Below, in pieces: positions 1-64,000 of a DNA stretch of 64,000 bases (the first letter of the stretch is position 1; each line of letters opens with the position of its first letter). Position numbers and translations under genes: made by a program. The notes below the pieces were generated by a model. The model was not told the origin of the DNA, made no database searches, and saw nothing but the letters and a program-made list of their open reading frames with translations. The stretch comes from Aequorivita capsosiphonis DSM 23843 (GTDB lineage: Bacteria > Bacteroidota > Bacteroidia > Flavobacteriales > Flavobacteriaceae): positions 1 through 64,000 of the forward strand of contig NZ_AUBG01000002.1 of NCBI RefSeq assembly GCF_000429125.1, in the 5' to 3' direction.

Positions 1-117
1 TTCGATACAATCCCGATGAAAAATCGGGATCACTCAGCCACCTTTGATTGGTCTGAGTACTTTAACAACCAAACAAAGGTTCCTGAGTAGCTCGACGAAG
101 GAGAGCGTATCGAAGGG
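1..117. repeat. Structured intergenic repeat, copy A
   Basis: First of four similar elements in the first 1.24 kb. The outer arms TTCGATAC (start) and GTATCGAAG (near 108-116) are complementary. Inside are a hairpin with arms ATCCCGAT (10-17) and ATCGGGAT (23-30), and a second imperfect hairpin between ACTCAGCCACCTTTG and CAAAGGTTCCTGAGTA. It directly follows the stop of the GIY-YIG gene on the minus strand. The inner arms differ between copies but stay complementary. The element may extend left of the window. Confidence 0.75.
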
Positions 118-121
118 TCGG

Positions 122-421
122 TTATTTCTCCTTATTTTTAAAGATTTTTTTGGCCAATTGAGGTATCAAATGGCTTTCCCCAGAAATTAATGCTTCTTTC
201 TTTTTTCGCGACCATTTCTGTACTTGTTTTTCTCTATTAAAAGCAAAATCAATTCTGTCATATTCCTCGAAATATGCCAGTTTAACAGGTAATCGGTTTT
301 TGGTATAGTTTGAACCTTCGCCTGCTTGGTGTTGATTAAATCTAAACTCCAAGTCTTTCGTACTTCCAGTATAATAGGAATTATCACAGCACAATAATAT
401 GTACATAAAGCCTTTAGCCAT
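122..421 (-). CDS. GIY-YIG nuclease family protein
   Basis: 99-residue single-domain protein of the GIY-YIG endonuclease superfamily (UvrC N-terminal/YhbQ-like). The signature tyrosines fall in YIL (residues 7-9) and YTG (17-19). The family arginine and histidine are visible as R27 and H31, and the metal-binding glutamate lies in the REKQVQKW segment (E64). These small stand-alone proteins are abundant in Flavobacteria; their substrates are mostly unknown, and a DNA repair or structure-specific nuclease role is the family inference. The gene is flanked on both sides by copies of the structured repeat, and the element at 1-117 abuts its stop codon. It has no operon partner. The family is certain from the sequence; the activity is inferred. 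Confidence 0.85.
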   Translation of the reverse strand: MAKGFMYILLCCDNSYYTGSTKDLEFRFNQHQAGEGSNYTKNRLPVKLAYFEEYDRIDFAFNREKQVQKWSRKKKEALISGESHLIPQLAKKIFKNKEK

Positions 422-480
422 ATTTTAAAGATAGTTAATAATAGTTTTATGGAAAAGGACCCTGACCAACTTCAATGCAA

Positions 481-574
481 ATTCTAAACCTTCTTCCCAG
501 TTTAGAATTTACTCGGCCACCTTAGATCCATCTTAATATTAAAAGAAACAATCAAAGGTCCCTGAGTAGCCCGG
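481..574. repeat. Structured intergenic repeat, copy B (5' truncated)
   Basis: Copy without the left outer arm. Its inner hairpin has arms TTCTAAAC (482-489) and GTTTAGAA (500-507), different in sequence from the other copies but perfectly complementary. It is followed by the conserved ACTCGGCCACCTTAG ... CAAAGGTCCCTGAGTAGCCCG portion. It runs straight into copy C. Confidence 0.65.
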
Positions 575-575
575 G

Positions 576-706
576 CTTCGATACAAATTTCAAACTGCTT
601 CGCATTTTGAAATTCACTCAGCCACCTTAGATTGGTCTTAATATTTAAAAAATAGGAATACGCAAAGGCTCCTGAGTAGCCCGACAAAGGAGGGCGTATC
701 GAAGGG
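576..706. repeat. Structured intergenic repeat, copy C
   Basis: Complete copy with outer arms CTTCGATAC (from 576) and GTATCGAAG (about 696-704). The inner hairpin has arms AATTTCAAA (586-594) and TTTGAAATT (606-614). The second imperfect hairpin is ACTCAGCCACCTTAG ... CGCAAAGGCTCCTGAGTAG. It lies just past the stop of the minus-strand membrane protein at 711. Confidence 0.75.
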
Positions 707-710
707 CCAA

Positions 711-1049
711 CTATAAAAACAAATCCCCATATCCCCAAATAATCGTCCCAACAAGACCTGTAATGGTGGAGGCCGCCGACATAAAATCGTGAATAGGATC
801 TTTCTCACGTGCCACCTTAAATTTTTGTTTTAGTCCAATATTCGCATTAAATAAATTTTCAATCTCAGCTTTTTTCATATCAGATAAAATAAACTGAATC
901 GCTACCGAAACAAAACTCAAGACAGCGCCAGACCTTCCAAACCAATCTTCAGTTGCATCAATTGAAAAGTAGCCGGAGATAATGCAAAATGCTATACCGA
1001 ATATTAGTAGAAGGAAAGGGGTTCTATACTTTTTTCTGTTTATTACCAT
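711..1049 (-). CDS. Small hydrophobic membrane protein of unknown function
   Basis: 112 residues from the ATG at 1049. The longer open frame to 1181 was rejected because its first 44 codons lie in repeat copy D. Three hydrophobic stretches can be seen: after the opening INRKKYRTP segment, in the middle around GAVLSFVSVAIQFIL, and at the C-terminus ending WGYGDLF. A polar, lysine-rich loop containing a KFKVAREKDP segment precedes the last one. I do not recognise a family. It is enclosed between repeat copies C and D, so it is probably transcribed alone. Confidence 0.6.
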   Translation of the reverse strand: MVINRKKYRTPFLLLIFGIAFCIISGYFSIDATEDWFGRSGAVLSFVSVAIQFILSDMKKAEIENLFNANIGLKQKFKVAREKDPIHDFMSAASTITGLVGTIIWGYGDLFL

Positions 1050-1089
1050 GGTGTTTTGGTTTTTAGCTAAAATTAAATAAAAAATTCGG

Positions 1090-1240
1090 CTTCGATACAA
1101 ATTCCAAACCAGCTTCGCGGTTTGGAATTCACTCAGCCACCTTTGATTGGTCTTAAATATTAAACAAAAAATACTAAGCAAAGGTTCCTGAGTAGTCCGA
1201 CGAAGGAGAGTGTATCGAAGGGGGAGGGCGTATCGAAGGG
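1090..1240. repeat. Structured intergenic repeat, copy D with duplicated 3' arm
   Basis: Complete copy. The outer arms are CTTCGATAC (1090-1098) and GTATCGAAG (1212-1220). The inner hairpin has 11-bp arms, AATTCCAAACC (1100-1110) and GGTTTGGAATT (1119-1129). The right outer arm is duplicated: GGAGGGCGTATCGAAGGGG follows immediately. It sits upstream of the secreted-protein gene at 1275. Confidence 0.75.
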
Positions 1241-1274
1241 GAGCAGAGAGAACTAATTTATATATATTAGCTAA

Positions 1275-1871
1275 ATGAAAAATCTATTTCTTAATATTTG
1301 TTTAATCTTGGCAGGAAGTGTATTTGCACAATCTGTTTCCGAAGAAGATGTTGTTGGAGTTTATAGAGAAAAAAGTAATGATCCTGTAGGAGGAAGTACA
1401 TTAATATTTCTTCCAGATTGTACTTTTGTAATTGCTTATTTTGGAGGGGTTCAAAAAGGAACTTGGGAACGTAAAGGAGAAATGGTTCTTCTTAATGTAA
1501 GCACAGAACCCCAGTTCGCTTTATATGGCAGAAAGCTAAACAGCTTAGGAAATAAAACGAAGATTGATTTTTCAATGGATGCCGATAACGGCGCAATGGT
1601 GGGACTAGATTCAAATAAAAAAACAACATTAAATCCTGTTTTTAACCGGGATGCCAATTGCTTTAGTCACCCTTATGTATTTACTCAAGAAGAGAAATTG
1701 ATTCAATTACACGCCGCGCAAGCTTCAAGAGAATGGGAAGGTTCGAATTCAGAAGAAAAACCCTATACTCAAGTTTATCACTTTAATATTTTCGGAGCTT
1801 ACAATGATTTGATTTTAATAAACCTACCACCAGAATACACTACGAAATCCACCGGTCAGGCAATGTATTAA
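1275..1871 (+). CDS. Secreted protein of unknown function, 5' part of a stop-interrupted gene
   Basis: 198 codons from ATG to TAA at 1869-1871. The N-terminus is a clear Sec signal peptide (basic MKN start, hydrophobic core, cleavage near FAQS at about residue 19). The mature part opens with a stretch around DVVGVYREKSNDPVGGSTLIF that resembles lipocalin-like small beta domains, but I cannot assign it. The reading frame continues past the TAA with no shift, and codon-like sequence runs to the stop at 2148-2150, so the ancestral product was probably about 291 residues. This part alone would yield a truncated exported protein. Expression signals are not evident apart from repeat copy D upstream. 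Confidence 0.65.
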   Translation: MKNLFLNICLILAGSVFAQSVSEEDVVGVYREKSNDPVGGSTLIFLPDCTFVIAYFGGVQKGTWERKGEMVLLNVSTEPQFALYGRKLNSLGNKTKIDFSMDADNGAMVGLDSNKKTTLNPVFNRDANCFSHPYVFTQEEKLIQLHAAQASREWEGSNSEEKPYTQVYHFNIFGAYNDLILINLPPEYTTKSTGQAMY

Positions 1872-2150
1872 GACGGCAAATTATATATGGGACCTGAAGA
1901 TGATGAAGGGATGGCAAAAAGACCTTTAGAAAGCTTAAGTGACGAAGACTCCACTTTTATAAAACAATTCTCAAACAAGAGCCTCCTTCCAGATCAAATT
2001 CAAAATGGAGATGAGTTTTTTCCATATACTGAAAATCCTACGGAAGAAGAATTGCAAGCCTATAATCGTATCGATGTTTTAGAAATTTCTCAGGAAGTTA
2101 TTACGATTGAAGATGAACCCTTTTTTACAGCTACTTGTGCTGAGGATTGA
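1872..2150 (+). pseudogene. In-frame 3' remainder of the interrupted secreted-protein gene
   Basis: Continues the 1275 frame directly after the TAA at 1869-1871: ...GQAMY, stop, DGKLYMGPEDDEGMAK... An internal ATG at 1887 gives an 87-residue open frame, but there is no separate signal or gene context. The acidic, charged composition (DEDSTF, NPTEEELQAY, ITIEDEP) fits the C-terminal half of one protein. Explanations are a nonsense mutation, a sequencing error or, less likely, programmed readthrough. Confidence 0.6.
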
Positions 2151-2287
2151 TGGTCTTAAATCTTAAATCTGCTAAAATTGAATGGACTTGGGATGTCTAA
2201 CCCATACTAATTTTGCACAAGCCACAATTAACGTCACCTTAATATAAAACGAATATTGCGTTTGCTATATTTAGAAAAAACAAAAAG

Positions 2288-4027
2288 ATGGCAAAAAAAG
2301 TAGCAGATTTATTAGTAGAAAATTTAGTAAACGCAGGTGTTAAAAGGTTATACGCCGTTACCGGAGATAGTTTAAACCCCATCAACGATGCGGTAAGACG
2401 AGATGGAAGGTTGGAGTGGATTCATGTAAGCCATGAAGAAGCTGGAGCCTATGCCGCCTCTATGGATGCCGAACTTGACGGTATAGGTTGCTGTATGGGC
2501 AGTAGTGGACCAGGCCACGTACACTTGGTTAATGGTCTATACGATGCCAACCGAGCAGGAAATCCCGTAATTGCCATTGCCACCACCATAAACACCGACA
2601 AAGCGGGGATGGATAATTTTCAGGAGACCAATGTCGTCAAACTTTTTGACGATTGCAGTAAATACTGTGTTATGGCCAACACTCCACAACAGGCTGCTAC
2701 AGCATTTCAATCCGCAATTCAGCACGCCATCCAAGACAGGGGAGTGGCTGTAGTGGGCTTACCAGGTGATGTTTCAGAAGCAGATGTTGAGAATATTCCC
2801 ACCGCTCATAAAAATTTCTACACCAACTCCAGACTTATTCCGGGAAAGAAAGAAATGGCACAATTGGCAGAAGTGATCAACTCCAATAAAAAAGTGATGC
2901 TATTCTGTGGGTATGGTTGTAAAGACGCTCAAGAAGAGGCTATGCAACTTTCAGAAAAACTAAATGCTCCTATGGGCTTTAGTTTCCGTGGTAAAATATT
3001 TTTTGATAAAACAAGTAATCCCTATGCTGTAGGCTTAAATGGTTTGTTAGGTAACAAATCAGGATTTAAATCTATGCACGAAGCTGATCTCCTTATCTTA
3101 TTAGGAACGGATTTTCCTTACACCGACTTTTTACCTGAGGAAAACACCATTATCCAAATAGATCATAAACCCGAACGCATTGGTCGCCGTGCCAAAGTAG
3201 ATTACGGATATGCAGGTGATATAAAAGACACCTTGGAGGCCTTGCTCCCGAAGCTAGATAAAAAGACTGATGATGCGTTTTTAAAAGACATGAGGAAATT
3301 ACATGCCGAACAAGAAGATAAATATGCTTCTTATGTAGAAGCCAAATCCAAAGAAAATAATATTCATCCAGAGTTTGTGGCGTCTGTAATTGATGACCTC
3401 GCTGCAGATGATGCTATTTTTACTGTTGATACCGGTATGTCTGCTGTTTGGGCTGCTAGATACATTAAGGGGAAACGCAATCGTTACCTCACAGGTTCTT
3501 TTAACCACGGTTCCATGGCAAATGCTATGCCCATGGCCATTGGGGCAGGACTATCCAGGCCAGAGCGCCAAGTTATTGCTTTATGTGGTGACGGAGGAAT
3601 TAGCATGCTCTTGGGTGACTTGATGACGATTAGCCAATACAATATTCCCGTAAAAATTATAATCTTCAACAACCGTACTTTGGGAATGGTTAAACTGGAA
3701 ATGCAGGTGGCGGGATATCCTGAATGGCAGACCGACATGAAAAACCCGGATTTTGCCAAAGTTGCAGAAGCTATGGATATAAAAGCTTGGAATGTGGATG
3801 AATGCCAAGATGTTAAAAGTGTCTTGCAAGAGGCAATGGCACATGATGGCCCTGCTCTTGTAAATATTTTTACCGATCCTGACGCTTTGGCTATGCCTCC
3901 AAAAGTAGAATTTAGTCAAATGAAGGGATTCGCAACAAGTATGGGCAAATTAATGCTGAATGGACAAGCCGCCGATGTGATTGATACTGCAAAATCTAAT
4001 ATGAAATATTTGAAGGAATTATTTTAG
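2288..4027 (+). CDS. poxB: Pyruvate:quinone oxidoreductase (PoxB-type ThDP enzyme)
   Basis: 579 residues, close to the 572 of Escherichia coli PoxB, which it resembles along its whole length. The family enzyme decarboxylates pyruvate to acetate and CO2 and passes electrons via FAD to membrane quinone. Visible features: ThDP-activating glutamate in the VSHEEAGAYAA segment (about residues 48-56), the SGPGHVHLVNGL segment, the FAD-domain LLGTDFPY, and the ThDP/Mg motif from GDG (434-436) to NN (461-462). The C-terminal tail (KGFATSMGKL then DTAKSNMKYLKELF) aligns with the E. coli membrane-association region. It is a single gene followed by a degenerate repeat. A non-oxidative relative such as acetolactate synthase is unlikely given the PoxB-like tail. 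Confidence 0.88.
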   Translation: MAKKVADLLVENLVNAGVKRLYAVTGDSLNPINDAVRRDGRLEWIHVSHEEAGAYAASMDAELDGIGCCMGSSGPGHVHLVNGLYDANRAGNPVIAIATTINTDKAGMDNFQETNVVKLFDDCSKYCVMANTPQQAATAFQSAIQHAIQDRGVAVVGLPGDVSEADVENIPTAHKNFYTNSRLIPGKKEMAQLAEVINSNKKVMLFCGYGCKDAQEEAMQLSEKLNAPMGFSFRGKIFFDKTSNPYAVGLNGLLGNKSGFKSMHEADLLILLGTDFPYTDFLPEENTIIQIDHKPERIGRRAKVDYGYAGDIKDTLEALLPKLDKKTDDAFLKDMRKLHAEQEDKYASYVEAKSKENNIHPEFVASVIDDLAADDAIFTVDTGMSAVWAARYIKGKRNRYLTGSFNHGSMANAMPMAIGAGLSRPERQVIALCGDGGISMLLGDLMTISQYNIPVKIIIFNNRTLGMVKLEMQVAGYPEWQTDMKNPDFAKVAEAMDIKAWNVDECQDVKSVLQEAMAHDGPALVNIFTDPDALAMPPKVEFSQMKGFATSMGKLMLNGQAADVIDTAKSNMKYLKELF

Positions 4028-4067
4028 GGTATGCAATCCTTTATATATAATTTGTAATTATCCAGAT

Positions 4068-4132
4068 CCTCGATACAATTCCATCCCGATATGAGTCGGA
4101 ACGGAATCACTCGGATACCTTTGATTCTTCAT
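4068..4132. repeat. Degenerate copy of the structured repeat (copy E)
   Basis: Retains CTCGATACAA, an imperfect inner hairpin in which ATTCC pairs with GGAAT and CCGA with TCGG, and an ACTCGGATACCTTTG block. The right half of the element is missing. It lies between the poxB stop and the convergent gene at 4191. Confidence 0.5.
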
Positions 4133-4190
4133 GAAATAATATATGGAGTTTTAGCTAAGGGATTGACGGAATGAAATTAAGAATAATAGT

Positions 4191-4880
4191 TTATTTCTCT
4201 TTAAACACAGGATCTTTGGAAAGTGATGGTTTTTCTTTTTGAATACTTTTAAATTTAAACCATTCGTCTCCGATAAAAAAATATAACTCGCCATTATCCT
4301 TCCTATCAATCAATACTTGCAGTTTTTCATTTTCAATTAAATAGTTTAGAAAGCGGCCAATTTGCTCTTCCTCAATATTCAAATTGTTGAGCATATATTC
4401 CGTAAAATGATCTTCTAAAAAAATCAGATTACGCTCCTTTTTTTCAAATTGAATATATTTTTTCAGTCTTTTCGTTCGTCCGCTGATTGCATTTATAATA
4501 GGATCTACCTGCAATGAACCACCTAAAAGAGACAAGAGATGAATAGGTTTAAAATTTCCTGCGGTATAGAGCTGCCTTTCATATTGAGTGAGCGGTTTTA
4601 TTTCTTTTTGAATAATTCCGAGGGAAACAGCATCGAATTTAGATTTTGATTTAACAATTACTTCATCCAACTTATTTACTTGCTCAAATAATGAAGGTTT
4701 TAGGGTGTCTGAGAGCTGAGGTTTTATAGATTCTTGAAGATTTTCTTTTGAAAGAACTGTAGCTGCTTTTTGGATATCCAAAATTGTGTCATTTGCGGAA
4801 GAAGTAGTCTTCGTTTCCTTATTTTGAGAAAACGAATAAAGGGAGTATAAAATTAACAAGCTTGTAAATATTAACTTCAT
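4191..4880 (-). CDS. Exported protein of unknown function
   Basis: 229 residues with a clear signal peptide (MKLIFTSLLILYSLYSFSQ, cleavage near residue 19). A low-complexity T/K/S-rich linker follows, then a conserved-looking core running from about LDEVIVKSKSK through YTAGNFKPIHLLSLLGG to SGRTKRLKKYIQFEKKER. This core recalls an uncharacterised group of Bacteroidota periplasmic proteins; I cannot give it a function. No lipobox and no sorting domain are visible, so it is probably periplasmic. It is convergent with poxB and stands 64 bp downstream of the TauE/SafE gene on the same strand, but no shared role is evident. Confidence 0.65.
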   Translation of the reverse strand: MKLIFTSLLILYSLYSFSQNKETKTTSSANDTILDIQKAATVLSKENLQESIKPQLSDTLKPSLFEQVNKLDEVIVKSKSKFDAVSLGIIQKEIKPLTQYERQLYTAGNFKPIHLLSLLGGSLQVDPIINAISGRTKRLKKYIQFEKKERNLIFLEDHFTEYMLNNLNIEEEQIGRFLNYLIENEKLQVLIDRKDNGELYFFIGDEWFKFKSIQKEKPSLSKDPVFKEK

Positions 4881-4943
4881 TCGCTTTTAAAGTTAGAGTA
4901 GAACTTCAAAAATAGAAATGTTTAGATATTCTTCTGTTAAAAA

Positions 4944-5678
4944 TTATATAAGAGATTGACCAACTAAAACTACACCAATCACAATCAACCCCCAGTAAAC
5001 AAATTTTAAAAAGCTATTATTATTTAATTGAAGGTTGAGGTATCTTCCGAGGAAAATTGCAGGTAATACCACAGGAAGCGAAATAAGGAAGTAATAAGTT
5101 ACCGTCCAAGTCCACAAACCTTTGTACCAAAAGCCAAACATTCCGATAATGCCGGCAGGTAGAAAATAGGCCTGTAAAGTAGCCCGAAAGTGTTTTGCGC
5201 TCCATTTGCGAAGATTGCCATAGATAACCAACGGCGGACCATTCAATCCATAAGCCCCACCGAGAATACCCGACAAAAATCCGCAGATAAAAAGCAAAAG
5301 TTTATTATCAGTTTTCAGTTGGAATTCACTTTTTGAGAAAATAGAATATACCGAATACAAAATGATTAAAATTCCCAGAATGGTTTTTACTATATTTTCA
5401 TTGCCGTAAATCAGCAGTAACAATCCAATGGGAATTCCTAAGACAGCAAAGAGAAGCAACCACTTTGCACTGTGAAAATGAATTTGTTTCCTGTCCTGAA
5501 CAACTACAATCGTCGCGATAAAAATAGAAATAAGCACCGCAAGCGGAACAGCGGTTTCAATAGGAATAAAAAATATCAATAATGGTACTGCGACTAAAGA
5601 TTCTCCAAAACCAAAAGTGGAGCGAACCAAAGTAGCTATAAAGACTATTATTAAAATGTAGAAGGTTATTGATTCCAT
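4944..5678 (-). CDS. TauE/SafE family sulfite exporter-like permease
   Basis: 244 residues, almost entirely hydrophobic, with about eight predicted membrane spans in the two-half layout of the TauE/SafE (DUF81) family. Diagnostic segments are the N-terminal STFGFGESLVAVPLL and the second-half GFLSGILGGAYGLNGPPLVIYG, which carry the glycine-rich paired repeats of this family. Known members export sulfite or organosulfonates or move other anions; the substrate cannot be told from the sequence. No sulfur-metabolism gene is nearby. Starting at the ATG at 5678 gives the first helix directly. Confidence 0.85.
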   Translation of the reverse strand: MESITFYILIIVFIATLVRSTFGFGESLVAVPLLIFFIPIETAVPLAVLISIFIATIVVVQDRKQIHFHSAKWLLLFAVLGIPIGLLLLIYGNENIVKTILGILIILYSVYSIFSKSEFQLKTDNKLLLFICGFLSGILGGAYGLNGPPLVIYGNLRKWSAKHFRATLQAYFLPAGIIGMFGFWYKGLWTWTVTYYFLISLPVVLPAIFLGRYLNLQLNNNSFLKFVYWGLIVIGVVLVGQSLI

Positions 5679-5764
5679 TAAAAGACCAGGGCTTTAAGCT
5701 AAAATAATTTCAGAAATGTAAATTTTTTTGAATACCTATACCCATAGCCTAACTGAAAAAGAAT

Positions 5765-6223
5765 TTAATTTTTCACCAAAACATAAGCATTCAAAGAAGT
5801 GGCGACCAATAACCAAAGAAAGTAGGCCGCCACTAATAGTGATTTTAACCCCATCTTCGGCCAATAATAAAAAAGAAAAAATCCAACTACTGCGGTAAGT
5901 GCAGCAATGACAAATAAGCCTCCTAGAACTTGTTGATAATTGAAGAAAATAGGATTCCACGCAATTGCCAATATATAAAGTAAGACCAATGCGCCTATAA
6001 AAAGGTTTCTGTTCTCTACTAGGGGCCATAAATACGCCAAATAGATACTAAAACAAATTAACGTTACGGTCCAAGAAAGGCCAACAATCAAGCCAGAAGG
6101 AGTCCAGGGTGCTGTGTGCATACTGGCATACCACTCAGATTTTGGACCTTCTCCGCCTAGAAAACGGCCAAGGCCTATAGAAGCAAAATTCAGTATTAAG
6201 AATATGATGAGTCTGTAAACCAT
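5765..6223 (-). CDS. tspO: TspO/MBR family tryptophan-rich sensory protein (paralogue 1)
   Basis: 152 residues with five hydrophobic spans. Family hallmarks are the tryptophan-rich loop (SEWYASMHTAPWTPSG), the WNPIFF segment in the middle and the closing ATSLNAYV stretch. TspO proteins bind porphyrins and other tetrapyrroles and are linked to oxidative and light stress. A paralogue of the same length at 22263-22721 is about two-thirds identical by eye. The gene is alone on its strand between the TauE/SafE gene and the divergent AraC-type regulator. Confidence 0.9.
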   Translation of the reverse strand: MVYRLIIFLILNFASIGLGRFLGGEGPKSEWYASMHTAPWTPSGLIVGLSWTVTLICFSIYLAYLWPLVENRNLFIGALVLLYILAIAWNPIFFNYQQVLGGLFVIAALTAVVGFFLFYYWPKMGLKSLLVAAYFLWLLVATSLNAYVLVKN

Positions 6224-6373
6224 TTTAATTTTATTTTAATTTCGGATAAAAAGAAAGATTTTCAAAACTTAAGAATCAATAATTGTACAAGGCAAAAATA
6301 GAGCAAAATCCCCTCAATTCTTAATGTTACAATGGAAGACTTATATTCTTGTTGCGTTTGAGCTATAATCGTC

Positions 6374-6411
6374 TAGAACTAAGTATTAAAAATTCTAGCT
6401 AATTAGTTCTA
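6374..6411. promoter_or_regulatory. Inverted repeat upstream of the AraC-type regulator
   Basis: Perfect 9-bp arms TAGAACTAA (6374-6382) and TTAGTTCTA (6403-6411), centred about 80 bp before the start codon at 6473. The placement in the promoter region suggests an operator, perhaps for autoregulation or for a second regulator. The binding protein is unknown. Confidence 0.35.
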
Positions 6412-6472
6412 AGTCAAGTCTGTATTTCAATAATTTAAAAAAATAACGTACATTACATTTAAAACTAAGCAG

Positions 6473-7561
6473 ATGCCCTTATTTATGGACTTCCACGACC
6501 TTCCTGAGGGTCTTACAGCAAAGCATGTTGCAGAGATGCATCAAGCCGACTTAGATATTGAGCACAAATATAATTGTCGTGGGTTGACCTACTGGTGTGA
6601 TGAAAAAAGACAAACAGCTTTTTGTTTAATAGATGCGCCAGATAAACAAGCGGTTATAGACTTGCATAAAAATTCCCATGGTGCTATTCCACAGCGCATT
6701 ATTGAAGTTAATGACACCATAGTAGAATCCTTTTTAGGCCGTATTGAAGATCCGGAAAAATCAAAAAATACAAAGCTGAACATAGTTAATGATCCTGCTT
6801 TTAGAACCCTTATGATTGTTAAGCTAAAGCATAAAATCTTAAGAACTCAAGAGATAAATACTTTAAAAGCCGCAATTAGAGGCTATAGCTCTTCAATAGA
6901 AACATTAACGTCTAATTATAATGGTCGTTTAGTACGACACGAAGCAAACACCTTTTTAATGTCTTTTAAATCTGTTACAGATGCTATTAATTGTGCGATA
7001 AAAATTCAAGAATCTTACAATTGTGTTATTACTCCAGATTTAGAGTTTAGAATAGGAATAAGCGCTGGAATTCCAGTTACTGACAAGGAAGGCATTTTTG
7101 AGGACACCATAAAAACCTCCGATTATTTATGCGATATAGCCAAGGCAGATATTGCTATAACAACTGCTGTTAAAGATCTCTATGAAGGGGAAAACCAAAA
7201 TAAGCCAATAGCTGAAAGTAAAATCATTCGTGCTTTGAGTAGTACGGAGGAAGAATTTATAACTCAACTGATGGATTATACCGAAAAAATATGGTCGAAT
7301 CCAGAAACAGGCGTCAATAATTTTGAAGCGAATTTAGGTTATAGCAAATCTAAATTATACCGCACCATGATGAATTTGGTCAGTAAATCTCCGAATACGT
7401 TTCTAAGAGATTATCGTTTAAACAAAGCATTAGAATTATTGGAAAAACAGAATTCTAATATTTCTGAAATTGCTTATCAAACAGGCTTTAGCAGCCCTGC
7501 CTACTTTTCAAAATGTTTCTATAAAAAATATGGAATTCTACCTTCAAATTTTTATAGCTAA
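6473..7561 (+). CDS. DUF4242 / cyclase-like / AraC-type transcriptional regulator
   Basis: 362 residues with three regions. Residues 1-85 match the DUF4242 (SCO4226-like, possible nickel-binding) fold: MPLFMDFHDL start, then HQADLDIEHKY and a PDKQAVIDLHKNSHG segment. Residues about 100-245 look like a degenerate nucleotide-cyclase homology domain (FRTLMIVKLKH, then RIGISAGIPVTD near 190-200) without an obvious catalytic metal pair. Residues about 262-362 are an AraC HTH domain with the usual second helix SNISEIAYQTGFSSPAYFSKCF. The protein probably senses a ligand or metal and controls the next gene: a direct repeat spaced like AraC half-sites lies between them. Domain calls are firm for DUF4242 and AraC, weaker for the middle. 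Confidence 0.85.
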   Translation: MPLFMDFHDLPEGLTAKHVAEMHQADLDIEHKYNCRGLTYWCDEKRQTAFCLIDAPDKQAVIDLHKNSHGAIPQRIIEVNDTIVESFLGRIEDPEKSKNTKLNIVNDPAFRTLMIVKLKHKILRTQEINTLKAAIRGYSSSIETLTSNYNGRLVRHEANTFLMSFKSVTDAINCAIKIQESYNCVITPDLEFRIGISAGIPVTDKEGIFEDTIKTSDYLCDIAKADIAITTAVKDLYEGENQNKPIAESKIIRALSSTEEEFITQLMDYTEKIWSNPETGVNNFEANLGYSKSKLYRTMMNLVSKSPNTFLRDYRLNKALELLEKQNSNISEIAYQTGFSSPAYFSKCFYKKYGILPSNFYS

Positions 7562-7605
7562 TAAATATATCTCTGTACTACAAATAGTTAGACACCTATT
7601 TCTTC

Positions 7606-7636
7606 TTGGTCTAAAATTACATTTATTTGGTCTAAA
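7606..7636 (+). promoter_or_regulatory. Candidate AraC-type operator: 21-bp-spaced direct repeat
   Basis: TTGGTCTAAA occurs at 7606-7615 and again at 7627-7636, same strand, exactly 21 bp start to start. AraC-family activators commonly bind two direct half-sites about two helical turns apart. The site is about 70-100 bp before the flavoenzyme start at 7706 and follows the AraC-type gene. A short palindrome (GATTGA, 3-nt loop, TCAATC) lies just downstream at 7645-7659. Confidence 0.5.
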
Positions 7637-7705
7637 CGTAGAATGATTGAAAATCAATCTGTTCTACTTTTGATTAGAATCAATTTTTAACCAAATAAAT
7701 AAAAG

Positions 7706-9091
7706 ATGAAAATGTCAGTCAAAAACATCGCTCCTAACATAATTCAAGCCTTTAAATCACAATTAAAGGGGAGCCTTATTGTACCGTCAGACGCAAACTA
7801 TAACGAAACCCGTGAAGTATATAATGCAATGATTGACAAACGTCCAGGCATTATTGCCACTTGTGAAAATGTGGACGATGTTATAGCTGCTGTAAACTTT
7901 GGGAGAGACAACAATCTGTTGGTGGCCATACGAGGAGGCGGCCATAATGGTGCAGGTTTAGGTTTGTGTAATGATGGTTTGGTAATAGATTTATCAGGCA
8001 TTAAGTATGTGGACGTAGATACCTCGAACAATACAGTAAAAGTTGGAGGGGGAAATATTTGGAACGAAGTAGATAAAGCCACACATGAATTTGGTTTAGC
8101 AATACCTTCAGGAATGATTTCAACAACAGGCGTTGCTGGATTAACACTTGGTGGTGGCGTTGGTTATTTAACACGGAAATACGGCCTTACCATAGATAAT
8201 TTATTAGAAGCAGAAATGGTTCTGGCAGACGGTAGTTTTGTTACTGTAAACGCTATAAAAAACACCGACTTGTTTTGGGCCATTCGCGGTGGAGGTGGGA
8301 ATTTTGGCGTGGTCATCTCTTTTAAATTTCAAGCACATCCTGTAAAAATGCTAATGGGCGGACCTACTTTATGGCCAATTGAAAGAGTGGAAGAAATAAT
8401 GGCTTGGTATGATAAATTTATCAACGAGGCTCCAGAAGATTTAAACGGGTTTATAACGACCATGGTCATTCCCGAATCCCCATTTCCAGAGCATTTACAT
8501 GACAAAAAGTTTTGTGGTATCGTTTGGTGCTATCTTGGAGATGCAGAAAAATTTGAAGCGATCTTTAAACCTGTATTAGACCTCAACCCTGTTTTTGCTC
8601 ATGTTGGCGAGATGCCTTACACAGCCTTACAAACCATGTTTGATGGATTCTTCCCAAAAGGTTTGCAATGGTATTGGAGAGCTGACTTTTTTAACGAGTT
8701 AGGCCCAGAAGTAAGGGCTCAGCATTTAAAATTTGGTTCAGTAATACCTACAGCACTTTCCCAAATGCATTTATATCCTATTTCCGGAGCGGCGAGCAGA
8801 GTAGGGGCTGAAGAAACACCTTGGGCGTATAGAGATGCTAAATATGCAGGTGTGTATTTAGGCGTAGATCCAGATCCTGCAAATGCGACCAAAATCACCA
8901 ATTGGTGTAAATCTTATTATGAGGCCTTGCATCCATATTCGGCAGGCGGTGCGTATTCAAATTTTATGATGGAAGAAGGTCAAGATCGAATTAAAGCGAG
9001 TTATAAGCATAACTATGATAGATTAGTCAAAATTAAAAAAGCGTACGATCCAGAAAATTTGTTTCGAGTGAATCAGAATATTAAAGCATAA
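7706..9091 (+). CDS. FAD-binding oxidoreductase, berberine-bridge-enzyme family
   Basis: 461 residues. N-terminal FAD-binding (PCMH-type) domain with the RGGGHNGAG loop, whose H80 corresponds to the residue carrying the 8-alpha-histidyl FAD bond. Then come GGGVGYLTRKYGLTIDNLL and AIRGGGGNFGVV, and a C-terminal BBE domain ending in SYKHNYDRLVKIKKAYDPEN. The cysteine that makes the second FAD bond in bicovalent family members appears replaced (SGMISTTGVAGL), so a single covalent link is predicted. Family enzymes oxidise alcohols, sugars or other small molecules with O2; the substrate here is unknown. No signal peptide is visible, so it is cytoplasmic. It is probably controlled by the upstream regulator at 6473. 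Confidence 0.85.
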   Translation: MKMSVKNIAPNIIQAFKSQLKGSLIVPSDANYNETREVYNAMIDKRPGIIATCENVDDVIAAVNFGRDNNLLVAIRGGGHNGAGLGLCNDGLVIDLSGIKYVDVDTSNNTVKVGGGNIWNEVDKATHEFGLAIPSGMISTTGVAGLTLGGGVGYLTRKYGLTIDNLLEAEMVLADGSFVTVNAIKNTDLFWAIRGGGGNFGVVISFKFQAHPVKMLMGGPTLWPIERVEEIMAWYDKFINEAPEDLNGFITTMVIPESPFPEHLHDKKFCGIVWCYLGDAEKFEAIFKPVLDLNPVFAHVGEMPYTALQTMFDGFFPKGLQWYWRADFFNELGPEVRAQHLKFGSVIPTALSQMHLYPISGAASRVGAEETPWAYRDAKYAGVYLGVDPDPANATKITNWCKSYYEALHPYSAGGAYSNFMMEEGQDRIKASYKHNYDRLVKIKKAYDPENLFRVNQNIKA

Positions 9092-9139
9092 TACAAGGCT
9101 TTTTAAATTTAAGACTTTACTAACATTAAATCAAATATC

Positions 9140-10951
9140 ATGAAAACAGAAAGGAAACTAAAGTTAGAAAATATTGTACGGATATTGGTTTTGATGATTT
9201 TAGCTGCTGTGTTAGTTATACCATTGCAAGCTCGAGTAAAAAATGTGGATATACCAACTAAAGAGAATATCAAAACGAATAAGTTCAATGATTATAATCC
9301 TGCACAAATCAGTTATAGACCTTTGGATCATTTTTGGAGTAGTTCGCGGACAGATAATTATTCCACTGCCAATTCAGAAGCTAAAATTGGTGCCTTAAGA
9401 ACAAACTACCGCTTTGTAAGAACTGATGGATATATCCTAGATGAGCCTTCAAATGTTGAAGGGGAAGCTGTTCCCCTGTATTTGTACTATAGTGATACAA
9501 GGAAAGACAATTTTATAACTTCCACAGCTGAAGGGATTAGAGCGGCAGAAAATGATGGGTATAGAAAGGTTCGTATTGAAGGCTATGTTTTGAAAACTGT
9601 CAAACCTGAATATCAACATTTATACAAACCTCTCTGGTTGTTTTATCACGATACTAGAAAAGACAATTTTACCATTGCCACACCAGCGGGAATTAGAGTC
9701 GCGGAAGCAGGAGGATATCGAAAGGTACGAGTTGAAGGTTATGTATCGATCACTAGCAGAAATAATGCAATTATACACGATGTAGCTTTGGATAATTCTT
9801 GGAATGATTTTTTAATAACAAATCCACCTAATAGCACCCAAGAAGATTTAGATAAATGGATAAGGATTGTAACTAAAATGCAGGGAATTGAAGGCTTTGA
9901 TCCTGTTCGGAACCTTATTGGCGTTAGACCTGCAGAAAAAAGAATAAAAGATTTACCAGGCACTGGTTATAAGAATAATTGGTTGCCTGTAGGTGCACAG
10001 AAACAAGTTTGCTGCGGAAAATTAGAAAATTTCACAACTTATGATGGAACGGGTGACGAGATGGACTGGAATTTTAAAGTATTGCCCAATGACGAATTTT
10101 CATTTTTAATTACAATGGTCCAACAATATAAAAATGAATCCTTTCTTATGAGTCCTGATGGTTGGCATAAAAATAAAAGAGGCCAATTTCTATTGGAAGC
10201 AGAAGTTACCCCAGATCAGAGTTTATATAACAATGTATTTTTTCCCAAACGGACTACTATCATTGTTGATACAATAATAGAACTTGGTGTTCAAAAGGTA
10301 AGGAGGAAAAAAAAGGATAGTAATGATCCCGACATAGCACTTGAAGGAAAAGAAATGTGTTTCTATGGTCCTTGGGTCAGAGAATGGTTTCATCATCATC
10401 GACCAGAGATACATCCTTCGGAAATGATATGGTGGAGAGAGAACAATGGATATTATATGATGTTGATACAAGACGACTCCAATAGATTTGATGACGAAGA
10501 TGATTTTGATTTGGATGGTATTGGTAACAACAGTTGGAAACCTTGGGCGGAACCCCCATTAACAGCTCAATTCAAAATTGCTTTTGAAGTTAACCCTACA
10601 GAACCAATTCTTCCTCTTAAAATGGATATTAGAGAAGTCTATAAAAGATTTGTAGTTACAAAAGATGATGCAGACGCCTCAGCCGATTCCGACAATGGCG
10701 CCGCTCATACATTAGTAGTAGATAACAAAAAACTTTTAATTGTAAATGAAGAGCAAGAAAATGACAATGACCTTGGGGTAAAGTTTGTGGAGATTACTAA
10801 AAGAGTAGATGGAACTATACAAGGATACTTGCAGATAACCACGAAAATAGGCGGTCCGGATTTAGGAGGTGATGAAGGCTATCACATATTATATGTTACA
10901 AGTTCTAAGATGCCAATAGTAAAAACCATTCGAGATCATCGAACAGATTAG
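9140..10951 (+). CDS. Secreted protein with DUF5648-like repeats and an RDHRT tail
   Basis: 603 residues. A hydrophobic segment near residues 14-32, ending LQARV, is a signal peptide or signal anchor. Three repeats of about 45-50 residues follow (DHFWSSSRTDNY, YYSDTRKDNFITSTAEGIRAA, FYHDTRKDNFTIATPAGIRVA), each closing with a VR.(E/D)GYV motif; they resemble the DUF5648 lectin-like repeat. The rest (about 210-590) is unassigned, with an acidic DDEDDFDLDGIG stretch that could bind calcium. The protein ends IRDHRTD, a peptide that recurs near the N-terminus of the next gene. It is 48 bp downstream of the flavoenzyme and may be co-transcribed. I know no function. Confidence 0.65.
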   Translation: MKTERKLKLENIVRILVLMILAAVLVIPLQARVKNVDIPTKENIKTNKFNDYNPAQISYRPLDHFWSSSRTDNYSTANSEAKIGALRTNYRFVRTDGYILDEPSNVEGEAVPLYLYYSDTRKDNFITSTAEGIRAAENDGYRKVRIEGYVLKTVKPEYQHLYKPLWLFYHDTRKDNFTIATPAGIRVAEAGGYRKVRVEGYVSITSRNNAIIHDVALDNSWNDFLITNPPNSTQEDLDKWIRIVTKMQGIEGFDPVRNLIGVRPAEKRIKDLPGTGYKNNWLPVGAQKQVCCGKLENFTTYDGTGDEMDWNFKVLPNDEFSFLITMVQQYKNESFLMSPDGWHKNKRGQFLLEAEVTPDQSLYNNVFFPKRTTIIVDTIIELGVQKVRRKKKDSNDPDIALEGKEMCFYGPWVREWFHHHRPEIHPSEMIWWRENNGYYMMLIQDDSNRFDDEDDFDLDGIGNNSWKPWAEPPLTAQFKIAFEVNPTEPILPLKMDIREVYKRFVVTKDDADASADSDNGAAHTLVVDNKKLLIVNEEQENDNDLGVKFVEITKRVDGTIQGYLQITTKIGGPDLGGDEGYHILYVTSSKMPIVKTIRDHRTD

Positions 10952-11010
10952 CAGCTATTTGTAAATATTATTATATGATTAAGATACTATCAAATAGCTA
11001 AAAAAACTAC

Positions 11011-12276
11011 ATGACAACTAAAAAACACAGTATTATGAAAACAATTATAAAGTATAAAATTAATGGAATACTATATGGATTTACCTTAGCGATTTTCGTT
11101 TTAACATTCGGAGCATCTGCAGAGGCGCAAGTAATACGTGATCACCGCACTAAAACTAAAACCATTACGCGAGACCATAGAACCAATACGCCTAATAGTT
11201 CCCAAAATGCATTAGATAAGAATAAAGAATTTTCTGAAAATGCAGCGAATCAACAATTTAATAAAGCTAAATTTTTAGGAGATGTACCAAGTTTTACCCG
11301 TATTAATTACACTTCTAAAATTCAAGGTATATCTAACAATAAAGATTATTGGTTTTTTACACAATTAACTAAAATCAAAAAGATTCCTGTAGGATATGAT
11401 TTAACAAAAGACGCCAATAATAGTTCGGATTCTAGAATTAAAACTGCTTGGATGCCTCAATTTCTCTCTAATTTGGGTTATGATCATTTTGGTGATCCAG
11501 ACAATTTTAACGGGTATTTATTTGTACCGGTTCAAACCCCTGAAGAATTTCGTGATGAAAACGATAACCCTCATTATGCTTCAAGTGCAACAGCTGATAT
11601 CATTCTTCTAAATCGATATGGTAAAAAAAGGCGAAGATATCCTGTAATTGCTGTTTTTGATGAAAATACCTTAGTATTTATAGATTGTTTTAAATTAAAT
11701 AATAGAGGTGAAGGTGGTTGGGTTACTATAAATCCAATAACCAACGAACTTTATACATCTGTATCTACTATAACAAAAGACAAACCAATAGTTAGATATT
11801 CTATAAACTGGGATAAATTACGACGTAATAGAAAGTTAGAATTAAAAAAAGAAGGTCCTTTTCATATAAATTATGATGATCTCCCAAATGAATGGCCAAA
11901 GCGAGGGTTTGACAGCTATATGCAAGGTGGCGATTTTTCGGATGATGGCGTGTTTCTATATCTTACTAATGGTATAACAAAGTTTCCGAATGGGGGCTGG
12001 ACAAAAAGTAGAGGGCTACATATTATTAAAAATATAGATCATAAAAACGGTATATGGGAAAAATCCTCTACACAATCAGGCTCTAATGGCTTAAAATATA
12101 AATATAGTAGTACTAGGCAAGAACCCGAAGGACTAACCTATTTTGATTTAACAAATGACAATAGAATTACAGATAGTAAATTAAAAGGTCAAGTACATGC
12201 CATATTGTATACCCATTTGCCACCATCACAACATTTAATAAAACATTTCAAAGTTTTTATAACAAATATAAAATAA
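11011..12276 (+). CDS. Secreted protein of unknown function with N-terminal RDHRT motifs
   Basis: 421 residues from the ATG at 11011; an in-frame ATG at 11035 gives a more usual MKTIIKYK signal start and may be the true one. The signal peptide ends near ASAEAQ. Directly after it come two copies of the peptide seen at the tail of the preceding protein (VIRDHRTKTK, ITRDHRTNT). The remaining region has scattered beta-strand-like segments (GYLFVPVQ, AVFDENTLVFIDCF, LYTSVSTIT) consistent with a beta-propeller, but no family is assigned. It follows the 9140 gene by 59 bp on the same strand, so the two are a likely pair. Confidence 0.65.
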   Translation: MTTKKHSIMKTIIKYKINGILYGFTLAIFVLTFGASAEAQVIRDHRTKTKTITRDHRTNTPNSSQNALDKNKEFSENAANQQFNKAKFLGDVPSFTRINYTSKIQGISNNKDYWFFTQLTKIKKIPVGYDLTKDANNSSDSRIKTAWMPQFLSNLGYDHFGDPDNFNGYLFVPVQTPEEFRDENDNPHYASSATADIILLNRYGKKRRRYPVIAVFDENTLVFIDCFKLNNRGEGGWVTINPITNELYTSVSTITKDKPIVRYSINWDKLRRNRKLELKKEGPFHINYDDLPNEWPKRGFDSYMQGGDFSDDGVFLYLTNGITKFPNGGWTKSRGLHIIKNIDHKNGIWEKSSTQSGSNGLKYKYSSTRQEPEGLTYFDLTNDNRITDSKLKGQVHAILYTHLPPSQHLIKHFKVFITNIK

Positions 12277-12596
12277 TAGGTAATTAGTGATTGCAATTAA
12301 TAAAAGAACGTCGGCTTTCAGGGTAGACTTAATATAAATGAAGTATCAATAAGCCAGAAAGAAGTATTTATTCTCAAGTCTAGGTCATAAATATGCTAAA
12401 TAAAACATGAAAGAAATCAAATTTTCGGTCCAGATGTTCCAAATCACTAGGCTCGAAGGGTTCAAAGGAGCCATGTCAATTATAACTTACCATTTAGAAT
12501 TTGAATCTTCGCCCTCTAGTAATCGTCCAAATCCTGATATATAATCATTATTATAAACTAGGAAATTAAGGCGCATGGATTTAAATATTCTTAGTT
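12277..12596. other. Intergenic gap, no feature recognised
   Basis: About 320 bp between the secreted-protein gene and aminopeptidase P. I see no terminator, palindrome or short gene. An ATG at 12575 is out of frame with the downstream gene. Confidence 0.5.
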
Positions 12597-14420
12597 TTGA
12601 ATCCGTTACATCCAAATAGAAAATTTCAATCACATAGGATCAATAAAAGGCTAGAAAAGCTACGCAAACAACTAATTAAACATAATTTAGATGCAGTTAT
12701 TATCCCATCAACAGATCCGCATCAATCAGAATATGTTGCCAAGCATTGGAAAGTAAGGGAATACTTTTCAGGATTTACCGGTTCAGCTGGGGTTTTGGTT
12801 TTAAACCAAGATGAAGCAGCACTTTGGACAGATTCCCGTTATTTTTTACAATTTGAAGACGAATGTAAGGACTATAATATCAAATTGCACAAACAATCCA
12901 TTCCGCATGCGCCGGAACACGTACAATGGTTGTGCGATACTTTAGGAGAAAACGCTGCTATAGGTCTGGATTTTTTACAGTTTTCCAAAGCTCAAATAGA
13001 TTATATATGGGAGATTTCAGCATCTAAAAAAATTCAACTTAAAAACACGCCAAAGTTAGTAGACGAAATTTGGACTGACAGACCTGCTTTGCCATCCTTC
13101 CCAATAGAAATTCAACCCTTAGATTACAGCGGGGAAACAACAGCTTCTAAATTACTAAAGGTTCAAAATAAAACTGCAAACGCGAAAGCTGACTATTATT
13201 TATTTTCAAGTTTGGATGAAATTGCTTGGTTGTTTAATATCCGTTCCGAAGATGTCGATTTTACACCATTGGTCACGGCTTATGCGCTGGTAGGACTTGA
13301 AAAGACGCTATTATTCTGTGATCGAGATAGATTTTCATCTACGGCTATTGCTGCATTTTCAAAATTGAATATTGAAATTGTCAACTATGATTTAGCAATT
13401 GTTGAATTACAGAAAATAGATGCCAATAAAAAGATAATCACAGATGTTTCATCGCTAAACTATGCGGTTTTTAACGGGGTGAAGAGTATGTTTTTATTTC
13501 AAAACTCAATAGCAAAAGAATTAAAAGCTATTAAAAATGAAACTGAGATTAAGGGTGCCAAAAGCTGTATGGTAAAGGATGGGGTCGCACTTACCAAGTT
13601 TTTTATATGGTTGGAAAATGAACTCGCAAGAAGAGCCATTTCAGAATTTGAAATTGGCAAAAAAATGGAAAGCTTTAGAAAACAACAAGATTTGTATATG
13701 GGCGAGTCTTTTGCGGCAATTGTAGGTTATAAAGGCAATGGCGCTATCATTCACTATACAGCAGCAGCAGAAAATTCAGCTATGGTGAAAAATGAGGATG
13801 TTCTGTTAATTGATAGTGGCGCACAATATATAGATGGAACTACAGATATTACCCGTACCGTTTGGTTGGGAGGGATTCCTTCAAATGAATTGAAAATTGC
13901 ATATACTTCAGTTTTAAAGGGATATATAGCACTTGAGCAATTACAATTCCCAAAAGGAACCGTTGGAATGCAAATAGATGCTTTTGCCAGATTTCATTTA
14001 TGGCAGCAAGGCTTAAACTATCCGCACGGCACGGGGCATGGGATAGGAAGTTTTGGAATGGTACACGAACCAGCGCAAGGTTTTGCATCAAGTATGACAA
14101 CCGGTTACGGGAGCACAGAACATTTATCCAATCAGTTGACAACAATTGAACCAGGTTGCTATAAAAAGGACTTTTTCGGGATTCGTATTGAAAACGTAGT
14201 ACTTTCTTCAATTAAAGAAAAAACCGAATTTGGTGAATTTCTAGGTTTTACGCCAATCACGCTATTTCCTATAGATAGACAGCTTATTGATAAATCATTA
14301 TTAACAGAATCAGAAACAGAGTGGTTTAATTATTACCATAAAGTGGTTTTTGAAAAACTATCTCCAGTATTGGATAACACCGAAAAAAAGTGGTTACAAA
14401 GGATGTGTGAAGAGTTATAA
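12597..14420 (+). CDS. pepP: Xaa-Pro aminopeptidase P (M24B)
   Basis: 607 residues, the length of the long, eukaryote-like aminopeptidase P group. Two creatinase N-terminal-type regions (about 1-310) precede the pita-bread M24 domain. Metal ligands are visible in DSGAQYIDGTTDITRT, in HGTGHGIGSFGMVHE and in the late IEPGCYKKDFFGIRIEN. The enzyme removes N-terminal residues before proline in the cytoplasm. The only good in-frame start is TTG at 12597: an in-frame stop lies at 12582-12584 and the nearest ATG is in another frame. The 3' end is unusual, since degenerate copies of its last coding stretch recur downstream in a tandem-repeat array. Confidence 0.9.
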   Translation: MNPLHPNRKFQSHRINKRLEKLRKQLIKHNLDAVIIPSTDPHQSEYVAKHWKVREYFSGFTGSAGVLVLNQDEAALWTDSRYFLQFEDECKDYNIKLHKQSIPHAPEHVQWLCDTLGENAAIGLDFLQFSKAQIDYIWEISASKKIQLKNTPKLVDEIWTDRPALPSFPIEIQPLDYSGETTASKLLKVQNKTANAKADYYLFSSLDEIAWLFNIRSEDVDFTPLVTAYALVGLEKTLLFCDRDRFSSTAIAAFSKLNIEIVNYDLAIVELQKIDANKKIITDVSSLNYAVFNGVKSMFLFQNSIAKELKAIKNETEIKGAKSCMVKDGVALTKFFIWLENELARRAISEFEIGKKMESFRKQQDLYMGESFAAIVGYKGNGAIIHYTAAAENSAMVKNEDVLLIDSGAQYIDGTTDITRTVWLGGIPSNELKIAYTSVLKGYIALEQLQFPKGTVGMQIDAFARFHLWQQGLNYPHGTGHGIGSFGMVHEPAQGFASSMTTGYGSTEHLSNQLTTIEPGCYKKDFFGIRIENVVLSSIKEKTEFGEFLGFTPITLFPIDRQLIDKSLLTESETEWFNYYHKVVFEKLSPVLDNTEKKWLQRMCEEL

Positions 14421-14429
14421 GAATTCATT

Positions 14430-15690
14430 TTCAACTTATTAATCAATAGACAACAAATAAGCATTCTAAAAGTCGAGCTGTTATCCTTGCTTTCTCTGAA
14501 GTCAATCCCGTAGGGGTTACATATTTATAGAAAATTATAATATCCAAAATTCGACCCGCAAGGGATCGCATCTTCTCTCTGGACGATATATCTATAAATA
14601 TTTGAATCCTCCGGATTCGTTTCCAATATAAATAATTAAAACAAATTTAAGTTGAACCACACTATTTCCCATTGATAGACAGCTAATTGATAGATCGCTC
14701 TTGATGGATTCAGAAATGGAATGGTTTAATTCTTATCATAAATCGGCTTCACACCATCCCGAAGGGATTGAATATTTATAGAGAAAATATAATGTTCTCA
14801 ATTCGACCCCATCGGGGTCGCATCTTCTCTGTGGATAATATATCTATAAATATATGAATCCTACGGATTCAGTTCCAATAAAAACAATTTTAATACCTCG
14901 GGGCAGAGCCCACGAGGTATTAATCCCGATAGCTAAAAAACAAACTCCAAACCCGCCTGCCCTCCTACGGCGGGTGAACCGGACGGGCAGGTTCCAAAAG
15001 AAAACAATGCGAGGCAGAGCCTCGGGGAATTAACTCGGAAAAGATTAAAGCAAATTTTAGGTGAATCATACTATTTTTAATTGATAATACAGCTTATAGA
15101 CAAATCGCTGCTGATGGATTCAGAAAAAGAATATTAAAAAACCAAGCTGGATACGTTGCTTTCTTTGGAGTTAATCCCAAAGGGATTATATATTTATAGA
15201 AATATTGTTCCAACCAGAATTCGACCCCAGAGGGGTCGCACCTTCTTTCTGGCGATGTTGTATCTATAAATATTTGAACCCTACGGATTCGTCTCCAAGA
15301 AAAACAATTTTAATACCTCGGGACAGAGCCCACGAGGTATTAATCCCGATAGCTACCGGGGCCAAAAAACGAACTCCAAACCCGCCTGCCCTCCTACGGC
15401 GGGTGAACCGGACAGGCAGGTTCCAAAAGAAAACAATGCGAGGCAGAGCCTCTGGGAATTAACTCGGAAAAGATTAAAGCAAATTTTAGGTGAATCATAT
15501 TATTTTTAATTGATAATACAGCTTATAGACAAATCGCTCCTGATGGATTCAGAAAAAGAATATTAAAAAACCAAGCTGGATACGTTGCTTTCTTTGGAGT
15601 TAATCCCAAAGGGATTATATATTTATAGAAATATTGTTCCAACCAGAATTCGACCCCAGAGGGGTCGCACCTTCTTTTAGCCGATCTTCT
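14430..15690 (+). repeat. Degenerate tandem repeat array with palindromic modules, derived partly from the pepP 3' end
   Basis: Units of about 400-430 bp follow pepP. The two clearest copies are offset by 429 bp (a shared block starts at 14992 and 15421). Each unit holds a degraded copy of the pepP tail (GATAGACAGCT... GGATTCAGAAA, near 14670, 15080 and 15505; the original is near 14270). It then holds a set of short palindromes: AATCCC-GGGATT, CGACCCC-GGGGTCG, GAATCC-GGATTC and TACCTCG-CGAGGTA. A GC-rich CCCGCCTGCC...GGCAGG block completes the unit. Short open frames here are by-products of the repeat. No gene is supported in this 1.25 kb. Confidence 0.75.
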
Positions 15691-15833
15691 TGATTACAAT
15701 ATCCGGTGGCCCTAAGTAAAGCACTTAAATTTCTTAATTCTGTAATGTCTCCTTTTTTGCACCATTAGGAAGTTAAGGCGCATTAAGTTACACGTAAATT
15801 GTGACGAACTTAGACCTTATAGGCTATTACTGT

Positions 15834-16055
15834 TTATTCTATAATTTCGTAATCGATGGATAGCTTTCGCAATGCTCTTAATGCAGAACCACTGTCTTTA
15901 TCGTCCACATCAATTTCTACAGCGTCACCTTCCAAAAGGATTTCTGTAAGTTCATTAGCCAAGGATTGATCTAGATTTGAAAGCCCAATAATACATTGCG
16001 CTATCGCTCTTCTATCTGGTCGTTGTGCATCACAAGACAATAAGTTTAATTTCAT
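15834..16055 (-). CDS. Small conserved-looking protein of unknown function
   Basis: 73 residues, soluble, starting MKLNLLSCDAQRPD. The RRAIAQCIIGLSNLDQSLANELTEILLEGD stretch and the close, ALRALRKLSIDYEIIE, give a helix-then-strand pattern similar to the ribosomal L7/L12 C-terminal fold, but this is only a resemblance. REP-like palindromes lie just upstream (16084-16135) and no partner gene is close. Confidence 0.6.
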   Translation of the reverse strand: MKLNLLSCDAQRPDRRAIAQCIIGLSNLDQSLANELTEILLEGDAVEIDVDDKDSGSALRALRKLSIDYEIIE

Positions 16056-16083
16056 CTGTATAAAATATTTGAGAAATGGGAAG

Positions 16084-16135
16084 ATGCCCGCCTGCCGGAT
16101 GGGCAGGGAATGCCCCTCCCGATAGCTATCGGAAC
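16084..16135. repeat. REP-like palindromes
   Basis: Two adjacent palindromes: CCCGCCTGCC...GGGCAGGG (about 16088-16109) and the perfect CCGATAGCTATCGG (about 16118-16131). The same motifs recur at 14929, 15344 and 39014-39071, in each case outside genes. Confidence 0.65.
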
Positions 16136-16250
16136 ATCTTCGGTTGGTTTACAATTTGTTAATGGGCATTTCATAATAATTATTTATAAAAGGTTAAAAA
16201 CCAATTGATAAAGGTATTATTCTACCGTCTACCGACCAAAGACTACCATC

Positions 16251-16898
16251 TCACTCAAACGTATGCCGTTGCTCTGCGGTTGAAGACGCGTTAAGCAGTT
16301 GGTGAAAGATTCTTATAGTATTAAAATCTCGCGTAATTTCTTCGGATACAGCAATTCCAGAAATACCTGTTTCCAAAATAGCTGTAACGTCCTTTGTTGT
16401 GATACCGCCGAAGCCAATAATAGGCGTGCCGGTTTTCAATACATCTGTAATGGCTGAATATCCCTTTAACCCTAAAACTGAAGTTATATTCTCTTTATTT
16501 TCGGTTTCTCTAAAAGGCCCTAAGCTAATATAATTCACTTGTTTATCAAGTAGTGTTTCGCAATCTTGGAAGGTGTTTGCTGTGCCGCCGATAATTTGCC
16601 AAGAGTATAAATGCTTTTTCGCAACACTAGGGCAGGGGCCGGTTTTTCCTATATGTAAACCATCAGCTTTAATAGCTTTTGCAACTTTATAATTATCGTG
16701 AATGAGCAGTCTGGTCTGAAAATGCGCGGTGATTTCTCTAGCTTCTTCAGCCAATTTCAAAAACTTTTTCTCAGACATACCATTTAATCCCAATTGCACC
16801 AATTCCACCCCTGAAGTACAAGCATTCTGAATATTTTCCAAATGCTCCTCCGGCGAGTTCCCCTGAGATATATAATGTAGTTTAGGTATCATCTGCAC
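16251..16898 (-). CDS. thiE: Thiamine phosphate synthase (ThiE-like)
   Basis: 215 residues with a TIM-barrel phosphate-binding pattern. Visible segments are QLGLNGMSEKKFLKLA, LLIHDNYKVAKAIKADGLHIGK (the ThiE Mg/pyrophosphate region), YISLGPFRETENKE and the phosphate loop GFGGITTKDV. The enzyme joins HMP-pyrophosphate and thiazole phosphate to give thiamine phosphate. The family LNDR-type loop reads IHDN here and the protein is not next to other thi genes. It could be a second, divergent ThiE or a TenI-like paralogue (TenI lacks synthase activity). A start two codons later (16892) is equally possible. Confidence 0.75.
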   Translation of the reverse strand: MQMIPKLHYISQGNSPEEHLENIQNACTSGVELVQLGLNGMSEKKFLKLAEEAREITAHFQTRLLIHDNYKVAKAIKADGLHIGKTGPCPSVAKKHLYSWQIIGGTANTFQDCETLLDKQVNYISLGPFRETENKENITSVLGLKGYSAITDVLKTGTPIIGFGGITTKDVTAILETGISGIAVSEEITRDFNTIRIFHQLLNASSTAEQRHTFE

Positions 16899-16954
16899 TA
16901 GTCGTTTTTCTCATTATTTTTAAATTCACTCATAACTCATAACTGTCACCTGTC

Positions 16955-17566
16955 TCAACTCTTCACCACCTTAGAATACTCCATAAAATGCGACTCAAAC
17001 CGTTTTAACATGGGGTGCATTTTTTCAGAATACAACACATACTGGCATTTCGGAATACTTTGAGTAATAGACATAATGGCCGCATAGGAAGATTTTTGAG
17101 TTAGAAATTCTGAATCATCAATACTAAAGATCTTTAAATCGGCTACACTTACTCCATTTGTTAAAAACAACTTGTTCATTGATTTTGGTGTGGAGATAAG
17201 AATGTCAACTCCCATAGCGATTTCAGATTTTTGCACATCATTATGAAGCTCTTCATAACCTACATACACTCGCAAGGAATTGTTTTTGGTATATGCTAGA
17301 AAAGTATCGTATAACTCCATGGCTATTTCCTTATTTTCTACAAGAACTACCGCTCTTGGAGCGTTGCCAATGGCTCTGTATTTTAATTTCTGCAATGTGG
17401 TTAGGATAAGCGTAGTAGTTTTTCCGCTATCTTTTGGGCCGATGCAATACACATTGGCGCCACTTTTTATAACCGGAATACTCTTGGTTTGAAATGCAGT
17501 AGGGGTTGTTATTTCAAATTGGGCTAGTTTCTCTTGTATTTCGGGATGAAGTTTTTTAAAAGGCAT
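16955..17566 (-). CDS. Truncated DEAD-box helicase-like protein (one RecA domain, degenerate motif II)
   Basis: 203 residues covering only the first RecA-like domain. A Q-motif-like segment (ITTPTAFQTKSIPVI), Walker A GPKDSGKTT (about 43-51) and a motif Ib-like STPKS are present, but motif II reads SIDDSEF in place of DEAD and there is no second helicase domain. It is therefore unlikely to unwind RNA alone; an ATP- or RNA-binding accessory role is possible. Its clean reading frame argues for a retained short family more than a fresh pseudogene. It stands 56 bp upstream of thiE on the same strand. Confidence 0.7.
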   Translation of the reverse strand: MPFKKLHPEIQEKLAQFEITTPTAFQTKSIPVIKSGANVYCIGPKDSGKTTTLILTTLQKLKYRAIGNAPRAVVLVENKEIAMELYDTFLAYTKNNSLRVYVGYEELHNDVQKSEIAMGVDILISTPKSMNKLFLTNGVSVADLKIFSIDDSEFLTQKSSYAAIMSITQSIPKCQYVLYSEKMHPMLKRFESHFMEYSKVVKS

Positions 17567-18072
17567 AGGAACTATTAAAATTGGATTTTTGAGCTAAGGT
17601 AATAATTGAACAAATATACTATCTAAAGTCCATTTAAACGGATGGAGGTTCATTTTCTATTGATATGTGCTAAACACAAGCGAAAAGCTTTAAATCAAAC
17701 ATGCAATCGATTAGCCATTAATCATAATTCAAGTATATTTAAGTAATATAAGATCGTCGTATTTAATAATTTTTATATTGAAGCGAGTAAATTTTATAAG
17801 GCATATTAAAGAGTTAAATTTTTCTAGCTGAAATGTTAGATTAATAAGAATATTTCATAGGGATTACTAATCTAAAGAAACGATATTGTAGTCTTCCGCT
17901 ATTATGGTTGAGTCGGATATGAACGCGATGCTACCGAAGTTTCGGGAGCGCACAAGCGGGGGAGGATAATCAACTTCGAAAATTATTGTAGTTATTAATG
18001 ATGCCTAATTGGCAAATGGGGAGCGGTGATTTTTTAGTTTTTTCCAATTTAAATTACTTCGTGGTTGATTTT
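17567..18072. other. Intergenic gap holding a RAYT-end/REP remnant
   Basis: About 500 bp. Apart from the repeat at 17881-17970 I see no gene, terminator or promoter that can be supported. Confidence 0.4.
17881..17970 (+). repeat. Dispersed repeat: transposase-end / REP remnant (copy 1)
   Basis: An 80-bp block here aligns without gaps to 29021-29100, with 66 of 80 positions identical by hand count. Its first part can be read DIVVFRYYG-stop, as at the end of the transposase fragment at 28932. It ends with a CCGAAGTTTCGGGAGCGCACAAGCGGGG-type REP palindrome. Confidence 0.6.
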
Positions 18073-19017
18073 TTATTGCTCCGTTTGTATGGCTTTAAGG
18101 AGTTTTTTCATACTTGAATTAAATTCGTTGGGACCTACATCTATACAAAGACTGTTTTGCAGCCTTGCAATAATGCCGTCCATATTATTTTTCAGGTTTC
18201 GCGTACGTATTAGTTTACTATCCAAATCTCTTGTATTTATATCTTTTTGGTGAGATTGAAGTATTAAGAGTTCAAGTTCTTTAATTTTTATTTCAATTTT
18301 AGTTACCTTTTTTATAGTATAATCATTCTGAAAAAAATCATTATCTAGATAACACGCAATAAACTTTTTGTGATCTAGATAAGCCTGAAGGAATAAGGTG
18401 TCTACAGTTTCCATACCTACCCAAGCAGATTCCAAACTTGAATTAGATATCAAAGAGACCGTTACTGTAGCAACCTTTAGCGACGTCTGTATAAAGGTCT
18501 TTATGTCTGTACCAGCTTCCATATTCTCCGTGTCAATAATTACATCAATTTTGGCCGCTTCTATAGCTTCTTTTATTTTTAAGGCAACATCGACGTCATT
18601 ATGATTATAGGATATAAAAACGCAGGGGGGAAGTGGAGGTAGATCGCCCTTTTTATACCAAATTAAATAAACTAAAAGAATTTCTAATGGAATTAAGAAA
18701 TAGGTAGATGTCTTTATAACCTGAATATCTTCTAATCCTATCAATGCATCCAATATAATTACGCCTACGATAGCACTAACAAATAAAGCCGATAAAATTT
18801 TAAGTCCTCGTATGTTTGTTTCAAAACTTTTATTTTTTGTTAGAAATAATAATAAAATAGGTGGTAAATAAAGGATTAAAAACCATAGCCAAACATAAAC
18901 CTTAAAATCGCCTAAGAATCCTGTAGCTGTTTGTATTACTAGAAAAAGAAATGAAATTGCAAATCCAATTAATATCAGGTTCAATAGGCTTTCTCTTGCT
19001 GTTTTAACTTTAGCCAT
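18073..19017 (-). CDS. Membrane-anchored TIR-domain protein
   Basis: 314 residues. Four hydrophobic spans lie in residues about 10-120, followed by a TIR domain from about 132 (PCVFISYNHNDVDVALKI, then a VIIDTENMEAGTDI box and SLISNSSLESAWVGMET). The TIR glutamate expected for NAD-cleaving members is E203, after W199. A charged helical tail (KIEIKIKELELLILQSHQ) follows. An even number of spans places the TIR domain in the cytoplasm if the N-terminus is inside. Its ATG shares one base with the TAA of the caspase gene upstream (TAATG), so the two are translationally coupled. The same gene order recurs at 41.5-45 kb. NADase or adaptor signalling is inferred, not shown. Confidence 0.82.
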   Translation of the reverse strand: MAKVKTARESLLNLILIGFAISFLFLVIQTATGFLGDFKVYVWLWFLILYLPPILLLFLTKNKSFETNIRGLKILSALFVSAIVGVIILDALIGLEDIQVIKTSTYFLIPLEILLVYLIWYKKGDLPPLPPCVFISYNHNDVDVALKIKEAIEAAKIDVIIDTENMEAGTDIKTFIQTSLKVATVTVSLISNSSLESAWVGMETVDTLFLQAYLDHKKFIACYLDNDFFQNDYTIKKVTKIEIKIKELELLILQSHQKDINTRDLDSKLIRTRNLKNNMDGIIARLQNSLCIDVGPNEFNSSMKKLLKAIQTEQ

Positions 19018-20516
19018 TAGTCTTTAATTAGTTCTTGTCCTAATTTTGATTGTTCAATATGCTTAATACCTGTATTAGAACTTGGAAGCTCAAGTTCAGC
19101 GCTGATGGTGTTTTGCGATAATTTGTATTCATAAATAAATGCTCTTACCTGGTAATTACTCGCATCTTTAATCTTAATTTCCGGGGGTAGTGGGTTTGAA
19201 GGACCTGCAACCCAAGATAAGGCTTCCTGCCTACTTACTTTAGCTTCAAAATCTTGATCCAAGCCAATGTCTGTAACAGAGAAAACAAAGACCCTAAAAT
19301 AACCTTCGTTTGGCATGAATACTGATTTTAAAATTCTTATAAAGAAATTTTCAGTATCCGCTTCAGTATCTTTCAAAAGTTCCTCTTTCCAGCGATAGGG
19401 ATGTTTTTTTGATGTTGCATCTACATTAATTTGTTCTAGTTGGGTGGCAATTGCATACCCATGATTTAGTCCATCCTTACTAATACCATAATAGCGTATT
19501 TCTGAATAACCATGCTTTCGTAATGCAGAAACCAGCAGGTTATTTACATCTTGAAGGGTTTCACAATTCTCAAATGCAGTTGCAAAAACATCTTGATCCA
19601 CCATTCGTGAAGGTGTAGGAGGTGGCCAAGGAAAGTTTAATCGCTTCACGATATTTAAATTTGGTTCAACTTTACCAACCCATGTAAGACCTTCTGTTAA
19701 ATCACCAAAAACAGTAATATCTGCTTTTCCGCCTGATATTTCTTTCATCGCTATTTTTGTACCTAGGTAAGTATTTTTTACGGAAGAATAAGGTTGTAAT
19801 CTTTCTGAAAAAGTATCGGCAAACAAGCTATTTTTTTCATCAGTACCTAATCCAATTAACCTTTTAGCCGACCGAAAGGAAATAAAAGTATGTTCCGGCA
19901 TATCTGTTGGATTCATAAAACATGGTTCATCGTTTTCTTCTCTAGTTTTAAAAGGAAAATTATTAGCATAGCAACCATCAATAGAAATAAGGTTTTGTTT
20001 GGTTGTATCTACATTTTCTAAATAGAAATCTAAATTTAAAGTTTCTAGTGCTATTGCATTCTCATCCTCAAGTTTTGCATCAATAGGAACCAGGTAGTTT
20101 TTTCCATTGATTTGAACTGTATGACCTGCGTAATAAAAAAATGAAATTTTCGCTTCTTTACTAGTTAGAATAAAACGACGTATCGCTGATTGCATTTCTA
20201 TTTTTGTAGCATTCTCAACTTTAGTTACATTAAAACCTAGATTAGATAAATTTTTGCCAATTAAATTTATATCCTTAATTGGTGTGTTTAATGCATTAAA
20301 ACCTTGATAAGAAGCGTTCCCAATTAAAAGCACCATAAGTTTAGTGCTGTCTTGTTGTCCCTTTTTAGCAATAACTTTTTCAGTTTTATTAACATCTCCA
20401 TTATTATATTTTTTAGTTTTAAATTTATTACGATCAATCTGAGAAAAACCCATACTGAAACTAAGGGCAATAAGAAGCACTATAGACGATCTTATGATTT
20501 TGATTAATGTTTTCAT
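19017..20516 (-). CDS. Exported caspase-family (peptidase C14) protein
   Basis: 499 residues. The signal peptide (hydrophobic 9-22, cleavage near FSQ, residues 24-26) directs it across the inner membrane. Residues about 57-270 form a caspase/metacaspase domain: MVLLIGNASYQGFNALNTP, the catalytic His in YYAGHTV (H132) and the catalytic Cys in ISIDGCYA (C182). Both members of the dyad are intact. The remainder (about 290-499) is unassigned and could be a sensor or substrate domain. Exported caspase-like proteases are known in Bacteroidota (for example gingipain- and clostripain-related clans), but pairing with a coupled membrane TIR protein is unusual. It probably acts in the periplasm. Confidence 0.82.
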   Translation of the reverse strand: MKTLIKIIRSSIVLLIALSFSMGFSQIDRNKFKTKKYNNGDVNKTEKVIAKKGQQDSTKLMVLLIGNASYQGFNALNTPIKDINLIGKNLSNLGFNVTKVENATKIEMQSAIRRFILTSKEAKISFFYYAGHTVQINGKNYLVPIDAKLEDENAIALETLNLDFYLENVDTTKQNLISIDGCYANNFPFKTREENDEPCFMNPTDMPEHTFISFRSAKRLIGLGTDEKNSLFADTFSERLQPYSSVKNTYLGTKIAMKEISGGKADITVFGDLTEGLTWVGKVEPNLNIVKRLNFPWPPPTPSRMVDQDVFATAFENCETLQDVNNLLVSALRKHGYSEIRYYGISKDGLNHGYAIATQLEQINVDATSKKHPYRWKEELLKDTEADTENFFIRILKSVFMPNEGYFRVFVFSVTDIGLDQDFEAKVSRQEALSWVAGPSNPLPPEIKIKDASNYQVRAFIYEYKLSQNTISAELELPSSNTGIKHIEQSKLGQELIKD

Positions 20517-20904
20517 TTGATTCTGTCTTAGAGTTTATTGTAATAGATGTTTTTAAGTAGAGAACGATAACGTCCTTAAAGATAAGTACTTTGGATGAAT
20601 AATTATATAAATTTTTTTAGATATAGTATATCTAAAATTCCTCAGTAATTTTTACAGCCCACTAAAATTCAAACAGAATATAGTAAGGTATAAGTTTTGT
20701 TCAGCAGTTTATTCAATAGTTATATTTTCGAAATGTTTCTTTAAAAAATTTTCTTTCCTAAAGCTTTTTTTAAAATATTATATTCTTTGGCTAAGCGACG
20801 ATAGAAGTGAAGTGAAAATTCCAACCTAAGATATTCGCAACTTCCATATTTAAGAGTTGGAAGAATCAGTATATTTATAAGAAGAATTCAAAAACTCAAT
20901 TCCT
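20517..20904. other. Divergent promoter region, caspase operon / acyl-CoA dehydrogenase
   Basis: About 390 bp, AT-rich, between two divergent genes. No operator palindrome or small gene was recognised. Both genes must be transcribed from here. Confidence 0.4.
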
Positions 20905-22116
20905 ATGCTCCAAAACGTCCTATTAACTCGAGAAATATATGCATCAGAAGAACATATGATGATGCGTGAAATGATTCAGGATTTTATCAATAATGAAATT
21001 ATTGATCATACCGATGAATGGGAGAAAAATGGGATGGTTAGCAGAGAAATATGGGAACGCGCCGGAGAATTAGGTTTGCTGTGCATTGATATGCCAGAAC
21101 AATATGGCGGCAGTGGTTTGGATTTCAGCTTTAACGCGTTGTTTATTGAAGAAATGGGGAAAAGAGGTGTCAGTGGTCCAGGGTTTTCATTACACACAGA
21201 TATAGTTGCACCCTATCTCTTAAAATATGGCACCGAAGCCCAAAAGCAGGAATATCTCCCTAAAATGGCTGCCGGGCAATTAATTACATCCATTGGGATG
21301 ACCGAGCCAAACTGCGGTAGCGATCTTCAGGCCATTACTACAAATGCCGTAGACAAAGGGGATTATTATTTGGTAAATGGACAAAAAACCTTTATAACCA
21401 ATGGGTATATGTGTGATATGTCCATTGTAGCGGTGAAAACCAATGTAGGCACGGAAAAAGAAGGCGTGTCTTTATTGATCATGGAAAGCGATTTCGAAGG
21501 TTTTGATAAGGGAGTTCCTTTTAAGAAAATAGGAATGAAAGCCCAAGATACCTGTGAATTGTTTTTTGCCGATGTAAAAGTGCCCAAAGAAAATTTATTG
21601 GGAGAAGAAGGAATGGGTTTTAAAATTATGATGACAGAATTGGCCAGAGAGCGTTTAACTGTAGGACTTAATGCTATAGGTGGTGCGGAAGGAGCCATAG
21701 AAAACACAGTTGAATATACATCAACAAGAACTGCTTTTAAACAACCCATTGCCGGATTTCAAAATACACAATTTAAACTAGCTGAATGTGCCACTCAATT
21801 ACAACTTCATCAAGCTTTTTTAGATCGCTGTACCCTATTATTATCAGCTCATAAGCTAACTGCTGAAAGTGCTTCCATGGCGAAGTATTCAGCAACCGAA
21901 ATGCACAGTAAAGTAGTTGATGAATGCTTACAGCTATTTGGAGGTTATGGTTATATCTGGGATTACCCAATTGCGCGTATGTATGCCGATAACAGAGTAG
22001 CCAGAATTTATGCCGGCACCAATGAGATAATGAAAGTATTGATCGCTCGCGGTTTGTTTAAAGAATTGTTTCAGGAAATGAAGGCACAAGAAAAAAAGAA
22101 TAAAAAATCAAGATAA
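20905..22116 (+). CDS. Acyl-CoA dehydrogenase
   Basis: 403 residues with the usual all-alpha/beta/all-alpha layout. The segment IGMTEPNCGSDLQAI (about 130-144) binds FAD and substrate, and the C-terminal GYGYIWDYPIARMYAD and YAGTNEIMKVLIAR regions close the active site. The position holding the catalytic base in short- and medium-chain enzymes reads alanine (YAGT), whereas E245 in the TELARERL helix fits the base position of long-chain and isovaleryl-CoA dehydrogenases. It oxidises an acyl-CoA and passes electrons to ETF. It is a stand-alone gene; the chain-length preference is inferred only. Confidence 0.9.
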   Translation: MLQNVLLTREIYASEEHMMMREMIQDFINNEIIDHTDEWEKNGMVSREIWERAGELGLLCIDMPEQYGGSGLDFSFNALFIEEMGKRGVSGPGFSLHTDIVAPYLLKYGTEAQKQEYLPKMAAGQLITSIGMTEPNCGSDLQAITTNAVDKGDYYLVNGQKTFITNGYMCDMSIVAVKTNVGTEKEGVSLLIMESDFEGFDKGVPFKKIGMKAQDTCELFFADVKVPKENLLGEEGMGFKIMMTELARERLTVGLNAIGGAEGAIENTVEYTSTRTAFKQPIAGFQNTQFKLAECATQLQLHQAFLDRCTLLLSAHKLTAESASMAKYSATEMHSKVVDECLQLFGGYGYIWDYPIARMYADNRVARIYAGTNEIMKVLIARGLFKELFQEMKAQEKKNKKSR

Positions 22117-22262
22117 TTGAAATATAGATTTTGGACAATGCGGTGTTAGAATATCAGTTTTTTTATGCAATTAAAAGCAGGATTCAATAAAGGTTTTTTC
22201 TAATTCAAATATCGCAAAAATGTGATTTTCCGTAAAATCCTTAATCCAATATATTCTATTTT

Positions 22263-22721
22263 TCAATTCTTCAGAAAAACATACCCATTCAAAGATGTAG
22301 CGATCAGCAACCAAATAAAGTAAGGAGCTACCAACAAGGATTTAAATTCCATTTCTTTCCAATAAAAGAAGAGAAAGAATCCAATAACCAGTGTAAGACC
22401 AGCTATTACAAACAAGCCCGCCAAAACCTGATGGTAATAGAAGAAAATCGGATTCCAGGCAAGATTTAAAATGTAGTGAAGAATCAACACGCCAATAAGC
22501 AGTGTTCTATTCTCAACCGAAGGCCATAAGTACGCCAGATAAATACTAAAACAAATCATTATAAGCGTCCACGAAACCCCAAATGCCCATCCCGGTGGAG
22601 TCCAAGGCGCCTTAGCAATCCCAGCGTACCACTCAGACCGAGGCCCTTTTCCAGCCAATAAACTTCCAAGGCCAATGGAAGCAAAATTCAGTATCAAGAA
22701 TAATATCAATCTGTAAATCAT
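22263..22721 (-). CDS. tspO: TspO/MBR family tryptophan-rich sensory protein (paralogue 2)
   Basis: 152 residues, same length as the paralogue at 5765-6223 and about two-thirds identical by eye. It keeps SEWYAGIAKAPWTPPGWAFG, WNPIFFYYHQVLAGLF and the closing ATSLNGYVFLKN. Five membrane spans. The tetrapyrrole-binding stress role is as for the family. It is convergent with the acyl-CoA dehydrogenase gene. A polypyrimidine-rich stretch of CTTTC repeats lies upstream of its start (about 22765-22850). Two copies 16 kb apart suggest an old duplication with possible specialisation. Confidence 0.9.
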   Translation of the reverse strand: MIYRLILFLILNFASIGLGSLLAGKGPRSEWYAGIAKAPWTPPGWAFGVSWTLIMICFSIYLAYLWPSVENRTLLIGVLILHYILNLAWNPIFFYYHQVLAGLFVIAGLTLVIGFFLFFYWKEMEFKSLLVAPYFIWLLIATSLNGYVFLKN

Positions 22722-23151
22722 ATCCTATAAATTATAAAACCTCATTAAATCAGCGTTTAGATTTTTATCTTTCCACTTTCCACTTTCGTCTTTCATCTTT
22801 CCTCTTTATTCTTTCTTCCTCTTCCATTTTCTACTTTTGTCTTTGGAAAGTACTGCTTCTTATTCACCTAACCAAAACTATCCATAGAATCCATTTAAAA
22901 TATATTATCAAAAACCACAAGCAAAAAACTGATTTATATCATATTATTTCCCAAATTACTATCGTATTTTTATTGTAACATAAGATTAATAAGTAAATAT
23001 TAAGTTTTTTAGATGATTAATTGGGTAATCAATATACCGAACGTCGCAATTGTTTGATAGTAGCTCTACTTGCAGCAAAGAATAGGATTCTATCAATTAC
23101 CAGTATGGAAAAGAATATTTACGAATGTCTAACCTTTTAAAAATTAATAAT
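22722..23151. other. Divergent intergenic region with polypyrimidine tract
   Basis: About 430 bp between the second tspO and the haem-binding gene. The first third is a C/T-rich tract built from TTTC and CTTT steps; the rest is AT-rich. No gene or clear operator is seen. Confidence 0.4.
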
Positions 23152-23646
23152 ATGAAACGAGTTCTAATAGTAATTCTAGTAATTGTAATTATTGCCTTTA
23201 TTGCAATTCAATTTATAAGACCTTTAAAAAATTCAGGTCAAGAGATTGCAGAACATCAAATTACAAATAAGTATCAGGTTCCAGAAGAAGTGGATAAATT
23301 GCTAAAAGTTTCCTGTTACGACTGCCATAGTAATACCTCTCATTATCCGTGGTATTCCAATGTTCAACCCATAGCGTGGATTCTTGAAGATCATATATTG
23401 GAAGGTAAGGATGAATTAAATTTTTCTACCTTTCTGAATTATCCGATATGGCGACAATATAAAAAATTTAAGGAAATAGGGAAAGAAGTAAAAGAAGACG
23501 AAATGCCTCTAACTTCTTACACATTTTTGCATCGCGACGCAGTATTGAGCGCCGATCAAAAATTATTGATACAAAATTGGGCAGCGAAAACAATGAAAGA
23601 AATGGAAACTGAATATCCTGCAGAACAATTGGTGAAACCTAAATAA
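23152..23646 (+). CDS. Membrane-anchored haem-binding domain protein
   Basis: 164 residues from the ATG at 23152 (an upstream ATG at 23125 adds nine residues before the basic start). An N-terminal anchor of about 18 hydrophobic residues precedes a periplasmic haem-binding domain. CYDCH (C55, C58, H59) is a c-type haem attachment motif, followed by SHYPWYSNVQPIAWILEDHI and DEMPLTSYTFLHRDA, typical of the Bacteroidota haem-binding (Haem_bd) family. An electron-transfer or haem-sensing role is likely; partners are not visible in the neighbourhood. Confidence 0.85.
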   Translation: MKRVLIVILVIVIIAFIAIQFIRPLKNSGQEIAEHQITNKYQVPEEVDKLLKVSCYDCHSNTSHYPWYSNVQPIAWILEDHILEGKDELNFSTFLNYPIWRQYKKFKEIGKEVKEDEMPLTSYTFLHRDAVLSADQKLLIQNWAAKTMKEMETEYPAEQLVKPK

Positions 23647-23653
23647 TTCTCAA

Positions 23654-23681
23654 TTATGAGTTATGAGTTATGAGTTAGGAG
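23654..23681 (+). repeat. Heptamer tandem repeat (TTATGAG)n
   Basis: Three perfect TTATGAG units (23654-23674) and one variant TTAGGAG, just after the haem-binding gene. It is one of five 7-bp-unit arrays in the window, each with a different unit sequence. Confidence 0.8.
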
Positions 23682-23990
23682 TTTATGAGAAATTTACGTC
23701 TTTAATATTAAAGTCGAAAAAGTTAAATCATTATTTTATTCTATGACTGATCCAAAATTCTTAAATCCTTCGTTATTAGTGTCTATACGGTAAAAACGAA
23801 CCGCTGAAGCAGGAGTGTTCCACAAGATGTACTCCCTTGTGTGTTATAGAGCGAATACTATTGTTTTCATCTTGCGTCTTTCCGCATTAAAATTTCATTT
23901 CTCGCATCTCCTCTTTGTTCTTTTCTCTTTATTCTGTTCGCTAACTTCCGCTTTTCAATTTCATTTTCATTTTCGATTTCACCCTGTGGT

Positions 23991-24743
23991 TTAAGATTCC
24001 GCATTAATAACTTTAGAAAGCACCTCCCAAACATTCTCAGCCACAATCTTATGCCCTGCAGCCGTAGGATGAATCCCGTCACTCTGATTTAATTCCTTAA
24101 TCCCACCAACATCTTTTAAAATAAAAGGAATAAAGCCAATCTTGTTTTCTGAAGCCAAATCAGAGAAAACCTCCTTAAATTGGATGGTATAATCCTGCCC
24201 CATATTGGGAGGCAATTGCATTCCCGCTAACAAAATTTTTGTAGCGGGGCTTTTGGCTTTCACGGCGTTGATAATCGCTTGCAGATTAGCTTTGGTTTCA
24301 GAAATAGGCAAACCGCGCAGACCGTCGTTGGCACCAAGTTCTAAAATGAAAATATCAATATCTTGATTTAAAATCCAATCGATTCTACTTTTCCCGCCCG
24401 CGGAAGTTTCCCCGCTCAGCCCAGAATTTACAACTACATAGTTTAGACCGAGGGAATCAATTTTAGTCTGAATAATACCCGGAAAAGCGTCATTGGTATC
24501 ATCCAACCCATACCCAGCTGTAATGCTATCGCCAAAAAATAGGATGGTTTTGTTTTTAGACTTTTCTGTAGTTTCTGTTTCGGTAGAGGCATTTTCATTG
24601 GTTTCTACGGTAGCCTTTGATTTTGTGTTATTCCCACAGGAAATCATCACAAAAAGGAGTAGGAAATAACAAAACTTTAAGAGGTTTCGATAGTTGGAAA
24701 CTGTACTATTTAAAAGGCTTTGCGTAATTTTGGAGTTCGGCAT
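23991..24743 (-). CDS. tesA: Arylesterase / SGNH hydrolase lipoprotein (TesA-like)
   Basis: 250 residues. The hydrophobic stretch ends in MISC, a plausible lipobox with C36 as the lipidated residue, then a low-complexity T/E/N linker. The SGNH catalytic blocks are all present: GDSITAGYG (S73), the glycine block SGETSAGG, GAND (N139) and SDGIHP (D222, H225). The enzyme hydrolyses esters or thioesters in the periplasm. It is divergent from the ABC transporter genes at 24956, the same arrangement as tesA-ybbA-ybbP in Escherichia coli, which supports orthology. A large imperfect inverted repeat occupies the shared promoter region. Confidence 0.9.
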   Translation of the reverse strand: MPNSKITQSLLNSTVSNYRNLLKFCYFLLLFVMISCGNNTKSKATVETNENASTETETTEKSKNKTILFFGDSITAGYGLDDTNDAFPGIIQTKIDSLGLNYVVVNSGLSGETSAGGKSRIDWILNQDIDIFILELGANDGLRGLPISETKANLQAIINAVKAKSPATKILLAGMQLPPNMGQDYTIQFKEVFSDLASENKIGFIPFILKDVGGIKELNQSDGIHPTAAGHKIVAENVWEVLSKVINAES

Positions 24744-24799
24744 ATAGACTGTGGATTATTAAAGTAATTTGTAATTAATCAGATTGAATTAGAACGTTG

Positions 24800-24919
24800 T
24801 TTCACGCAGAGGGCGCAGAGATAAAAGCGCTGAGAGACGCAGAGGATTAGTTGTTTCGGTATTCAATAATTCACCCTCTGCGACTCTCTGCGCTTAACTC
24901 AGCGTTCTCTGCGTGAAAA
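24800..24919. repeat. Long imperfect inverted repeat in the tesA/ybbA divergent region
   Basis: Arms of about 45 bp (24800-24845 and 24875-24919) begin TTTCACGCAGAG and end CTCTGCGTGAAAA. Each arm contains repeated GCAGAG/CTCTGC steps, and a 29-nt AT-rich loop separates them. It could form a large hairpin or be a non-autonomous mobile remnant. Its GC-rich content differs from the flanking sequence. Confidence 0.75.
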
Positions 24920-24955
24920 CTTGTATAACGCGTTAAAGCCACTAACAATACTTAA

Positions 24956-25645
24956 ATGACAAAGATATTAAAGATTAACGGGCTAGAAAAGACTTATAAA
25001 AGTGGCTCCAAGCAATTAACAGTCCTTCACGATGTTTCCTTTGAAGTTGAAAAAGGTCAAACATTCTCAATAGTTGGTCCTTCGGGTAGTGGAAAAACAA
25101 CCTTGCTGGGATTAGCAGCAGGCTTGGACACCCCGAATGCTGGCACAGTAGAATTATGTGGTCATATTTTAAACACCCTCAACGAAGACGAACGCGCGCA
25201 ACTTCGAAATGAAGAAGTAGGGTTTATCTTTCAGGATTTTCAATTGCTGCCCACCTTAACCGCTCTTGAAAATGTAAGCGTGCCATTAGAGTTGCAGGGG
25301 GCGAAACACGCCGCCACCAGAGCGAAAGAGTTATTGCAAAAAGTGGGTTTGGAAGACCGCATTCACCATTATCCATCCCAATTATCGGGTGGGGAGCAGC
25401 AGCGCGTAGCAGTGGCAAGAGCTTTTTCAAATAGTCCCTCTATTTTATTCGCAGATGAACCTACGGGAAATCTAGACGAAGAAACCGGCGAAAAAGTAAT
25501 TCAGTTACTTTTTAACCTGAATGAAGAAGCAGGAACTACACTAGTGATTATTACCCACGATTTGGATCTAGCCGCAAGAACCCAGCAAATTTTAAGACTG
25601 AAAGGCGGTAAGATTTTAACGAATGAAACAACAGCAGTAATTTGA
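24956..25645 (+). CDS. ybbA: ABC transporter ATP-binding protein (YbbA/LolD type)
   Basis: 229 residues. Walker [10 protein letters not shown] (41-49), Q-loop FQDFQLLPT, signature LSGGEQQR (143-150), and Walker [10 protein letters not shown] with catalytic E168, followed by the switch histidine in IITHDLDLA. It belongs to the MacB/LolD/YbbA group that powers FtsX-like permeases. The stop codon overlaps the TTG start of the permease gene (TTGA), so the two are coupled. It is likely an exporter or a periplasm-facing mechanotransmission complex; the substrate is unknown. Confidence 0.9.
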
Positions 25646-28185
25646 ACCAATCTCCGTTAAAATCGAATTTCAATCCCACTTGGCTTTTTAAAATGGCTTG
25701 GCGCGATGCCAAAGCGAGTAGGGCACGGCTGCTACTTTTTATGGCGTCTATTATCTTGGGCATTGCGGCGGTGGTTTCCATACAGTTGTTTAGCCAGAAT
25801 CTTACTGATAATATCCAGCGCCAATCAAAATCCTTGATGGGGGCCGATTTTCGTATTGATATCAACGAGCTTCCATCGGAACGTGCTCAAGCAATTATTG
25901 ATTCCTTAAAACCCGATGCCTCCGAAGTAAGTTTTGTTTCCATGGTTGCTTTTCCGAAAAACGACGGTACTAAATTGGTCCGTGTTCGTGGCTTGCAATG
26001 GGATTTTCCATTTTACGGCAAGCTTGAAACAGAACCTGTTACAGCTGCTACTTTCTATCAAACTTTAGGTGGCGCTTTGGTAGATGCCACTTTAATGTTG
26101 CAATACAATCTTCATCCTGGCGACTCAATAAAAATTGGCGAAATAAGCTTACCCATCGCCGGTGCATTAAACGCTATTCCTGGCAATACAGCGGTTGCAA
26201 CTTCTGTAGCTCCCCTGGTCATTATCCCTTATAGGTTTATAGAATCCACAGAATTATTACAATTTGGAAGCCGAAAGCGATATGAGTATTTCTTTAATCA
26301 ACCCAATACCAACCTGGTTTTACTGGAAGAACGTGTGCAACCAATGCTCGAAGTTGAAAATGCAGATTTAGACACTCATATTAGTACTAGCAGCAGATTA
26401 GGCCGCAGGTATGACAATGTAGGCTCCTTCCTAAACCTAACCGCATTTATTGCGCTCTTGTTAGGTTGTGTAGGGATTGCCAGCTCGGTAAACATCTACA
26501 TCAAAGAAAAAATAAAGGCGATTGCCGTCTTAAAATGTCTGGGCGCCTCCAGAAAGCAAAGTTTTTTGATTTTCCTGATCCAAATTGCAGGAATCGGAAT
26601 CTTAGGCGGAATTATTGGAACTGCAATAGGAGTAGGGCTGCAAGAACTTTTTCCTATAGTATTAAAAGAATTTCTGCCATTTGATTTAACCATTAGCATT
26701 AGCGCGCAACCCATAATAATGGGCGTTCTCTTAGGTCTAGTAATGTCGGTTTTATTCGCCTTACTTCCGCTATTGCGCACTTGGTACGTTTCGCCATTGG
26801 AAGTGCTTCGGGTCAATGGGGAAACCTCAAAACAGTCAAGAAAGGCAAGCTATGTAGCCATTTCCGTGATTGTCTTGTTTTTATACGCCTTTTCCTATTG
26901 GTTGCTTCGCGATTGGTTATTTGCCCTAGCCTTTATCGTGGGAATTATGGCAACCTTCGGAATTCTTTCAGGGATTGCAATCGGCACCATGAGATTAGTT
27001 AGAACCTACTTTCCCAAGGGCGCAGGTTTTACTACCAGACAGAGTTTGCTAAATTTATTTCGCCCCAACAATCAAACCGTAGTACTGTTGATCGCGATTG
27101 GTTTAGGTACATTTTTAATAAGTACGCTATACTTTACAAAGGATATTTTACTGGATAAAGCTGAAATTGGAGAAACCTCCGAAAATGCAAACCTGATAAC
27201 CATAGACGTACAACCCGACCAAGTGGCTGAGGTGGAAAATACTTTTAAAGCGAATGACTTACCCGTATTGGATAATATTCCGCTGGTTACTATGCGGGTT
27301 CACAGCTTAAAAAATGAATCGTTAAACAAATTGCGAACGGATACTACTTCCCAAATAAAAGGTTGGGTTTTAAGTCACGAATTTAGAACTACCTACCGTA
27401 GCAATCTTATCGATTCCGAAGAAATTATAGCAGGGGAGTGGGTGCCAGTACAAAAGAAAGGCGACACCATCCAGATCTCCATTTCTGAAAATCTCGCAAA
27501 AGATGCCGATGTTAGCGTAGGCGATCCTATTGTTTTTAATGTGCAAGGCGTCCTCATGCCAACGCTCGTCAAAAGTATCCGAAAGGTAGATTGGGCAAAC
27601 CTGCAACCTAATTTTACCATCCTTTTCCCCAGCGGAGTCTTGGAAAATGCGCCACAATTTAATGTGCTAACCACCAATGCTCCAACGGAAGCCAGCTCGG
27701 CTAAGTTGCAACGAGACTTGGTAACCAAATTCCCCAATGTGTCGGTTATAGATTTACGGCAGATGTTTACAGTGGTAGAAGACATCCTAAACAAGGTATC
27801 TTGGATTATCAATTTTATGGCTTTTTTCAGCATCCTCACAGGAATTATTGTTTTAATTGGCTCTGTCCGCACCAGTAAATACCAACGAATAAAAGAAAGT
27901 GTGCTCCTGCGAACCTTGGGCGCAAAAAACAAACAGATCCTAACCATCACCGCCCTTGAATATCTATTTCTAGGAATTTTGGGCAGCCTCTTGGGAATCC
28001 TTTTGGCACTTGTTAGCAGTCTCCTCTTGGCAGTATTTGTATTTAAAGAACCTTTTACACCTTCGCTAATTCCATTCTTGGTTTTTCTACCTGGAATCTC
28101 TCTTTTGGTTTTGGGGATTGGCCTAAGTAACATTCGGGAGGTTTTAAGGAGTTCGCCTCTAGGGATACTTCGAAAAAACACTTGA
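25642..28185 (+). CDS. ybbP: FtsX-like ABC transporter permease (YbbP type)
   Basis: 847 residues, the long YbbP form. The first span (about 28-48, ARLLLFMASIILGIAAVVSI) is followed by a large periplasmic domain, three spans near 265-390 in an FtsX core, further paired spans, a second periplasmic domain (about 510-720) and a final FtsX core ending LRSSPLGILRKNT. The start is TTG at 25642 in a 4-bp overlap with ybbA. The next in-frame ATG, at codon 18, would leave a gap but is possible. A degraded copy of its 3' coding end lies about 500 bp downstream. Confidence 0.88.
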   Translation: MNQSPLKSNFNPTWLFKMAWRDAKASRARLLLFMASIILGIAAVVSIQLFSQNLTDNIQRQSKSLMGADFRIDINELPSERAQAIIDSLKPDASEVSFVSMVAFPKNDGTKLVRVRGLQWDFPFYGKLETEPVTAATFYQTLGGALVDATLMLQYNLHPGDSIKIGEISLPIAGALNAIPGNTAVATSVAPLVIIPYRFIESTELLQFGSRKRYEYFFNQPNTNLVLLEERVQPMLEVENADLDTHISTSSRLGRRYDNVGSFLNLTAFIALLLGCVGIASSVNIYIKEKIKAIAVLKCLGASRKQSFLIFLIQIAGIGILGGIIGTAIGVGLQELFPIVLKEFLPFDLTISISAQPIIMGVLLGLVMSVLFALLPLLRTWYVSPLEVLRVNGETSKQSRKASYVAISVIVLFLYAFSYWLLRDWLFALAFIVGIMATFGILSGIAIGTMRLVRTYFPKGAGFTTRQSLLNLFRPNNQTVVLLIAIGLGTFLISTLYFTKDILLDKAEIGETSENANLITIDVQPDQVAEVENTFKANDLPVLDNIPLVTMRVHSLKNESLNKLRTDTTSQIKGWVLSHEFRTTYRSNLIDSEEIIAGEWVPVQKKGDTIQISISENLAKDADVSVGDPIVFNVQGVLMPTLVKSIRKVDWANLQPNFTILFPSGVLENAPQFNVLTTNAPTEASSAKLQRDLVTKFPNVSVIDLRQMFTVVEDILNKVSWIINFMAFFSILTGIIVLIGSVRTSKYQRIKESVLLRTLGAKNKQILTITALEYLFLGILGSLLGILLALVSSLLLAVFVFKEPFTPSLIPFLVFLPGISLLVLGIGLSNIREVLRSSPLGILRKNT

Positions 28186-28337
28186 TTTATTGATTATATT
28201 CTGTTAAAATAGACAGATTGGAAAATTTATAATCATTTTTTTTATGAATTAACGATTATATCTGCAATTATTCAGACCCAAGTTGCAACTCGACATTTGC
28301 GCTTTTTTTAAAGGCTTTGTTCGAGTCTTGTTCGAGT

Positions 28338-28393
28338 CTTGTTCGAGTGTTGTTCGGAAAAAGGGGGTGTTATCCGAACAACACTCGAACAAG
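28338..28393. repeat. Perfect 21-bp inverted repeat preceded by 11-bp tandem units
   Basis: Arms 28338-28358 and 28373-28393 (CTTGTTCGAG... / ...CTCGAACAAG) are fully complementary over 21 bp with a 14-nt G-rich loop. Just before it, the 11-mer GTTCGAGTCTT is repeated at about 28319-28340 and merges into the left arm. It lies between ybbP and its degraded partial copy. No T-tract follows, so it is not a typical terminator. Confidence 0.75.
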
Positions 28394-28534
28394 TGTGGAA
28401 TCAGTCCCAAGTATAGGCGTTTTAATGTCCCTTTTTTATATCACTGTGGAGTTCCTAAAATTAGAAGTTTGCTTTTAGCCGAGTCCCCGTTTCTGGGTAT
28501 CTGGTGGAAGGTGTCAAAGGAAGGTTCTACGCTG

Positions 28535-28672
28535 TTTAGCAGTTTATTCTTGGTCGTGTTTTTCTTTGAAGAATCCTTTTGCACCTTCGCTAATTCCATT
28601 CTTGGTATTTCTCCCGGGAATCTCTCTTTTGGTTTTGGGAGTTCGTCTTTGGAGTTTCTTTGGAAGAGTTTG
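28535..28672 (+). pseudogene. Degraded partial copy of the ybbP 3' end
   Basis: Matches 28009-28178 of ybbP with substitutions and a deletion. The longest shared run is CACCTTCGCTAATTCCATTC, and the GGAATCTCTCTTTTGG stretch also recurs. It has no start codon or intact frame of its own. The 130-codon open frame over it is chance. Confidence 0.75.
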
Positions 28673-28703
28673 TAGGTTATTGTTTATAGATGGTAGTTGG
28701 TAG

Positions 28704-28922
28704 ATACGTTTATCTTTTGCCGATAATTACCCAAATAACGGCCCTTCAGATCATCGCAATTATTGGCAATTCAATATTCCTGCAGTAATGATTATTGGCA
28801 CAGAAGGACAAGGAAACCCTAATTATCATACAGCTACAGATATCATTGAAACCCTGGATTTCAATATTATGACCGATGCGATGAGTAGTATTGCTTATGC
28901 ATTATTCAACATTTTTAAATAG
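28704..28922 (+). pseudogene. C-terminal fragment of an M28-family zinc peptidase
   Basis: Open in one frame from just after a stop at 28701 to TAG at 28920-28922, about 72 codons. The translation contains NGPSDHRNYWQFNIPAVMI, then GNPNYHTATDIIETLD and ends ALFNIFK. SDH before a (I/V)PAVM strand and NPNYHTATD are the late metal-ligand and substrate-site motifs of M28 aminopeptidases. The N-terminal three quarters of the gene is absent, so it cannot be functional. Confidence 0.75.
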
Positions 28923-28931
28923 AAATAGGGA

Positions 28932-29045
28932 GTGAAAAAAATAGTTTTGTGGGTTTATAGAGCTCAAGATTATGTTTATAGCAGTGCCTCAGATTATGCA
29001 GATGAAAAGGGATTATTGGACGATATTGTAGTATTCCACTATTAT
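28932..29045 (+). pseudogene. C-terminal fragment of a REP-associated (Y1) transposase
   Basis: Reads ...VYRAQDYVYSSASDYA, then DEKGLLDDIVVF. The (E/Q)DY.YSSA..YA..KGLL pattern is typical of the C-terminus of IS200-like REP-associated tyrosine transposases in Bacteroidota. The catalytic tyrosine and HUH domain are missing. The following REP-like sequence (to about 29103) also occurs at 17930-17965. Confidence 0.65.
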
Positions 29046-29205
29046 GGCTTAGTAGGAAAGGAACGCGATCCTCCCCAAATCTCGGGAGCGCAGCAGCGGG
29101 GCTTGATCATAAAAAAAACAGTTAAACAATATTCATTATTAATCTTAATTAACGGAATTAGGTATTTTTACAGCTGTAAATATCAATCCTAAAAAAGAAA
29201 AGATT

Positions 29206-30750
29206 ATGAAAAAGACAATTACCTTATTTTTCGTACTTGCATTTATATACAATGCAAATTCTCAAATATTTAATTCAGGATTTGAGAATAATAATGGAAC
29301 CTCATTATCCGAATATTCAACCATTAACAACGATGGTTTAACAGTACCCAGTTATGCGCCCGTTCAAGAATTTAATGATGAAGCTTGGATTCAATTTTAC
29401 GACGGGTATGACAATAAAATTGCCTTTAGCACTTCTTGGTACGATCCTTCTGGTCAGTCTGATGATTGGTTAATAACTCCAGCAATTGTTATTCCTAATA
29501 CTGGTGAACCTACCTTGTATTGGAAAGCAAAGTCCTACGACTTTGAAAATTTTGAAGATTATGATATCCGTGTTTCTACTACCGATAATGATATTTCCAG
29601 TTTTACCGTGACATTGCTTTCTGTAATAGAGGAGCAGCCTTTTGATTATAATTCAAGAAGTTTGGATTTATCAGATTATAGAGGTCAAACAATCTACTTG
29701 GCTTTTGTAAATGTTACGGACAATGGTTTATTCCTCGCATTGGATGATTTATATATAAGTGAGTCTGCAGATTGCCAGTTGCCCGATGTTTCTAATGTTT
29801 CCAGTAGCGATCTTACTGAAAATAGCTTTACCGTAAGTTGGTCTGCAACTTCAGAAATAGCTTTGTACGATACTGGCTTAGCCACGTTTGAAGGTTCGGT
29901 ATCTTCTTCAGGAACCCAAGGGAATCTATTTAAAAGTTATGATAATTTACAGCCAGCAACCCGCTATCAATTTTTCTTAAAAAACGCAGATTGTGGTTCA
30001 GGATGGGCCACTCCAACTTCAATTTGGACTGCAGCTATTCCGCCGTACTCTTATGATTTTGAATTTACCGAAGAAAATTATGGCGAATACGATTCTGATG
30101 GATGGTCTTCAAATACTTGGATTAATGGAAGTGGGGCAGAGGCTCAAAACGGCGATGGATATGTTTTTAATAATACGAGCACCTCATTTGATAAAAATGA
30201 TTGGATTCATTCCTACCCAATCAAAATGAATGCAGCAGAAACAGTAAATATTACCTATTACGCAAAACTGGGCTCAGAAATTGCTGACCCTGCAACATTA
30301 AAAATAGCTGCGGCAACCGAACCTAACAGGGATGCTAATTTTCTAGAATTAGATAGTCAAACCGTTGTAGGTGGTGAATATGCTGAATATACTGCCCAAT
30401 TTACAGCCACTGAGACGGGAGTATATTATTTTGGTTTTGGAAATGTTACGCCAATAGTTTCCGAGAGCGCTGCTTTGCGTTTAGATAACATCCAATTTAC
30501 ATTAGAGCCTTTATCGGTAAACGATCCTAAAATATCAGGTCTAAGTATTTTCCCGAATCCAGTAAAGGATGTTTTAACGATAAAATCTGTAGAGGCTGTT
30601 GAAGGTGCTCAATTATATACTTTAAACGGAAAATTGATAGCTTCATATTCAAATACTTCAGAAATCGATTTTACATCATTTCCAAAAGGCTTGTACTTGC
30701 TTAAAATTACAACGGCTATTGGAACCGAAGTGAAAAAGATCATTAAATAG
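29206..30750 (+). CDS. T9SS-sorted secreted protein with choice-of-anchor J and fibronectin-like domains
   Basis: 514 residues. The signal peptide ends near residue 20 (NANS). Domains in order: choice-of-anchor J/cleaved-adhesin-like jelly roll (about 21-185, with SDDWLITPAI and LDDLYIS), a fibronectin type III domain (about 194-280, SFTVSWSA...LQPATRYQF), a second jelly roll (about 283-435) and a type A T9SS sorting domain (about 445-514, GLSIFPNPVKDVLTI ... GLYLLKITT). It is exported to the cell surface or medium through T9SS; adhesion or carbohydrate binding is inferred. It follows the gene-fragment region and stands alone. Confidence 0.85.
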   Translation: MKKTITLFFVLAFIYNANSQIFNSGFENNNGTSLSEYSTINNDGLTVPSYAPVQEFNDEAWIQFYDGYDNKIAFSTSWYDPSGQSDDWLITPAIVIPNTGEPTLYWKAKSYDFENFEDYDIRVSTTDNDISSFTVTLLSVIEEQPFDYNSRSLDLSDYRGQTIYLAFVNVTDNGLFLALDDLYISESADCQLPDVSNVSSSDLTENSFTVSWSATSEIALYDTGLATFEGSVSSSGTQGNLFKSYDNLQPATRYQFFLKNADCGSGWATPTSIWTAAIPPYSYDFEFTEENYGEYDSDGWSSNTWINGSGAEAQNGDGYVFNNTSTSFDKNDWIHSYPIKMNAAETVNITYYAKLGSEIADPATLKIAAATEPNRDANFLELDSQTVVGGEYAEYTAQFTATETGVYYFGFGNVTPIVSESAALRLDNIQFTLEPLSVNDPKISGLSIFPNPVKDVLTIKSVEAVEGAQLYTLNGKLIASYSNTSEIDFTSFPKGLYLLKITTAIGTEVKKIIK

Positions 30751-30802
30751 GAAAAGTTTAATCGAAAGAGATTGATTTATTTTAATTTGTAAATATGCAA
30801 TT

Positions 30803-30868
30803 GTCGGTTTACTTCAGGTCAACTTCAGGTTTACTTCAAGTCTAAGTCAGGTGTAAGTCAGGTCTTGG
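30803..30868 (+). repeat. Degenerate 11-bp tandem repeat
   Basis: Six 11-bp units in register: GTCGGTTTACT, TCAGGTCAACT, TCAGGTTTACT, TCAAGTCTAAG, TCAGGTGTAAG, TCAGGTCTTGG. The unit length is close to one helical turn. It lies between two T9SS protein genes. A perfect palindrome TATGTTAACATA follows at about 30886. Confidence 0.7.
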
Positions 30869-31080
30869 CCAAGTGGTGGTATGTTAACATATAACAATAC
30901 ACTGCCAGCAGTTGGTTCCCAATCTGGTTCGGATCTCATTCGAGTTTAGTTAGAGATTGCTTGGACACCTTCGCATTTTCCTTATTTTACGAGGGATTCT
31001 CGATCATTTCTCGAAGCATCCTCGGAGAAATGTGCACAAAATCTAGAGCAACTCCGTTGTGCCCCCCAAATGTTACGCGC

Positions 31081-31114
31081 AAAAAAAAGCCTGTAAAAAA
31101 AATGTTTTACAGGC
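31081..31114 (-). terminator. Rho-independent terminator of the BspA-like gene
   Basis: On the minus strand, a perfect 10-bp stem (GCCTGTAAAA, 31105-31114 pairing with 31089-31098) with a 6-nt loop is followed by eight T residues (31088-31081). It lies 28 bp past the stop codon at 31142. Confidence 0.85.
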
Positions 31115-31141
31115 CATTTACTATTAAACAAAAAGTCTAAC

Positions 31142-33673
31142 TTATTCCTTTATCAATAGTTCTGTTTTACGACCACCTTCACCGCTTATCAGTACCATAT
31201 ATGTGGCACTGGAAAGCTTGGATACATCAATGATAGTTCCCGTAGTAATTCCTCTAAGGTCCACTTTTTTGATCAACCTTCCGGTGAGTTCGTATATTTC
31301 CAACCTTTCTAATTCAATATTCTGAGGATTATAAATGTTCAGGATATCCCGACCAGGAATTGGATATAGGGTTATCGTACCATAGTTGAGAGAATTGTTG
31401 CTCCCAAGGTCAACATCTACTGTTAATTCAAAATCACAGTTTGATATATTGCCATATTCATCCTCTGCAATAATGGTAATTGTATGTACTCCGTCTGAGA
31501 GCTCTGACCCAGAAGCTGGAACCTGACTTGTAAACGTAATAGGATCGGTACAGTTATCCGTGGCGTTTGCTTCTCCCGTTGCAAAATAATCTGGCAGAAT
31601 ATAAAATTCGTCTCCAATTTCTGGATTCACTATTTGATTGGAGGGACACGAAATTTCTGGAGCAAGATTATCCACTATTGTTACAACTGCAGTGCAGGTA
31701 CTCTCATTTCCGTTCAAATCTTTAATGGTCAAGGTGACGGTGTTGTCTCCAATATTGCTACAATTAAATGTGCTAGGGGTTACAGTTAGTGTGGTTGCAC
31801 CATTACACCCAATATCTGACCCACCATCAACATCATTTCCCGTAATGGTAACACTCCCGGTTGTATCTAGACCGACAGTAATATTCTTACAGATAGCAAA
31901 AATGCTTAGACTTGGTCCTCCATCCGTAATGCTCCAACCAAATGTGGTTATTATATTATTCTTGGCAATTTCGCCACTACAGTATTTGCTATTCCCAACA
32001 TTAAAAGTCACGTTGTTTTTTAGGGTCAAGTTGCTCCAACCATTTAACAAGACGTCATAATTAACTGTTGAAAGGCTAACATTTTGGAACATTCCTATCA
32101 TATCGGTTACATTTACTACTTCCCAATCTCCAATATTCTGGTTGAATGCCGTGGCATCCCTAAACATCTCCCTCATATTGGACACATTGCTAACATCCCA
32201 ATTACCAATATCCTGGTTGAACGCCGAGGCTTCAGCGAACGTATAAATCATATGTGTTACATTACTAACGTCCCAATTACCAATGTCTTGATTGAAGGAA
32301 GACGCATTATAAAACATACGATCCATGCTGGTCAGGTTTCCTAGGTTCCAATTCCCTATGTTCTGATTGAATGCGGATGCGTTATAAAACAAATACCCCA
32401 TATTGGTCACGTTCTCAACATTCCAATTCCCAATATCTTGATTGAATAAGGAAGCATTCATAAACATCATTTGCATGTCCGTTACGTTGCTCACGTCCCA
32501 ATTACCGATGGCTTGATTAAATGCGCTAGCTCCCTCGAACATAGAATGCATTTCGGTTACATTACTTACATTCCAATCATTAAGGTTCTGATTGAATGCA
32601 GTGGCATTATTGAACATTGCGGACATATTAATAACATTGGCTACCTCCCAATTTCCTATGTCTTGGTCAAAAGCAGAAGTACCCCCGAACATGGCTGCCA
32701 TATTGGTTACGTTACTAACATTCCAATTCTCTATATTCTGATTAAATGCGCTGGCATTAGAAAACATTCCACTCATATTATTCACGTTGCTAACATCCCA
32801 ATTTCCAATACTCTTGTTAAAGGATGTTGCACCACCGAACATACCACCCAAATATATTACATTACTCACATCCCAATTTCCAATATCCTGATTAAATGAA
32901 ATTGCGTTATCAAACATTGCACCCATATGTATCACCTTGCTAACGTCCCAATTTCCAATATCACCATTAAAGGCAAAAGCTTTGTGAAACATACCGTTTG
33001 TAAATAAAACATTACCCACATTCCAAGCTCCTATTTCCTGATTAAATAAGGAAGCTTCATAAAACATATACGGCATATAGACAACATTGCTTACATCCCA
33101 ATTGCTGATATCACGGTTAAAGATGGAAGCACCTCGAAACATGTAAGACATATCAGTAACGTCACTTACATCCCAGTTTTCAATTTCTCCATTAAAAGAA
33201 GAAGCTCCATTAAACATTCCCCACATATCAGTAACCTGTGAAAGATCAGGAAAGTCAGTGGAGTTATCGAAAATATTAGAACAGTTATAAAAGGTACTCC
33301 TCATCGAGCTCCACGGATTGTTTCCCCATTGCTCTATTGATAATATTTTTTTATTGTCCTTGGAGTCATTATAGTCGTAAAAAAAGAGATGTGGAAAATC
33401 ACCCCGTATGGCAACAGTATAAGTGCCCTCCATACCGTAGTCGTGGCTAGCATCGCCTGTGAAACCAGTTTCCCAGACTCCATCGTTTTTCCAGCTTACG
33501 TCGTAGTTGTAAATATCTTCTGAAAAAGTTGGAATTGTTATGGAACTCGTGCTGGAAACGCCCGGATTATCTGTTTTCCACGTGGTAATGAAGTAATCCT
33601 CTTGCTGATATTGTTGGGCACTAGCCTGAATAATAATAAAAAATAAAGTAACGTAAAGTAAAGGTATTTTCAT
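31142..33673 (-). CDS. BspA-type (DUF285) repeat surface protein with T9SS sorting domain
   Basis: 843 residues from the ATG at 33673, which opens directly into a signal peptide ending ASAQ; the longer frame to 33754 lacks one. Residues about 150-524 are 15 tandem 25-residue repeats of the form [25 protein letters not shown], the DUF285/BspA leucine-rich-like family, plus a partial sixteenth. Two HYR-like immunoglobulin-fold domains follow (about 580-760), then a type A T9SS sorting domain ending [18 protein letters not shown]. It is a cell-surface protein, probably for adhesion or protein-protein contact. Repeat number may vary by recombination between the 75-bp DNA units. Confidence 0.88.
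32101..33226 (-). repeat. Fifteen 75-bp coding repeats of the BspA-like gene
   Basis: In-frame tandem units coding 25 residues each, with the invariant core NWDVSNV and FNQ(D/N)I. Units differ at the DNA level, so the array is old. Several plus-strand open frames over it are mirror artefacts. Confidence 0.85.
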
Positions 33674-34256
33674 ACTAATAAAAATTTCGGTTAATAATTG
33701 ATTGGATTGAAATAGATAGAATTGGTTAAAATTTTTAGTTTGAATTTTAATCAATTCTGAAAATACTCTGGAGCGGGGAGGCTCTCGCGGAGGTGAACGA
33801 TATCTTATTAAAAAGATAAAATATTATTTTATCTTAAATTTTGGCAAACATATAAATTATTAATAGGAAAAATAGTATTTCCTCAAATAATTTGTAGAAT
33901 ATATTCTAAGAATGCTGTAAAGCTTTAAAGCTGATATCGCAGTGTCTTGCCAATGGTTCTCAAGGACCAAAATCTTACCAAAAGAACTTTTAAGAGCACC
34001 TACGAAATGAGAATATTTATGGCATAGCGTCAAAATATTCTCGGTTTATAGTTACCAAAATTTTAATATAATAACCCTTTTTTAATTATCACTTTTCTTT
34101 TAATAAAGTACTATCTTTATGAGGATAACTAGTTATATGTGCTTGATATCTAGAAATATAAATCTTTAACAACCTCTATTTTATTTGCAGGTTTTAATGT
34201 AAAAACATAGGTCTTCGGTCAACAAAAAATATTAGAATCATATTAAAATTCCTACT
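33674..34256. other. Divergent intergenic region with an AT-rich hairpin
   Basis: About 580 bp between divergent genes. A perfect hairpin with 10-bp arms AAGATAAAAT (33813-33822) and ATTTTATCTT (33826-33835) and a 3-nt loop lies about 140 bp upstream of the BspA-like start. I see no small gene in the remainder. Confidence 0.5.
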
Positions 34257-34763
34257 ATGAATCGGATAATAAGTACATTTTCATTTGTAATTTTACTGAT
34301 AGGTTGCAACTCGAAATCTGAAAAAATTACCAATATGTCCGACAATAAAAATAACACAGAAAAGCCAGCACCTGAAGTGGAACCTATGCCAAAGGTAACC
34401 GGAGTAGGAGGGATCTTCTTTTATTCCGACAATCCGGAGGAAACCCAAAAATGGTACACTGAAAATTTAGGAATCGAGATCAATGATTGGGGCTCGTCGA
34501 GTTTTGACTCTCGCGATATAGATAATCCCGAGAAAATAAATTCCCTACAATGGAAAGCATTTAAAAAAGACGATGACTATTTCTCTCCATCAAAAAAGGG
34601 GTTTATGATTAATTATCAAGTCCAAAATATTGAGGAACTTGTAGAAAAACTAAGAAATAACGGAGTTAATGTACTTGACAGCATCGAAACCTATGATTAT
34701 GGAAAATTTGTGCATATTCTGGATGCGGAAGGTAATAAAATTGAGTTGTGGCAGCCGATATAA
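34257..34763 (+). CDS. VOC-family (glyoxalase-like) lipoprotein
   Basis: 168 residues. The signal peptide ends in LIGCNS, a strong lipobox with C17 lipidated. After a charged linker, residues about 47-168 form a vicinal oxygen chelate domain: VGGIFFYSDNPEETQKWYTENLGI, then INYQVQNIEELVEKLRNNGVNV, and HILDAEGNKIELWQPI carrying the usual final metal-ligand glutamate. Periplasmic anchoring is unusual for this otherwise cytoplasmic family. A downstream ATG at MSDNKN could give a cytoplasmic form. The substrate is unknown. Confidence 0.82.
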   Translation: MNRIISTFSFVILLIGCNSKSEKITNMSDNKNNTEKPAPEVEPMPKVTGVGGIFFYSDNPEETQKWYTENLGIEINDWGSSSFDSRDIDNPEKINSLQWKAFKKDDDYFSPSKKGFMINYQVQNIEELVEKLRNNGVNVLDSIETYDYGKFVHILDAEGNKIELWQPI

Positions 34764-34833
34764 AATGACCTAAAATAGAAAATGGTAAACTGCTTTCTAC
34801 TTCATTTATTAATCGATGGAAGGCTTGTATAAT

Positions 34834-35292
34834 TTATGTAATTCGTTCTTTATTCTCTGTATGGGAGAAAAACATATAATCCAAAGAGAATTTTCCGGGC
34901 CCCGTAAAAGTAAGAGCTAGAAAAGCAAAGAAATAGAGATAGCGCAGTTCCAGAATCTCAAAGGTATCGCCGAGAATATAAGCGTGGAAAATAAAAATCA
35001 CTACAAAGTTTATGGTTAGGATCAAACTTGCGATTCTAGAGAAAAGACCAAGAATCAATAGGATGGCACAAATTCCTTCCGCAAAGGCGGCTAAATAAAA
35101 AGAGACCTCCATCCCAATGCCGATAGGATCCATAAATTGAATTTCCTGTCCACTGAGAATAACATTCATTTTTCCATACCCGTGTCCATAGAGCAACACA
35201 AAGGCAAAAACCAATCTCAAAATAAGCAAGCCGATATCGTGAGCAGTGGTATATTCCCGAATCAAAAAATTTGTAGCTTTTTTCATTGTCAA
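34834..35292 (-). CDS. DoxX family membrane protein
   Basis: 152 residues with four hydrophobic spans. LILRLVFAFVLLYGHGYGK in the first span and the FAEGICAILLILGLFSRIASLIL stretch are typical of DoxX/SURF4-like proteins. Family members are tied to redox homeostasis and thiol stress. It is convergent with the VOC lipoprotein gene, 71 bp apart with no terminator seen. Confidence 0.85.
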   Translation of the reverse strand: MTMKKATNFLIREYTTAHDIGLLILRLVFAFVLLYGHGYGKMNVILSGQEIQFMDPIGIGMEVSFYLAAFAEGICAILLILGLFSRIASLILTINFVVIFIFHAYILGDTFEILELRYLYFFAFLALTFTGPGKFSLDYMFFSHTENKERIT

Positions 35293-35510
35293 TACATTTT
35301 ATATTTAACTAATTTCCAGTCTTTTGTTTAATTAAAGATAGTGATTTTTTTATTTTTAAGAGAGGAGGGTGAAAGGTTTGCTAAGTTGAATCTTTCTTTT
35401 AAAGACATTGAATTTTGAATTTGTTTGGCCTTAATGCTTCCCCGCTAGCGCGAGCGTCTCCTTCGTGTTACTTAATTTTTATTATAACTTATAATCAAAA
35501 TTTAGTTTAC

Positions 35511-35538
35511 AAAAAAAAGGTCACCATTTAGGCAACCT
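35511..35538 (-). terminator. Terminator of the DJ-1/alcohol dehydrogenase operon
   Basis: Minus strand: 8-bp stem AGGTTGCC/GGTGACCT with two G-U pairs and a 5-nt loop (35518-35538), then a run of T residues (35518-35511). It is 26 bp past the stop at 35564. Confidence 0.75.
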
Positions 35539-35563
35539 CTCTCTTCTACTAAAATTAAAAAAA

Positions 35564-36370
35564 TTATTTTAAATTCTCATACAGTTTTTCTGCCACCAAC
35601 TTCGAGGAAGCAGGGTTCTGACCCGTTATTAAGTTTTCATCTTGGATAACATAAGGCGCCCAATCGTCTCCGCTAGAATAAACAGCTCCGTGTTCCTTAA
35701 GCATGTCTTCCAGTAGTAAAGGCACAACTTCTGTTAGGCCTACAGCTTCTTCTTCAGAATTTGAGAAACCTGTTACTTTTTTACCTTTTACCAAACTTTT
35801 ACCTTCTTTGTTTTTAACGTCTCTTAATATCGCTGGGGCGTGACAGACAAAGGCAATGGGTTTTTCTTGGGTATTAAATTTTTCGATCAGCGCGATTGAA
35901 TTGGCATCGTTTACCAAATCCCATAAAGGACCGTGTCCACCTGGATAAAAAACAGCGTCAAAATCGTCTGGATTCATATCTGCCAATACTTTGGTGTTTG
36001 CAATTATATGTTGTGCTTCGGTATCTTTATTAAAGCGTTCGGTGTCTTCAGTTGCTGCATCAGGACCGTCGCTACTTGGGTCTATGGGTGCTGCGCCACC
36101 TTTTGGAGTTGCAACGGTGATTTTAACGCCTTGATCTAATAGGCTGTAATATGGGCTTGCAAATTCCTCTATCCAAAAGCCTGTCTTTTTTCCTGTATCT
36201 CCTAGTTTATCGTGAGATGTCAATACAAATAATACGTTCATGTCTTTCTCTTTTTCTAATGTTGATTTTTCTTCTGAAGCTTTTTCAGAAGAGCCTTCCT
36301 TAGCACCCTGATTACAACCAAATGCTGTAATAAGGGTTAATACCAAGGCCAGTGATTTTACTGATTTCAT
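35564..36370 (-). CDS. DJ-1/PfpI family lipoprotein (Hsp31-like)
   Basis: 268 residues. Signal peptide with probable lipid cysteine at C19 (TAFGCNQ), a charged linker, then a DJ-1/PfpI domain from about 44. The nucleophile is C176 in IAFVCHAPA, with H177 next to it, and the acidic loop GGHGPLWDLVND lies before it. Large Hsp31-type members act as glyoxalases or deglycase-like chaperones on reactive carbonyls. Its ATG shares one base with the TAA of the alcohol dehydrogenase upstream (TAATG), so the two are co-translated. That supports a joint aldehyde-detoxification role, here with one partner outside the cytoplasm. Confidence 0.85.
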   Translation of the reverse strand: MKSVKSLALVLTLITAFGCNQGAKEGSSEKASEEKSTLEKEKDMNVLFVLTSHDKLGDTGKKTGFWIEEFASPYYSLLDQGVKITVATPKGGAAPIDPSSDGPDAATEDTERFNKDTEAQHIIANTKVLADMNPDDFDAVFYPGGHGPLWDLVNDANSIALIEKFNTQEKPIAFVCHAPAILRDVKNKEGKSLVKGKKVTGFSNSEEEAVGLTEVVPLLLEDMLKEHGAVYSSGDDWAPYVIQDENLITGQNPASSKLVAEKLYENLK

Positions 36371-37530
36371 TAATAAGCCATCTTTACAATCTTCTCAACC
36401 TTCTCTGGCGATAAGGATTTGTGTTCTCCAATTCCTAACCAACCACGATCGGTAAAGCGTTGTTTTATGGTTTCGGCTGTACCTTCGTAATCCTTGGTGT
36501 AATTGGATAACTTGGTATCGATGCCTAATTCGTGGAAAAAGGTCTCCGTTTTTTCAATAGCGACATAGGCTTTATCGTCTGTGCTACCTTCGGTTATATT
36601 CCAAACCCGTTCTGCGTATTGCGCCAATTTCTCTTTCTTGTCTTCGAAATTGTATTTATAATGGCTTGGGGTCATAATAGCTAAGGTACGTGCGTGATCA
36701 ATGCCGAATAGAGCAGTAAGCTCATGACCCATCATATGGATCGCCCAATCTCCTGGAACTCCTTGTTGGATCAGGCCATTAAGAGCCATAGTACAACTCC
36801 ACATAAAATTGGAAGCCGCTTCATAGTCCGTAGGATCTTTGATCACTTTTGGTGCTACTTCAATTAAGGTCTGTAAAATGCTTTCCGCGAATCGGTCTTG
36901 TAATAAACCGCCCACTGGATAGGTCATATATTGTTCTAAAACGTGTGTAAAAGCATCGGTCAACCCATTTGCTAACTGACGTTCTGGAATAGAGGCAATT
37001 ACTTGCGGATCCAATATAGAAAACTGTGGAAATAATCCTGGGCCGCCCATTGCAAGTTTTTCTTTGGTTTCGGCGCGAGTAATTACCGCTCCCGAATTCA
37101 TTTCCGAAGCCGTAGCAGGAAGGGTGAGCACTGTTCCAAAAGGCAGACCTTTTTCAGTTTTAATATTATCGGTTAAAATATTCCAAGGAGATACGCCTCC
37201 ATACAATGCTGCAGCCGATAAAAATTTGGTACCATCAATCACCGATCCACCACCAACGGCTAGCAAAAAGGTAATGCTTTCCGTTTTAATAACTTCTAAA
37301 GCCTCCATCAACACCGAATATTCAGGATTGGCAGGAATACCACCAAACTCGATAACTTGGGCATTGCTCAAAGCCATTTTTACTTGGTCGTAAATTCCGT
37401 TCTTTTTGATACTCCCACCTCCATAGAGTAGGAGGATCTTAGCATTTTCAGGAATCTCGTTTGCTAGTTTTTCGATACTGTCCTTTCCAAAAATTATTTT
37501 GGTAGGATTTTTAAATTCAAAATTATTCAT
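36370..37530 (-). CDS. Iron-containing alcohol dehydrogenase (YqhD/BDH-like)
   Basis: 386 residues. The NAD(P)-binding segment includes LLLYGGGSIKKNGIYD and AVGGGSVIDGTKF. The metal site includes DAFTHVLEQYMTYP, GHELTALFGIDHARTLAIM and the family-wide histidines there. The N-terminal FKNPTKIIFGKDSI is typical of the YqhD group, which reduces short aldehydes with NADPH. It is coupled to the DJ-1-like lipoprotein gene. Heptamer repeats lie directly upstream (37608-37649, 37722-37770), in the space before the next operon. Confidence 0.9.
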   Translation of the reverse strand: MNNFEFKNPTKIIFGKDSIEKLANEIPENAKILLLYGGGSIKKNGIYDQVKMALSNAQVIEFGGIPANPEYSVLMEALEVIKTESITFLLAVGGGSVIDGTKFLSAAALYGGVSPWNILTDNIKTEKGLPFGTVLTLPATASEMNSGAVITRAETKEKLAMGGPGLFPQFSILDPQVIASIPERQLANGLTDAFTHVLEQYMTYPVGGLLQDRFAESILQTLIEVAPKVIKDPTDYEAASNFMWSCTMALNGLIQQGVPGDWAIHMMGHELTALFGIDHARTLAIMTPSHYKYNFEDKKEKLAQYAERVWNITEGSTDDKAYVAIEKTETFFHELGIDTKLSNYTKDYEGTAETIKQRFTDRGWLGIGEHKSLSPEKVEKIVKMAY

Positions 37531-37607
37531 TTTTATATTTACTTAAATTAAGTTCTTTATTTCCCGCCTCGAAGGCTAGGTAGGTTTATTGTTTCAGGTT
37601 CCTCTAG

Positions 37608-37649
37608 GTTTCAAGTTCCAAGTTCCAAGTTTCAAGTTCCAGGTTGCAG
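37608..37649 (+). repeat. Heptamer tandem repeat (GTTCCAA)n
   Basis: Six 7-bp units in register: GTTTCAA, GTTCCAA, GTTCCAA, GTTTCAA, GTTCCAG, GTTGCAG. It lies between the alcohol dehydrogenase start and the heptamer array at 37722. Confidence 0.8.
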
Positions 37650-37721
37650 ATTCAATTGAATTTAGAAGGTTTCAAGTTTCACGCCTTTTAATTTTAACTT
37701 TCTACTTTTCAAATTTCACCA

Positions 37722-37770
37722 CTCGTCGCTCGTCGCTCGTCGCTCGTCGCTCGTCGTTCGTCGTTCGTTC
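37722..37770 (+). repeat. Heptamer tandem repeat (CTCGTCG)n
   Basis: Five perfect CTCGTCG units followed by TTCGTCG and TTCGTTC. It ends two bases before the stop codon of the oxidoreductase gene (37772). It is GC-rich in an AT-rich setting. Confidence 0.9.
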
Positions 37771-37771
37771 C

Positions 37772-38770
37772 TCACATTTTCACCACCATTTTCCCCTTGT
37801 TCTTCCCTTCAAACAAATCCATAAAAGCATTCGGGATATTGTCAAAACCTTGGACTATAGTTTCGGTGTAGGTCAATTTATCTTCAGCCAACCAAGTTGA
37901 TAAGTGTTTCATTGCTTCAGGGAATATAACTTCATAATTGGAAACAATAAAGCCTTGCATTAAAGCACTGTTTTTTATAAGGAAGGGTTGTACGCTGATG
38001 CTTTTTGGTATTTCTGTATTGTTATAAACTGAAATAGAGCCACAGATAACGAGCCTCGCAAATTGGTTGATATTGAAAAATACGGCATCAGAAATTGGGC
38101 CGCCCACATTGTCATAATAGATATCCACGCCATTTGGTGCGGCTTCCGCTATGGCGGCTGTCATATTCTCGGTAGTGTTATAATTGATTCCCGCATCAAA
38201 ACCGAATTTGGTTTTTAGTAGTTCCACCTTTTCATCGGACCCAGCAATCCCGATAACTCTAAGACCGAGAATCTTTCCTATCTGACCAACCACAGAGCCA
38301 ACGGCTCCGGCTGCACCTGAAACAACTAGAGTTTCCCCGGCTTTAGGTTTTCCTATCTGTGTTAATCCGGTATAGGCTGTTAATCCAGTCATTCCCAGAA
38401 TCCCTAAATAAGCGGATAATGGTGCTTTGGAAGCATCAACTTTTAGAAGCCCTTCGCCAGTGGAAATTTGTTTTGTTTTCCAATCCAACATACCCGAAAC
38501 ATAATCCCCGGCTTCAAACTTCTTATTTTTAGATTCCAAAACTTTGGCAATTACGCCGGAATGGATTGGTTTGTTAAGCTGAAATGGGGGAGTGTATGAC
38601 TTTGCATCACTCATCCGTCCTCTTAAATAAGGATCTACAGAAACATAAGTAGTTTCTAAAAGTAACTCACCATCCTTAATGCTCAACTCAGCATCATCTT
38701 CCAAAAATTCAAAATCTGAAATAGAAGGTTTTCCTTCGGGTCTGCTTTTTAATACTATTGTCTTTATCAT
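37772..38770 (-). CDS. NADP-dependent MDR oxidoreductase (CurA/PTGR-like)
   Basis: 332 residues from the ATG at 38770; the open frame to 38845 adds 25 atypical residues. Zinc-free medium-chain reductase with DPYLRGRMSD near the start, GETLVVSGAAGAVGSVVGQ (Rossmann loop), the NADP-pocket IAGSDEKVELLKTKFGFDA, and DIYYDNVGGPISDAVF. Relatives reduce alkenals and prostaglandin-like enones. It stands near a TetR gene and a carbonyl-handling operon, so a reactive-aldehyde or enone role fits. The segment with the 7-bp array sits at its 3' end. Confidence 0.88.
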   Translation of the reverse strand: MIKTIVLKSRPEGKPSISDFEFLEDDAELSIKDGELLLETTYVSVDPYLRGRMSDAKSYTPPFQLNKPIHSGVIAKVLESKNKKFEAGDYVSGMLDWKTKQISTGEGLLKVDASKAPLSAYLGILGMTGLTAYTGLTQIGKPKAGETLVVSGAAGAVGSVVGQIGKILGLRVIGIAGSDEKVELLKTKFGFDAGINYNTTENMTAAIAEAAPNGVDIYYDNVGGPISDAVFFNINQFARLVICGSISVYNNTEIPKSISVQPFLIKNSALMQGFIVSNYEVIFPEAMKHLSTWLAEDKLTYTETIVQGFDNIPNAFMDLFEGKNKGKMVVKM

Positions 38771-39180
38771 AATTATCTTTTTATTGTTCCTAAAAATTTG
38801 CCACTTGTTTCTGAAAGTTTTGCCACGAATATCACGAATACTCACGAATTCAATTGTTACCGAAATATGACGTAAACAATGACTATCTATTTCACGAATG
38901 GAACAGACTTTCAGTCTGTTTTAAAAACCTTTGGCTTTTGGTTCATACTAGTTTATTTTGGCACTTTTATTTATTTCAAATGTCTATTTATAAATTATTC
39001 CAATTTAGTCTTATGCCTGCCTGCTGGCAGGCAGGTCTTACGTCCTATAGTCCCGATAGTTATCGGGACGGTCTTAAGTCTTTTTTTTTCCAACCCTCTT
39101 TGTGGCCTTTGTGCTTTTTCTTAGCGTCCATTTTGGTTAAATCTGGCAAGCGCACTCATTACTTTATTATTCATTACTCA
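38771..39180. repeat. Intergenic region rich in short palindromes (REP-like)
   Basis: About 410 bp with no supported gene. It holds three CACGAAT-type direct repeats (38824-38850), a palindrome ACAGAC...GTCTGT (38901-38920), CCTGCCTGC-GCAGGCAGG (about 39016-39036) and GTCCCGATA-TATCGGGAC (about 39051-39070). The last two motifs recur near 16100 and 15344. Open frames here run through the palindromes and are chance. Confidence 0.65.
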
Positions 39181-39768
39181 TTAAACATTATTCATTCGAA
39201 TCCCATCCCAAGCCGCCTGATAAGCAACCTCTAAATGCTTTTCATCCAATTGAAAGCCTTCGCTTTTATCCGCCATCATTAAAAACGACAACGGACTTAT
39301 GGTGTAGGCATACAATACATAGTTTGACACGGGTTTTAGAATTTCTTCTTTTTTCCCGCGTTCCCACAGGTCGAGTAGGGGCTGTAAGTGTTTTATTCCT
39401 TCTTGTCTACTAGGTTCGTCAATCATTGGGGTATTATCACATTGCGCTAAAAACATGGCGTTTTCAGACTCTTTAAATTTAAAATCGGCAATCCGTTTCC
39501 AGATACATTCAAAACCTTTTTCAACCGATAATTCTTCATTATAAGTGGCGAAAGCATATTTAGTATATTCCGCCTTAACTTTAATATAGGCCTTGTTAAC
39601 TAAGTCTTGCTTATTTTCGAAATACAGATAAATAGTGGCAGGGGAGACCTGAGCCATTTTGGCAATCTTACTCATTGGCGCCGCGTGGAAACCATTGTTG
39701 TTTACCAATTCAATAGTCGCCTTTATTAAGGCATTGCGCTTATCAATACTTTTCTGAAGTTTGGCCAT
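39181..39768 (-). CDS. TetR/AcrR family transcriptional regulator
   Basis: 195 residues. The N-terminal HTH reads IKATIELVNNNGFHAAPMSKIAKMAQVSPATIYLYFENKQDLVNKAY, a canonical TetR DNA-binding domain within residues about 14-60; the C-terminal ligand domain is not recognisable. It probably represses its own promoter (palindrome at 39805-39816) and perhaps the oxidoreductase at 37772, which is transcribed in the same direction after a palindrome-rich gap. The ligand is unknown. Confidence 0.88.
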   Translation of the reverse strand: MAKLQKSIDKRNALIKATIELVNNNGFHAAPMSKIAKMAQVSPATIYLYFENKQDLVNKAYIKVKAEYTKYAFATYNEELSVEKGFECIWKRIADFKFKESENAMFLAQCDNTPMIDEPSRQEGIKHLQPLLDLWERGKKEEILKPVSNYVLYAYTISPLSFLMMADKSEGFQLDEKHLEVAYQAAWDGIRMNNV

Positions 39769-39804
39769 ATTCTTTCTAATTATGGCACAAAGGTATATGA
39801 AAAT

Positions 39805-39816
39805 GAATGTTCATTC
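39805..39816. promoter_or_regulatory. Candidate TetR operator
   Basis: GAATGTTCATTC, a perfect palindrome (GAATG-TT-CATTC) 36-48 bp upstream of the TetR start, within ATGAATGTTCATT. Size and position are typical of autoregulated TetR operators. Binding is inferred. Confidence 0.5.
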
Positions 39817-40125
39817 TCTTTTTTTAACAGGGATTTATGTCTTTGAAACGGAGGCACGACTGAACCAATCTGTTTCATTGCACTTCAAAATTTTAATCAA
39901 GATAGAGATAGTTTTAAGCGGTGCTTGTTCTGAGTGGTGTCGGCGGAAGTAGTAACGAAGCGGGAATCTGTCTGCAATTAATTTAATTGAACTATATTTC
40001 ATATATTTACGTAATCACTTATCAATTAGTGGTTAACATCTCCGCTTTAAGAATTAGAATAGCATTTTATATATCATTCCTTGGTATATATCCATCTGTT
40101 TAGATTAACAAATAATAAAAAAGAT

Positions 40126-41262
40126 ATGTGGTATAATGATTTAAGACCAGACAGCGAGTTAACAAACGACAAGTATTCCTTAATCATGTTAGATAAGGAA
40201 AACAACTACAACCGGATGTTAACTGATGCCGATAAAAAGCGCACCTTAGCAAACCTCTTGAGATTACGAGAAGGAATTATTGAGAAAATACCTCGAAAAA
40301 CAGTAGATACCAACCTTTTACTATGTTCTTGGAATATCAAGAATTTTGGTACTTTAAAAAATAGAACCGCCGAATCCTTATATTATATAGCCGAAATAAT
40401 CAATTCCTTTGACATCGTTGCCTTACAAGAAATTAATAGGGATTTAAGCGATTTTAAAAAAGTGCTTAAATTATTGGGAAGTAATTGGAAACACACGTTT
40501 AGCGATGTCACCGAAGGTAATTCTGGAAATGATGAACGTTTTGGTTTTATTTATGACTGTCGGCGTATAACACAATCTGGATTATCTGGAGAAATTGTAA
40601 TCTCTCCCGAATTAATAGAAGAAAACCCAATTATCAGTCAGCTAAAACGCACGCCTATATTTACAGGATTTGAAAGTGGCTGGCGAAAATTCTCCGTTGT
40701 AAGTGTCCATTTGCATCCTGGACAAGGATCCACCAACAAAGCTATTCGGAAAGAGGAAGTACGTTTGTTAATGGAGATACTTAAAAGAAAAATACATTCT
40801 GCGGCCTTCGAAGATAGAAATGTGGTTATTGTGGGAGATACCAATCTTTATAAAGAGGACAATGATATTGTAAAACTTATAACCGATACTGATTTTGAAG
40901 AAAGTAACGGCCTTCAAGGCAAATTCACCAATACCAGTTTAAATCAAATTTATGATCGGGTTTTTTTAAACGTAAACGATTACTTTAAACTGAGTCTGGA
41001 CGCCAATGGAAAAGAGAAAGGCGGAGTTTTCAATTTATTTGATTACGTATATATTAACACCCCCGAAGAAATAGAAAACTATCACAACCTAATGCGTGAA
41101 CAAAAAGAAAACCCAGATACACTGACCAGTGATTCAAAATTCAAGGACTATTTTAATAAATACTGGAAACGAAATCAGATGAGCGATCATTTACCTATTT
41201 GGATAGAAGTACAAACTGAAAGTAGTGATGAGTTTTTAGCCAATAAACTTTGGAAGTTTTGA
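40126..41262 (+). CDS. Endonuclease/exonuclease/phosphatase (EEP) family protein
   Basis: 378 residues from the ATG at 40126 (a TTG at 40081 would add 15). Full EEP active-site set: LLCSWNIKNFG (Asn), ALQEIN (Glu), SVHLHPG (His), VGDTNLY (Asp/Asn) and SDHLPIW (Asp-His). The N-terminal 60 residues (PDSELTND...LANLLRLREGI) are outside the core. No signal peptide, so it is cytoplasmic. Substrate may be DNA, RNA or a phosphoester; this cannot be chosen from the sequence. It is convergent with the TIR operon, 237 bp away, so a link to that system is only by position. Confidence 0.85.
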   Translation: MWYNDLRPDSELTNDKYSLIMLDKENNYNRMLTDADKKRTLANLLRLREGIIEKIPRKTVDTNLLLCSWNIKNFGTLKNRTAESLYYIAEIINSFDIVALQEINRDLSDFKKVLKLLGSNWKHTFSDVTEGNSGNDERFGFIYDCRRITQSGLSGEIVISPELIEENPIISQLKRTPIFTGFESGWRKFSVVSVHLHPGQGSTNKAIRKEEVRLLMEILKRKIHSAAFEDRNVVIVGDTNLYKEDNDIVKLITDTDFEESNGLQGKFTNTSLNQIYDRVFLNVNDYFKLSLDANGKEKGGVFNLFDYVYINTPEEIENYHNLMREQKENPDTLTSDSKFKDYFNKYWKRNQMSDHLPIWIEVQTESSDEFLANKLWKF

Positions 41263-41499
41263 TTGGGTCCCGTTTAACGGCATACGTTAGCTAACCACTC
41301 AGGTATGATTTATAACTAGTGGGAGAAGTGATGGTGTAAATATGCTTGATAGGCCTAAACGCATTATATCTGGAACTATGTAAAATAGCGCAGAAAAAGT
41401 ACTATCCGCATATTTTAATTGTTCTATAATTTATATTATGTAAAATAGAAATAATCAAAGCGTCCACCACCATTAATATATTAGCAATATCCTTACTTC

Positions 41500-42528
41500 C
41501 TATTGATCTGCATAACGCACCGTAATCCAAACAGAGTTATCTGCATAATTAGTGACTCCCGTTACCAAAACTTTCTGGCCACTAATTATAGTTTCACCGT
41601 GAAGTATTTGACGGTCCAGAACACTAAATATATTTTGGGAACTTATAGCTGAAAGCAAATCACCGGCTCTCGGCATTTCCAGATTGTCTTCACCAAAGGT
41701 AAGTTTACCTTCTAAATCAAGATATAATGTTTTTGTAAAATACCGTTTACCACTAGCATCCCAAAATAAAACCATTCCTTCATTTGGCATTAGTAAATCC
41801 AAGGAATCCAAAACTTGTGCGTAATTTTCATCCCTTCCATAATTTCGCATATACTTGATATATCCTTCAATCGAATTGGCATCTAGTGCATCTTCCCAGT
41901 CGGGATTCAGGCTTGCTTCGTCTGTTTGAGAGATATCATTAGTCTCGTTAGCGTCCACAGCTGGAGCTTCGTCATCTACGCATTGTATCAATATAAAAAT
42001 AAACAATACCAATGAAACGATACCTCCAATGATATAAGGAGTTATCTTCTTAGATTTTTTTTGTGGAATTGAATTTACATTGGTAGTCGCCACCGGGGGC
42101 TTAAAAGTTCCTTTTGGAACCGATTTATTTTCTTCTGCTAATTTTAAAGTTAGTTTCAAATCATTTACTAAGCGTTCAAAACCAGCCTCGTGGCCCATTG
42201 TGGTAAAATCTACAAATTGCTTACGCGCCAGCCGCATCGGCACCTCACATTCCTCTATTTTTATAGGGTTTACGTGCTTGTCTAGACCAATGGCGTATGA
42301 AATTTCATCTTTTACATTCTCTGAAGCCACGGAAGTTTGCGAAAGGATCAATACCACCGCATCCGCCTTTTTGAGTTCTGATTCTATGGTGTCATCCCAA
42401 TCTGTTCCGGTGCGAATGTTTTTATCGAACCACACTTCAAACCCCTGTTTTCTTAAGGCATCTACCAAGGATGATACATATTCTGTATCGCGTCTGGAAT
42501 AACTGATGAAAATTCTTTTTCCGGCCAT
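41500..42528 (-). CDS. TIR-domain protein with single membrane anchor and extracytoplasmic tail
   Basis: 342 residues. The TIR domain at 1-125 contains FISYSRRDTEYVSSLVDALR, VWFDKNIRTGTDWDD and VLILSQTSVASENVKDEIS; E75 is the position of the NADase glutamate. One span (about 163-182, IIGGIVSLVLFIFILIQC) follows a K-rich stretch, so the TIR domain is cytoplasmic and residues 190-342 lie outside. That tail is unassigned. It is last in a four-gene operon after the caspase fusion, 36 bp past the small PGDYG-like gene. Compare the four-span TIR protein at 18073. Confidence 0.85.
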   Translation of the reverse strand: MAGKRIFISYSRRDTEYVSSLVDALRKQGFEVWFDKNIRTGTDWDDTIESELKKADAVVLILSQTSVASENVKDEISYAIGLDKHVNPIKIEECEVPMRLARKQFVDFTTMGHEAGFERLVNDLKLTLKLAEENKSVPKGTFKPPVATTNVNSIPQKKSKKITPYIIGGIVSLVLFIFILIQCVDDEAPAVDANETNDISQTDEASLNPDWEDALDANSIEGYIKYMRNYGRDENYAQVLDSLDLLMPNEGMVLFWDASGKRYFTKTLYLDLEGKLTFGEDNLEMPRAGDLLSAISSQNIFSVLDRQILHGETIISGQKVLVTGVTNYADNSVWITVRYADQ

Positions 42529-42564
42529 GACTTTAGTTATTTAGTAAGATTTATTCTGAATGTT

Positions 42565-42789
42565 TTATTCCTGCAAATCGTAAGTTCTTTTAAAAATAGC
42601 GTCATCACAAATGTACTTTTCGCCATCAATACCAATCATAAGCCAGTCGCCAGCCTTACCTGTTACAGTACCTTCAAGGGATTCCACCTGAAAAGCTTCT
42701 TGGATCTGGATACATTTAACCGGGATAGGTTTCTTGGTTGCGGTATTGAAATCGAAGTCAGGAGTTTCGTTGAAGCGGAATTTGAGCAT
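42565..42789 (-). CDS. Small PGDYG-like protein
   Basis: 74 residues. The C-terminal half, AGDWLMIGIDGEKYICDDAIFKRTYD, matches the PGDYG pattern (a beta-rich small domain of unknown role, often found next to restriction, toxin or regulatory genes). The N-terminal KPIPVKCIQIQEAFQVES segment is typical of the same proteins. It lies between the caspase fusion and TIR genes with gaps of 21 and 36 bp, so it is in the operon. Possible function: a regulator or substrate of the neighbouring protease. Confidence 0.72.
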   Translation of the reverse strand: MLKFRFNETPDFDFNTATKKPIPVKCIQIQEAFQVESLEGTVTGKAGDWLMIGIDGEKYICDDAIFKRTYDLQE

Positions 42790-42810
42790 AGTATAAGAAT
42801 TTGATTGAAA

Positions 42811-45042
42811 TTACGACAAAAAATTGATTTTTAGAAATTTGATAAATGGATCTTCTGGATTGTCAGTTTGCATTAGACTAACGTAAGCATTATAAGCATT
42901 GGAATGAATTGAAATCTTTTCACGTAATCCGGCCATTGCTGCGGCTTTACTATAGTTTTCCTTCGCTCCTTCAAAATCGCCTTTATATAGCAAAGCTTCT
43001 GCAATAGTTGCGAATTTCCAAAGACTGGGAAATGGATCTTGTTCCGTAGCTTGGTATGCTTGATCTGCAAACGCAGTCATATCGCCCTTCTCTCCTTTCA
43101 TCAAACTGAGAAAAGCCAAGTTGATGGCCTGGTAATAAATTTGGGAATAATCTTTTTTCGCTTCAGAAATTTGTAGTGCCTTGCTGTAATGTTTAAAAGC
43201 CATCTGTAAGTCTTCCGCCAAAAATGTTTTTAAATATTGCCGTTTATATCTTCCGCCCATGATTCCCAACAAATTCGAATTATCTTTTGCCGTGGGATTC
43301 TCTATTAAAATGTTCATTGCCTCCTCTTCCCTACCAGCTGCTTCCAAAGCATAGATCAATCGTTCTAAGCCTTTGTTGTCAAGGTCTTTTAGCTTGGGAA
43401 GAAGTGTGTTTATCACTTCATTATACGCACCCATGGCAATGTTAATTTCCTCTTTGTTTGAAAATTTATTTAAAAAGCTCTGATTGGTCAAGGTTTTTAA
43501 AATGATGCGATAACCATCAGTATCCTCATCTTTAATTTGAACAATGGAAAAGTGATCTCCATCTATTATTTCCTGGTATTTCTTCGGAAAAGGTTTCAGA
43601 CTTGAAGAAATTGGCACAAACTCATCTCTTGTAGCTGCGATGCTTTTAAAGATAAAGGGATATTCGTTCTGAAACTTCTCGTTCCAAGCATCTCTAAGCT
43701 TTCGCATATACGGACTTCCCTCCTTTAGCTCCTTTTCATCATTGCCATAAGTGAAGAATTTTTCTAACTGAATTTCCGGTAATCCATTGCTCGGTGTTCC
43801 GAAGAATAAAACATGACTGATTCTGTCTAAATCATTTTTATCCAGTTCCAATAAAGCTTGCTGTGTTATAATTCCACCTAAGTCGTGGGCTAGAATTGCG
43901 ATCCGTTTATACTTGGAGAATTTGTTTCTAATAGAAGTAAGCAGATAATCTGAGTTTCTTTTGATATCACTGGCACAGGCCCAAATATTTTTACCCATTT
44001 CGGGGACTATATTCCCACTGTAACCTAAGGGGAATATATCCCAACCTTTCATCGCTTCATTGGCCATTAGTAAATTTGGCGCTTCGGAAAAGGTATGTTC
44101 GGCATCGCCAGAAAATCCGTGGACAAATAGAATAGCGCTATTGCTATTTTCTGTTTCTCTAAATGTGTTAACTGGTTCTTTTTTAGTTGTATTAGATGCT
44201 TCTGCTAAAGTGATTATTTCGTCTTCATCAGCATTTTCTTTTATCAAATTTGAGACAAAACTCACCACAAAATCTTCATAGATCTGAAGATTTGCAAACG
44301 GATTTTGGTCTGGATATATTTCGGGAACTCTCTTAAATAAGTATTGAACCACTTCAAAAATACGAACAAAGGGATCATTCTTTTCGTGCTTACTATCTCC
44401 TCTTAAAACTTCAATCATACATTGTGTAAAAAGGCTATTTTCTTGACCTTCTAAAACAACGCTCAATTGATCTGCGCGACAGGCGGAAACGATGGTCATT
44501 CCCCGACCGTCGTCTAAGTTCTGGGCTAGACCATCTGCATTGGTATGTTTGGGTTGCAGTGCTGAAACGCCCGCCGTCATTCCTGCGGCGTGACAACAGT
44601 CTAAAAAGAAGATCAATCTCCGTGATTTTAACTGTGATATTTTATATTTAATTTCTTCAGCCTTTACCCACGTGGTTTTATAATTTACTGGGTCATAATC
44701 ATACGGGCAGAGATGAAAATACTTTTGGTTTTCGTACTCGGGCTTCTTTTTTGCCGGATCTTTTATAAAAGTATTGTCGCTGTACATCCCGCCGTGACCG
44801 GAATAATAGAGTAATACTGAAGACTTTTCGTCGGTCCGTTCCAATAAATCATCAAAGGCTTTGAGGATGCCATTCCGGGTTGCCTTTTTTTTAGTAATTA
44901 TCTTTATATTTTTCCTGTAGTAGCTCCCGTGCTCTTTATCGGCTAAGATTTTATATAAAGCTTTGGCATCGTTAACAGTTTCGGGTAAATCATCACTGCC
45001 AACCCCAATTATAAGTGCGTGCGCATTTTTTAACTTGCTCAT
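42811..45042 (-). CDS. Caspase / alpha-beta hydrolase / TPR fusion protein
   Basis: 743 residues. Residues 1-265 are a caspase domain: HALIIGVGSDDLPET, H83 in YYSGHGG and C150 in FLDCCHAAG, so the dyad is intact. Residues about 300-470 resemble an alpha/beta hydrolase (AILFVHGFSGDAEHTF), but the elbow reads AHDLGG (385-390), with Asp387 in the place of the usual Ser. Residues about 535-743 are TPR-like helices (DLQMAFKHYSKALQISEAKK, ALLYKGDFEGAKENYSKA), similar to the TRAFs-binding-type region linked to signalling proteins. There is no signal peptide, so it is cytoplasmic. Its partners are the membrane TPR gene before it and the TIR gene after it. Confidence 0.85.
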   Translation of the reverse strand: MSKLKNAHALIIGVGSDDLPETVNDAKALYKILADKEHGSYYRKNIKIITKKKATRNGILKAFDDLLERTDEKSSVLLYYSGHGGMYSDNTFIKDPAKKKPEYENQKYFHLCPYDYDPVNYKTTWVKAEEIKYKISQLKSRRLIFFLDCCHAAGMTAGVSALQPKHTNADGLAQNLDDGRGMTIVSACRADQLSVVLEGQENSLFTQCMIEVLRGDSKHEKNDPFVRIFEVVQYLFKRVPEIYPDQNPFANLQIYEDFVVSFVSNLIKENADEDEIITLAEASNTTKKEPVNTFRETENSNSAILFVHGFSGDAEHTFSEAPNLLMANEAMKGWDIFPLGYSGNIVPEMGKNIWACASDIKRNSDYLLTSIRNKFSKYKRIAILAHDLGGIITQQALLELDKNDLDRISHVLFFGTPSNGLPEIQLEKFFTYGNDEKELKEGSPYMRKLRDAWNEKFQNEYPFIFKSIAATRDEFVPISSSLKPFPKKYQEIIDGDHFSIVQIKDEDTDGYRIILKTLTNQSFLNKFSNKEEINIAMGAYNEVINTLLPKLKDLDNKGLERLIYALEAAGREEEAMNILIENPTAKDNSNLLGIMGGRYKRQYLKTFLAEDLQMAFKHYSKALQISEAKKDYSQIYYQAINLAFLSLMKGEKGDMTAFADQAYQATEQDPFPSLWKFATIAEALLYKGDFEGAKENYSKAAAMAGLREKISIHSNAYNAYVSLMQTDNPEDPFIKFLKINFLS

Positions 45043-45100
45043 TTTTATATAGATAAAAGTTATCTTCGAGAAAGCTGAAAGCGCAGTTAAAGAGCTGAAA

Positions 45101-47077
45101 TCACTTCCAAAAGTTCATAACTTCCTCGAACTCCTTAGTTTTATTATACTTTAAAAATTGGGGGTCATTTTTAAAATATTTCCAGTGGTATTTATGTCCA
45201 TTGGCTACTGCCTTCAGTAAATGTTTATACATTTTAATGGTATTATCTGTGGCGGCATAATATTGGGCCAAGGCATAATCCACATCTCCGAACTGATAAT
45301 CGGCTCTTAAATTCTCTAAAGAATTGATGTTTTTTTCGGCATTGGAGTTCTTCCCAAGTTTAAAATTACTTATCGCTAATTTCGCCAAAACCTCAATATC
45401 TCTAGGGTTTTTAGTATGGATTTCTTTTAAGATTTTCTCGGCCTTTGCATATTCTTCCTTATAAAAGAAGGCATAGGACAGCATTTTAGTATCTAAATTT
45501 CCTTTTTCGGTATTGATGATTATATTGAAGAATTCATCTGCTTTGCTTCTATTATTTTTCAGCAAAAACTCCTTCCCTACCTGTAAATACAATTCTTGAG
45601 TTTCGGCTGGGGTTGCCGTTATTTCTATCTTTCTTAAAAATTGGTTGAGATCTTCTATTTTATTTCCCCGAACATAAGCTATGGCCAATGGCCTGTTCAA
45701 GGATTTAGCTTCGTCTTCCTGCTGCGCCTTTTCAATGTTTTGAATGGCAGTTGTGTATTTGCCCAATTCTATATCTGCATAGGCTTTCACATAGATCCGT
45801 TCAATGCAATGAGAGCAATTTTGCAGGCTCATGCTGTCCATATTAACGGTTTTGTAAATTGCTTCTACGTCTTTGGGTCGGTTAACGTATTGCAAGGCAA
45901 TAACCATTGCGGTTTTATTGGTTATTAGATCGAAAGGTGCAATATCATACTCTTTTAAAATTGATTTATACACGGTGCGGTTATCCCCTCTTAAAAGCGC
46001 TTGATACATATTTAGTAGGTTCAATTGCCGATTGTTTGAATAGGAATCTGGTTTTATTAAATTTAATAGGGAATCGGCTTTTTTATATTCACCTTGGTTG
46101 TAATAATGGGCAACACGCAAAACTTTGGGTTCAAAATAGTCGGAATCTGCGGCAATAGATTTATTGAGTAATTCTATATACTCTTTGTTGTTATTGTCGT
46201 TGCTGTATTTGGCTTCAAGGAGATATTTATAAGCATCATATTTTGGAGGGGTTTCTTGGAGCATCAATTTTTTTTTGTCTTCCGTAACAAAATACCCCGT
46301 TATGGATTCATTGAGATCTTCAATGCATTGCAACGGATTTTCCTTGGAACATTCCGAAGATTTAAAGGAAATAAGGGTTTTATTGGAGTTCCCATCTGTA
46401 ATGGTTCCTTGAAAAAGCATTTCGTCGTTTTTAAGATAGAAATTTCCCGAAATGATTTTGCTGGGGTTTAGATATTGCTTGACAACTGCCCTTTCGTCAT
46501 CTTCGGTGGCTGTTCCTTTAAGGTTGATTTTGTATTCGTCAATTAAATCTTGGGTAATCACTTGCGCTACTTGGTTTTCCGTAATTCCGTGAATAATCCA
46601 GTCGGAAGCCATCTTGCTTACAATGTTATATTTTGGATCGCCGGTATTGTTGCCAAAACGTAAAACTGCAATTTTATCATTGCTTTCTATTTTTGCAATA
46701 GCCTCATTATTTTCTTGGGAAAAATTTTTATCGACAATAAAAAATACGGTGAGAACACAAATGGAAGTGATTATTCCCCAAAAAGTAAAATATATTTTCT
46801 TAAATGCCGCTTTTTTCTTTATGTCCTTTTCATCAACTTCTGCTTCGGCTTTTTGTAATGGAGCAAGTCGAAACCTCCATAGAAAAAAAATATAGAGTGG
46901 AAAACAAAGTAGCAAAACAATAATTAAAAAAGTAACAGATTTATGAGGAAGCCCCAAAGGTTGCCATGTTACCGAAAGCACCTGCAATATCACCCACGCA
47001 GATACCACATATATGGACAACATTTTGAAGACTTCCTTTTCATTGCATTGCCTAAAAAAGGAATTAAGCTTCATCAT
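45101..47077 (-). CDS. Membrane TPR protein with FlgO-like domain
   Basis: 658 residues. Two spans (about 20-66) and a third (about 95-113) are followed by a FlgO-like segment (KIAVLRFGNNTGDPKYNIVSKMASDWIIHG, near 139-168) and TPR helices over most of 280-640 (for example AYADIELGKYTTAIQNIEKAQQED and YAFFYKEEYAKAEKILKEIH). This layout is typical of membrane TPR regulators that, in other bacteria, carry an N-terminal DNA-binding or cyclase domain, missing here. It is first in the operon, 58 bp before the caspase fusion gene. A sensor or scaffold role for the TIR/caspase locus is plausible. Confidence 0.78.
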   Translation of the reverse strand: MMKLNSFFRQCNEKEVFKMLSIYVVSAWVILQVLSVTWQPLGLPHKSVTFLIIVLLLCFPLYIFFLWRFRLAPLQKAEAEVDEKDIKKKAAFKKIYFTFWGIITSICVLTVFFIVDKNFSQENNEAIAKIESNDKIAVLRFGNNTGDPKYNIVSKMASDWIIHGITENQVAQVITQDLIDEYKINLKGTATEDDERAVVKQYLNPSKIISGNFYLKNDEMLFQGTITDGNSNKTLISFKSSECSKENPLQCIEDLNESITGYFVTEDKKKLMLQETPPKYDAYKYLLEAKYSNDNNNKEYIELLNKSIAADSDYFEPKVLRVAHYYNQGEYKKADSLLNLIKPDSYSNNRQLNLLNMYQALLRGDNRTVYKSILKEYDIAPFDLITNKTAMVIALQYVNRPKDVEAIYKTVNMDSMSLQNCSHCIERIYVKAYADIELGKYTTAIQNIEKAQQEDEAKSLNRPLAIAYVRGNKIEDLNQFLRKIEITATPAETQELYLQVGKEFLLKNNRSKADEFFNIIINTEKGNLDTKMLSYAFFYKEEYAKAEKILKEIHTKNPRDIEVLAKLAISNFKLGKNSNAEKNINSLENLRADYQFGDVDYALAQYYAATDNTIKMYKHLLKAVANGHKYHWKYFKNDPQFLKYNKTKEFEEVMNFWK

Positions 47078-47201
47078 ATTTGGTTAGAGTAGCTAAGTTA
47101 CTTAAATTCATTCAGCTTCCCTTAATAATTATGAATTTATACAAGTACTTGCCTATTAATTCATTACCTTTATCTAATGTCTAATTTAAATCTTTTCAAT
47201 C

Positions 47202-47321
47202 ATGGCTCAAACACCAGATAAAAAACCAGCCACAAATAAGGCTGCACAATCAAAACCCGCTAAAGCTACGGCAAAACCAAAGGTTAAACCAAAACCAGGA
47301 GCAGATATAAGACCAGATTAG
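47202..47321 (+). CDS. Small lysine/alanine/proline-rich protein (39 residues)
   Basis: ATG at 47202, TAG at 47319-47321. The composition is dominated by Lys, Ala, Pro and Thr in near-repeats (KKPATNKAAQSKPAKATAKPK), like the tails of bacterial H1-type nucleic-acid-binding proteins. It is too short to judge by coding statistics alone, but a terminator-like hairpin follows at 47350-47388 and nothing overlaps it. A chromatin or RNA-associated role is inferred from composition only. Confidence 0.45.
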   Translation: MAQTPDKKPATNKAAQSKPAKATAKPKVKPKPGADIRPD

Positions 47322-47349
47322 TTACTTAGGTTTCGCTAAAAAATTGATA

Positions 47350-47388
47350 AAATCCCTTTGTTTTTATAAATTATGGAGGGGTTTTTTT
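47350..47388 (+). terminator. Terminator-like hairpin after the small Lys-rich gene
   Basis: Plus strand: AAATCCCT (47350-47357) pairs with AGGGGTTT (47377-47384) with one G-U pair, loop 19 nt, then a T-tract to 47388. It supports transcription of the small gene at 47202. Confidence 0.6.
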
Positions 47389-47588
47389 ATGGAAATATGG
47401 TAAGGCAAGCGCTGAGAAAGTTTTGCTTGAAGCTTCTATTCCATTACGATAAGATAAGTGTGAAATTAAAGAAAGTTCTTTTCGATAATGAATTTCGAAA
47501 AAAACTTTCTTCTTACTTATTGAGTTGTTTGAATAAAGGGATTTTTGCTTCAGTATAAACCAAGTTTTAAATCCTTCTTGAATAGACT

Positions 47589-48218
47589 TTATTTATTCAT
47601 CATAGCTTCCAAACCTTTCCTGTTGGTTGACTTCCCGTAGATTTTTTGTTCAGGATCCATAATATGGGTGTCCTTCAAGTTACCGATATAAACAGATTCA
47701 AAACCAATATCTTCTATTAGTTGTTGGGTAATCTGTTTGCTCTCCTCATCTTGAGCCGCGAATGGTACAGCCATCTTGTCTGAGGTTCGGAATGCATTAT
47801 CTCTTAAATGTTCGGCATAAATGGTGTTGAATGCCTTTGATGTTTTGGCTGTTCCGAATTTCATTGCAGTATATTCTGAAGCATTAAGATTGCCGTCACG
47901 AACTTCCTGAGCCATTGCACCATCTCTTTTTGGGTACGGATTGGTAGCGTCAATGATTACTTTACCTTTATATTCTCCTGCGTAATGTTCAGACAGTTCA
48001 TCAATGGCCTTAAAAGGAACTGCTAGCAGATAGACATCTGCATTGGCTTCCCAAGCTTCATCAAGACTAACGGCCTTGGCCTTCCCTCCTGCTTCTTGCA
48101 CCAATTGATTTAATTGATCGGGATGTCTGCTGGTAAACAAAACTTCATGTCCTGCTTTCGCCCAGTGTTTTCCTAAGTTACCTCCAATATTTCCACTTCC
48201 TATTACTCCTATTTTCAT
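47589..48218 (-). CDS. NAD(P)-binding reductase, F420:NADPH oxidoreductase-like
   Basis: 209 residues. Rossmann start MKIGVIGSGNIGGNLGKHWAKAG and the NADP-pocket TSRHPDQL, then DVYLLAVPFKAIDEL and a VIIDATNPYPKRDG segment, as in the NpdG/F420_oxidored family. Many bacterial members do not use F420. A dimer-type C-terminus follows. It precedes a small charged-protein gene by 16 bp on the same strand and a nitroreductase, so a redox-stress set is likely. Confidence 0.82.
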   Translation of the reverse strand: MKIGVIGSGNIGGNLGKHWAKAGHEVLFTSRHPDQLNQLVQEAGGKAKAVSLDEAWEANADVYLLAVPFKAIDELSEHYAGEYKGKVIIDATNPYPKRDGAMAQEVRDGNLNASEYTAMKFGTAKTSKAFNTIYAEHLRDNAFRTSDKMAVPFAAQDEESKQITQQLIEDIGFESVYIGNLKDTHIMDPEQKIYGKSTNRKGLEAMMNK

Positions 48219-48234
48219 AATTTTTATTTTTAGT

Positions 48235-48435
48235 TTATTCTTCTTCGGAATTGACTTTTTTTAAAGTATCGGAAATTTTCTTCTTTTCCGATTTCGATTT
48301 CATTTCTTCGTCTTTTTCCATCTTTAGTTCTCCATCGCCCTTTATTTTTAAATCTTCCTTTTTATCGGTTTTACCGAAATTGGAGGACTTTCTATATTCA
48401 TTCTGAAAATCTGCGTGTTCTTTTTTCTTCTCCAT
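48235..48435 (-). CDS. Small highly charged protein of unknown function
   Basis: 66 residues with a very high share of Lys and Glu (MEKKKEHADFQNEYRKSSNF, then KKEDLKIKGDGELKMEKD). It has no hydrophobic segment and probably is soluble and disordered or helical. It lies 16 bp upstream of the reductase start and 19 bp downstream of the nitroreductase, so it fits an operon. No family is recognised. Confidence 0.55.
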   Translation of the reverse strand: MEKKKEHADFQNEYRKSSNFGKTDKKEDLKIKGDGELKMEKDEEMKSKSEKKKISDTLKKVNSEEE

Positions 48436-48454
48436 AGTTCTTTATTTTACTGTT

Positions 48455-49060
48455 TTAGTTTTTAAAGTTACCGTTGAAAGCAAACTCTTCCTGTGATTTT
48501 CTTTCACGCATTTCATTGAGTTCCTGCCTTTTTAGATCTTCCGGTAATACATCTGGATCACCACCAAAATAACCAAAAGCCACGGCAGTTGTTACGTGAT
48601 AGTCATCTGTGAAATGAAATTCCTTGTGTGCTTTTTTAAATTGTACGCCGGCCATTTGATGTACGGCAATGTCCATGCTATTGGCCTGATGAATTACATT
48701 TCCCATAAATAATCCTAAATCGTGATGGGCGTGAAAGTTCTCCTTATCATTTGTTTTCATCGTTTTTTTAAACGCATTGATCCATAACATTTGTGAATTC
48801 CCCGCCCAGCTTTGATTAAATTCATCTAAGCAGTTAAAAATACGATCGTATGTGGCAGATCCTTTTATCCCCCATATAATTCGCCAAGGCTGAATATTTG
48901 AGGCACTTGGCGCCCATCTACCCGCTTCCAATATTTTTTTTGCGTCTGGTTCACAAATAGGTGTATTGGCAAATACTCTCGGACTCCATCTATTTTTGAT
49001 GCTTTCCAAAACAGGATGATCTAAAGGAGTATTTTTAGAAACGGTTTGCTTGTCTTTCAT
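48455..49060 (-). CDS. Nitroreductase family protein
   Basis: 201 residues. N-terminal RWSPRVFANTPICEPDAKKILEAGRWAPSASNIQPWRIIW holds the conserved FMN-phosphate arginines and the WAPS.NIQPW pattern of this family, and GYFGGDPDVLPEDL is the usual late FMN-contacting segment. It reduces nitro- or quinone-type substrates with NAD(P)H. It is the first of three minus-strand genes with 16-19 bp gaps, divergent from terC. Confidence 0.87.
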   Translation of the reverse strand: MKDKQTVSKNTPLDHPVLESIKNRWSPRVFANTPICEPDAKKILEAGRWAPSASNIQPWRIIWGIKGSATYDRIFNCLDEFNQSWAGNSQMLWINAFKKTMKTNDKENFHAHHDLGLFMGNVIHQANSMDIAVHQMAGVQFKKAHKEFHFTDDYHVTTAVAFGYFGGDPDVLPEDLKRQELNEMRERKSQEEFAFNGNFKN

Positions 49061-49197
49061 ATTTTTCTTTTAAATGTAAGGGGTTTAGCTTCGGTTTAAA
49101 AACTTTTAAAAAAGAATTAACGCTCTCCACGAGTATTAACATTTCACTGTATTAAATAAACTGTAATTGCGCTTATTTTTGTTCAAAATAATACCGA

Positions 49198-50151
49198 ATG
49201 ATGGTCTGGGCAATATTTATCGCTTTTATTATTTTATGTTTAGCATTGGATCTGGGAGTTTTCAATCGTAAGCCTCACGTCATTAAGACTAAAGAAGCCG
49301 CTATTTGGACTACAATTTGGGTGGTGATTGCCATTGGGTTTTCCGGTATAATCTATTGGCTCTTTAATGACAACTTAGTTGAAAATCCTACTAATCTAAC
49401 GCCGCAACTTGCCGTTCTTAAATACATTACCGGCTATTTGATAGAACTTTCTTTAAGCATTGACAACGTCTTTGTAATAGCTGTAATTTTCTCTTCGTTC
49501 GCCATTCCACAGAAGTACCAACACGAAGTTTTGTTTTGGGGCATTTTAGGTGCTATCGTCTTTAGAGCCCTGATGATATTTTTTGGAGTGGCACTTATCA
49601 ATAAGTTTGATTGGATAATCTATGTTTTTGGAGCATTTCTTTTAGTCACTGCCTTTAGGATGTTATTCCATAAAGAGGAAGAATTTGATCCTAAAAAATC
49701 CAAAATGTTCCGTTTTCTAAAAAAGCTTTTTCCAATAAGCTATAAAATGGATGATGATAAGTTTTTCATCAAGCGGATGGGGGTTCGTGCCGCTACACCC
49801 CTATTTGTTGCCTTGATAATAATAGAACTTACGGACATACTTTTTGCGCTAGATAGCATACCGGCTATTCTGGCAATAACTGCAGATCCATTTATTGTTT
49901 TCAGTTCGAATATTTTAGCCATTTTAGGACTGCGATCTATGTACTTTTTAATATCCAGAATGTTGACGAAATTTAGATATATAAATTATAGTTTAGTTGT
50001 AATTCTAGCCTTTGTAGGAGTAAAAATGATACTCTCCCATACTATTGAAATTCCAGAATGGCTATCCTTGGCAGTCATTGGCTTTTCACTTGCAGCGGGG
50101 ATAGTGGCATCTGTAGTTATTCCAAATCCAAATCCCGCTGAAGAACAATAA
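49198..50151 (+). CDS. TerC-family membrane protein (Alx-like)
   Basis: 317 residues with about eight spans. Family signatures are EAAIWTTIWVVIAIGFSGIIYWL near the N-terminus and ELSLSIDNVFVIAVIFSSFAIP with the acidic SIDN box, then a second half with ELTDILFALDSIPAILAIT, the other acidic FALDSIPA box. TerC/Alx proteins are implicated in metal (Mn) homeostasis and efflux during protein secretion. No tellurite genes are near. It is followed by the hpf-like gene 80 bp on. Confidence 0.88.
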   Translation: MMVWAIFIAFIILCLALDLGVFNRKPHVIKTKEAAIWTTIWVVIAIGFSGIIYWLFNDNLVENPTNLTPQLAVLKYITGYLIELSLSIDNVFVIAVIFSSFAIPQKYQHEVLFWGILGAIVFRALMIFFGVALINKFDWIIYVFGAFLLVTAFRMLFHKEEEFDPKKSKMFRFLKKLFPISYKMDDDKFFIKRMGVRAATPLFVALIIIELTDILFALDSIPAILAITADPFIVFSSNILAILGLRSMYFLISRMLTKFRYINYSLVVILAFVGVKMILSHTIEIPEWLSLAVIGFSLAAGIVASVVIPNPNPAEEQ

Positions 50152-50174
50152 TTTCACAAAATCCTACTAAAAGT

Positions 50175-50205
50175 TTGGCATGACTTTTTTGCTATCGTAC
50201 CTTTA
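50175..50205 (+). promoter_or_regulatory. Candidate Bacteroidota-type promoter of the hpf-like gene
   Basis: TTG (50175-50177), then 20 nt, then TACCTTTA (50198-50205), 27 bp before the ATG at 50232. This fits the phylum's -33 TTG and -7 TAnnTTTG pattern, with one base different at the end. Confidence 0.5.
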
Positions 50206-50231
50206 GAATTGATAATAAAAACCAAAAGATT

Positions 50232-50534
50232 ATGAAAATAAATTTTGAGTACCACGAAGTGGCAGGTAGCCAAAGGTTAGAGGCCTTTGTTACAGAAAGA
50301 TTAAATAAACTTGAAACAAAATATGATTCCATAATTGGTGGAGACGTTTATTTTAAAAAGCAAAATTCTACCAATCCTGAACTAGGAAAAATTTGTAGTG
50401 TTCGGTTAAGTATTCCTGGTTCTACCATATTTGCGGAATCGTCTAGCGCATCTTTTGAAGCATCGGTAGCTAAAGTTATTACAGAGCTTCGCACCCAATT
50501 GCAAAAACGTAAGGAAAAATTAAAAGCACATTAA
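50232..50534 (+). CDS. hpf: Ribosome hibernation-promoting factor / RaiA family protein (short form)
   Basis: 100 residues with a single beta-alpha-beta-beta-beta-alpha domain: MKINFEYHEVAGSQRLEAFVTERLNKLE, then VYFKKQNS and a lysine-rich closing helix (VITELRTQLQKRKEKLKAH). Short-form HPF blocks or dimerises ribosomes in stationary phase. It lies 8 bp before the next gene and is probably co-transcribed with it. The strand-helix layout and length match the family, though the sequence is divergent. Confidence 0.85.
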   Translation: MKINFEYHEVAGSQRLEAFVTERLNKLETKYDSIIGGDVYFKKQNSTNPELGKICSVRLSIPGSTIFAESSSASFEASVAKVITELRTQLQKRKEKLKAH

Positions 50535-50542
50535 TAGATAGT

Positions 50543-51019
50543 ATGAAAGATATGGGACAAATAGCGCGCAATGATAAACAATTAACGCTTATATACAGTA
50601 GCAATACACGCGTTGGAACGCATACACTGAGTTATCTTACAGGAATGGAGGGCCGGTATTTAGCAATAGACTTGGCGAAAACCAAGGTAGCTGATACGCA
50701 ATGGGCAGAAATTGCCGAAGCTCTTGGAGTAAAAATTGGTGATTTGGTTGACAAAAGAGAGCTAGATATAGATGCAGAAACTACTGAAAATTTTGATTCA
50801 ACTGATTGGCTTAAAATTATTCAGAAAAATGACTCGGCTATTTCTAGACCTATTGCTATAATGGGTAAGAGAACGAAACAGATTGATAATCCCCCGGAGA
50901 TTATGGAGTTCTTTGAAGTGGATTCTGCAGGCTTGGAACAAAGTCCATTAGATGGTGGGGAACCCGATATTGAAAGAACCACGGAAAATGAAAATTTCAT
51001 TGAAAAACATAAAGAATAA
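50543..51019 (+). CDS. ArsC/Spx-type thioredoxin-fold protein lacking the active-site cysteine
   Basis: 158 residues. The ArsC-like C-terminal block (SRPIAIMGKRTKQIDNPPEIMEFF) and the interior WAEIAEALGVKIGDLVDKRE match the ArsC family, but the N-terminal redox loop reads IYSSNTRVGTHT with no cysteine. Arsenate reduction is therefore unlikely; a binding or regulatory role is inferred. It is 8 bp after the hpf-like gene, which suggests co-expression in stationary phase. Its stop codon and the convergent gene end at 51020 abut. Confidence 0.75.
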   Translation: MKDMGQIARNDKQLTLIYSSNTRVGTHTLSYLTGMEGRYLAIDLAKTKVADTQWAEIAEALGVKIGDLVDKRELDIDAETTENFDSTDWLKIIQKNDSAISRPIAIMGKRTKQIDNPPEIMEFFEVDSAGLEQSPLDGGEPDIERTTENENFIEKHKE

Positions 51020-51385
51020 TTACTCTTGTTGAATTTTTTCCAATGGTTGTATTTCTGGCTTAACTTGTTTGTAAATTTTTAGCTGGGGTCGCGTTAAGAT
51101 ATCTTGCATATCTGCAGTCTCCTCTTGCTGAAGTTGATAAAGCAAGTTAAGCTTTTCTTTTCCGCTGAACTCAGCTTCAATCTTATAACGGCGAATTAAA
51201 AATTCTTCTACTTTCTGCTGAAACAACAATTGTTGTTCCCCAGTCATTCCGAGTTCTGGAATATATCTATTTGTAATTTCTATGGCTTGCTTTTTAGCAG
51301 TGGCATTGGATTCCTGTAGAAATGGATCTTGTGAAAAGGCCGAAAAACTCATAAATAAAAGTAATAGGCCGAATATATTTTTCAT
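51020..51385 (-). CDS. Exported protein of unknown function
   Basis: 121 residues from the ATG at 51385, which gives a clean signal peptide (MKNIFGLLLLFMSFSAFSQ). The mature protein is helical and polar (KKQAIEITNRYIPELGMTG, then QQKVEEFLIRRYKIEAEF), with the size and pattern of small Spy/CpxP-like periplasmic proteins, though no motif confirms this. It is convergent with the ArsC-like gene with zero gap. Confidence 0.65.
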   Translation of the reverse strand: MKNIFGLLLLFMSFSAFSQDPFLQESNATAKKQAIEITNRYIPELGMTGEQQLLFQQKVEEFLIRRYKIEAEFSGKEKLNLLYQLQQEETADMQDILTRPQLKIYKQVKPEIQPLEKIQQE

Positions 51386-51676
51386 GGCTTTGAATTTATT
51401 TATCATTGAAATTAATGAATTTATAAACTCCTTCCAATTACTTTAACTCACTTTAACGCGCTGGAATATGAGCTTTAGTCTGAAATTTTACCGGTCTCTG
51501 GTAGAATTAAAATGATGTGCTCTAGTATATCTCACTTTTCCTAAATTCCCTCGTTTCATAAAAATATGGCAGTAAACAATTTATAAGCATTAGACTTTTA
51601 AATGTCGTATTATTTTAATAGCCTCTTCCTTCGGCAGGTTGGTATGACTTTCAATAGCTAGAAGTTTAGTTTCAGA
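51386..51676. other. Intergenic gap before the PKS operon 3' end
   Basis: About 290 bp; no gene seen. A 7-bp hairpin (AGTTTCA/TGAAACT) overlaps the end of the ACP gene but lacks a T-tract. Confidence 0.4.
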
Positions 51677-51928
51677 CTATTTTGAAACTTTTTGCTGAAT
51701 TAATGCTATGGCATCGTTCACATTGCGCATCTTCTCCATATCTTCATTTTTAAATTCAATATCGAAAACATCCTCTATATCTAAGATAATATCAACAAGA
51801 TGCGACGAATTAATATTCAATTCGCGGGTGAGATCGCTCGATTTATTAATTTCATTTGCGGAAATATCGTCTGGCAAATAGATCTTTATTATGGGTTTAA
51901 GTTTTTCGTATATTTCTTCCGAAGTCAT
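51677..51928 (-). CDS. Acyl carrier protein (type III PKS operon)
   Basis: 83 residues with the four-helix ACP pattern. The phosphopantetheine serine is S41 in ELNINSSHLVDIILDIEDVF, where the usual DSL reads NSS, a divergence seen in specialised ACPs. It presumably carries the growing or starter acyl chain for the operon enzymes. It is the last gene of the operon, 6 bp after the ketosynthase. Confidence 0.85.
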   Translation of the reverse strand: MTSEEIYEKLKPIIKIYLPDDISANEINKSSDLTRELNINSSHLVDIILDIEDVFDIEFKNEDMEKMRNVNDAIALIQQKVSK

Positions 51929-51934
51929 CTGATT

Positions 51935-53206
51935 TTAAATTTTTTTAAAGATAGCACAAGCGTTTACATCCCCAAAACCAAAGCTTGCTTTTGCGATAGT
52001 TTGTAAGGATTTTTTATGCAGTTTTTTTGGAATTTTTTCTGAAGCAATTAAGGAGGTTATTTTTGGATGCAAATGCTCACAATTTACGTTGGGAAAAATA
52101 AAACCTTCGTGCACTTGGAGGATTGCTGAAACAATTTCAACACTTCCGCTTGCCGCCAAACAATGCCCCACCATTCCCTTAAGGGAATTTATATATGGAA
52201 ACTTTCCTCCTTTTCTGTTTAAGGCAATAGCCCAGTTTTCAATCTCATCTGGATCCTTGATAGTGGCAGTTAAATGTCCATTGATATAATCAATATCACT
52301 TCCAGAAACCTTTGCTTCTAGCAAAGCATCTTTGATACATTTTTGAACGGCTGCGCTATTGGGTGCAGACATACTGCCTCCATTTCTTTGTCCGCCGTTG
52401 TTAACAGCGCCTCCAAGTATTTCGGCATATATAGTTGCTCCTCTTTCTTTGGCACTTTCCAAAGATTCAAGAAGGTATGCTCCTGCCCCACTTCCCGGAA
52501 CAAAGCCGCTGGCATCGGAACTCATGGGACCTGCAACTTTATTTGGTGAATCGTTATATTTATAGGTTGTTACTTTCATCGCATCAAAACCGCCCCAAAT
52601 GTAAGGTCCGTGATCGCTGGCGCTGCCGCAGAGCATGTATTGGGCCTTTCCGTTGGCAATGTGTTCATAACCCATTAAAAGCGCTTCTGTTCCCGTTGCG
52701 CAGGCAGAGGAGTTGGCGGTTACCATATTCCCAGCGCCAATAAGACCACCCAAATAGGCACTCACGCCACTCGTCATGGTTTGTGCCACAGAAGTGCTTC
52801 CCAAACGCCGTACATTTTTGGCATCAATTCGATAAATAGCTTCGCGAAATTTTTCAACGCCACTGGTTCCAGTTCCAAAGATTATTCCCAAGTCCCATAA
52901 AGGTTCGTCTTCTTGTTTGGCCGGCTCTAGTTTTGCGTCTTTTAAAGCATCCATTCCCGCAATTACGCCATATAAAATACCACTGCTATTGAAATTGCGA
53001 AGCTGAAGATCAGATAAGTATTCGCGTTTCTTTTCTTCGGAAATACTTGGCTGTGCCCCTAATTGGCAAGAAAAGTTTAGATCGCGTAATTCAGGAAAGA
53101 ACGCAATTCCCGAAACACCGTTTTTTATGGCTTCGGAAAAATCAGGAATACCTACTCCATTTGGCGCAACCACTCCCAGACCAGTTATTACTACGCGTTT
53201 CTTCAT
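51935..53206 (-). CDS. Beta-ketoacyl-ACP synthase (KAS II-like) of the PKS operon
   Basis: 423 residues, FabF-like thiolase fold. Catalytic Cys is C169 in ANSSACATGTEALLMG; the two histidines are in INGHLTATIKDPDE and MVGHCLAASGSVEIV. The loop after the first His reads LTAT where canonical KAS II enzymes have GTST, a sign of specialisation. It would extend the acyl chain with malonyl-ACP. The start overlaps the hotdog gene stop by four bases (ATGA). It is distinct from a housekeeping fabF because of this context. Confidence 0.88.
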   Translation of the reverse strand: MKKRVVITGLGVVAPNGVGIPDFSEAIKNGVSGIAFFPELRDLNFSCQLGAQPSISEEKKREYLSDLQLRNFNSSGILYGVIAGMDALKDAKLEPAKQEDEPLWDLGIIFGTGTSGVEKFREAIYRIDAKNVRRLGSTSVAQTMTSGVSAYLGGLIGAGNMVTANSSACATGTEALLMGYEHIANGKAQYMLCGSASDHGPYIWGGFDAMKVTTYKYNDSPNKVAGPMSSDASGFVPGSGAGAYLLESLESAKERGATIYAEILGGAVNNGGQRNGGSMSAPNSAAVQKCIKDALLEAKVSGSDIDYINGHLTATIKDPDEIENWAIALNRKGGKFPYINSLKGMVGHCLAASGSVEIVSAILQVHEGFIFPNVNCEHLHPKITSLIASEKIPKKLHKKSLQTIAKASFGFGDVNACAIFKKI

Positions 53207-53652
53207 GGTTGAACAGTCTCCTTTAAAATCATACCGCTGATGGTTCCTTGTGCAACTATTTCATCTTTAATGTTCAGCATTTTCACTTTGCATTTTAATT
53301 TATTAAACCTAAAATATATTTTTTCCGATATTACTTTTACTTTTTCATCTGGAAATATCGGTCGATAAAAATCGATTTCGGTGCTGCTCATCACGAATTT
53401 TGTGTTTTCCGAAACTTGTTCTTCATTTAAAAGAAAGATGCCAAAACAAACCAGGCCAATTTGCGCCATACACTCGGTTAATATGACTCCTGGAGTAACT
53501 GGGTCATTTTTAAAATGCCCCTCATAAAAATAAGCATCCCTTCTAAAAGTATACGTTCCGGTTATCTTTTCAGTGGAAACTGAAAGTATCTCATTGACAA
53601 ATAAGAATGGTTCAGAATAAGGCAGTTTCTCTATTAAGTCTTGAGTTTTCAA
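53203..53652 (-). CDS. Hotdog-fold 3-hydroxyacyl-ACP dehydratase (FabZ-like)
   Basis: 149 residues. The FabZ catalytic pair is H46 in YFYEGHFKNDPVTPG and E60 in VILTECMAQIG; the later FYRPIFPDEKVKVI segment is also FabZ-like. It would dehydrate beta-hydroxyacyl-ACP during chain assembly. Coupled to the ketosynthase by a 4-bp overlap and 68 bp after the SDR gene. Confidence 0.85.
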   Translation of the reverse strand: MKTQDLIEKLPYSEPFLFVNEILSVSTEKITGTYTFRRDAYFYEGHFKNDPVTPGVILTECMAQIGLVCFGIFLLNEEQVSENTKFVMSSTEIDFYRPIFPDEKVKVISEKIYFRFNKLKCKVKMLNIKDEIVAQGTISGMILKETVQP

Positions 53653-53720
53653 TATTTTTTTGATTTATTTTCCTCCAGTTAGCTACGGAATCCGTTTCAT
53701 CCTCATCTATAACTTTAACT

Positions 53721-54494
53721 TCATCTAAGACTTTCCCCGCCATCAACTTTTACAATGCTTCCGTTTATCCAATCGGCTTCATTTTTACAAAGTAAATAAA
53801 CTGCGTTCGCCACATCTTCGGGAGTTGTGAGTCTATTAAAAGGATTTCTAACTTTTGCCATTTCAGCTAATTTTTCACTTTCGGGGATAACTAGAAACGA
53901 TGGTGTTTCAGTAGTTCCGGCTTGAATGCAGTTGGTTGTTATACCAAACGGAGCTAGTTCTACGGCCATATTGCGCATTAATGCTTCTAGCACTGATTTT
54001 GCAGCTGAAACCGCGGCATAACCTGGCCAAACCCTTGAATTGCCCTCACTTGTAAAAGCGATATTCCGAGCTCTATCCACAAATATCTCCTTCGTAATTA
54101 GACTTTGGGTCCATTCATACCAGCTGGTGGCCATAGCGTGAATGGTTATATCGAGATCTTGTTTAGATAATTTTTCGCTTTGGGAGTTGTCCATTGTTTT
54201 TAGGCTTCCTTTTGCGATACTGTGCAATAATAACTTTACACTTTGCTTTGGTAATTCTTTAACAACTTCATTTATAACACTCTCTTTTAACGCATCTTTG
54301 TTAAATGTTTTTACCAAAACACCTTGCAATTTCATTTCAATAACCTCTTTTTCAAACTTTATCAAATTTCTTTTTCTATCGCGGTGAACAATACAAATAT
54401 TCATTCCTTCGGAAGCTAATTTTTTAGCACTTGCCAACCCCAAACCACTGCTTCCTCCTAATATTATTGCCCAATGTTTTTTGAATTCACTCAT
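53721..54494 (-). CDS. SDR-family enoyl-ACP reductase-like protein
   Basis: 257 residues. Cofactor loop AIILGGSSGLGLASAKKLA (GxxxGxG) and the NADP-type HRDRKRN after strand two. The active tyrosine and lysine are Y159 and K166 in GYAAVSAAKS, a Tyr-x6-Lys spacing typical of FabI/FabL enoyl reductases instead of the usual Tyr-x3-Lys. No separate ketoreductase is present in the operon, so it could serve as either or borrow FabG. It ends 68 bp before the hotdog gene and starts 2 bp after the type III PKS stop. Confidence 0.82.
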   Translation of the reverse strand: MSEFKKHWAIILGGSSGLGLASAKKLASEGMNICIVHRDRKRNLIKFEKEVIEMKLQGVLVKTFNKDALKESVINEVVKELPKQSVKLLLHSIAKGSLKTMDNSQSEKLSKQDLDITIHAMATSWYEWTQSLITKEIFVDRARNIAFTSEGNSRVWPGYAAVSAAKSVLEALMRNMAVELAPFGITTNCIQAGTTETPSFLVIPESEKLAEMAKVRNPFNRLTTPEDVANAVYLLCKNEADWINGSIVKVDGGESLR

Positions 54495-54496
54495 AA

Positions 54497-55549
54497 TTAA
54501 AATTTCAAGAGTACGCGTTGCGCAGAAAATCCGGGACCAAAACTAAGCATCAAGCCTAAGTCTCCCTTGGCGGGTTTTTTCTCCATAAATCGCTCTAAAA
54601 CATATAAAACCGTAGCGCTGCTCATATTGCCATATAACCGAAGCACTTCCTTGGTATCATCGATATTCTTGCCCAAACTTCCGAATAAATCCTCAACGGT
54701 TTCAACAATTTTCCGCCCGCCGGGATGAAAAATAAGATGGTCGATATCTTCAATTTTCAAATTATTTTTCTCCAAAAACGGATGAATAATCGCAGGAAAA
54801 TGTGCTGCTATTTGTTCAGGAACAGATTTATCGAGAATCATTTGTAAACCAGTGTTCACCAGCTTAAATCCCATCATATTTGTGGCGTCATAAAAATGAT
54901 ACATTTCTTCAGCAAGAATTTCGGGTCCTTTATCTTCTTCTTTTGACGACATCAAAACACAAGCTGCGCCATCACCAAATATTGCGGCACTCACTATATT
55001 CACCATGGAGAAATCTTCGAGTTGAAAAGTAGCTGTGGGTGCTTCCAAAGCAATTACGGCGGCGCGCTTTCCAGGATTAGCTTTTAAAAAGTTTTTTGCA
55101 TAAATAATTCCTGATATTCCCGCTGCGCAGCCCATTTCCGTTACGGGCAAGCGAACAATATCCTGCTTCATTTTCAGCTCATTAATCAAATACGCATCTA
55201 CTGATGGAATCATAATGCCTGTGCAGCTTACGGTGATTATAAAATCGATATCGGTCGGTTTCCAATCTGCTTTTTCCAGTGCATTTTCAAGACATTGTTT
55301 CCCTAGTTTTTTGATTTCCCGAATATATATATCGTTTCGCTCCTCAAAACTTGTATTTGTAAAAACCTCCAAGGGATCCATAATCGAGTAACGTTTATCA
55401 ACTCCAGCACCTTCAAAAATTTTAATTACTTTTCTTTGAAAACGGCTTTCTTGGTTTTGCATCCATTGCTCCACAAACGGAATAATCTCATCTGTTTCTC
55501 GGCTGTATTTGGGTACTTGTTTTGCAACTGCGGTTATTTTTACGCTCAT
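54497..55549 (-). CDS. Type III polyketide synthase (chalcone/stilbene synthase family)
   Basis: 350 residues from the ATG at 55549, which forms an ATGA overlap with the methyltransferase stop; the longer frame to 55594 lies inside that gene. The catalytic triad is C141 (VTEMGCAAG), H275 (IFHPGGRK) and N308 (YGNMSSAT), and the closing loop is LSFGPGFSAQ. The enzyme condenses an acyl starter with malonyl-CoA and cyclises to a resorcinol, pyrone or phloroglucinol. The accompanying chain-building genes suggest a long acyl starter. It differs from the DarA/DarB dialkylresorcinol system of flexirubin, which uses KAS III-like enzymes. Confidence 0.9.
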   Translation of the reverse strand: MSVKITAVAKQVPKYSRETDEIIPFVEQWMQNQESRFQRKVIKIFEGAGVDKRYSIMDPLEVFTNTSFEERNDIYIREIKKLGKQCLENALEKADWKPTDIDFIITVSCTGIMIPSVDAYLINELKMKQDIVRLPVTEMGCAAGISGIIYAKNFLKANPGKRAAVIALEAPTATFQLEDFSMVNIVSAAIFGDGAACVLMSSKEEDKGPEILAEEMYHFYDATNMMGFKLVNTGLQMILDKSVPEQIAAHFPAIIHPFLEKNNLKIEDIDHLIFHPGGRKIVETVEDLFGSLGKNIDDTKEVLRLYGNMSSATVLYVLERFMEKKPAKGDLGLMLSFGPGFSAQRVLLKF

Positions 55550-56265
55550 AATTCTTTTTTGAGTATCCATTGGTAGCGATAGGCCCAGCGCCAATGAATT
55601 TCACTCTGCTGATTTGGTATTTTTTTTGACATTCTTTCTAATTCCTCTTTTTTAAAGCCTCTAGCCACTGAAACCAATCCATCGTGCCTTGCGGTTTCGG
55701 TTTTTAAAAAAAGTTGACTTCCAATTTTAAAAAGATTGAAAGCTTGTCTGCTTCTTTTTAAATCATTTATTATTATGCCTATACTAGTTTTGTTCAAGAG
55801 AACCTGTAAGAGGTTTTGGATTTTATCTTTACTGAAATGATGTAAAAACAAGGTGCATAATGCAATATCGCAATTTGGAATTAACTTTTCTTCGGAAAAG
55901 ACATCAACTTTTAAAAATTTAATATTTGAATATTCCTTACTTTGACTTTCTGCAAACTGCAATATGTTTTTGTTGAAATCTAATCCTATCAATTCAAAAT
56001 TGAAATTATTTTGAATTCCAAATTCGGCGCATTTACGAAGTAATTCTCCATCGCCACAACCCAGGTCTAAAATAGTGATTTTATCGGTTTTGTTTTTATG
56101 CTTTAATAGTTTTTGAAGGCCATCAATGGTAATATAATTTCCCCCAAGCCATTTGTTTACTATTCTTAAATCATCTAGGAGGTCTCGCATTTCTGATCCT
56201 TGGAAATCAAGATCGTCCATAACCTCCTGTTGTTCGGACCTATATTTATTACTAAAAGTGATCAT
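55546..56265 (-). CDS. SAM-dependent methyltransferase of the PKS operon
   Basis: 239 residues, class I fold. SAM motif I is ILDLGCGDGELLRKCAEFG (about 65-83), and IGLDFNKNIL follows as motif post-I. The region after FLHHFSKD is family-typical. It probably methylates the ring hydroxyl or carbon of the polyketide, as SrsB does in Streptomyces griseus. It overlaps both neighbours by four bases. Confidence 0.87.
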   Translation of the reverse strand: MITFSNKYRSEQQEVMDDLDFQGSEMRDLLDDLRIVNKWLGGNYITIDGLQKLLKHKNKTDKITILDLGCGDGELLRKCAEFGIQNNFNFELIGLDFNKNILQFAESQSKEYSNIKFLKVDVFSEEKLIPNCDIALCTLFLHHFSKDKIQNLLQVLLNKTSIGIIINDLKRSRQAFNLFKIGSQLFLKTETARHDGLVSVARGFKKEELERMSKKIPNQQSEIHWRWAYRYQWILKKEL

Positions 56266-57389
56266 GACTTTGAGTTTCCGTGTGTTTTCTTTATAATCAT
56301 TGGGACCAATGATGGTATGTTTTTGGCTAGCGCGAAGCCTACTTTTGAAGCTCTTGGATTCATTAAAACACGCTGGATGAATCTTCCTGTTTTCAATCTG
56401 CTTTCAAATTCATCTTCCCATTTTTTTCTGTAATCCAATTCTAAGGAGTCGCGATTAAAATTGCCTTTCTGAAATGATTCCAAAAACAATTCAGAAAAAA
56501 TCTGTGCACTTTTTATAGCCATCGCCATTCCGTTGCCACAAAGTGGATGAATAAGTCCAGCACTATCCCCAATCATAAATATATGGTTTTCTACTGGTTT
56601 CTTCTTATGAAATGATACTTGGCTAATGGTCAATGATTTTTTAAAAAGTGGTCTTGCATTCGTAAAAAAATCATTTAAAAAAGGGTTTTTAGAAAGTTCT
56701 TCATTCTGAAAAACATCAATTTTACCGCAGTTCTTAAAGGATTTAAAAGTAGTTAAATAACAAGCATTCACAACGTCCGTTTCGGTTTTGCTCAGGCCGC
56801 AATAACCTCCTTGGAAATTGTGTAAAGCTACAGTGTTATCAGGAAAATCGTATTCATAATGGGCCTTAACAGCAAGCCAAGATGAATTTTGCTTCATAAA
56901 CTTTCGGTTTAGAAAAGCATCGAGATTAGATCTTTTTCCGAAGGCACCAACTACAAAATTTGCTTTTAATACTTCTTTATTTTGAGTTGTGACACTAAAT
57001 TGGTTTTTTTCAAAACCTATTTTTTCAACAGTATCAAAAAGCACATGAGCTTTCTTTTTAACCGATTCATAAATTAGTTGATCAAAAGCATAACGACTAA
57101 TTCCGAAACCGCCCAAGGGCAAATTCGCTGTTATAGGCTTGCCTTTAATATCGGTAATTTTAAATTTGGAAATTTTCTTTGCGCCAATATGCAATGGGTC
57201 AATCCCCAATGATCTTAAATATGGTAAAACTTCATTACTTACATATTCACCACAAACTTTATGATTTGGATATTGATTCTTTTCAATCAAACAAACGGAA
57301 CAATAATTATTGGCAAGGTGCAAGGCTGTTGTCAGCCCGGCAAGTCCGCCGCCAACTATTATAATATCCCAAGTTTTCGTTTTTTCCAT
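56262..57389 (-). CDS. FAD-dependent oxidoreductase of the PKS operon (geranylgeranyl-reductase-like)
   Basis: 375 residues. Dinucleotide loop IIVGGGLAGLTTAL (GxGxxG at 13-18), the HKVCGEYVSNEVLPYL region and the FAD-binding GDSAGLIHPLCGNGMAMA segment. It belongs to the PHBH/geranylgeranyl-reductase clan, so it could hydroxylate the aromatic ring, as SrsC does, or reduce a double bond. First gene of the operon, behind a terminator at 57413-57446 that closes the OmpA transcript. Confidence 0.87.
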   Translation of the reverse strand: MEKTKTWDIIIVGGGLAGLTTALHLANNYCSVCLIEKNQYPNHKVCGEYVSNEVLPYLRSLGIDPLHIGAKKISKFKITDIKGKPITANLPLGGFGISRYAFDQLIYESVKKKAHVLFDTVEKIGFEKNQFSVTTQNKEVLKANFVVGAFGKRSNLDAFLNRKFMKQNSSWLAVKAHYEYDFPDNTVALHNFQGGYCGLSKTETDVVNACYLTTFKSFKNCGKIDVFQNEELSKNPFLNDFFTNARPLFKKSLTISQVSFHKKKPVENHIFMIGDSAGLIHPLCGNGMAMAIKSAQIFSELFLESFQKGNFNRDSLELDYRKKWEDEFESRLKTGRFIQRVLMNPRASKVGFALAKNIPSLVPMIIKKTHGNSKS

Positions 57390-57412
57390 ACTAGATACTA
57401 GTGTTTAAAACT

Positions 57413-57446
57413 AAAAAAAAATCCCGTCCATAAATGGTACGGGATT
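57413..57446 (-). terminator. Terminator after the OmpA-like gene
   Basis: Minus strand: a perfect 8-bp stem AATCCCGT/ACGGGATT (57420-57427, 57439-57446) with an 11-nt loop, then T residues (57421-57413). It isolates the PKS operon from the upstream gene. Confidence 0.85.
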
Positions 57447-57467
57447 GTTAAATAGTTTAGAAATGTA

Positions 57468-58175
57468 TTATTCGCCTGCTTGTTGCTTGGCGTCATTCTT
57501 CATTTTATCGTTTGGAACGATTGCTAAGTTTACACGTCTGTTTTTTGCACGGCCAGCAGCAGTGGAGTTATCAGCTATAGGAGCTTCTTCTCCGTACCAG
57601 TTGGTAGTGAACCTACCTGAACTTAAACCTTTGTTTTGCACAAAATAGTTGGTTACGGACATTGCTCTATTTTTAGATAACGTCATGTTCATTGCATCTG
57701 CACCAACACTATCGGTATGACCTACAACAAGTACGTTGGTGTCTGGATATTCTTTTAACACATTTGCAAGTTTGTCTAAAATGGCCTGTGAAGCAGTGTT
57801 CACATTGTATTTAGCAGTATCAAAATAAACCCCACTATTCTCATCAAAAGTAACAACGATACCGTCATCTACTCTTTCCACTTGAGCCCCGGGAATTTCT
57901 TCTTCTATTTTCTTGGCTTGATTATCCATTTTGTTTCCAATAAGAACACCAGCACCACCACCAACGACACCGCCAATTACTGCTCCGAGTGCACCGTTTC
58001 CACCTTTACCAATATTGTTACCTAATATGGCTCCAAGAACGGCTCCACCTGTAGCGCCAATTACGGCACCTTTTTGTTTATTATTGGCATTTCGGGTAGC
58101 TTCACAGCTTCCTAGGCTTATAACAAATGTTAGGGCCAAAGCAACTAAAGCGGTTTGTTTAAAAAAGTTTTTCAT
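57468..58175 (-). CDS. OmpA-family lipoprotein with glycine-zipper domain
   Basis: 235 residues. Lipobox LGSC (lipid Cys about residue 27), a glycine-zipper segment (GAVIGATGGAVLGAILGNNIG), a hinge region, and an OmpA C-terminal peptidoglycan-binding domain (VVGHTDSVGADAMNMTLSKN, then GRAKNRRVNLAI). It tethers the outer membrane to the cell wall. It is the last of three minus-strand envelope genes. Confidence 0.88.
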   Translation of the reverse strand: MKNFFKQTALVALALTFVISLGSCEATRNANNKQKGAVIGATGGAVLGAILGNNIGKGGNGALGAVIGGVVGGGAGVLIGNKMDNQAKKIEEEIPGAQVERVDDGIVVTFDENSGVYFDTAKYNVNTASQAILDKLANVLKEYPDTNVLVVGHTDSVGADAMNMTLSKNRAMSVTNYFVQNKGLSSGRFTTNWYGEEAPIADNSTAAGRAKNRRVNLAIVPNDKMKNDAKQQAGE

Positions 58176-58180
58176 AATAA

Positions 58181-58660
58181 TTAATCTTGAATTTTAGAAA
58201 AGTTCATGTTTATTTTAAAAGGCTTGCCATCCAGGTTTACCGTTTGTTCCCAACGCATTGAGGACTCGTTTAACTGAGCCAAGCGAAGACGAAACCCAAC
58301 ATTTGTTTCTGATTTTCCCTTTGCATTTGTCGGTTTTAAAAGGAAGTCATAAAGTCCTGTTGCTGGGTCTATTTCCTGAATAGTAAAGATGAAATCTCTT
58401 TGACCTGTAGGGCAGTTTGAGTTTTCAATAGTATAGTTACCAGTATTATTATTAGGGATAAACCTCCAATTACTACCTTCAAGACATTCCGTAGAAGTAT
58501 CATTGAAAAGTGTAACATTAAAGGTTCCTGTGGCATCATAAGTTATATTGTCTAATGCCCAATATCCTTTAATTACCTTACGAGACTCCTGAACTGTTTT
58601 AGGAGTACCGCAAGCAAAAGCCGTGACCGCAATTACGGCCAAAATGAGGATTTTTTTCAT
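58181..58660 (-). CDS. Lipocalin-like lipoprotein
   Basis: 159 residues. Signal peptide with likely lipid Cys at the TAFACG segment. The core (VIKGYWALDNITYD...GTFNVTLFND, later LRLAQLNESSMRWEQTVNLDGK) matches the bacterial lipocalin-like domain family. It lies 5 bp before the OmpA gene, so the two are co-transcribed. An envelope or ligand-carrier role is inferred. Confidence 0.8.
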   Translation of the reverse strand: MKKILILAVIAVTAFACGTPKTVQESRKVIKGYWALDNITYDATGTFNVTLFNDTSTECLEGSNWRFIPNNNTGNYTIENSNCPTGQRDFIFTIQEIDPATGLYDFLLKPTNAKGKSETNVGFRLRLAQLNESSMRWEQTVNLDGKPFKINMNFSKIQD

Positions 58661-58701
58661 AAAAGTTTAATTGATTTAGTAAATTGAATAAGATGTACTT
58701 T

Positions 58702-58863
58702 TTATCTTCTGAATAAGCTTGATAGCAATGAAATTACCAAAAGCACTATAAAGATATAAAAGATTATTTTTGCGATTCCGGCAGCACCTTCTGCGATACC
58801 TCCAAATCCAAAAATGGCTGCAATAATTGCAATTACAAGAAAAATAACGATCCAACGTAACAT
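58702..58863 (-). CDS. DUF1328 small membrane protein (YtjA-like)
   Basis: 53 residues, start ATG at 58863, TAA at 58702-58704. The sequence [20 protein letters not shown], then [19 protein letters not shown], is the DUF1328 signature with two spans. It lies 41 bp upstream of the lipocalin gene on the same strand. Its function in the family is unknown. Confidence 0.85.
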
Positions 58864-58960
58864 AGTTTATAGTTTTAATGATTAGTATGGTACTAAAGTA
58901 AACAAGAATTTTAACGTTTGGAATCCCTTTATCTAAAGTTTAACAACGAATGTTAAATTA

Positions 58961-60967
58961 TTAGTAAGACAATAAAGATAATAGATTTTCTTTAAATTTT
59001 TTATTAGGAAGATAACCAGATTCTAAATTAGAGGCAAAAGGAATAGGTGTTTGCAAACTTCCAACTCGCTTAACCGGAGCATCTAAGTATTCAAAACAAT
59101 CTTCCATAATCATTGCAGAAATATCGGAAGCAATCCCACCAAACATAGAGTCTTCCTGAAGAATAATAACTTTCCCAGTTTTCTTTACGGAATTATAGAT
59201 TGCATCAATGTCCAAAGGCACTAAGCTTCGAAGATCTATTAAATCTGCATGTATTTGAGTTTCTTCCTCCAAAGTTTCTAAAGCCCAATGCACACCGGCA
59301 CCGTATGTAATTATAGTTACATCCTTACCTTCTTTTAATAGTGAAGCTTTACCCAATGGTAAGGTGTAATAATCTGAAGGTACATCTTGGCGGATACTTC
59401 TATAGAGTGCCTTGTGCTCAAAAAACAATACTGGGTTTGGATCTTCTATACTGGTAGCCAATAAACCTTTGGCATCATATGGAAATGCCGGGTAAACAAC
59501 TTTTAATCCCGGCGTATGTGTAAACCATGCTTCATTTGTCTGACTGTGAAAAGGTCCTGCTCCCACACCCCCACCACAAGGCATTCTTACTACAACATCC
59601 GCTTTTTCGTTCCAGCGGTAATGACTTTTTGCAAGATAGTTTACAATCGGATTGAAGCCAGAGCTCACAAAATCTGCAAACTGCATTTCAACTACAGCTT
59701 TATAACCATTAATTGAAAGTCCCATCGCTGCTGAGATAATCGCAGACTCACATATAGGTGTGTTGCGAACGCGATCTTTACCGAATTGCTCCACAAATCC
59801 TTCTGTTATTTTAAAGACACCACCGTACTCTGCCACATCCTGCCCCATAATTACAAGATTATCATGACGTTCCATAGATTGTTTTAGGCCTTGTGAAATA
59901 GCATCAATTAGACGAATGTTTTCTATTTCTGAAGTTGGCTTAACCTCTTGGTAGTTGTAAGGTTTGTAAACATCACTTAATTCATTAGCCTCAGTGGATT
60001 CTATTTCAGATTCGGCGTTGGCAATCTCTAAGCTTTCGTCAATTTCGTGTTTAAATTCGTCTTTAAATGCATAGATTTTTTCTTCAGTGAGTATGCCTTC
60101 CTCAAGTAAATAAGCTTCATAATTACTTAACGGATCCCGAAGTCCCCACTCATCAATTAAATCGGTTGGAACATATTTGGTGCCACTCGCCTCTTCATGA
60201 CCACGCATTCTAAAGGTTTTAAACTCTAAAAGAACAGGACGCGGGTTGATGCGCATATCTTCAACAAGCGCTTTAAGCTTTGTATAAACTTCCAAAATAT
60301 TATTACCCTCAATAATATGAGACTCCATTCCGTAGCCTTTGCCGCGATCTGCAATGTGTTCGCAATTATACTGTTCATTAGTAGGGGTTGAAAGGCCGTA
60401 ACCATTATTTTCAACACAAAAAAGAACAGGCAGCTGCCATACGGAAGCCACGTTTAGCGCTTCGTGTATATCGCCTTCACTGGTTCCACCTTCCCCGGTA
60501 AACACGGCGCAGACTTTATTGTTTTTCTTTAATTTATTTGCAAGCGCAATGCCATCGGCAACACCAAACTGTGGCCCCAAGTGTGAAATCATACCTATAA
60601 TATGATATTCCTGAGTTCCAAAGTGAAAACTTCTGTCGCGTCCTTTAGTGAAACCATTCGCTTTTCCTTGCCATTGTGAAAACAATCTAGGCAATGGAAT
60701 TTCACGGGTGGTGAAAACACCAAGGTTTCTATGCATGGGCAAAATATATTCGTCTTTGTCCAAAACGGAAGCAACTCCAACCGATATGGCTTCCTGCCCT
60801 ATTCCGCTAAACCATTTTGAGACTTTTCCTTGGCGTAAAAGAATCAGCATCTTTTCTTCAATAACCCTCGGCTTTAACATTCCTCGGTAAAGTTTTAGTA
60901 AGGTAGCGTCGTCAAGATTTTTTCGGTCGTAATTAAATAAAATATGTGGGGTAGTCTCTGGTTTCAT
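58961..60967 (-). CDS. Fused E1 alpha-beta component of a 2-oxoacid dehydrogenase complex
   Basis: 668 residues. The alpha half (1-330) has the ThDP motif from GEGGTSEG (158-165) to NN (187-188); the beta half (about 340-668) carries AISQGLKQSMERHDNLVIMGQDVAEYGG and later ALYRSIRQDVPSDYYTLPLGKA. Two genes, bkdA and bkdB in other bacteria, are fused in frame, as is common in Bacteroidota. It decarboxylates branched-chain 2-oxoacids (or pyruvate). It stands alone, so E2 and E3 are elsewhere. Confidence 0.88.
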   Translation of the reverse strand: MKPETTPHILFNYDRKNLDDATLLKLYRGMLKPRVIEEKMLILLRQGKVSKWFSGIGQEAISVGVASVLDKDEYILPMHRNLGVFTTREIPLPRLFSQWQGKANGFTKGRDRSFHFGTQEYHIIGMISHLGPQFGVADGIALANKLKKNNKVCAVFTGEGGTSEGDIHEALNVASVWQLPVLFCVENNGYGLSTPTNEQYNCEHIADRGKGYGMESHIIEGNNILEVYTKLKALVEDMRINPRPVLLEFKTFRMRGHEEASGTKYVPTDLIDEWGLRDPLSNYEAYLLEEGILTEEKIYAFKDEFKHEIDESLEIANAESEIESTEANELSDVYKPYNYQEVKPTSEIENIRLIDAISQGLKQSMERHDNLVIMGQDVAEYGGVFKITEGFVEQFGKDRVRNTPICESAIISAAMGLSINGYKAVVEMQFADFVSSGFNPIVNYLAKSHYRWNEKADVVVRMPCGGGVGAGPFHSQTNEAWFTHTPGLKVVYPAFPYDAKGLLATSIEDPNPVLFFEHKALYRSIRQDVPSDYYTLPLGKASLLKEGKDVTIITYGAGVHWALETLEEETQIHADLIDLRSLVPLDIDAIYNSVKKTGKVIILQEDSMFGGIASDISAMIMEDCFEYLDAPVKRVGSLQTPIPFASNLESGYLPNKKFKENLLSLLSY

Positions 60968-61347
60968 TTTTCTAAACTATTTTTTTAAACTGGTCCCATT
61001 CAACATGTGGAATAAGACACTTTTATGTGGTTCACAAAATAATCATGGGTTTAACCATAATGAAATTGTAAGTTCAAAAGTAGAAAAAACCTCTTGTTAA
61101 AGGAAATATTAAGACAAGTATTATCTTCTGAAAAACTTTCTCATTTTTGGTATCTTTGTAAGCTAAATTAATAATGCGCTTAGTTGTTTAACAATTTATA
61201 AAATTGGCTAGCTAAAAGATTTTTGGCGAAGAAAAAAATAGGTTTAAACTTAAAGGCAAGTTAATAGCTGTTGATTTTTGGTCTATGTCTTTTGTCTTAC
61301 GTCCTAATTCTATAAATTCGATACTTTTAAGTATAAATGATAAATAT
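60968..61347. other. Divergent intergenic region, no feature recognised
   Basis: About 380 bp between the E1 gene and the oxygenase gene. An ATG at 61285 in the oxygenase frame adds an unconserved extension and was rejected as start. No palindrome or small gene is seen. Confidence 0.4.
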
Positions 61348-62299
61348 ATGAATAATATACCCAGCGTAGATTTGGCCGACTTCCTTTCTGAAGATCCTAA
61401 AAGGAAGCAAAAATTTGTAAATGAAATTGGCTCGGCTTATGAAGAGATTGGTTTTGTTTCCCTTAAGAATCATTTCCTCAGCGATCAATTGGTCGAAGAG
61501 CTTTATAAGGAGATAAAAAGCTTCTTCGCTCTTCCTGTTGAAACTAAAGAAAAATATGAAATCCCAGGCCTTGGTGGACAACGGGGCTATGTTAGCTTCG
61601 GAAAAGAACACGCCAAAGGTAAGAAGGAAAGGCGATTTAAAAGAGTTTTGGCATTTTGGACAAGAGGCAACAGAAGATGCAAACCTATCTGAAGAATATC
61701 CAGAAAATGTTCAAGTTAGCGAACTTCCTGATTTCAACCACACAGGTATGGAAGCCTACAGAATGCTTGAGAAAACGGGAGTTTACGTACTTCGCGCCTT
61801 GGCTCTTTATATAGGCTTGGATGAATTTTACTTTGATCATTGGGCAGCTAATGGCAACAGCATTTTACGACCAATCCATTATCCGCCAATCACCGAAGAG
61901 CCCAAAGGAGCTGTTAGAGCAGGTGCTCACGGAGATATCAACTTGATAACTTTGTTGATGGGAGCTTCCGCCGGCGGTTTACAAGTCTTGCGAAAAGATG
62001 GCGAATGGATGGATGCAATCCCGAATGAAGATGAGCTGGTTATAAACGTAGGCGATATGCTTGAAAGACTAACCAATAATAAACTTCGCTCCACCATTCA
62101 CCGTGTTGCAAATCCGCCACGCGAACAATGGGGAAGCCCACGCTACTCTATTCCTTTCTTTATGCACCCGCGAAGCGATATGAAGTTGAACTGTTTGGAA
62201 GAATGTATAGACGCCGATCACCCAAAAGCCTATGACGATATTACCGCTGGCGAATTTCTGCACCAACGTTTGGTGGAAATTGGACTCATAAAAAAGTAA
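61348..62299 (+). pseudogene. Isopenicillin N synthase-like 2-oxoglutarate/Fe(II) oxygenase, frameshifted
   Basis: The N-terminal part (MNNIPSVDLADFL...LGGQRGYVSFGKEHAKGK) is in one frame, and the rest (GDLKEFWHFGQEATED... to the stop at 62297-62299) is in the +1-shifted frame. The switch lies at the GGAAAGG tract, about 61625-61632, where deleting one A restores KEGDLKEFWHFG. The restored protein, about 316 residues, has the Fe ligands in GAHGDINLI (His, Asp) and STIHRV (His), and the 2-oxoglutarate arginine in RYSIPFF. Single-base insertion in an A run may be a sequencing error, otherwise it is a recent pseudogene. Confidence 0.85.
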
Positions 62300-62317
62300 G
62301 CAGTTGCCAGTGGCAGT

Positions 62318-62674
62318 ATGCAGTTGAACCTGAAACCTGAAACATTGAATTCTCTAGAAGACCAATTAAAAAACTTATTTCCCGAACACGAGCCTAAAGA
62401 TGTTCCCGAAACGGAAGACGAACCTACAGTTTGGATGCAGGACGATCCTTTGATTTGTAAATATGAAAAGCGAAAAGGCAAGCCTACAACTATTATTGAA
62501 GGATATACCGGTGCTGATAGCGATTTTAAAATCCTCGCCAAGGAAATAAAGCAGTTATTGAGCGTTGGCGGTAGTTTTAAGAATGAACAAATTATTATCC
62601 AAGGTGACTATCGCGATAAGATTATGAAGTTTTTAAAAGATAAAGGCTTTAAAGTGAAACGCGTTGGAGGGTAA
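62318..62674 (+). CDS. SUI1/eIF1-like translation factor (YciH family)
   Basis: 118 residues from the ATG at 62318. The SUI1 core is KYEKRKGKPTTIIEGYTGAD, KILAKEIKQLLSVGGSF and IIIQGDYRDKIMKFLKDKGF. The first nine codons arise from an AACCTGA-type repeat, so the native start may be the TTG at 62345. It influences start-site choice in translation. It lies 18 bp after the oxygenase gene. Confidence 0.87.
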   Translation: MQLNLKPETLNSLEDQLKNLFPEHEPKDVPETEDEPTVWMQDDPLICKYEKRKGKPTTIIEGYTGADSDFKILAKEIKQLLSVGGSFKNEQIIIQGDYRDKIMKFLKDKGFKVKRVGG

Positions 62675-62683
62675 AAGAAGTGG

Positions 62684-62711
62684 CAGTAGTCAGTAGTCAG
62701 TAGTCAGTAGT
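62684..62711 (+). repeat. Heptamer tandem repeat (CAGTAGT)4
   Basis: Four perfect CAGTAGT units, ten bases after the SUI1 gene stop. It is the fifth intergenic 7-bp array found here. Confidence 0.9.
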
Positions 62712-62832
62712 CAAACTTAAAAAATAGCTTGACGTCTTGGTGTCTTTGCGCGATAAAAAGATAGCATTTGATAATTATAGAAAACAATGTTTATTTTTCT
62801 AAACTTCTAAACACATAAACTTAACGAGAAAC

Positions 62833-63714
62833 TTGAAACAAGAAACCATAAAACCCAGTGAACTCATATTAACCCCTGAAGGTAAAATCTATCATTTAGA
62901 CCTTGCTCCTTCCCAATTGGCAACAACTATTATAACGGTTGGTGATCCTGGACGCGTGGAAAAGGTTTCAAAATATTTTGATTCAATTGAAGCTAAAGCA
63001 GAACACAGGGAATTTAAAACCCACACGGGAACTTATAAAGGAAAGCGAATAAGCGTTATTTCTACTGGGATCGGACCGGATAATATAGATATTGTTTTTA
63101 ACGAACTCGATGCTTTGGTTAACATCGATTTTGAAAAACGGCAAGTAAAGAAAAAGCTGACGTCACTTGAAATTATTAGAATCGGTACTGCCGGCGGACT
63201 AACTCCTGAAGTTGAAGTTGATAGCTTTTTAATAAGCACCATGGGAATTGGCTTGGATAACGTAATGAACTATTACGACAATACCGATAAAATCCTTATG
63301 AGTGATTTTGCGCAATCGTTTATTGAACATACCCAATGGAATCCGGACAATTCTGTTCCCTATGCAGTGGAAGCAGATAAAACTTTGTTGAAAAAATTAT
63401 CTTCAGAAAAAACACTTGAAGGGATAACCATCACGAATGTCGGTTTTTACGGTCCTCAAGGAAGGGTGCTTCGGGCGAAACTGAAGGATGCCAAGCTAAA
63501 TGAGAAGCTTACTTCCTTTCGTTATAAAAATAAAGAAATCACAAACCTAGAAATGGAAACCGCCACAATGTACGCTATGGCGAAGCTTCTTGGACATCGA
63601 GCGCTTTCCATGAATGCCATTATTGCCAACCGCGCGAGGGGAACATTCAGCAAGAATGCATCAAAAACTATCGATGCCCTTATTCAATATACATTAGGAA
63701 AAATTACGGAATGA
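62833..63714 (+). CDS. Nucleoside phosphorylase (uridine phosphorylase-like)
   Basis: 293 residues from a TTG start at 62833 (no better in-frame ATG is seen). The phosphate-binding GDPGRVEKVSKYFDSI motif, STGIGPDNIDIVFNELDAL and the late LEMETATMYAMAKLLGHRALSMNAI segment fit the NP-I family. It cleaves nucleosides to base and ribose-1-phosphate. It overlaps the next gene by four bases (ATGA). Confidence 0.87.
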   Translation: MKQETIKPSELILTPEGKIYHLDLAPSQLATTIITVGDPGRVEKVSKYFDSIEAKAEHREFKTHTGTYKGKRISVISTGIGPDNIDIVFNELDALVNIDFEKRQVKKKLTSLEIIRIGTAGGLTPEVEVDSFLISTMGIGLDNVMNYYDNTDKILMSDFAQSFIEHTQWNPDNSVPYAVEADKTLLKKLSSEKTLEGITITNVGFYGPQGRVLRAKLKDAKLNEKLTSFRYKNKEITNLEMETATMYAMAKLLGHRALSMNAIIANRARGTFSKNASKTIDALIQYTLGKITE

Positions 63715-64000
63715 AAAACTTTTTAATTGGTGGTGTGCCAGAACACTTCAATCTACCTTGGTATATCGCACTTCGCGATAAAAAATTTCAAGAAAAAGGA
63801 ATCAACTTACGTTGGAAAGATTATCCCGGCGGAACGGGACAAATGGCTACAGCATTACGCGATAAGGAAATTGATATGGCCGTAATCCTTACCGAAGGAA
63901 TGGTTCGCGACATTATTAATGGAAACGACAGCAAAATTGTACAAGTCTTTGTGAAATCGCCTTTACTTTGGGGAATTCACGTTGCTACTACTTCAGAATA
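63711..64000 (+). CDS. Substrate-binding-domain protein (partial, 3' end beyond window)
   Basis: About 96 residues are visible, MKNFLIGGVPEHFNLPWYIA then GINLRWKDYPGGTGQMATAL and VILTEGMVRDIINGN. This fits the TauA/NMT1-type periplasmic substrate-binding fold, but no signal peptide is present. It is translationally coupled to the nucleoside phosphorylase, so it may bind a related small molecule or serve a menaquinone-futalosine-type role. The stop codon is not reached. Confidence 0.7.
   Translation, partial: MKNFLIGGVPEHFNLPWYIALRDKKFQEKGINLRWKDYPGGTGQMATALRDKEIDMAVILTEGMVRDIINGNDSKIVQVFVKSPLLWGIHVATTSE

What the first reader, a model, noticed from the sequence alone, without database searches (positions are those of the whole stretch)
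41500..47077. Second TIR/caspase operon with TPR and alpha/beta-hydrolase parts
Four minus-strand genes with gaps of 58, 21 and 36 bp: membrane TPR/FlgO-like sensor, caspase-hydrolase-TPR fusion, PGDYG-like protein, single-span TIR protein. The order caspase then TIR is the same as at 18-20.5 kb. Two such loci in one 64-kb window suggest a recurring module with different sensor parts.
Basis: partly seen in the sequence, partly recalled or inferred. Interest (0 to 1): 0.75.

Follow-up and report, generated by a model that had tools for sequence, protein, structure and literature searches.

The report
Membrane-linked TIR and caspase gene module
A marine bacterium carries a conserved row of genes joining a protein-cutting caspase to a membrane-bound immune-type TIR protein, perhaps an alarm that senses trouble at the cell envelope; its parts are swapped and lost like pieces of a kit.

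Summary
The four minus-strand genes exist as described: a three-span membrane TPR protein, a 743-aa caspase–alpha/beta-hydrolase–TPR-S protein, a 74-aa PGDYG protein and a one-span TIR protein. The association is not chance: in 46 genomes with the fusion, 33 of 115 TIR_2 matches lie within 3 kb downstream on its strand (about 0.05 expected); all 27 PGDYG matches lie downstream of a fusion. Full-length fusions occur in 31 of 397 family genomes, 25 genera. The 18–20.5 kb pair is a different system. New points: (1) at this site in Aequorivita TPR and caspase come and go together, while the TIR (there always with PGDYG) is lost independently of them; outside the genus PGDYG and TIR are not tied. 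(2) TIR domains 92–94% alike carry different outer domains, and the outer domain can be a separate gene. (3) The hydrolase nucleophile is Asp here, Ser in most relatives, under purifying selection. Best reading: an envelope-sensing death or defence module resembling TIR–caspase (type IV Thoeris) signalling, with a TPR–caspase core and an exchangeable TIR receptor. Activity is untested.

The parts
45101..47077 (-). Membrane TPR protein, 658 aa; three TM helices (within residues 16-115, window 46733-47032), then a ~540-aa TPR region predicted outside the cytoplasm
   Evidence: C243 and C251 invariant, C421 and C424 nearly so, in the 20 sequences
42811..45042 (-). Caspase - alpha/beta hydrolase - TPR-S fusion, 743 aa, no TM helix
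   Evidence: model mean pLDDT 80.8, pTM 0.66; Foldseek to caspase-fold chains, lipases and TPRs
44335..45021 (-). Caspase domain (residues 8-236), dyad H83/C150
   Evidence: PF00656 76.6 bits; H83 and C150 in 60 of 60 covering fusions
43483..44160 (-). Alpha/beta hydrolase domain (about residues 295-520); nucleophile position 387 is Asp here, D473 and H497 conserved
   Evidence: DUF676 22.2 bits; position 387: S 36, D 17, G 8 of 61; D473 61/61, H497 61/61
43108..43425 (-). TPR-S domain (residues 540-645)
   Evidence: PF20308 49.2 bits, cut-off 27.6
42565..42789 (-). PGDYG small protein, 74 aa
   Evidence: PF14083 27.0 bits = cut-off; 27 of 27 PF14083 matches in 46 genomes lie downstream of a fusion
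41500..42528 (-). One-span TIR protein, 342 aa
   Evidence: model mean pLDDT 83.1, pTM 0.43
42166..42513 (-). TIR domain (residues 6-121), E75
   Evidence: TIR_2 100.5 bits; Foldseek matches among TIR domains
41977..42033 (-). Single TM helix (residues 166-184)
   Evidence: 4 K/R in the 15 residues before it, none in the 15 after
41512..41904 (-). Outer domain: three helices and an all-beta part (residues 209-339)
   Evidence: 10-residue pLDDT means mostly 89-97; matched by the profile of the separate small TM proteins of other loci, E 1.4e-10

Best explanation
An envelope-anchored TIR/caspase defence or programmed-death module. Core unit: a membrane TPR protein and a cytosolic caspase-hydrolase-TPR-S protein (shown: together in all genus genomes where the site could be read, and next to each other in 56 of 61 loci). 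Receptor: a one-span TIR protein with an exchangeable outer domain (shown by sequence). Accessory: the small PGDYG protein, found only at these loci. Inferred working: the outer domain, or the TPR protein, detects a disturbance at the envelope, such as phage entry or damage; TIR domains cluster and cleave NAD+; the NAD-derived product, or direct contact, is read by TPR-S and unleashes the caspase, which cuts cell proteins. The core should also have a TIR-independent input, because it persists under selection where the TIR is gone. What PGDYG does is open; regulator of TIR or caspase is a guess. No activity was shown.
For: Conserved order in 61 distinct fusion loci: TPR upstream in 56 (3 of the 5 misses at contig ends), PGDYG downstream in 42, TIR in 39. 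Co-location far above chance. Catalytic residues kept: H83/C150 60/60, TIR E75 46/48. TIR model matches NAD-cleaving TIRs such as SPARTA, SARM1 and AbTir. In 2 of 10 TPR-S loci fetched elsewhere in the phylum a TIR gene is next door (L186 weak, own profile only; L191 above the ThsB_TIR and TIR_2 cut-offs). Outer domain fused or split: TIRs with under 110 aa after the TM are followed by a small TM protein in 13 of 16, others in 0 of 30. Outer domain swapped: TIR 92-94% vs outer 22-24%, and the outer-domain profile finds the window but not L033 or L034. Core selected without the site's TIR: dN/dS 0.06-0.11 for G017/G010. G003 (89% complete), G005, G011 and G019 have the fusion and no TIR_2 match in the genome.
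Against: Presence of core and TIR is not correlated inside the genus (Fisher P 0.42, 27 genomes). 22 of 61 fusion loci have no TIR in the downstream run; in 5 of the 61 that run reaches the end of the stretch. Three genomes keep PGDYG-TIR without the fusion. PGDYG and TIR are unassociated outside the genus (21, 10, 9, 3; P 0.73). The fold does not prove NADase activity: adaptor TIRs (MyD88, MAL) are also among the matches. 17 of 46 fusion genomes lack a TIR in the strip. No product, ligand, protease target, phage protection or co-transcription was tested. The site is a stable chromosomal one in the genus, unlike many mobile defence systems.
Confidence: 0.5

Rival explanations
1. A plain type IV Thoeris: the TIR makes one cyclic ADP-ribose isomer that alone switches on the caspase during phage infection; the other genes are helpers.
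For: TIR NADase and caspase-like protease in one operon is how that system is described in passages of PMC12847820; TIR and caspase residues conserved; TPR-S next to a TIR gene elsewhere in 2 of 10 loci.
Against: Fusion kept in four genomes without a TIR_2 match; for one pair of them, G005/G003, dN/dS is 0.01-0.09, though dS is near saturation. TIR kept where the fusion is gone. Membrane anchoring, PGDYG and TPR partners are not in the description seen; no reference sequence was compared.
Confidence: 0.25
2. Independent units share one site: TPR-caspase is a stress-linked proteolysis unit, and the TIR gene is a separate NADase defence.
For: Independent loss within the genus (P 0.42 for association); distances of caspase and TPR correlate at 0.91 but caspase and TIR at 0.57, 25 loci.
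Against: The same order recurs outside the genus: TIR in the downstream run of 30 of 43 fusions, and 33 of 115 TIRs fall in the downstream strip.
Confidence: 0.2
3. Envelope quality control or development rather than immunity: regulated proteolysis without cell death.
For: Syntenic site in Aequorivita; no relative found in viral contigs or phage records.
Against: About seven losses of the caspase and eight of the TIR on the genus tree, if both were present at its root, argue against a housekeeping role; outer domains change fast, as in recognition of a changing target.
Confidence: 0.15

Closest known systems
Type IV Thoeris (TIR plus caspase-like protease; Rousset et al. 2025, Science; not held, known from recall and citing passages in PMC12847820 and PMC13373217)
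   Same: TIR and caspase-like protease genes together in one apparent operon
   Different: Here the TIR is membrane-anchored with a variable outer domain; the caspase carries a hydrolase and TPR-S; TPR and PGDYG partners; caspase and TIR are lost independently. Signal molecule unknown. Whether the published proteins have such features was not checked.
EACC1-caspase two-gene system and MoxR-vWA ternary systems (Kaur et al. 2020, PMC7159879; passages read)
   Same: Caspase near a one-TM protein in some relatives; the paper reports caspases always accompanied by an alpha/beta hydrolase gene in its VMAP systems; membrane-proximal
   Different: No EACC1, MoxR or vWA family among the Pfam matches of the proteins scanned; NF047832 scores 76 against a cut-off of 140
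TPR-S / ASK1-region proteins (PF20308, PF13281 MAP3K_TRAF_bd)
   Same: TPR-S domain; 4 of 5 bacterial TPR-S proteins scanned from other genomes also match the ASK1-region family above its cut-off, one of them narrowly
   Different: Two of those begin with an 'MPFG' region instead of a caspase; the window protein and the short caspase L167 gave no PF13281 match
Giant DUF7379-LCAT-CHAT-TPR-S protein of the same genome (L197)
   Same: Hydrolase, caspase-clan and TPR-S parts in one chain
   Different: Different order, 1842 aa; the neighbours listed in 16 kb do not look like TIR genes (read by eye)

Membership tests
Type IV Thoeris | TIR gene and caspase-like protease gene in one operon | tested here: met
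   Same strand, gaps 21 and 36 bp with PGDYG between them; recurrent in other genera. Transcript not tested.
Type IV Thoeris | TIR makes N7-cADPR that activates the protease | not testable with these tools
   Needs biochemistry; only E75 conservation and fold.
Type IV Thoeris | Homology to the published system's proteins | not tested
   No reference sequence at hand; NCBIfam gave no type IV Thoeris model, the PADLOC copy is of 2023.
Type IV Thoeris | Protects against phage | not testable with these tools
EACC1-caspase conflict system | Caspase of the EACC1-associated type | tested here: not met
   NF047832 76 bits, cut-off 140.
EACC1-caspase conflict system | EACC1 gene 5' of the caspase gene | tested here: not met
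   The window has the TPR gene there; of the TM genes that stand there in other loci two were scanned and gave no EACC1 hit in Pfam up to E 0.05.
Peptidase C14 (caspase) | Domain above cut-off with His/Cys dyad | tested here: met
   76.6 vs 21.4 bits; H83, C150.
PGDYG (PF14083) | Score at or above gathering cut-off | tested here: inconclusive
   27.0 against 27.0 in hmmscan, 25.1 in the genome search; 5 of 46 genomes have a match over the cut-off.
FlgO/TolB-like | Profile match in the 658-aa protein | tested here: not met
   No such family up to E 0.1 in the window protein; not in the 25 of 45 families shown for 20 relatives.
Alpha/beta hydrolase with Ser nucleophile | Ser-His-Asp triad | tested here: not met
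   Asp at position 387 in the window; H497 and D473 present. Asp-nucleophile chemistry not excluded.

The most novel reading that the evidence does not exclude
A bacterial counterpart of a Toll-like receptor circuit: a family of one-span TIR receptors with a constant TIR and exchangeable outer domains reports envelope attack to a caspase whose TPR-S sensor is related to a domain of animal ASK1-type proteins, and the small PGDYG protein is the circuit's guard or brake, of which phages carry look-alikes (relatives in 398 of 50,697 phage records) to mislead it.
Probability: 0.17. Interest if true: 0.88.

Novelty: new variant of a known kind. Interest (0 to 1): 0.62.

Why it matters
TIR and caspase pathways are central to animal and plant immunity, and bacterial TIR-caspase signalling is newly known. 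A bacterial version with membrane-spanning TIR proteins and swappable outer domains would show surface-type sensing upstream of a caspase. The natural strains that keep only the core or only the TIR make the question 'does the caspase need the TIR?' directly testable. The PGDYG gene, found only at these loci in the genomes searched, gives a context for a family that has relatives in many phages and occurs in no paper of the library searched.

Tried and rejected
Rejected: (a) random neighbourhood: excluded. (b) The 18-20.5 kb locus as a copy. (c) FlgO-like sensor. (d) Phage- or plasmid-borne module: no relative found in viral contigs (pattern-based scan) or phage records; the 19 plasmid records match at most 36% of the query. 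(e) Caspase kept as a relic where the site's TIR is missing: dN/dS 0.06-0.11 for G017/G010, which do have TIR_2 matches elsewhere in the genome. (f) Hydrolase as a decaying relic: dN/dS 0.06 in that pair; D473 and H497 61/61. (g) EACC1 relationship of the gene between TPR and caspase: no Pfam hit in the two members scanned.

Led nowhere: promoter/terminator scan at the shuffle level. PDB sequence search with the TPR-S part gave only weak TPR matches. The 50 rows shown for the TIR model are TIR matches, so the outer domain's fold has no named relative. Paper searches showed no paper on this module in the rows listed; some lists were cut from thousands. The type IV Thoeris paper and the recalled J Bacteriol 2020 paper on TPR-S could not be read.

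Limits: gene calls are my own ORF calls; the 61 fusions are deduplicated by identical last 300 residues, so near-identical genomes can count twice. The genus tree uses 8 flanking proteins with missing rows and weak nodes, leaves out G007, and takes PGDYG as absent in G018 and G020, where the contig ends at or near the site; loss counts are approximate. One search counted TPR and PGDYG as absent in those two; one search leaves them out. TPR was not searched in whole genomes. The chance estimate assumes 3.3 Mb genomes. One TPR gene (L061) is broken into three frames and counted as present. PF14083 is weak here and will have missed members.
Full report
What is there. Four minus-strand genes lie at 47077-41500 with gaps of 58, 21 and 36 bp. 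Pfam gives TPR repeats; Peptidase_C14, DUF676 hydrolase and TPR-S in one 743-aa chain; PGDYG at exactly its cut-off; and TIR_2. Hydropathy gives three TM helices to the TPR protein, one to the TIR protein and none to the caspase. By the positive-inside rule (9 K/R in the 30 residues between helices 2 and 3 of the TPR protein, 1 in the loop between helices 1 and 2; 4 K/R in the 15 residues before the TIR helix, none in the 15 after) the TPR region and the TIR protein's C-terminal domain are predicted outside the cytoplasm. C243 and C251 are invariant and C421 and C424 nearly so in 20 sequences, which fits. This topology is inference.

Not chance. The genome holds three TIR_2 and two Peptidase_C14 matches in 4.04 Mb, and both caspases lie beside a TIR. 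Of 397 family genomes 72 have some match to the fusion profile and 31 a full-length one, in 25 genera (my count of its rows). In 46 genomes that carry the fusion, 33 of 115 TIR_2 matches lie within 3 kb downstream on its strand, about 0.05 expected; 29 of the 46 genomes have such a TIR and 17 do not. PF14083 matches in 27 of the 46 genomes, once each, and all 27 lie downstream of a fusion (25 within 200 bp, two at 4.2 and 5.0 kb; the last stands directly behind a second fusion of that genome). In 61 distinct fusion loci: TPR upstream in 56, PGDYG downstream in 42, TIR in 39. Of the five without TPR, L056, L069 and L163 end at a contig edge; L054 and L134 show none upstream. In 24 of the TPR-bearing loci a further gene of 150-260 aa stands between TPR and caspase (counted by size only); two that were scanned have no Pfam family at E 0.01, only a trace in one. 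Seven shorter proteins with caspase and TPR-S but no hydrolase (rows; TPR-S over its cut-off in the one scanned) also follow the same TPR gene (7 of 7); 2 of 7 have a TIR and none PGDYG. Named carriers include Gelidibacter, Algibacter, Lutibacter, Polaribacter, Leeuwenhoekiella, Croceivirga and Aureicoccus.

The second locus is different. The 18-20.5 kb caspase has no significant BLAST similarity to this one, the TIRs share 28% over 90 aa, and that caspase was found in 2 of 28 genus genomes.

Separable parts. The genus is Aequorivita, judging by the record names of the same contigs. In 28 genomes (own included) the site between the same core genes reads: TPR-caspase-PGDYG-TIR in 9 (G000, 1, 4, 6, 12, 13, 16, 25, 27); TPR-caspase-PGDYG in 2 (G002, G014); TPR-caspase in 6 (G003, 5, 10, 11, 17, 19); contig end after TPR-caspase in 1 (G007); PGDYG-TIR in 3 (G008, 21, 26); PGDYG alone in 1 (G022); none in 4 (G009, 15, 23, 24); and in 2 (G018, G020) the contig ends at or near the site. 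For G018 and G020 whole-genome searches found neither fusion nor this TIR, but TPR and PGDYG were not looked for elsewhere. G021 keeps a 23-residue piece of the caspase C-terminus just before PGDYG, direct evidence of loss. Leaving out G007, G018 and G020: TPR and caspase present together in 17 and absent together in 8 (P 9e-7); TIR with PGDYG in 12, PGDYG alone in 3, neither in 10 (P 1e-4). Caspase and TIR are not associated (9, 8, 3, 7 of 27; P 0.42). If present at the root, the tree implies 7 losses of the caspase, 8 of TIR and 6 of PGDYG (weak nodes; the PGDYG figure counts G018 and G020 as absent). Outside the genus PGDYG and TIR do not go together (both 21, PGDYG only 10, TIR only 9, neither 3 of 43; P 0.73), so a PGDYG-TIR unit is an Aequorivita feature at most.

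The core without the TIR. For G017/G010, where the site's TIR is gone but other TIR_2 proteins exist, dN/dS is 0.108, 0.060 and 0.108 in the caspase, hydrolase and TPR-S parts and 0.087 in TPR. For G005/G003, with no TIR_2 match in either genome (G003 89% complete), it is 0.017, 0.011, 0.093 and 0.052, with dS 0.9 to 3.4, so near saturation. G011 and G019 also have the fusion and no TIR_2 match. Distances of caspase and TPR correlate at 0.91 over 25 loci (0.78 over 16 outside the genus), those of caspase and TIR at 0.57 (0.54).

A TIR protein with an exchangeable outer part. The TIR domain of the window is 92% and 94% identical to those of L033 and L034, but the outer parts are 24% and 22% alike in forced pairwise alignment; with L032 and L022 the figures are 92/45 and 88/43. 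In L024 the outer part is a Fib_succ_major domain. TIRs with under 110 aa after the TM are followed within 25 bp by a small TM protein of 185-260 aa in 13 of 16, the others in 0 of 30. A profile of the 13 small proteins matches the window's TIR protein at E 1.4e-10 and many others, but not L033, L034 or L024: the outer domain exists fused, split and replaced. The model of the window's TIR protein (mean pLDDT 83.1, pTM 0.43, so domain placement is uncertain) shows TIR, TM helix and a confident outer domain of three helices and a beta part. Its TIR matches SPARTA, SARM1 and AbTir TIRs, but also Hydra TRR-2 and the adaptors MyD88 and MAL, so the fold alone does not show NADase activity. E75 is kept in 46 of 48.

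The fusion protein. H83 and C150 are kept in 60 of 60 covering sequences. In the hydrolase D473 and H497 are kept in 61 of 61, but the nucleophile position is Ser in 36, Asp in 17 (17 of the 18 genus sequences) and Gly in 8 (G002 among them). So the classical triad is missing in the window; Asp-nucleophile catalysis, known in some alpha/beta hydrolases (recalled), or a non-catalytic role are open. Foldseek finds caspase-fold chains, lipases and TPR proteins for the three parts (mean pLDDT 80.8, pTM 0.66). TPR-S is a sensor domain by its Pfam name only. Of five TPR-S proteins scanned from other Bacteroidota four also match the ASK1 region family MAP3K_TRAF_bd above its cut-off, L191 narrowly (26.8 vs 24.1); the fifth and the short caspase L167 do not. 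Of ten such loci fetched, L186 (weak, own profile only) and L191 have a TIR gene next door. The own genome also has an 1842-aa DUF7379-LCAT-CHAT-TPR-S protein. TPR-S in a frame of that size was found in G000, G008, G021, G022 and G026 but not in G003, G005, G011 and G019, and in G021 and G026 that frame also shows a weak Peptidase_C14 match. This leaves another possible reader for a TIR signal; nine genomes only, not corrected for kinship.

PGDYG. In the genomes searched it is found only at these loci. It has relatives in 398 of 50,697 phage records at E 0.01 or better, none with a named function in the 30 rows shown, and matches phrog_419 at E 2e-11. A regulator, or a lure related to phage proteins, is a guess.

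Working model. Shown: gene content, order, conservation, catalytic residues, independent loss, outer-domain exchange. From family knowledge: many TIRs cleave NAD+, and a TIR-made N7-cADPR activates a caspase-like protease in type IV Thoeris (passages of PMC12847820). Because the core persists in genomes without a TIR_2 match, the caspase should have a second input, most simply the TPR membrane protein.

Against what is known. Kaur et al. 2020 (PMC7159879, passages read) report caspases always accompanied by alpha/beta hydrolases in VMAP systems and a membrane EACC1-caspase pair; the fusion here joins such parts in one chain, but the EACC1-type caspase model is not met. Passages of PMC8195603 describe related conflict systems, not this one. 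Ten paper searches showed no description of this module in the rows listed; the type IV Thoeris paper was not held. I therefore rate it a new variant of a known kind.

Noticed in passing
window 18073-20516: Separate caspase (499 aa, N-terminal signal-like helix) and TIR (three predicted TM helices) pair; found in 2 of 28 genus genomes, in G001 also with a TIR match about 450 bp downstream.
   Followed up: partly
L197:7386-12914 (G000:C11): 1842-aa DUF7379-LCAT-CHAT-TPR-S protein, the same kinds of parts as the fusion in another order; TPR-S in a frame of that size in five and not in four of nine genomes searched.
   Followed up: partly
window 47202-47321 (+): 39-aa Lys/Pro/Ala-rich ORF, divergent from the TPR gene; look-alikes ending in PGANINPG or PGANINPT stand at the same place in L025, L027, L029, L030 and L031.
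   Followed up: no
L177:7536-11272 (G000:C2): Third TIR gene of the genome (503 aa) followed by a 742-aa gene; TIRs of similar length (508-529 aa) stand on the opposite strand beside the fusion in L147, L149 and L157. Kinship between them was not tested.
   Followed up: no
L165:4644-6080, L167:7904-9330, L168:5160-6538: In three short caspase-TPR-S loci no TIR follows; instead two genes of about 150 and 103 aa and a 191-215 aa protein that looks by eye like the separate outer-domain protein; no Pfam family for the two scanned.
   Followed up: no
L037:10325-10870, L038:10253-10879: Genes of 181 and 208 aa with TM helix between TPR and caspase; genes of such size stand there in 24 of 61 loci.
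   Followed up: partly
L064, L150, L154 downstream of the TIR: A 257-aa gene followed by a second caspase-like gene of 505-514 aa that matches the fusion profile at 515-686 bits; L064 and L150 look like the same locus.
   Followed up: no
window 43882-43884 (residue 387 of the fusion): Asp in place of the hydrolase nucleophile Ser in 17 of 18 Aequorivita fusions, Gly in G002 and seven others, with the domain under purifying selection.
   Followed up: partly
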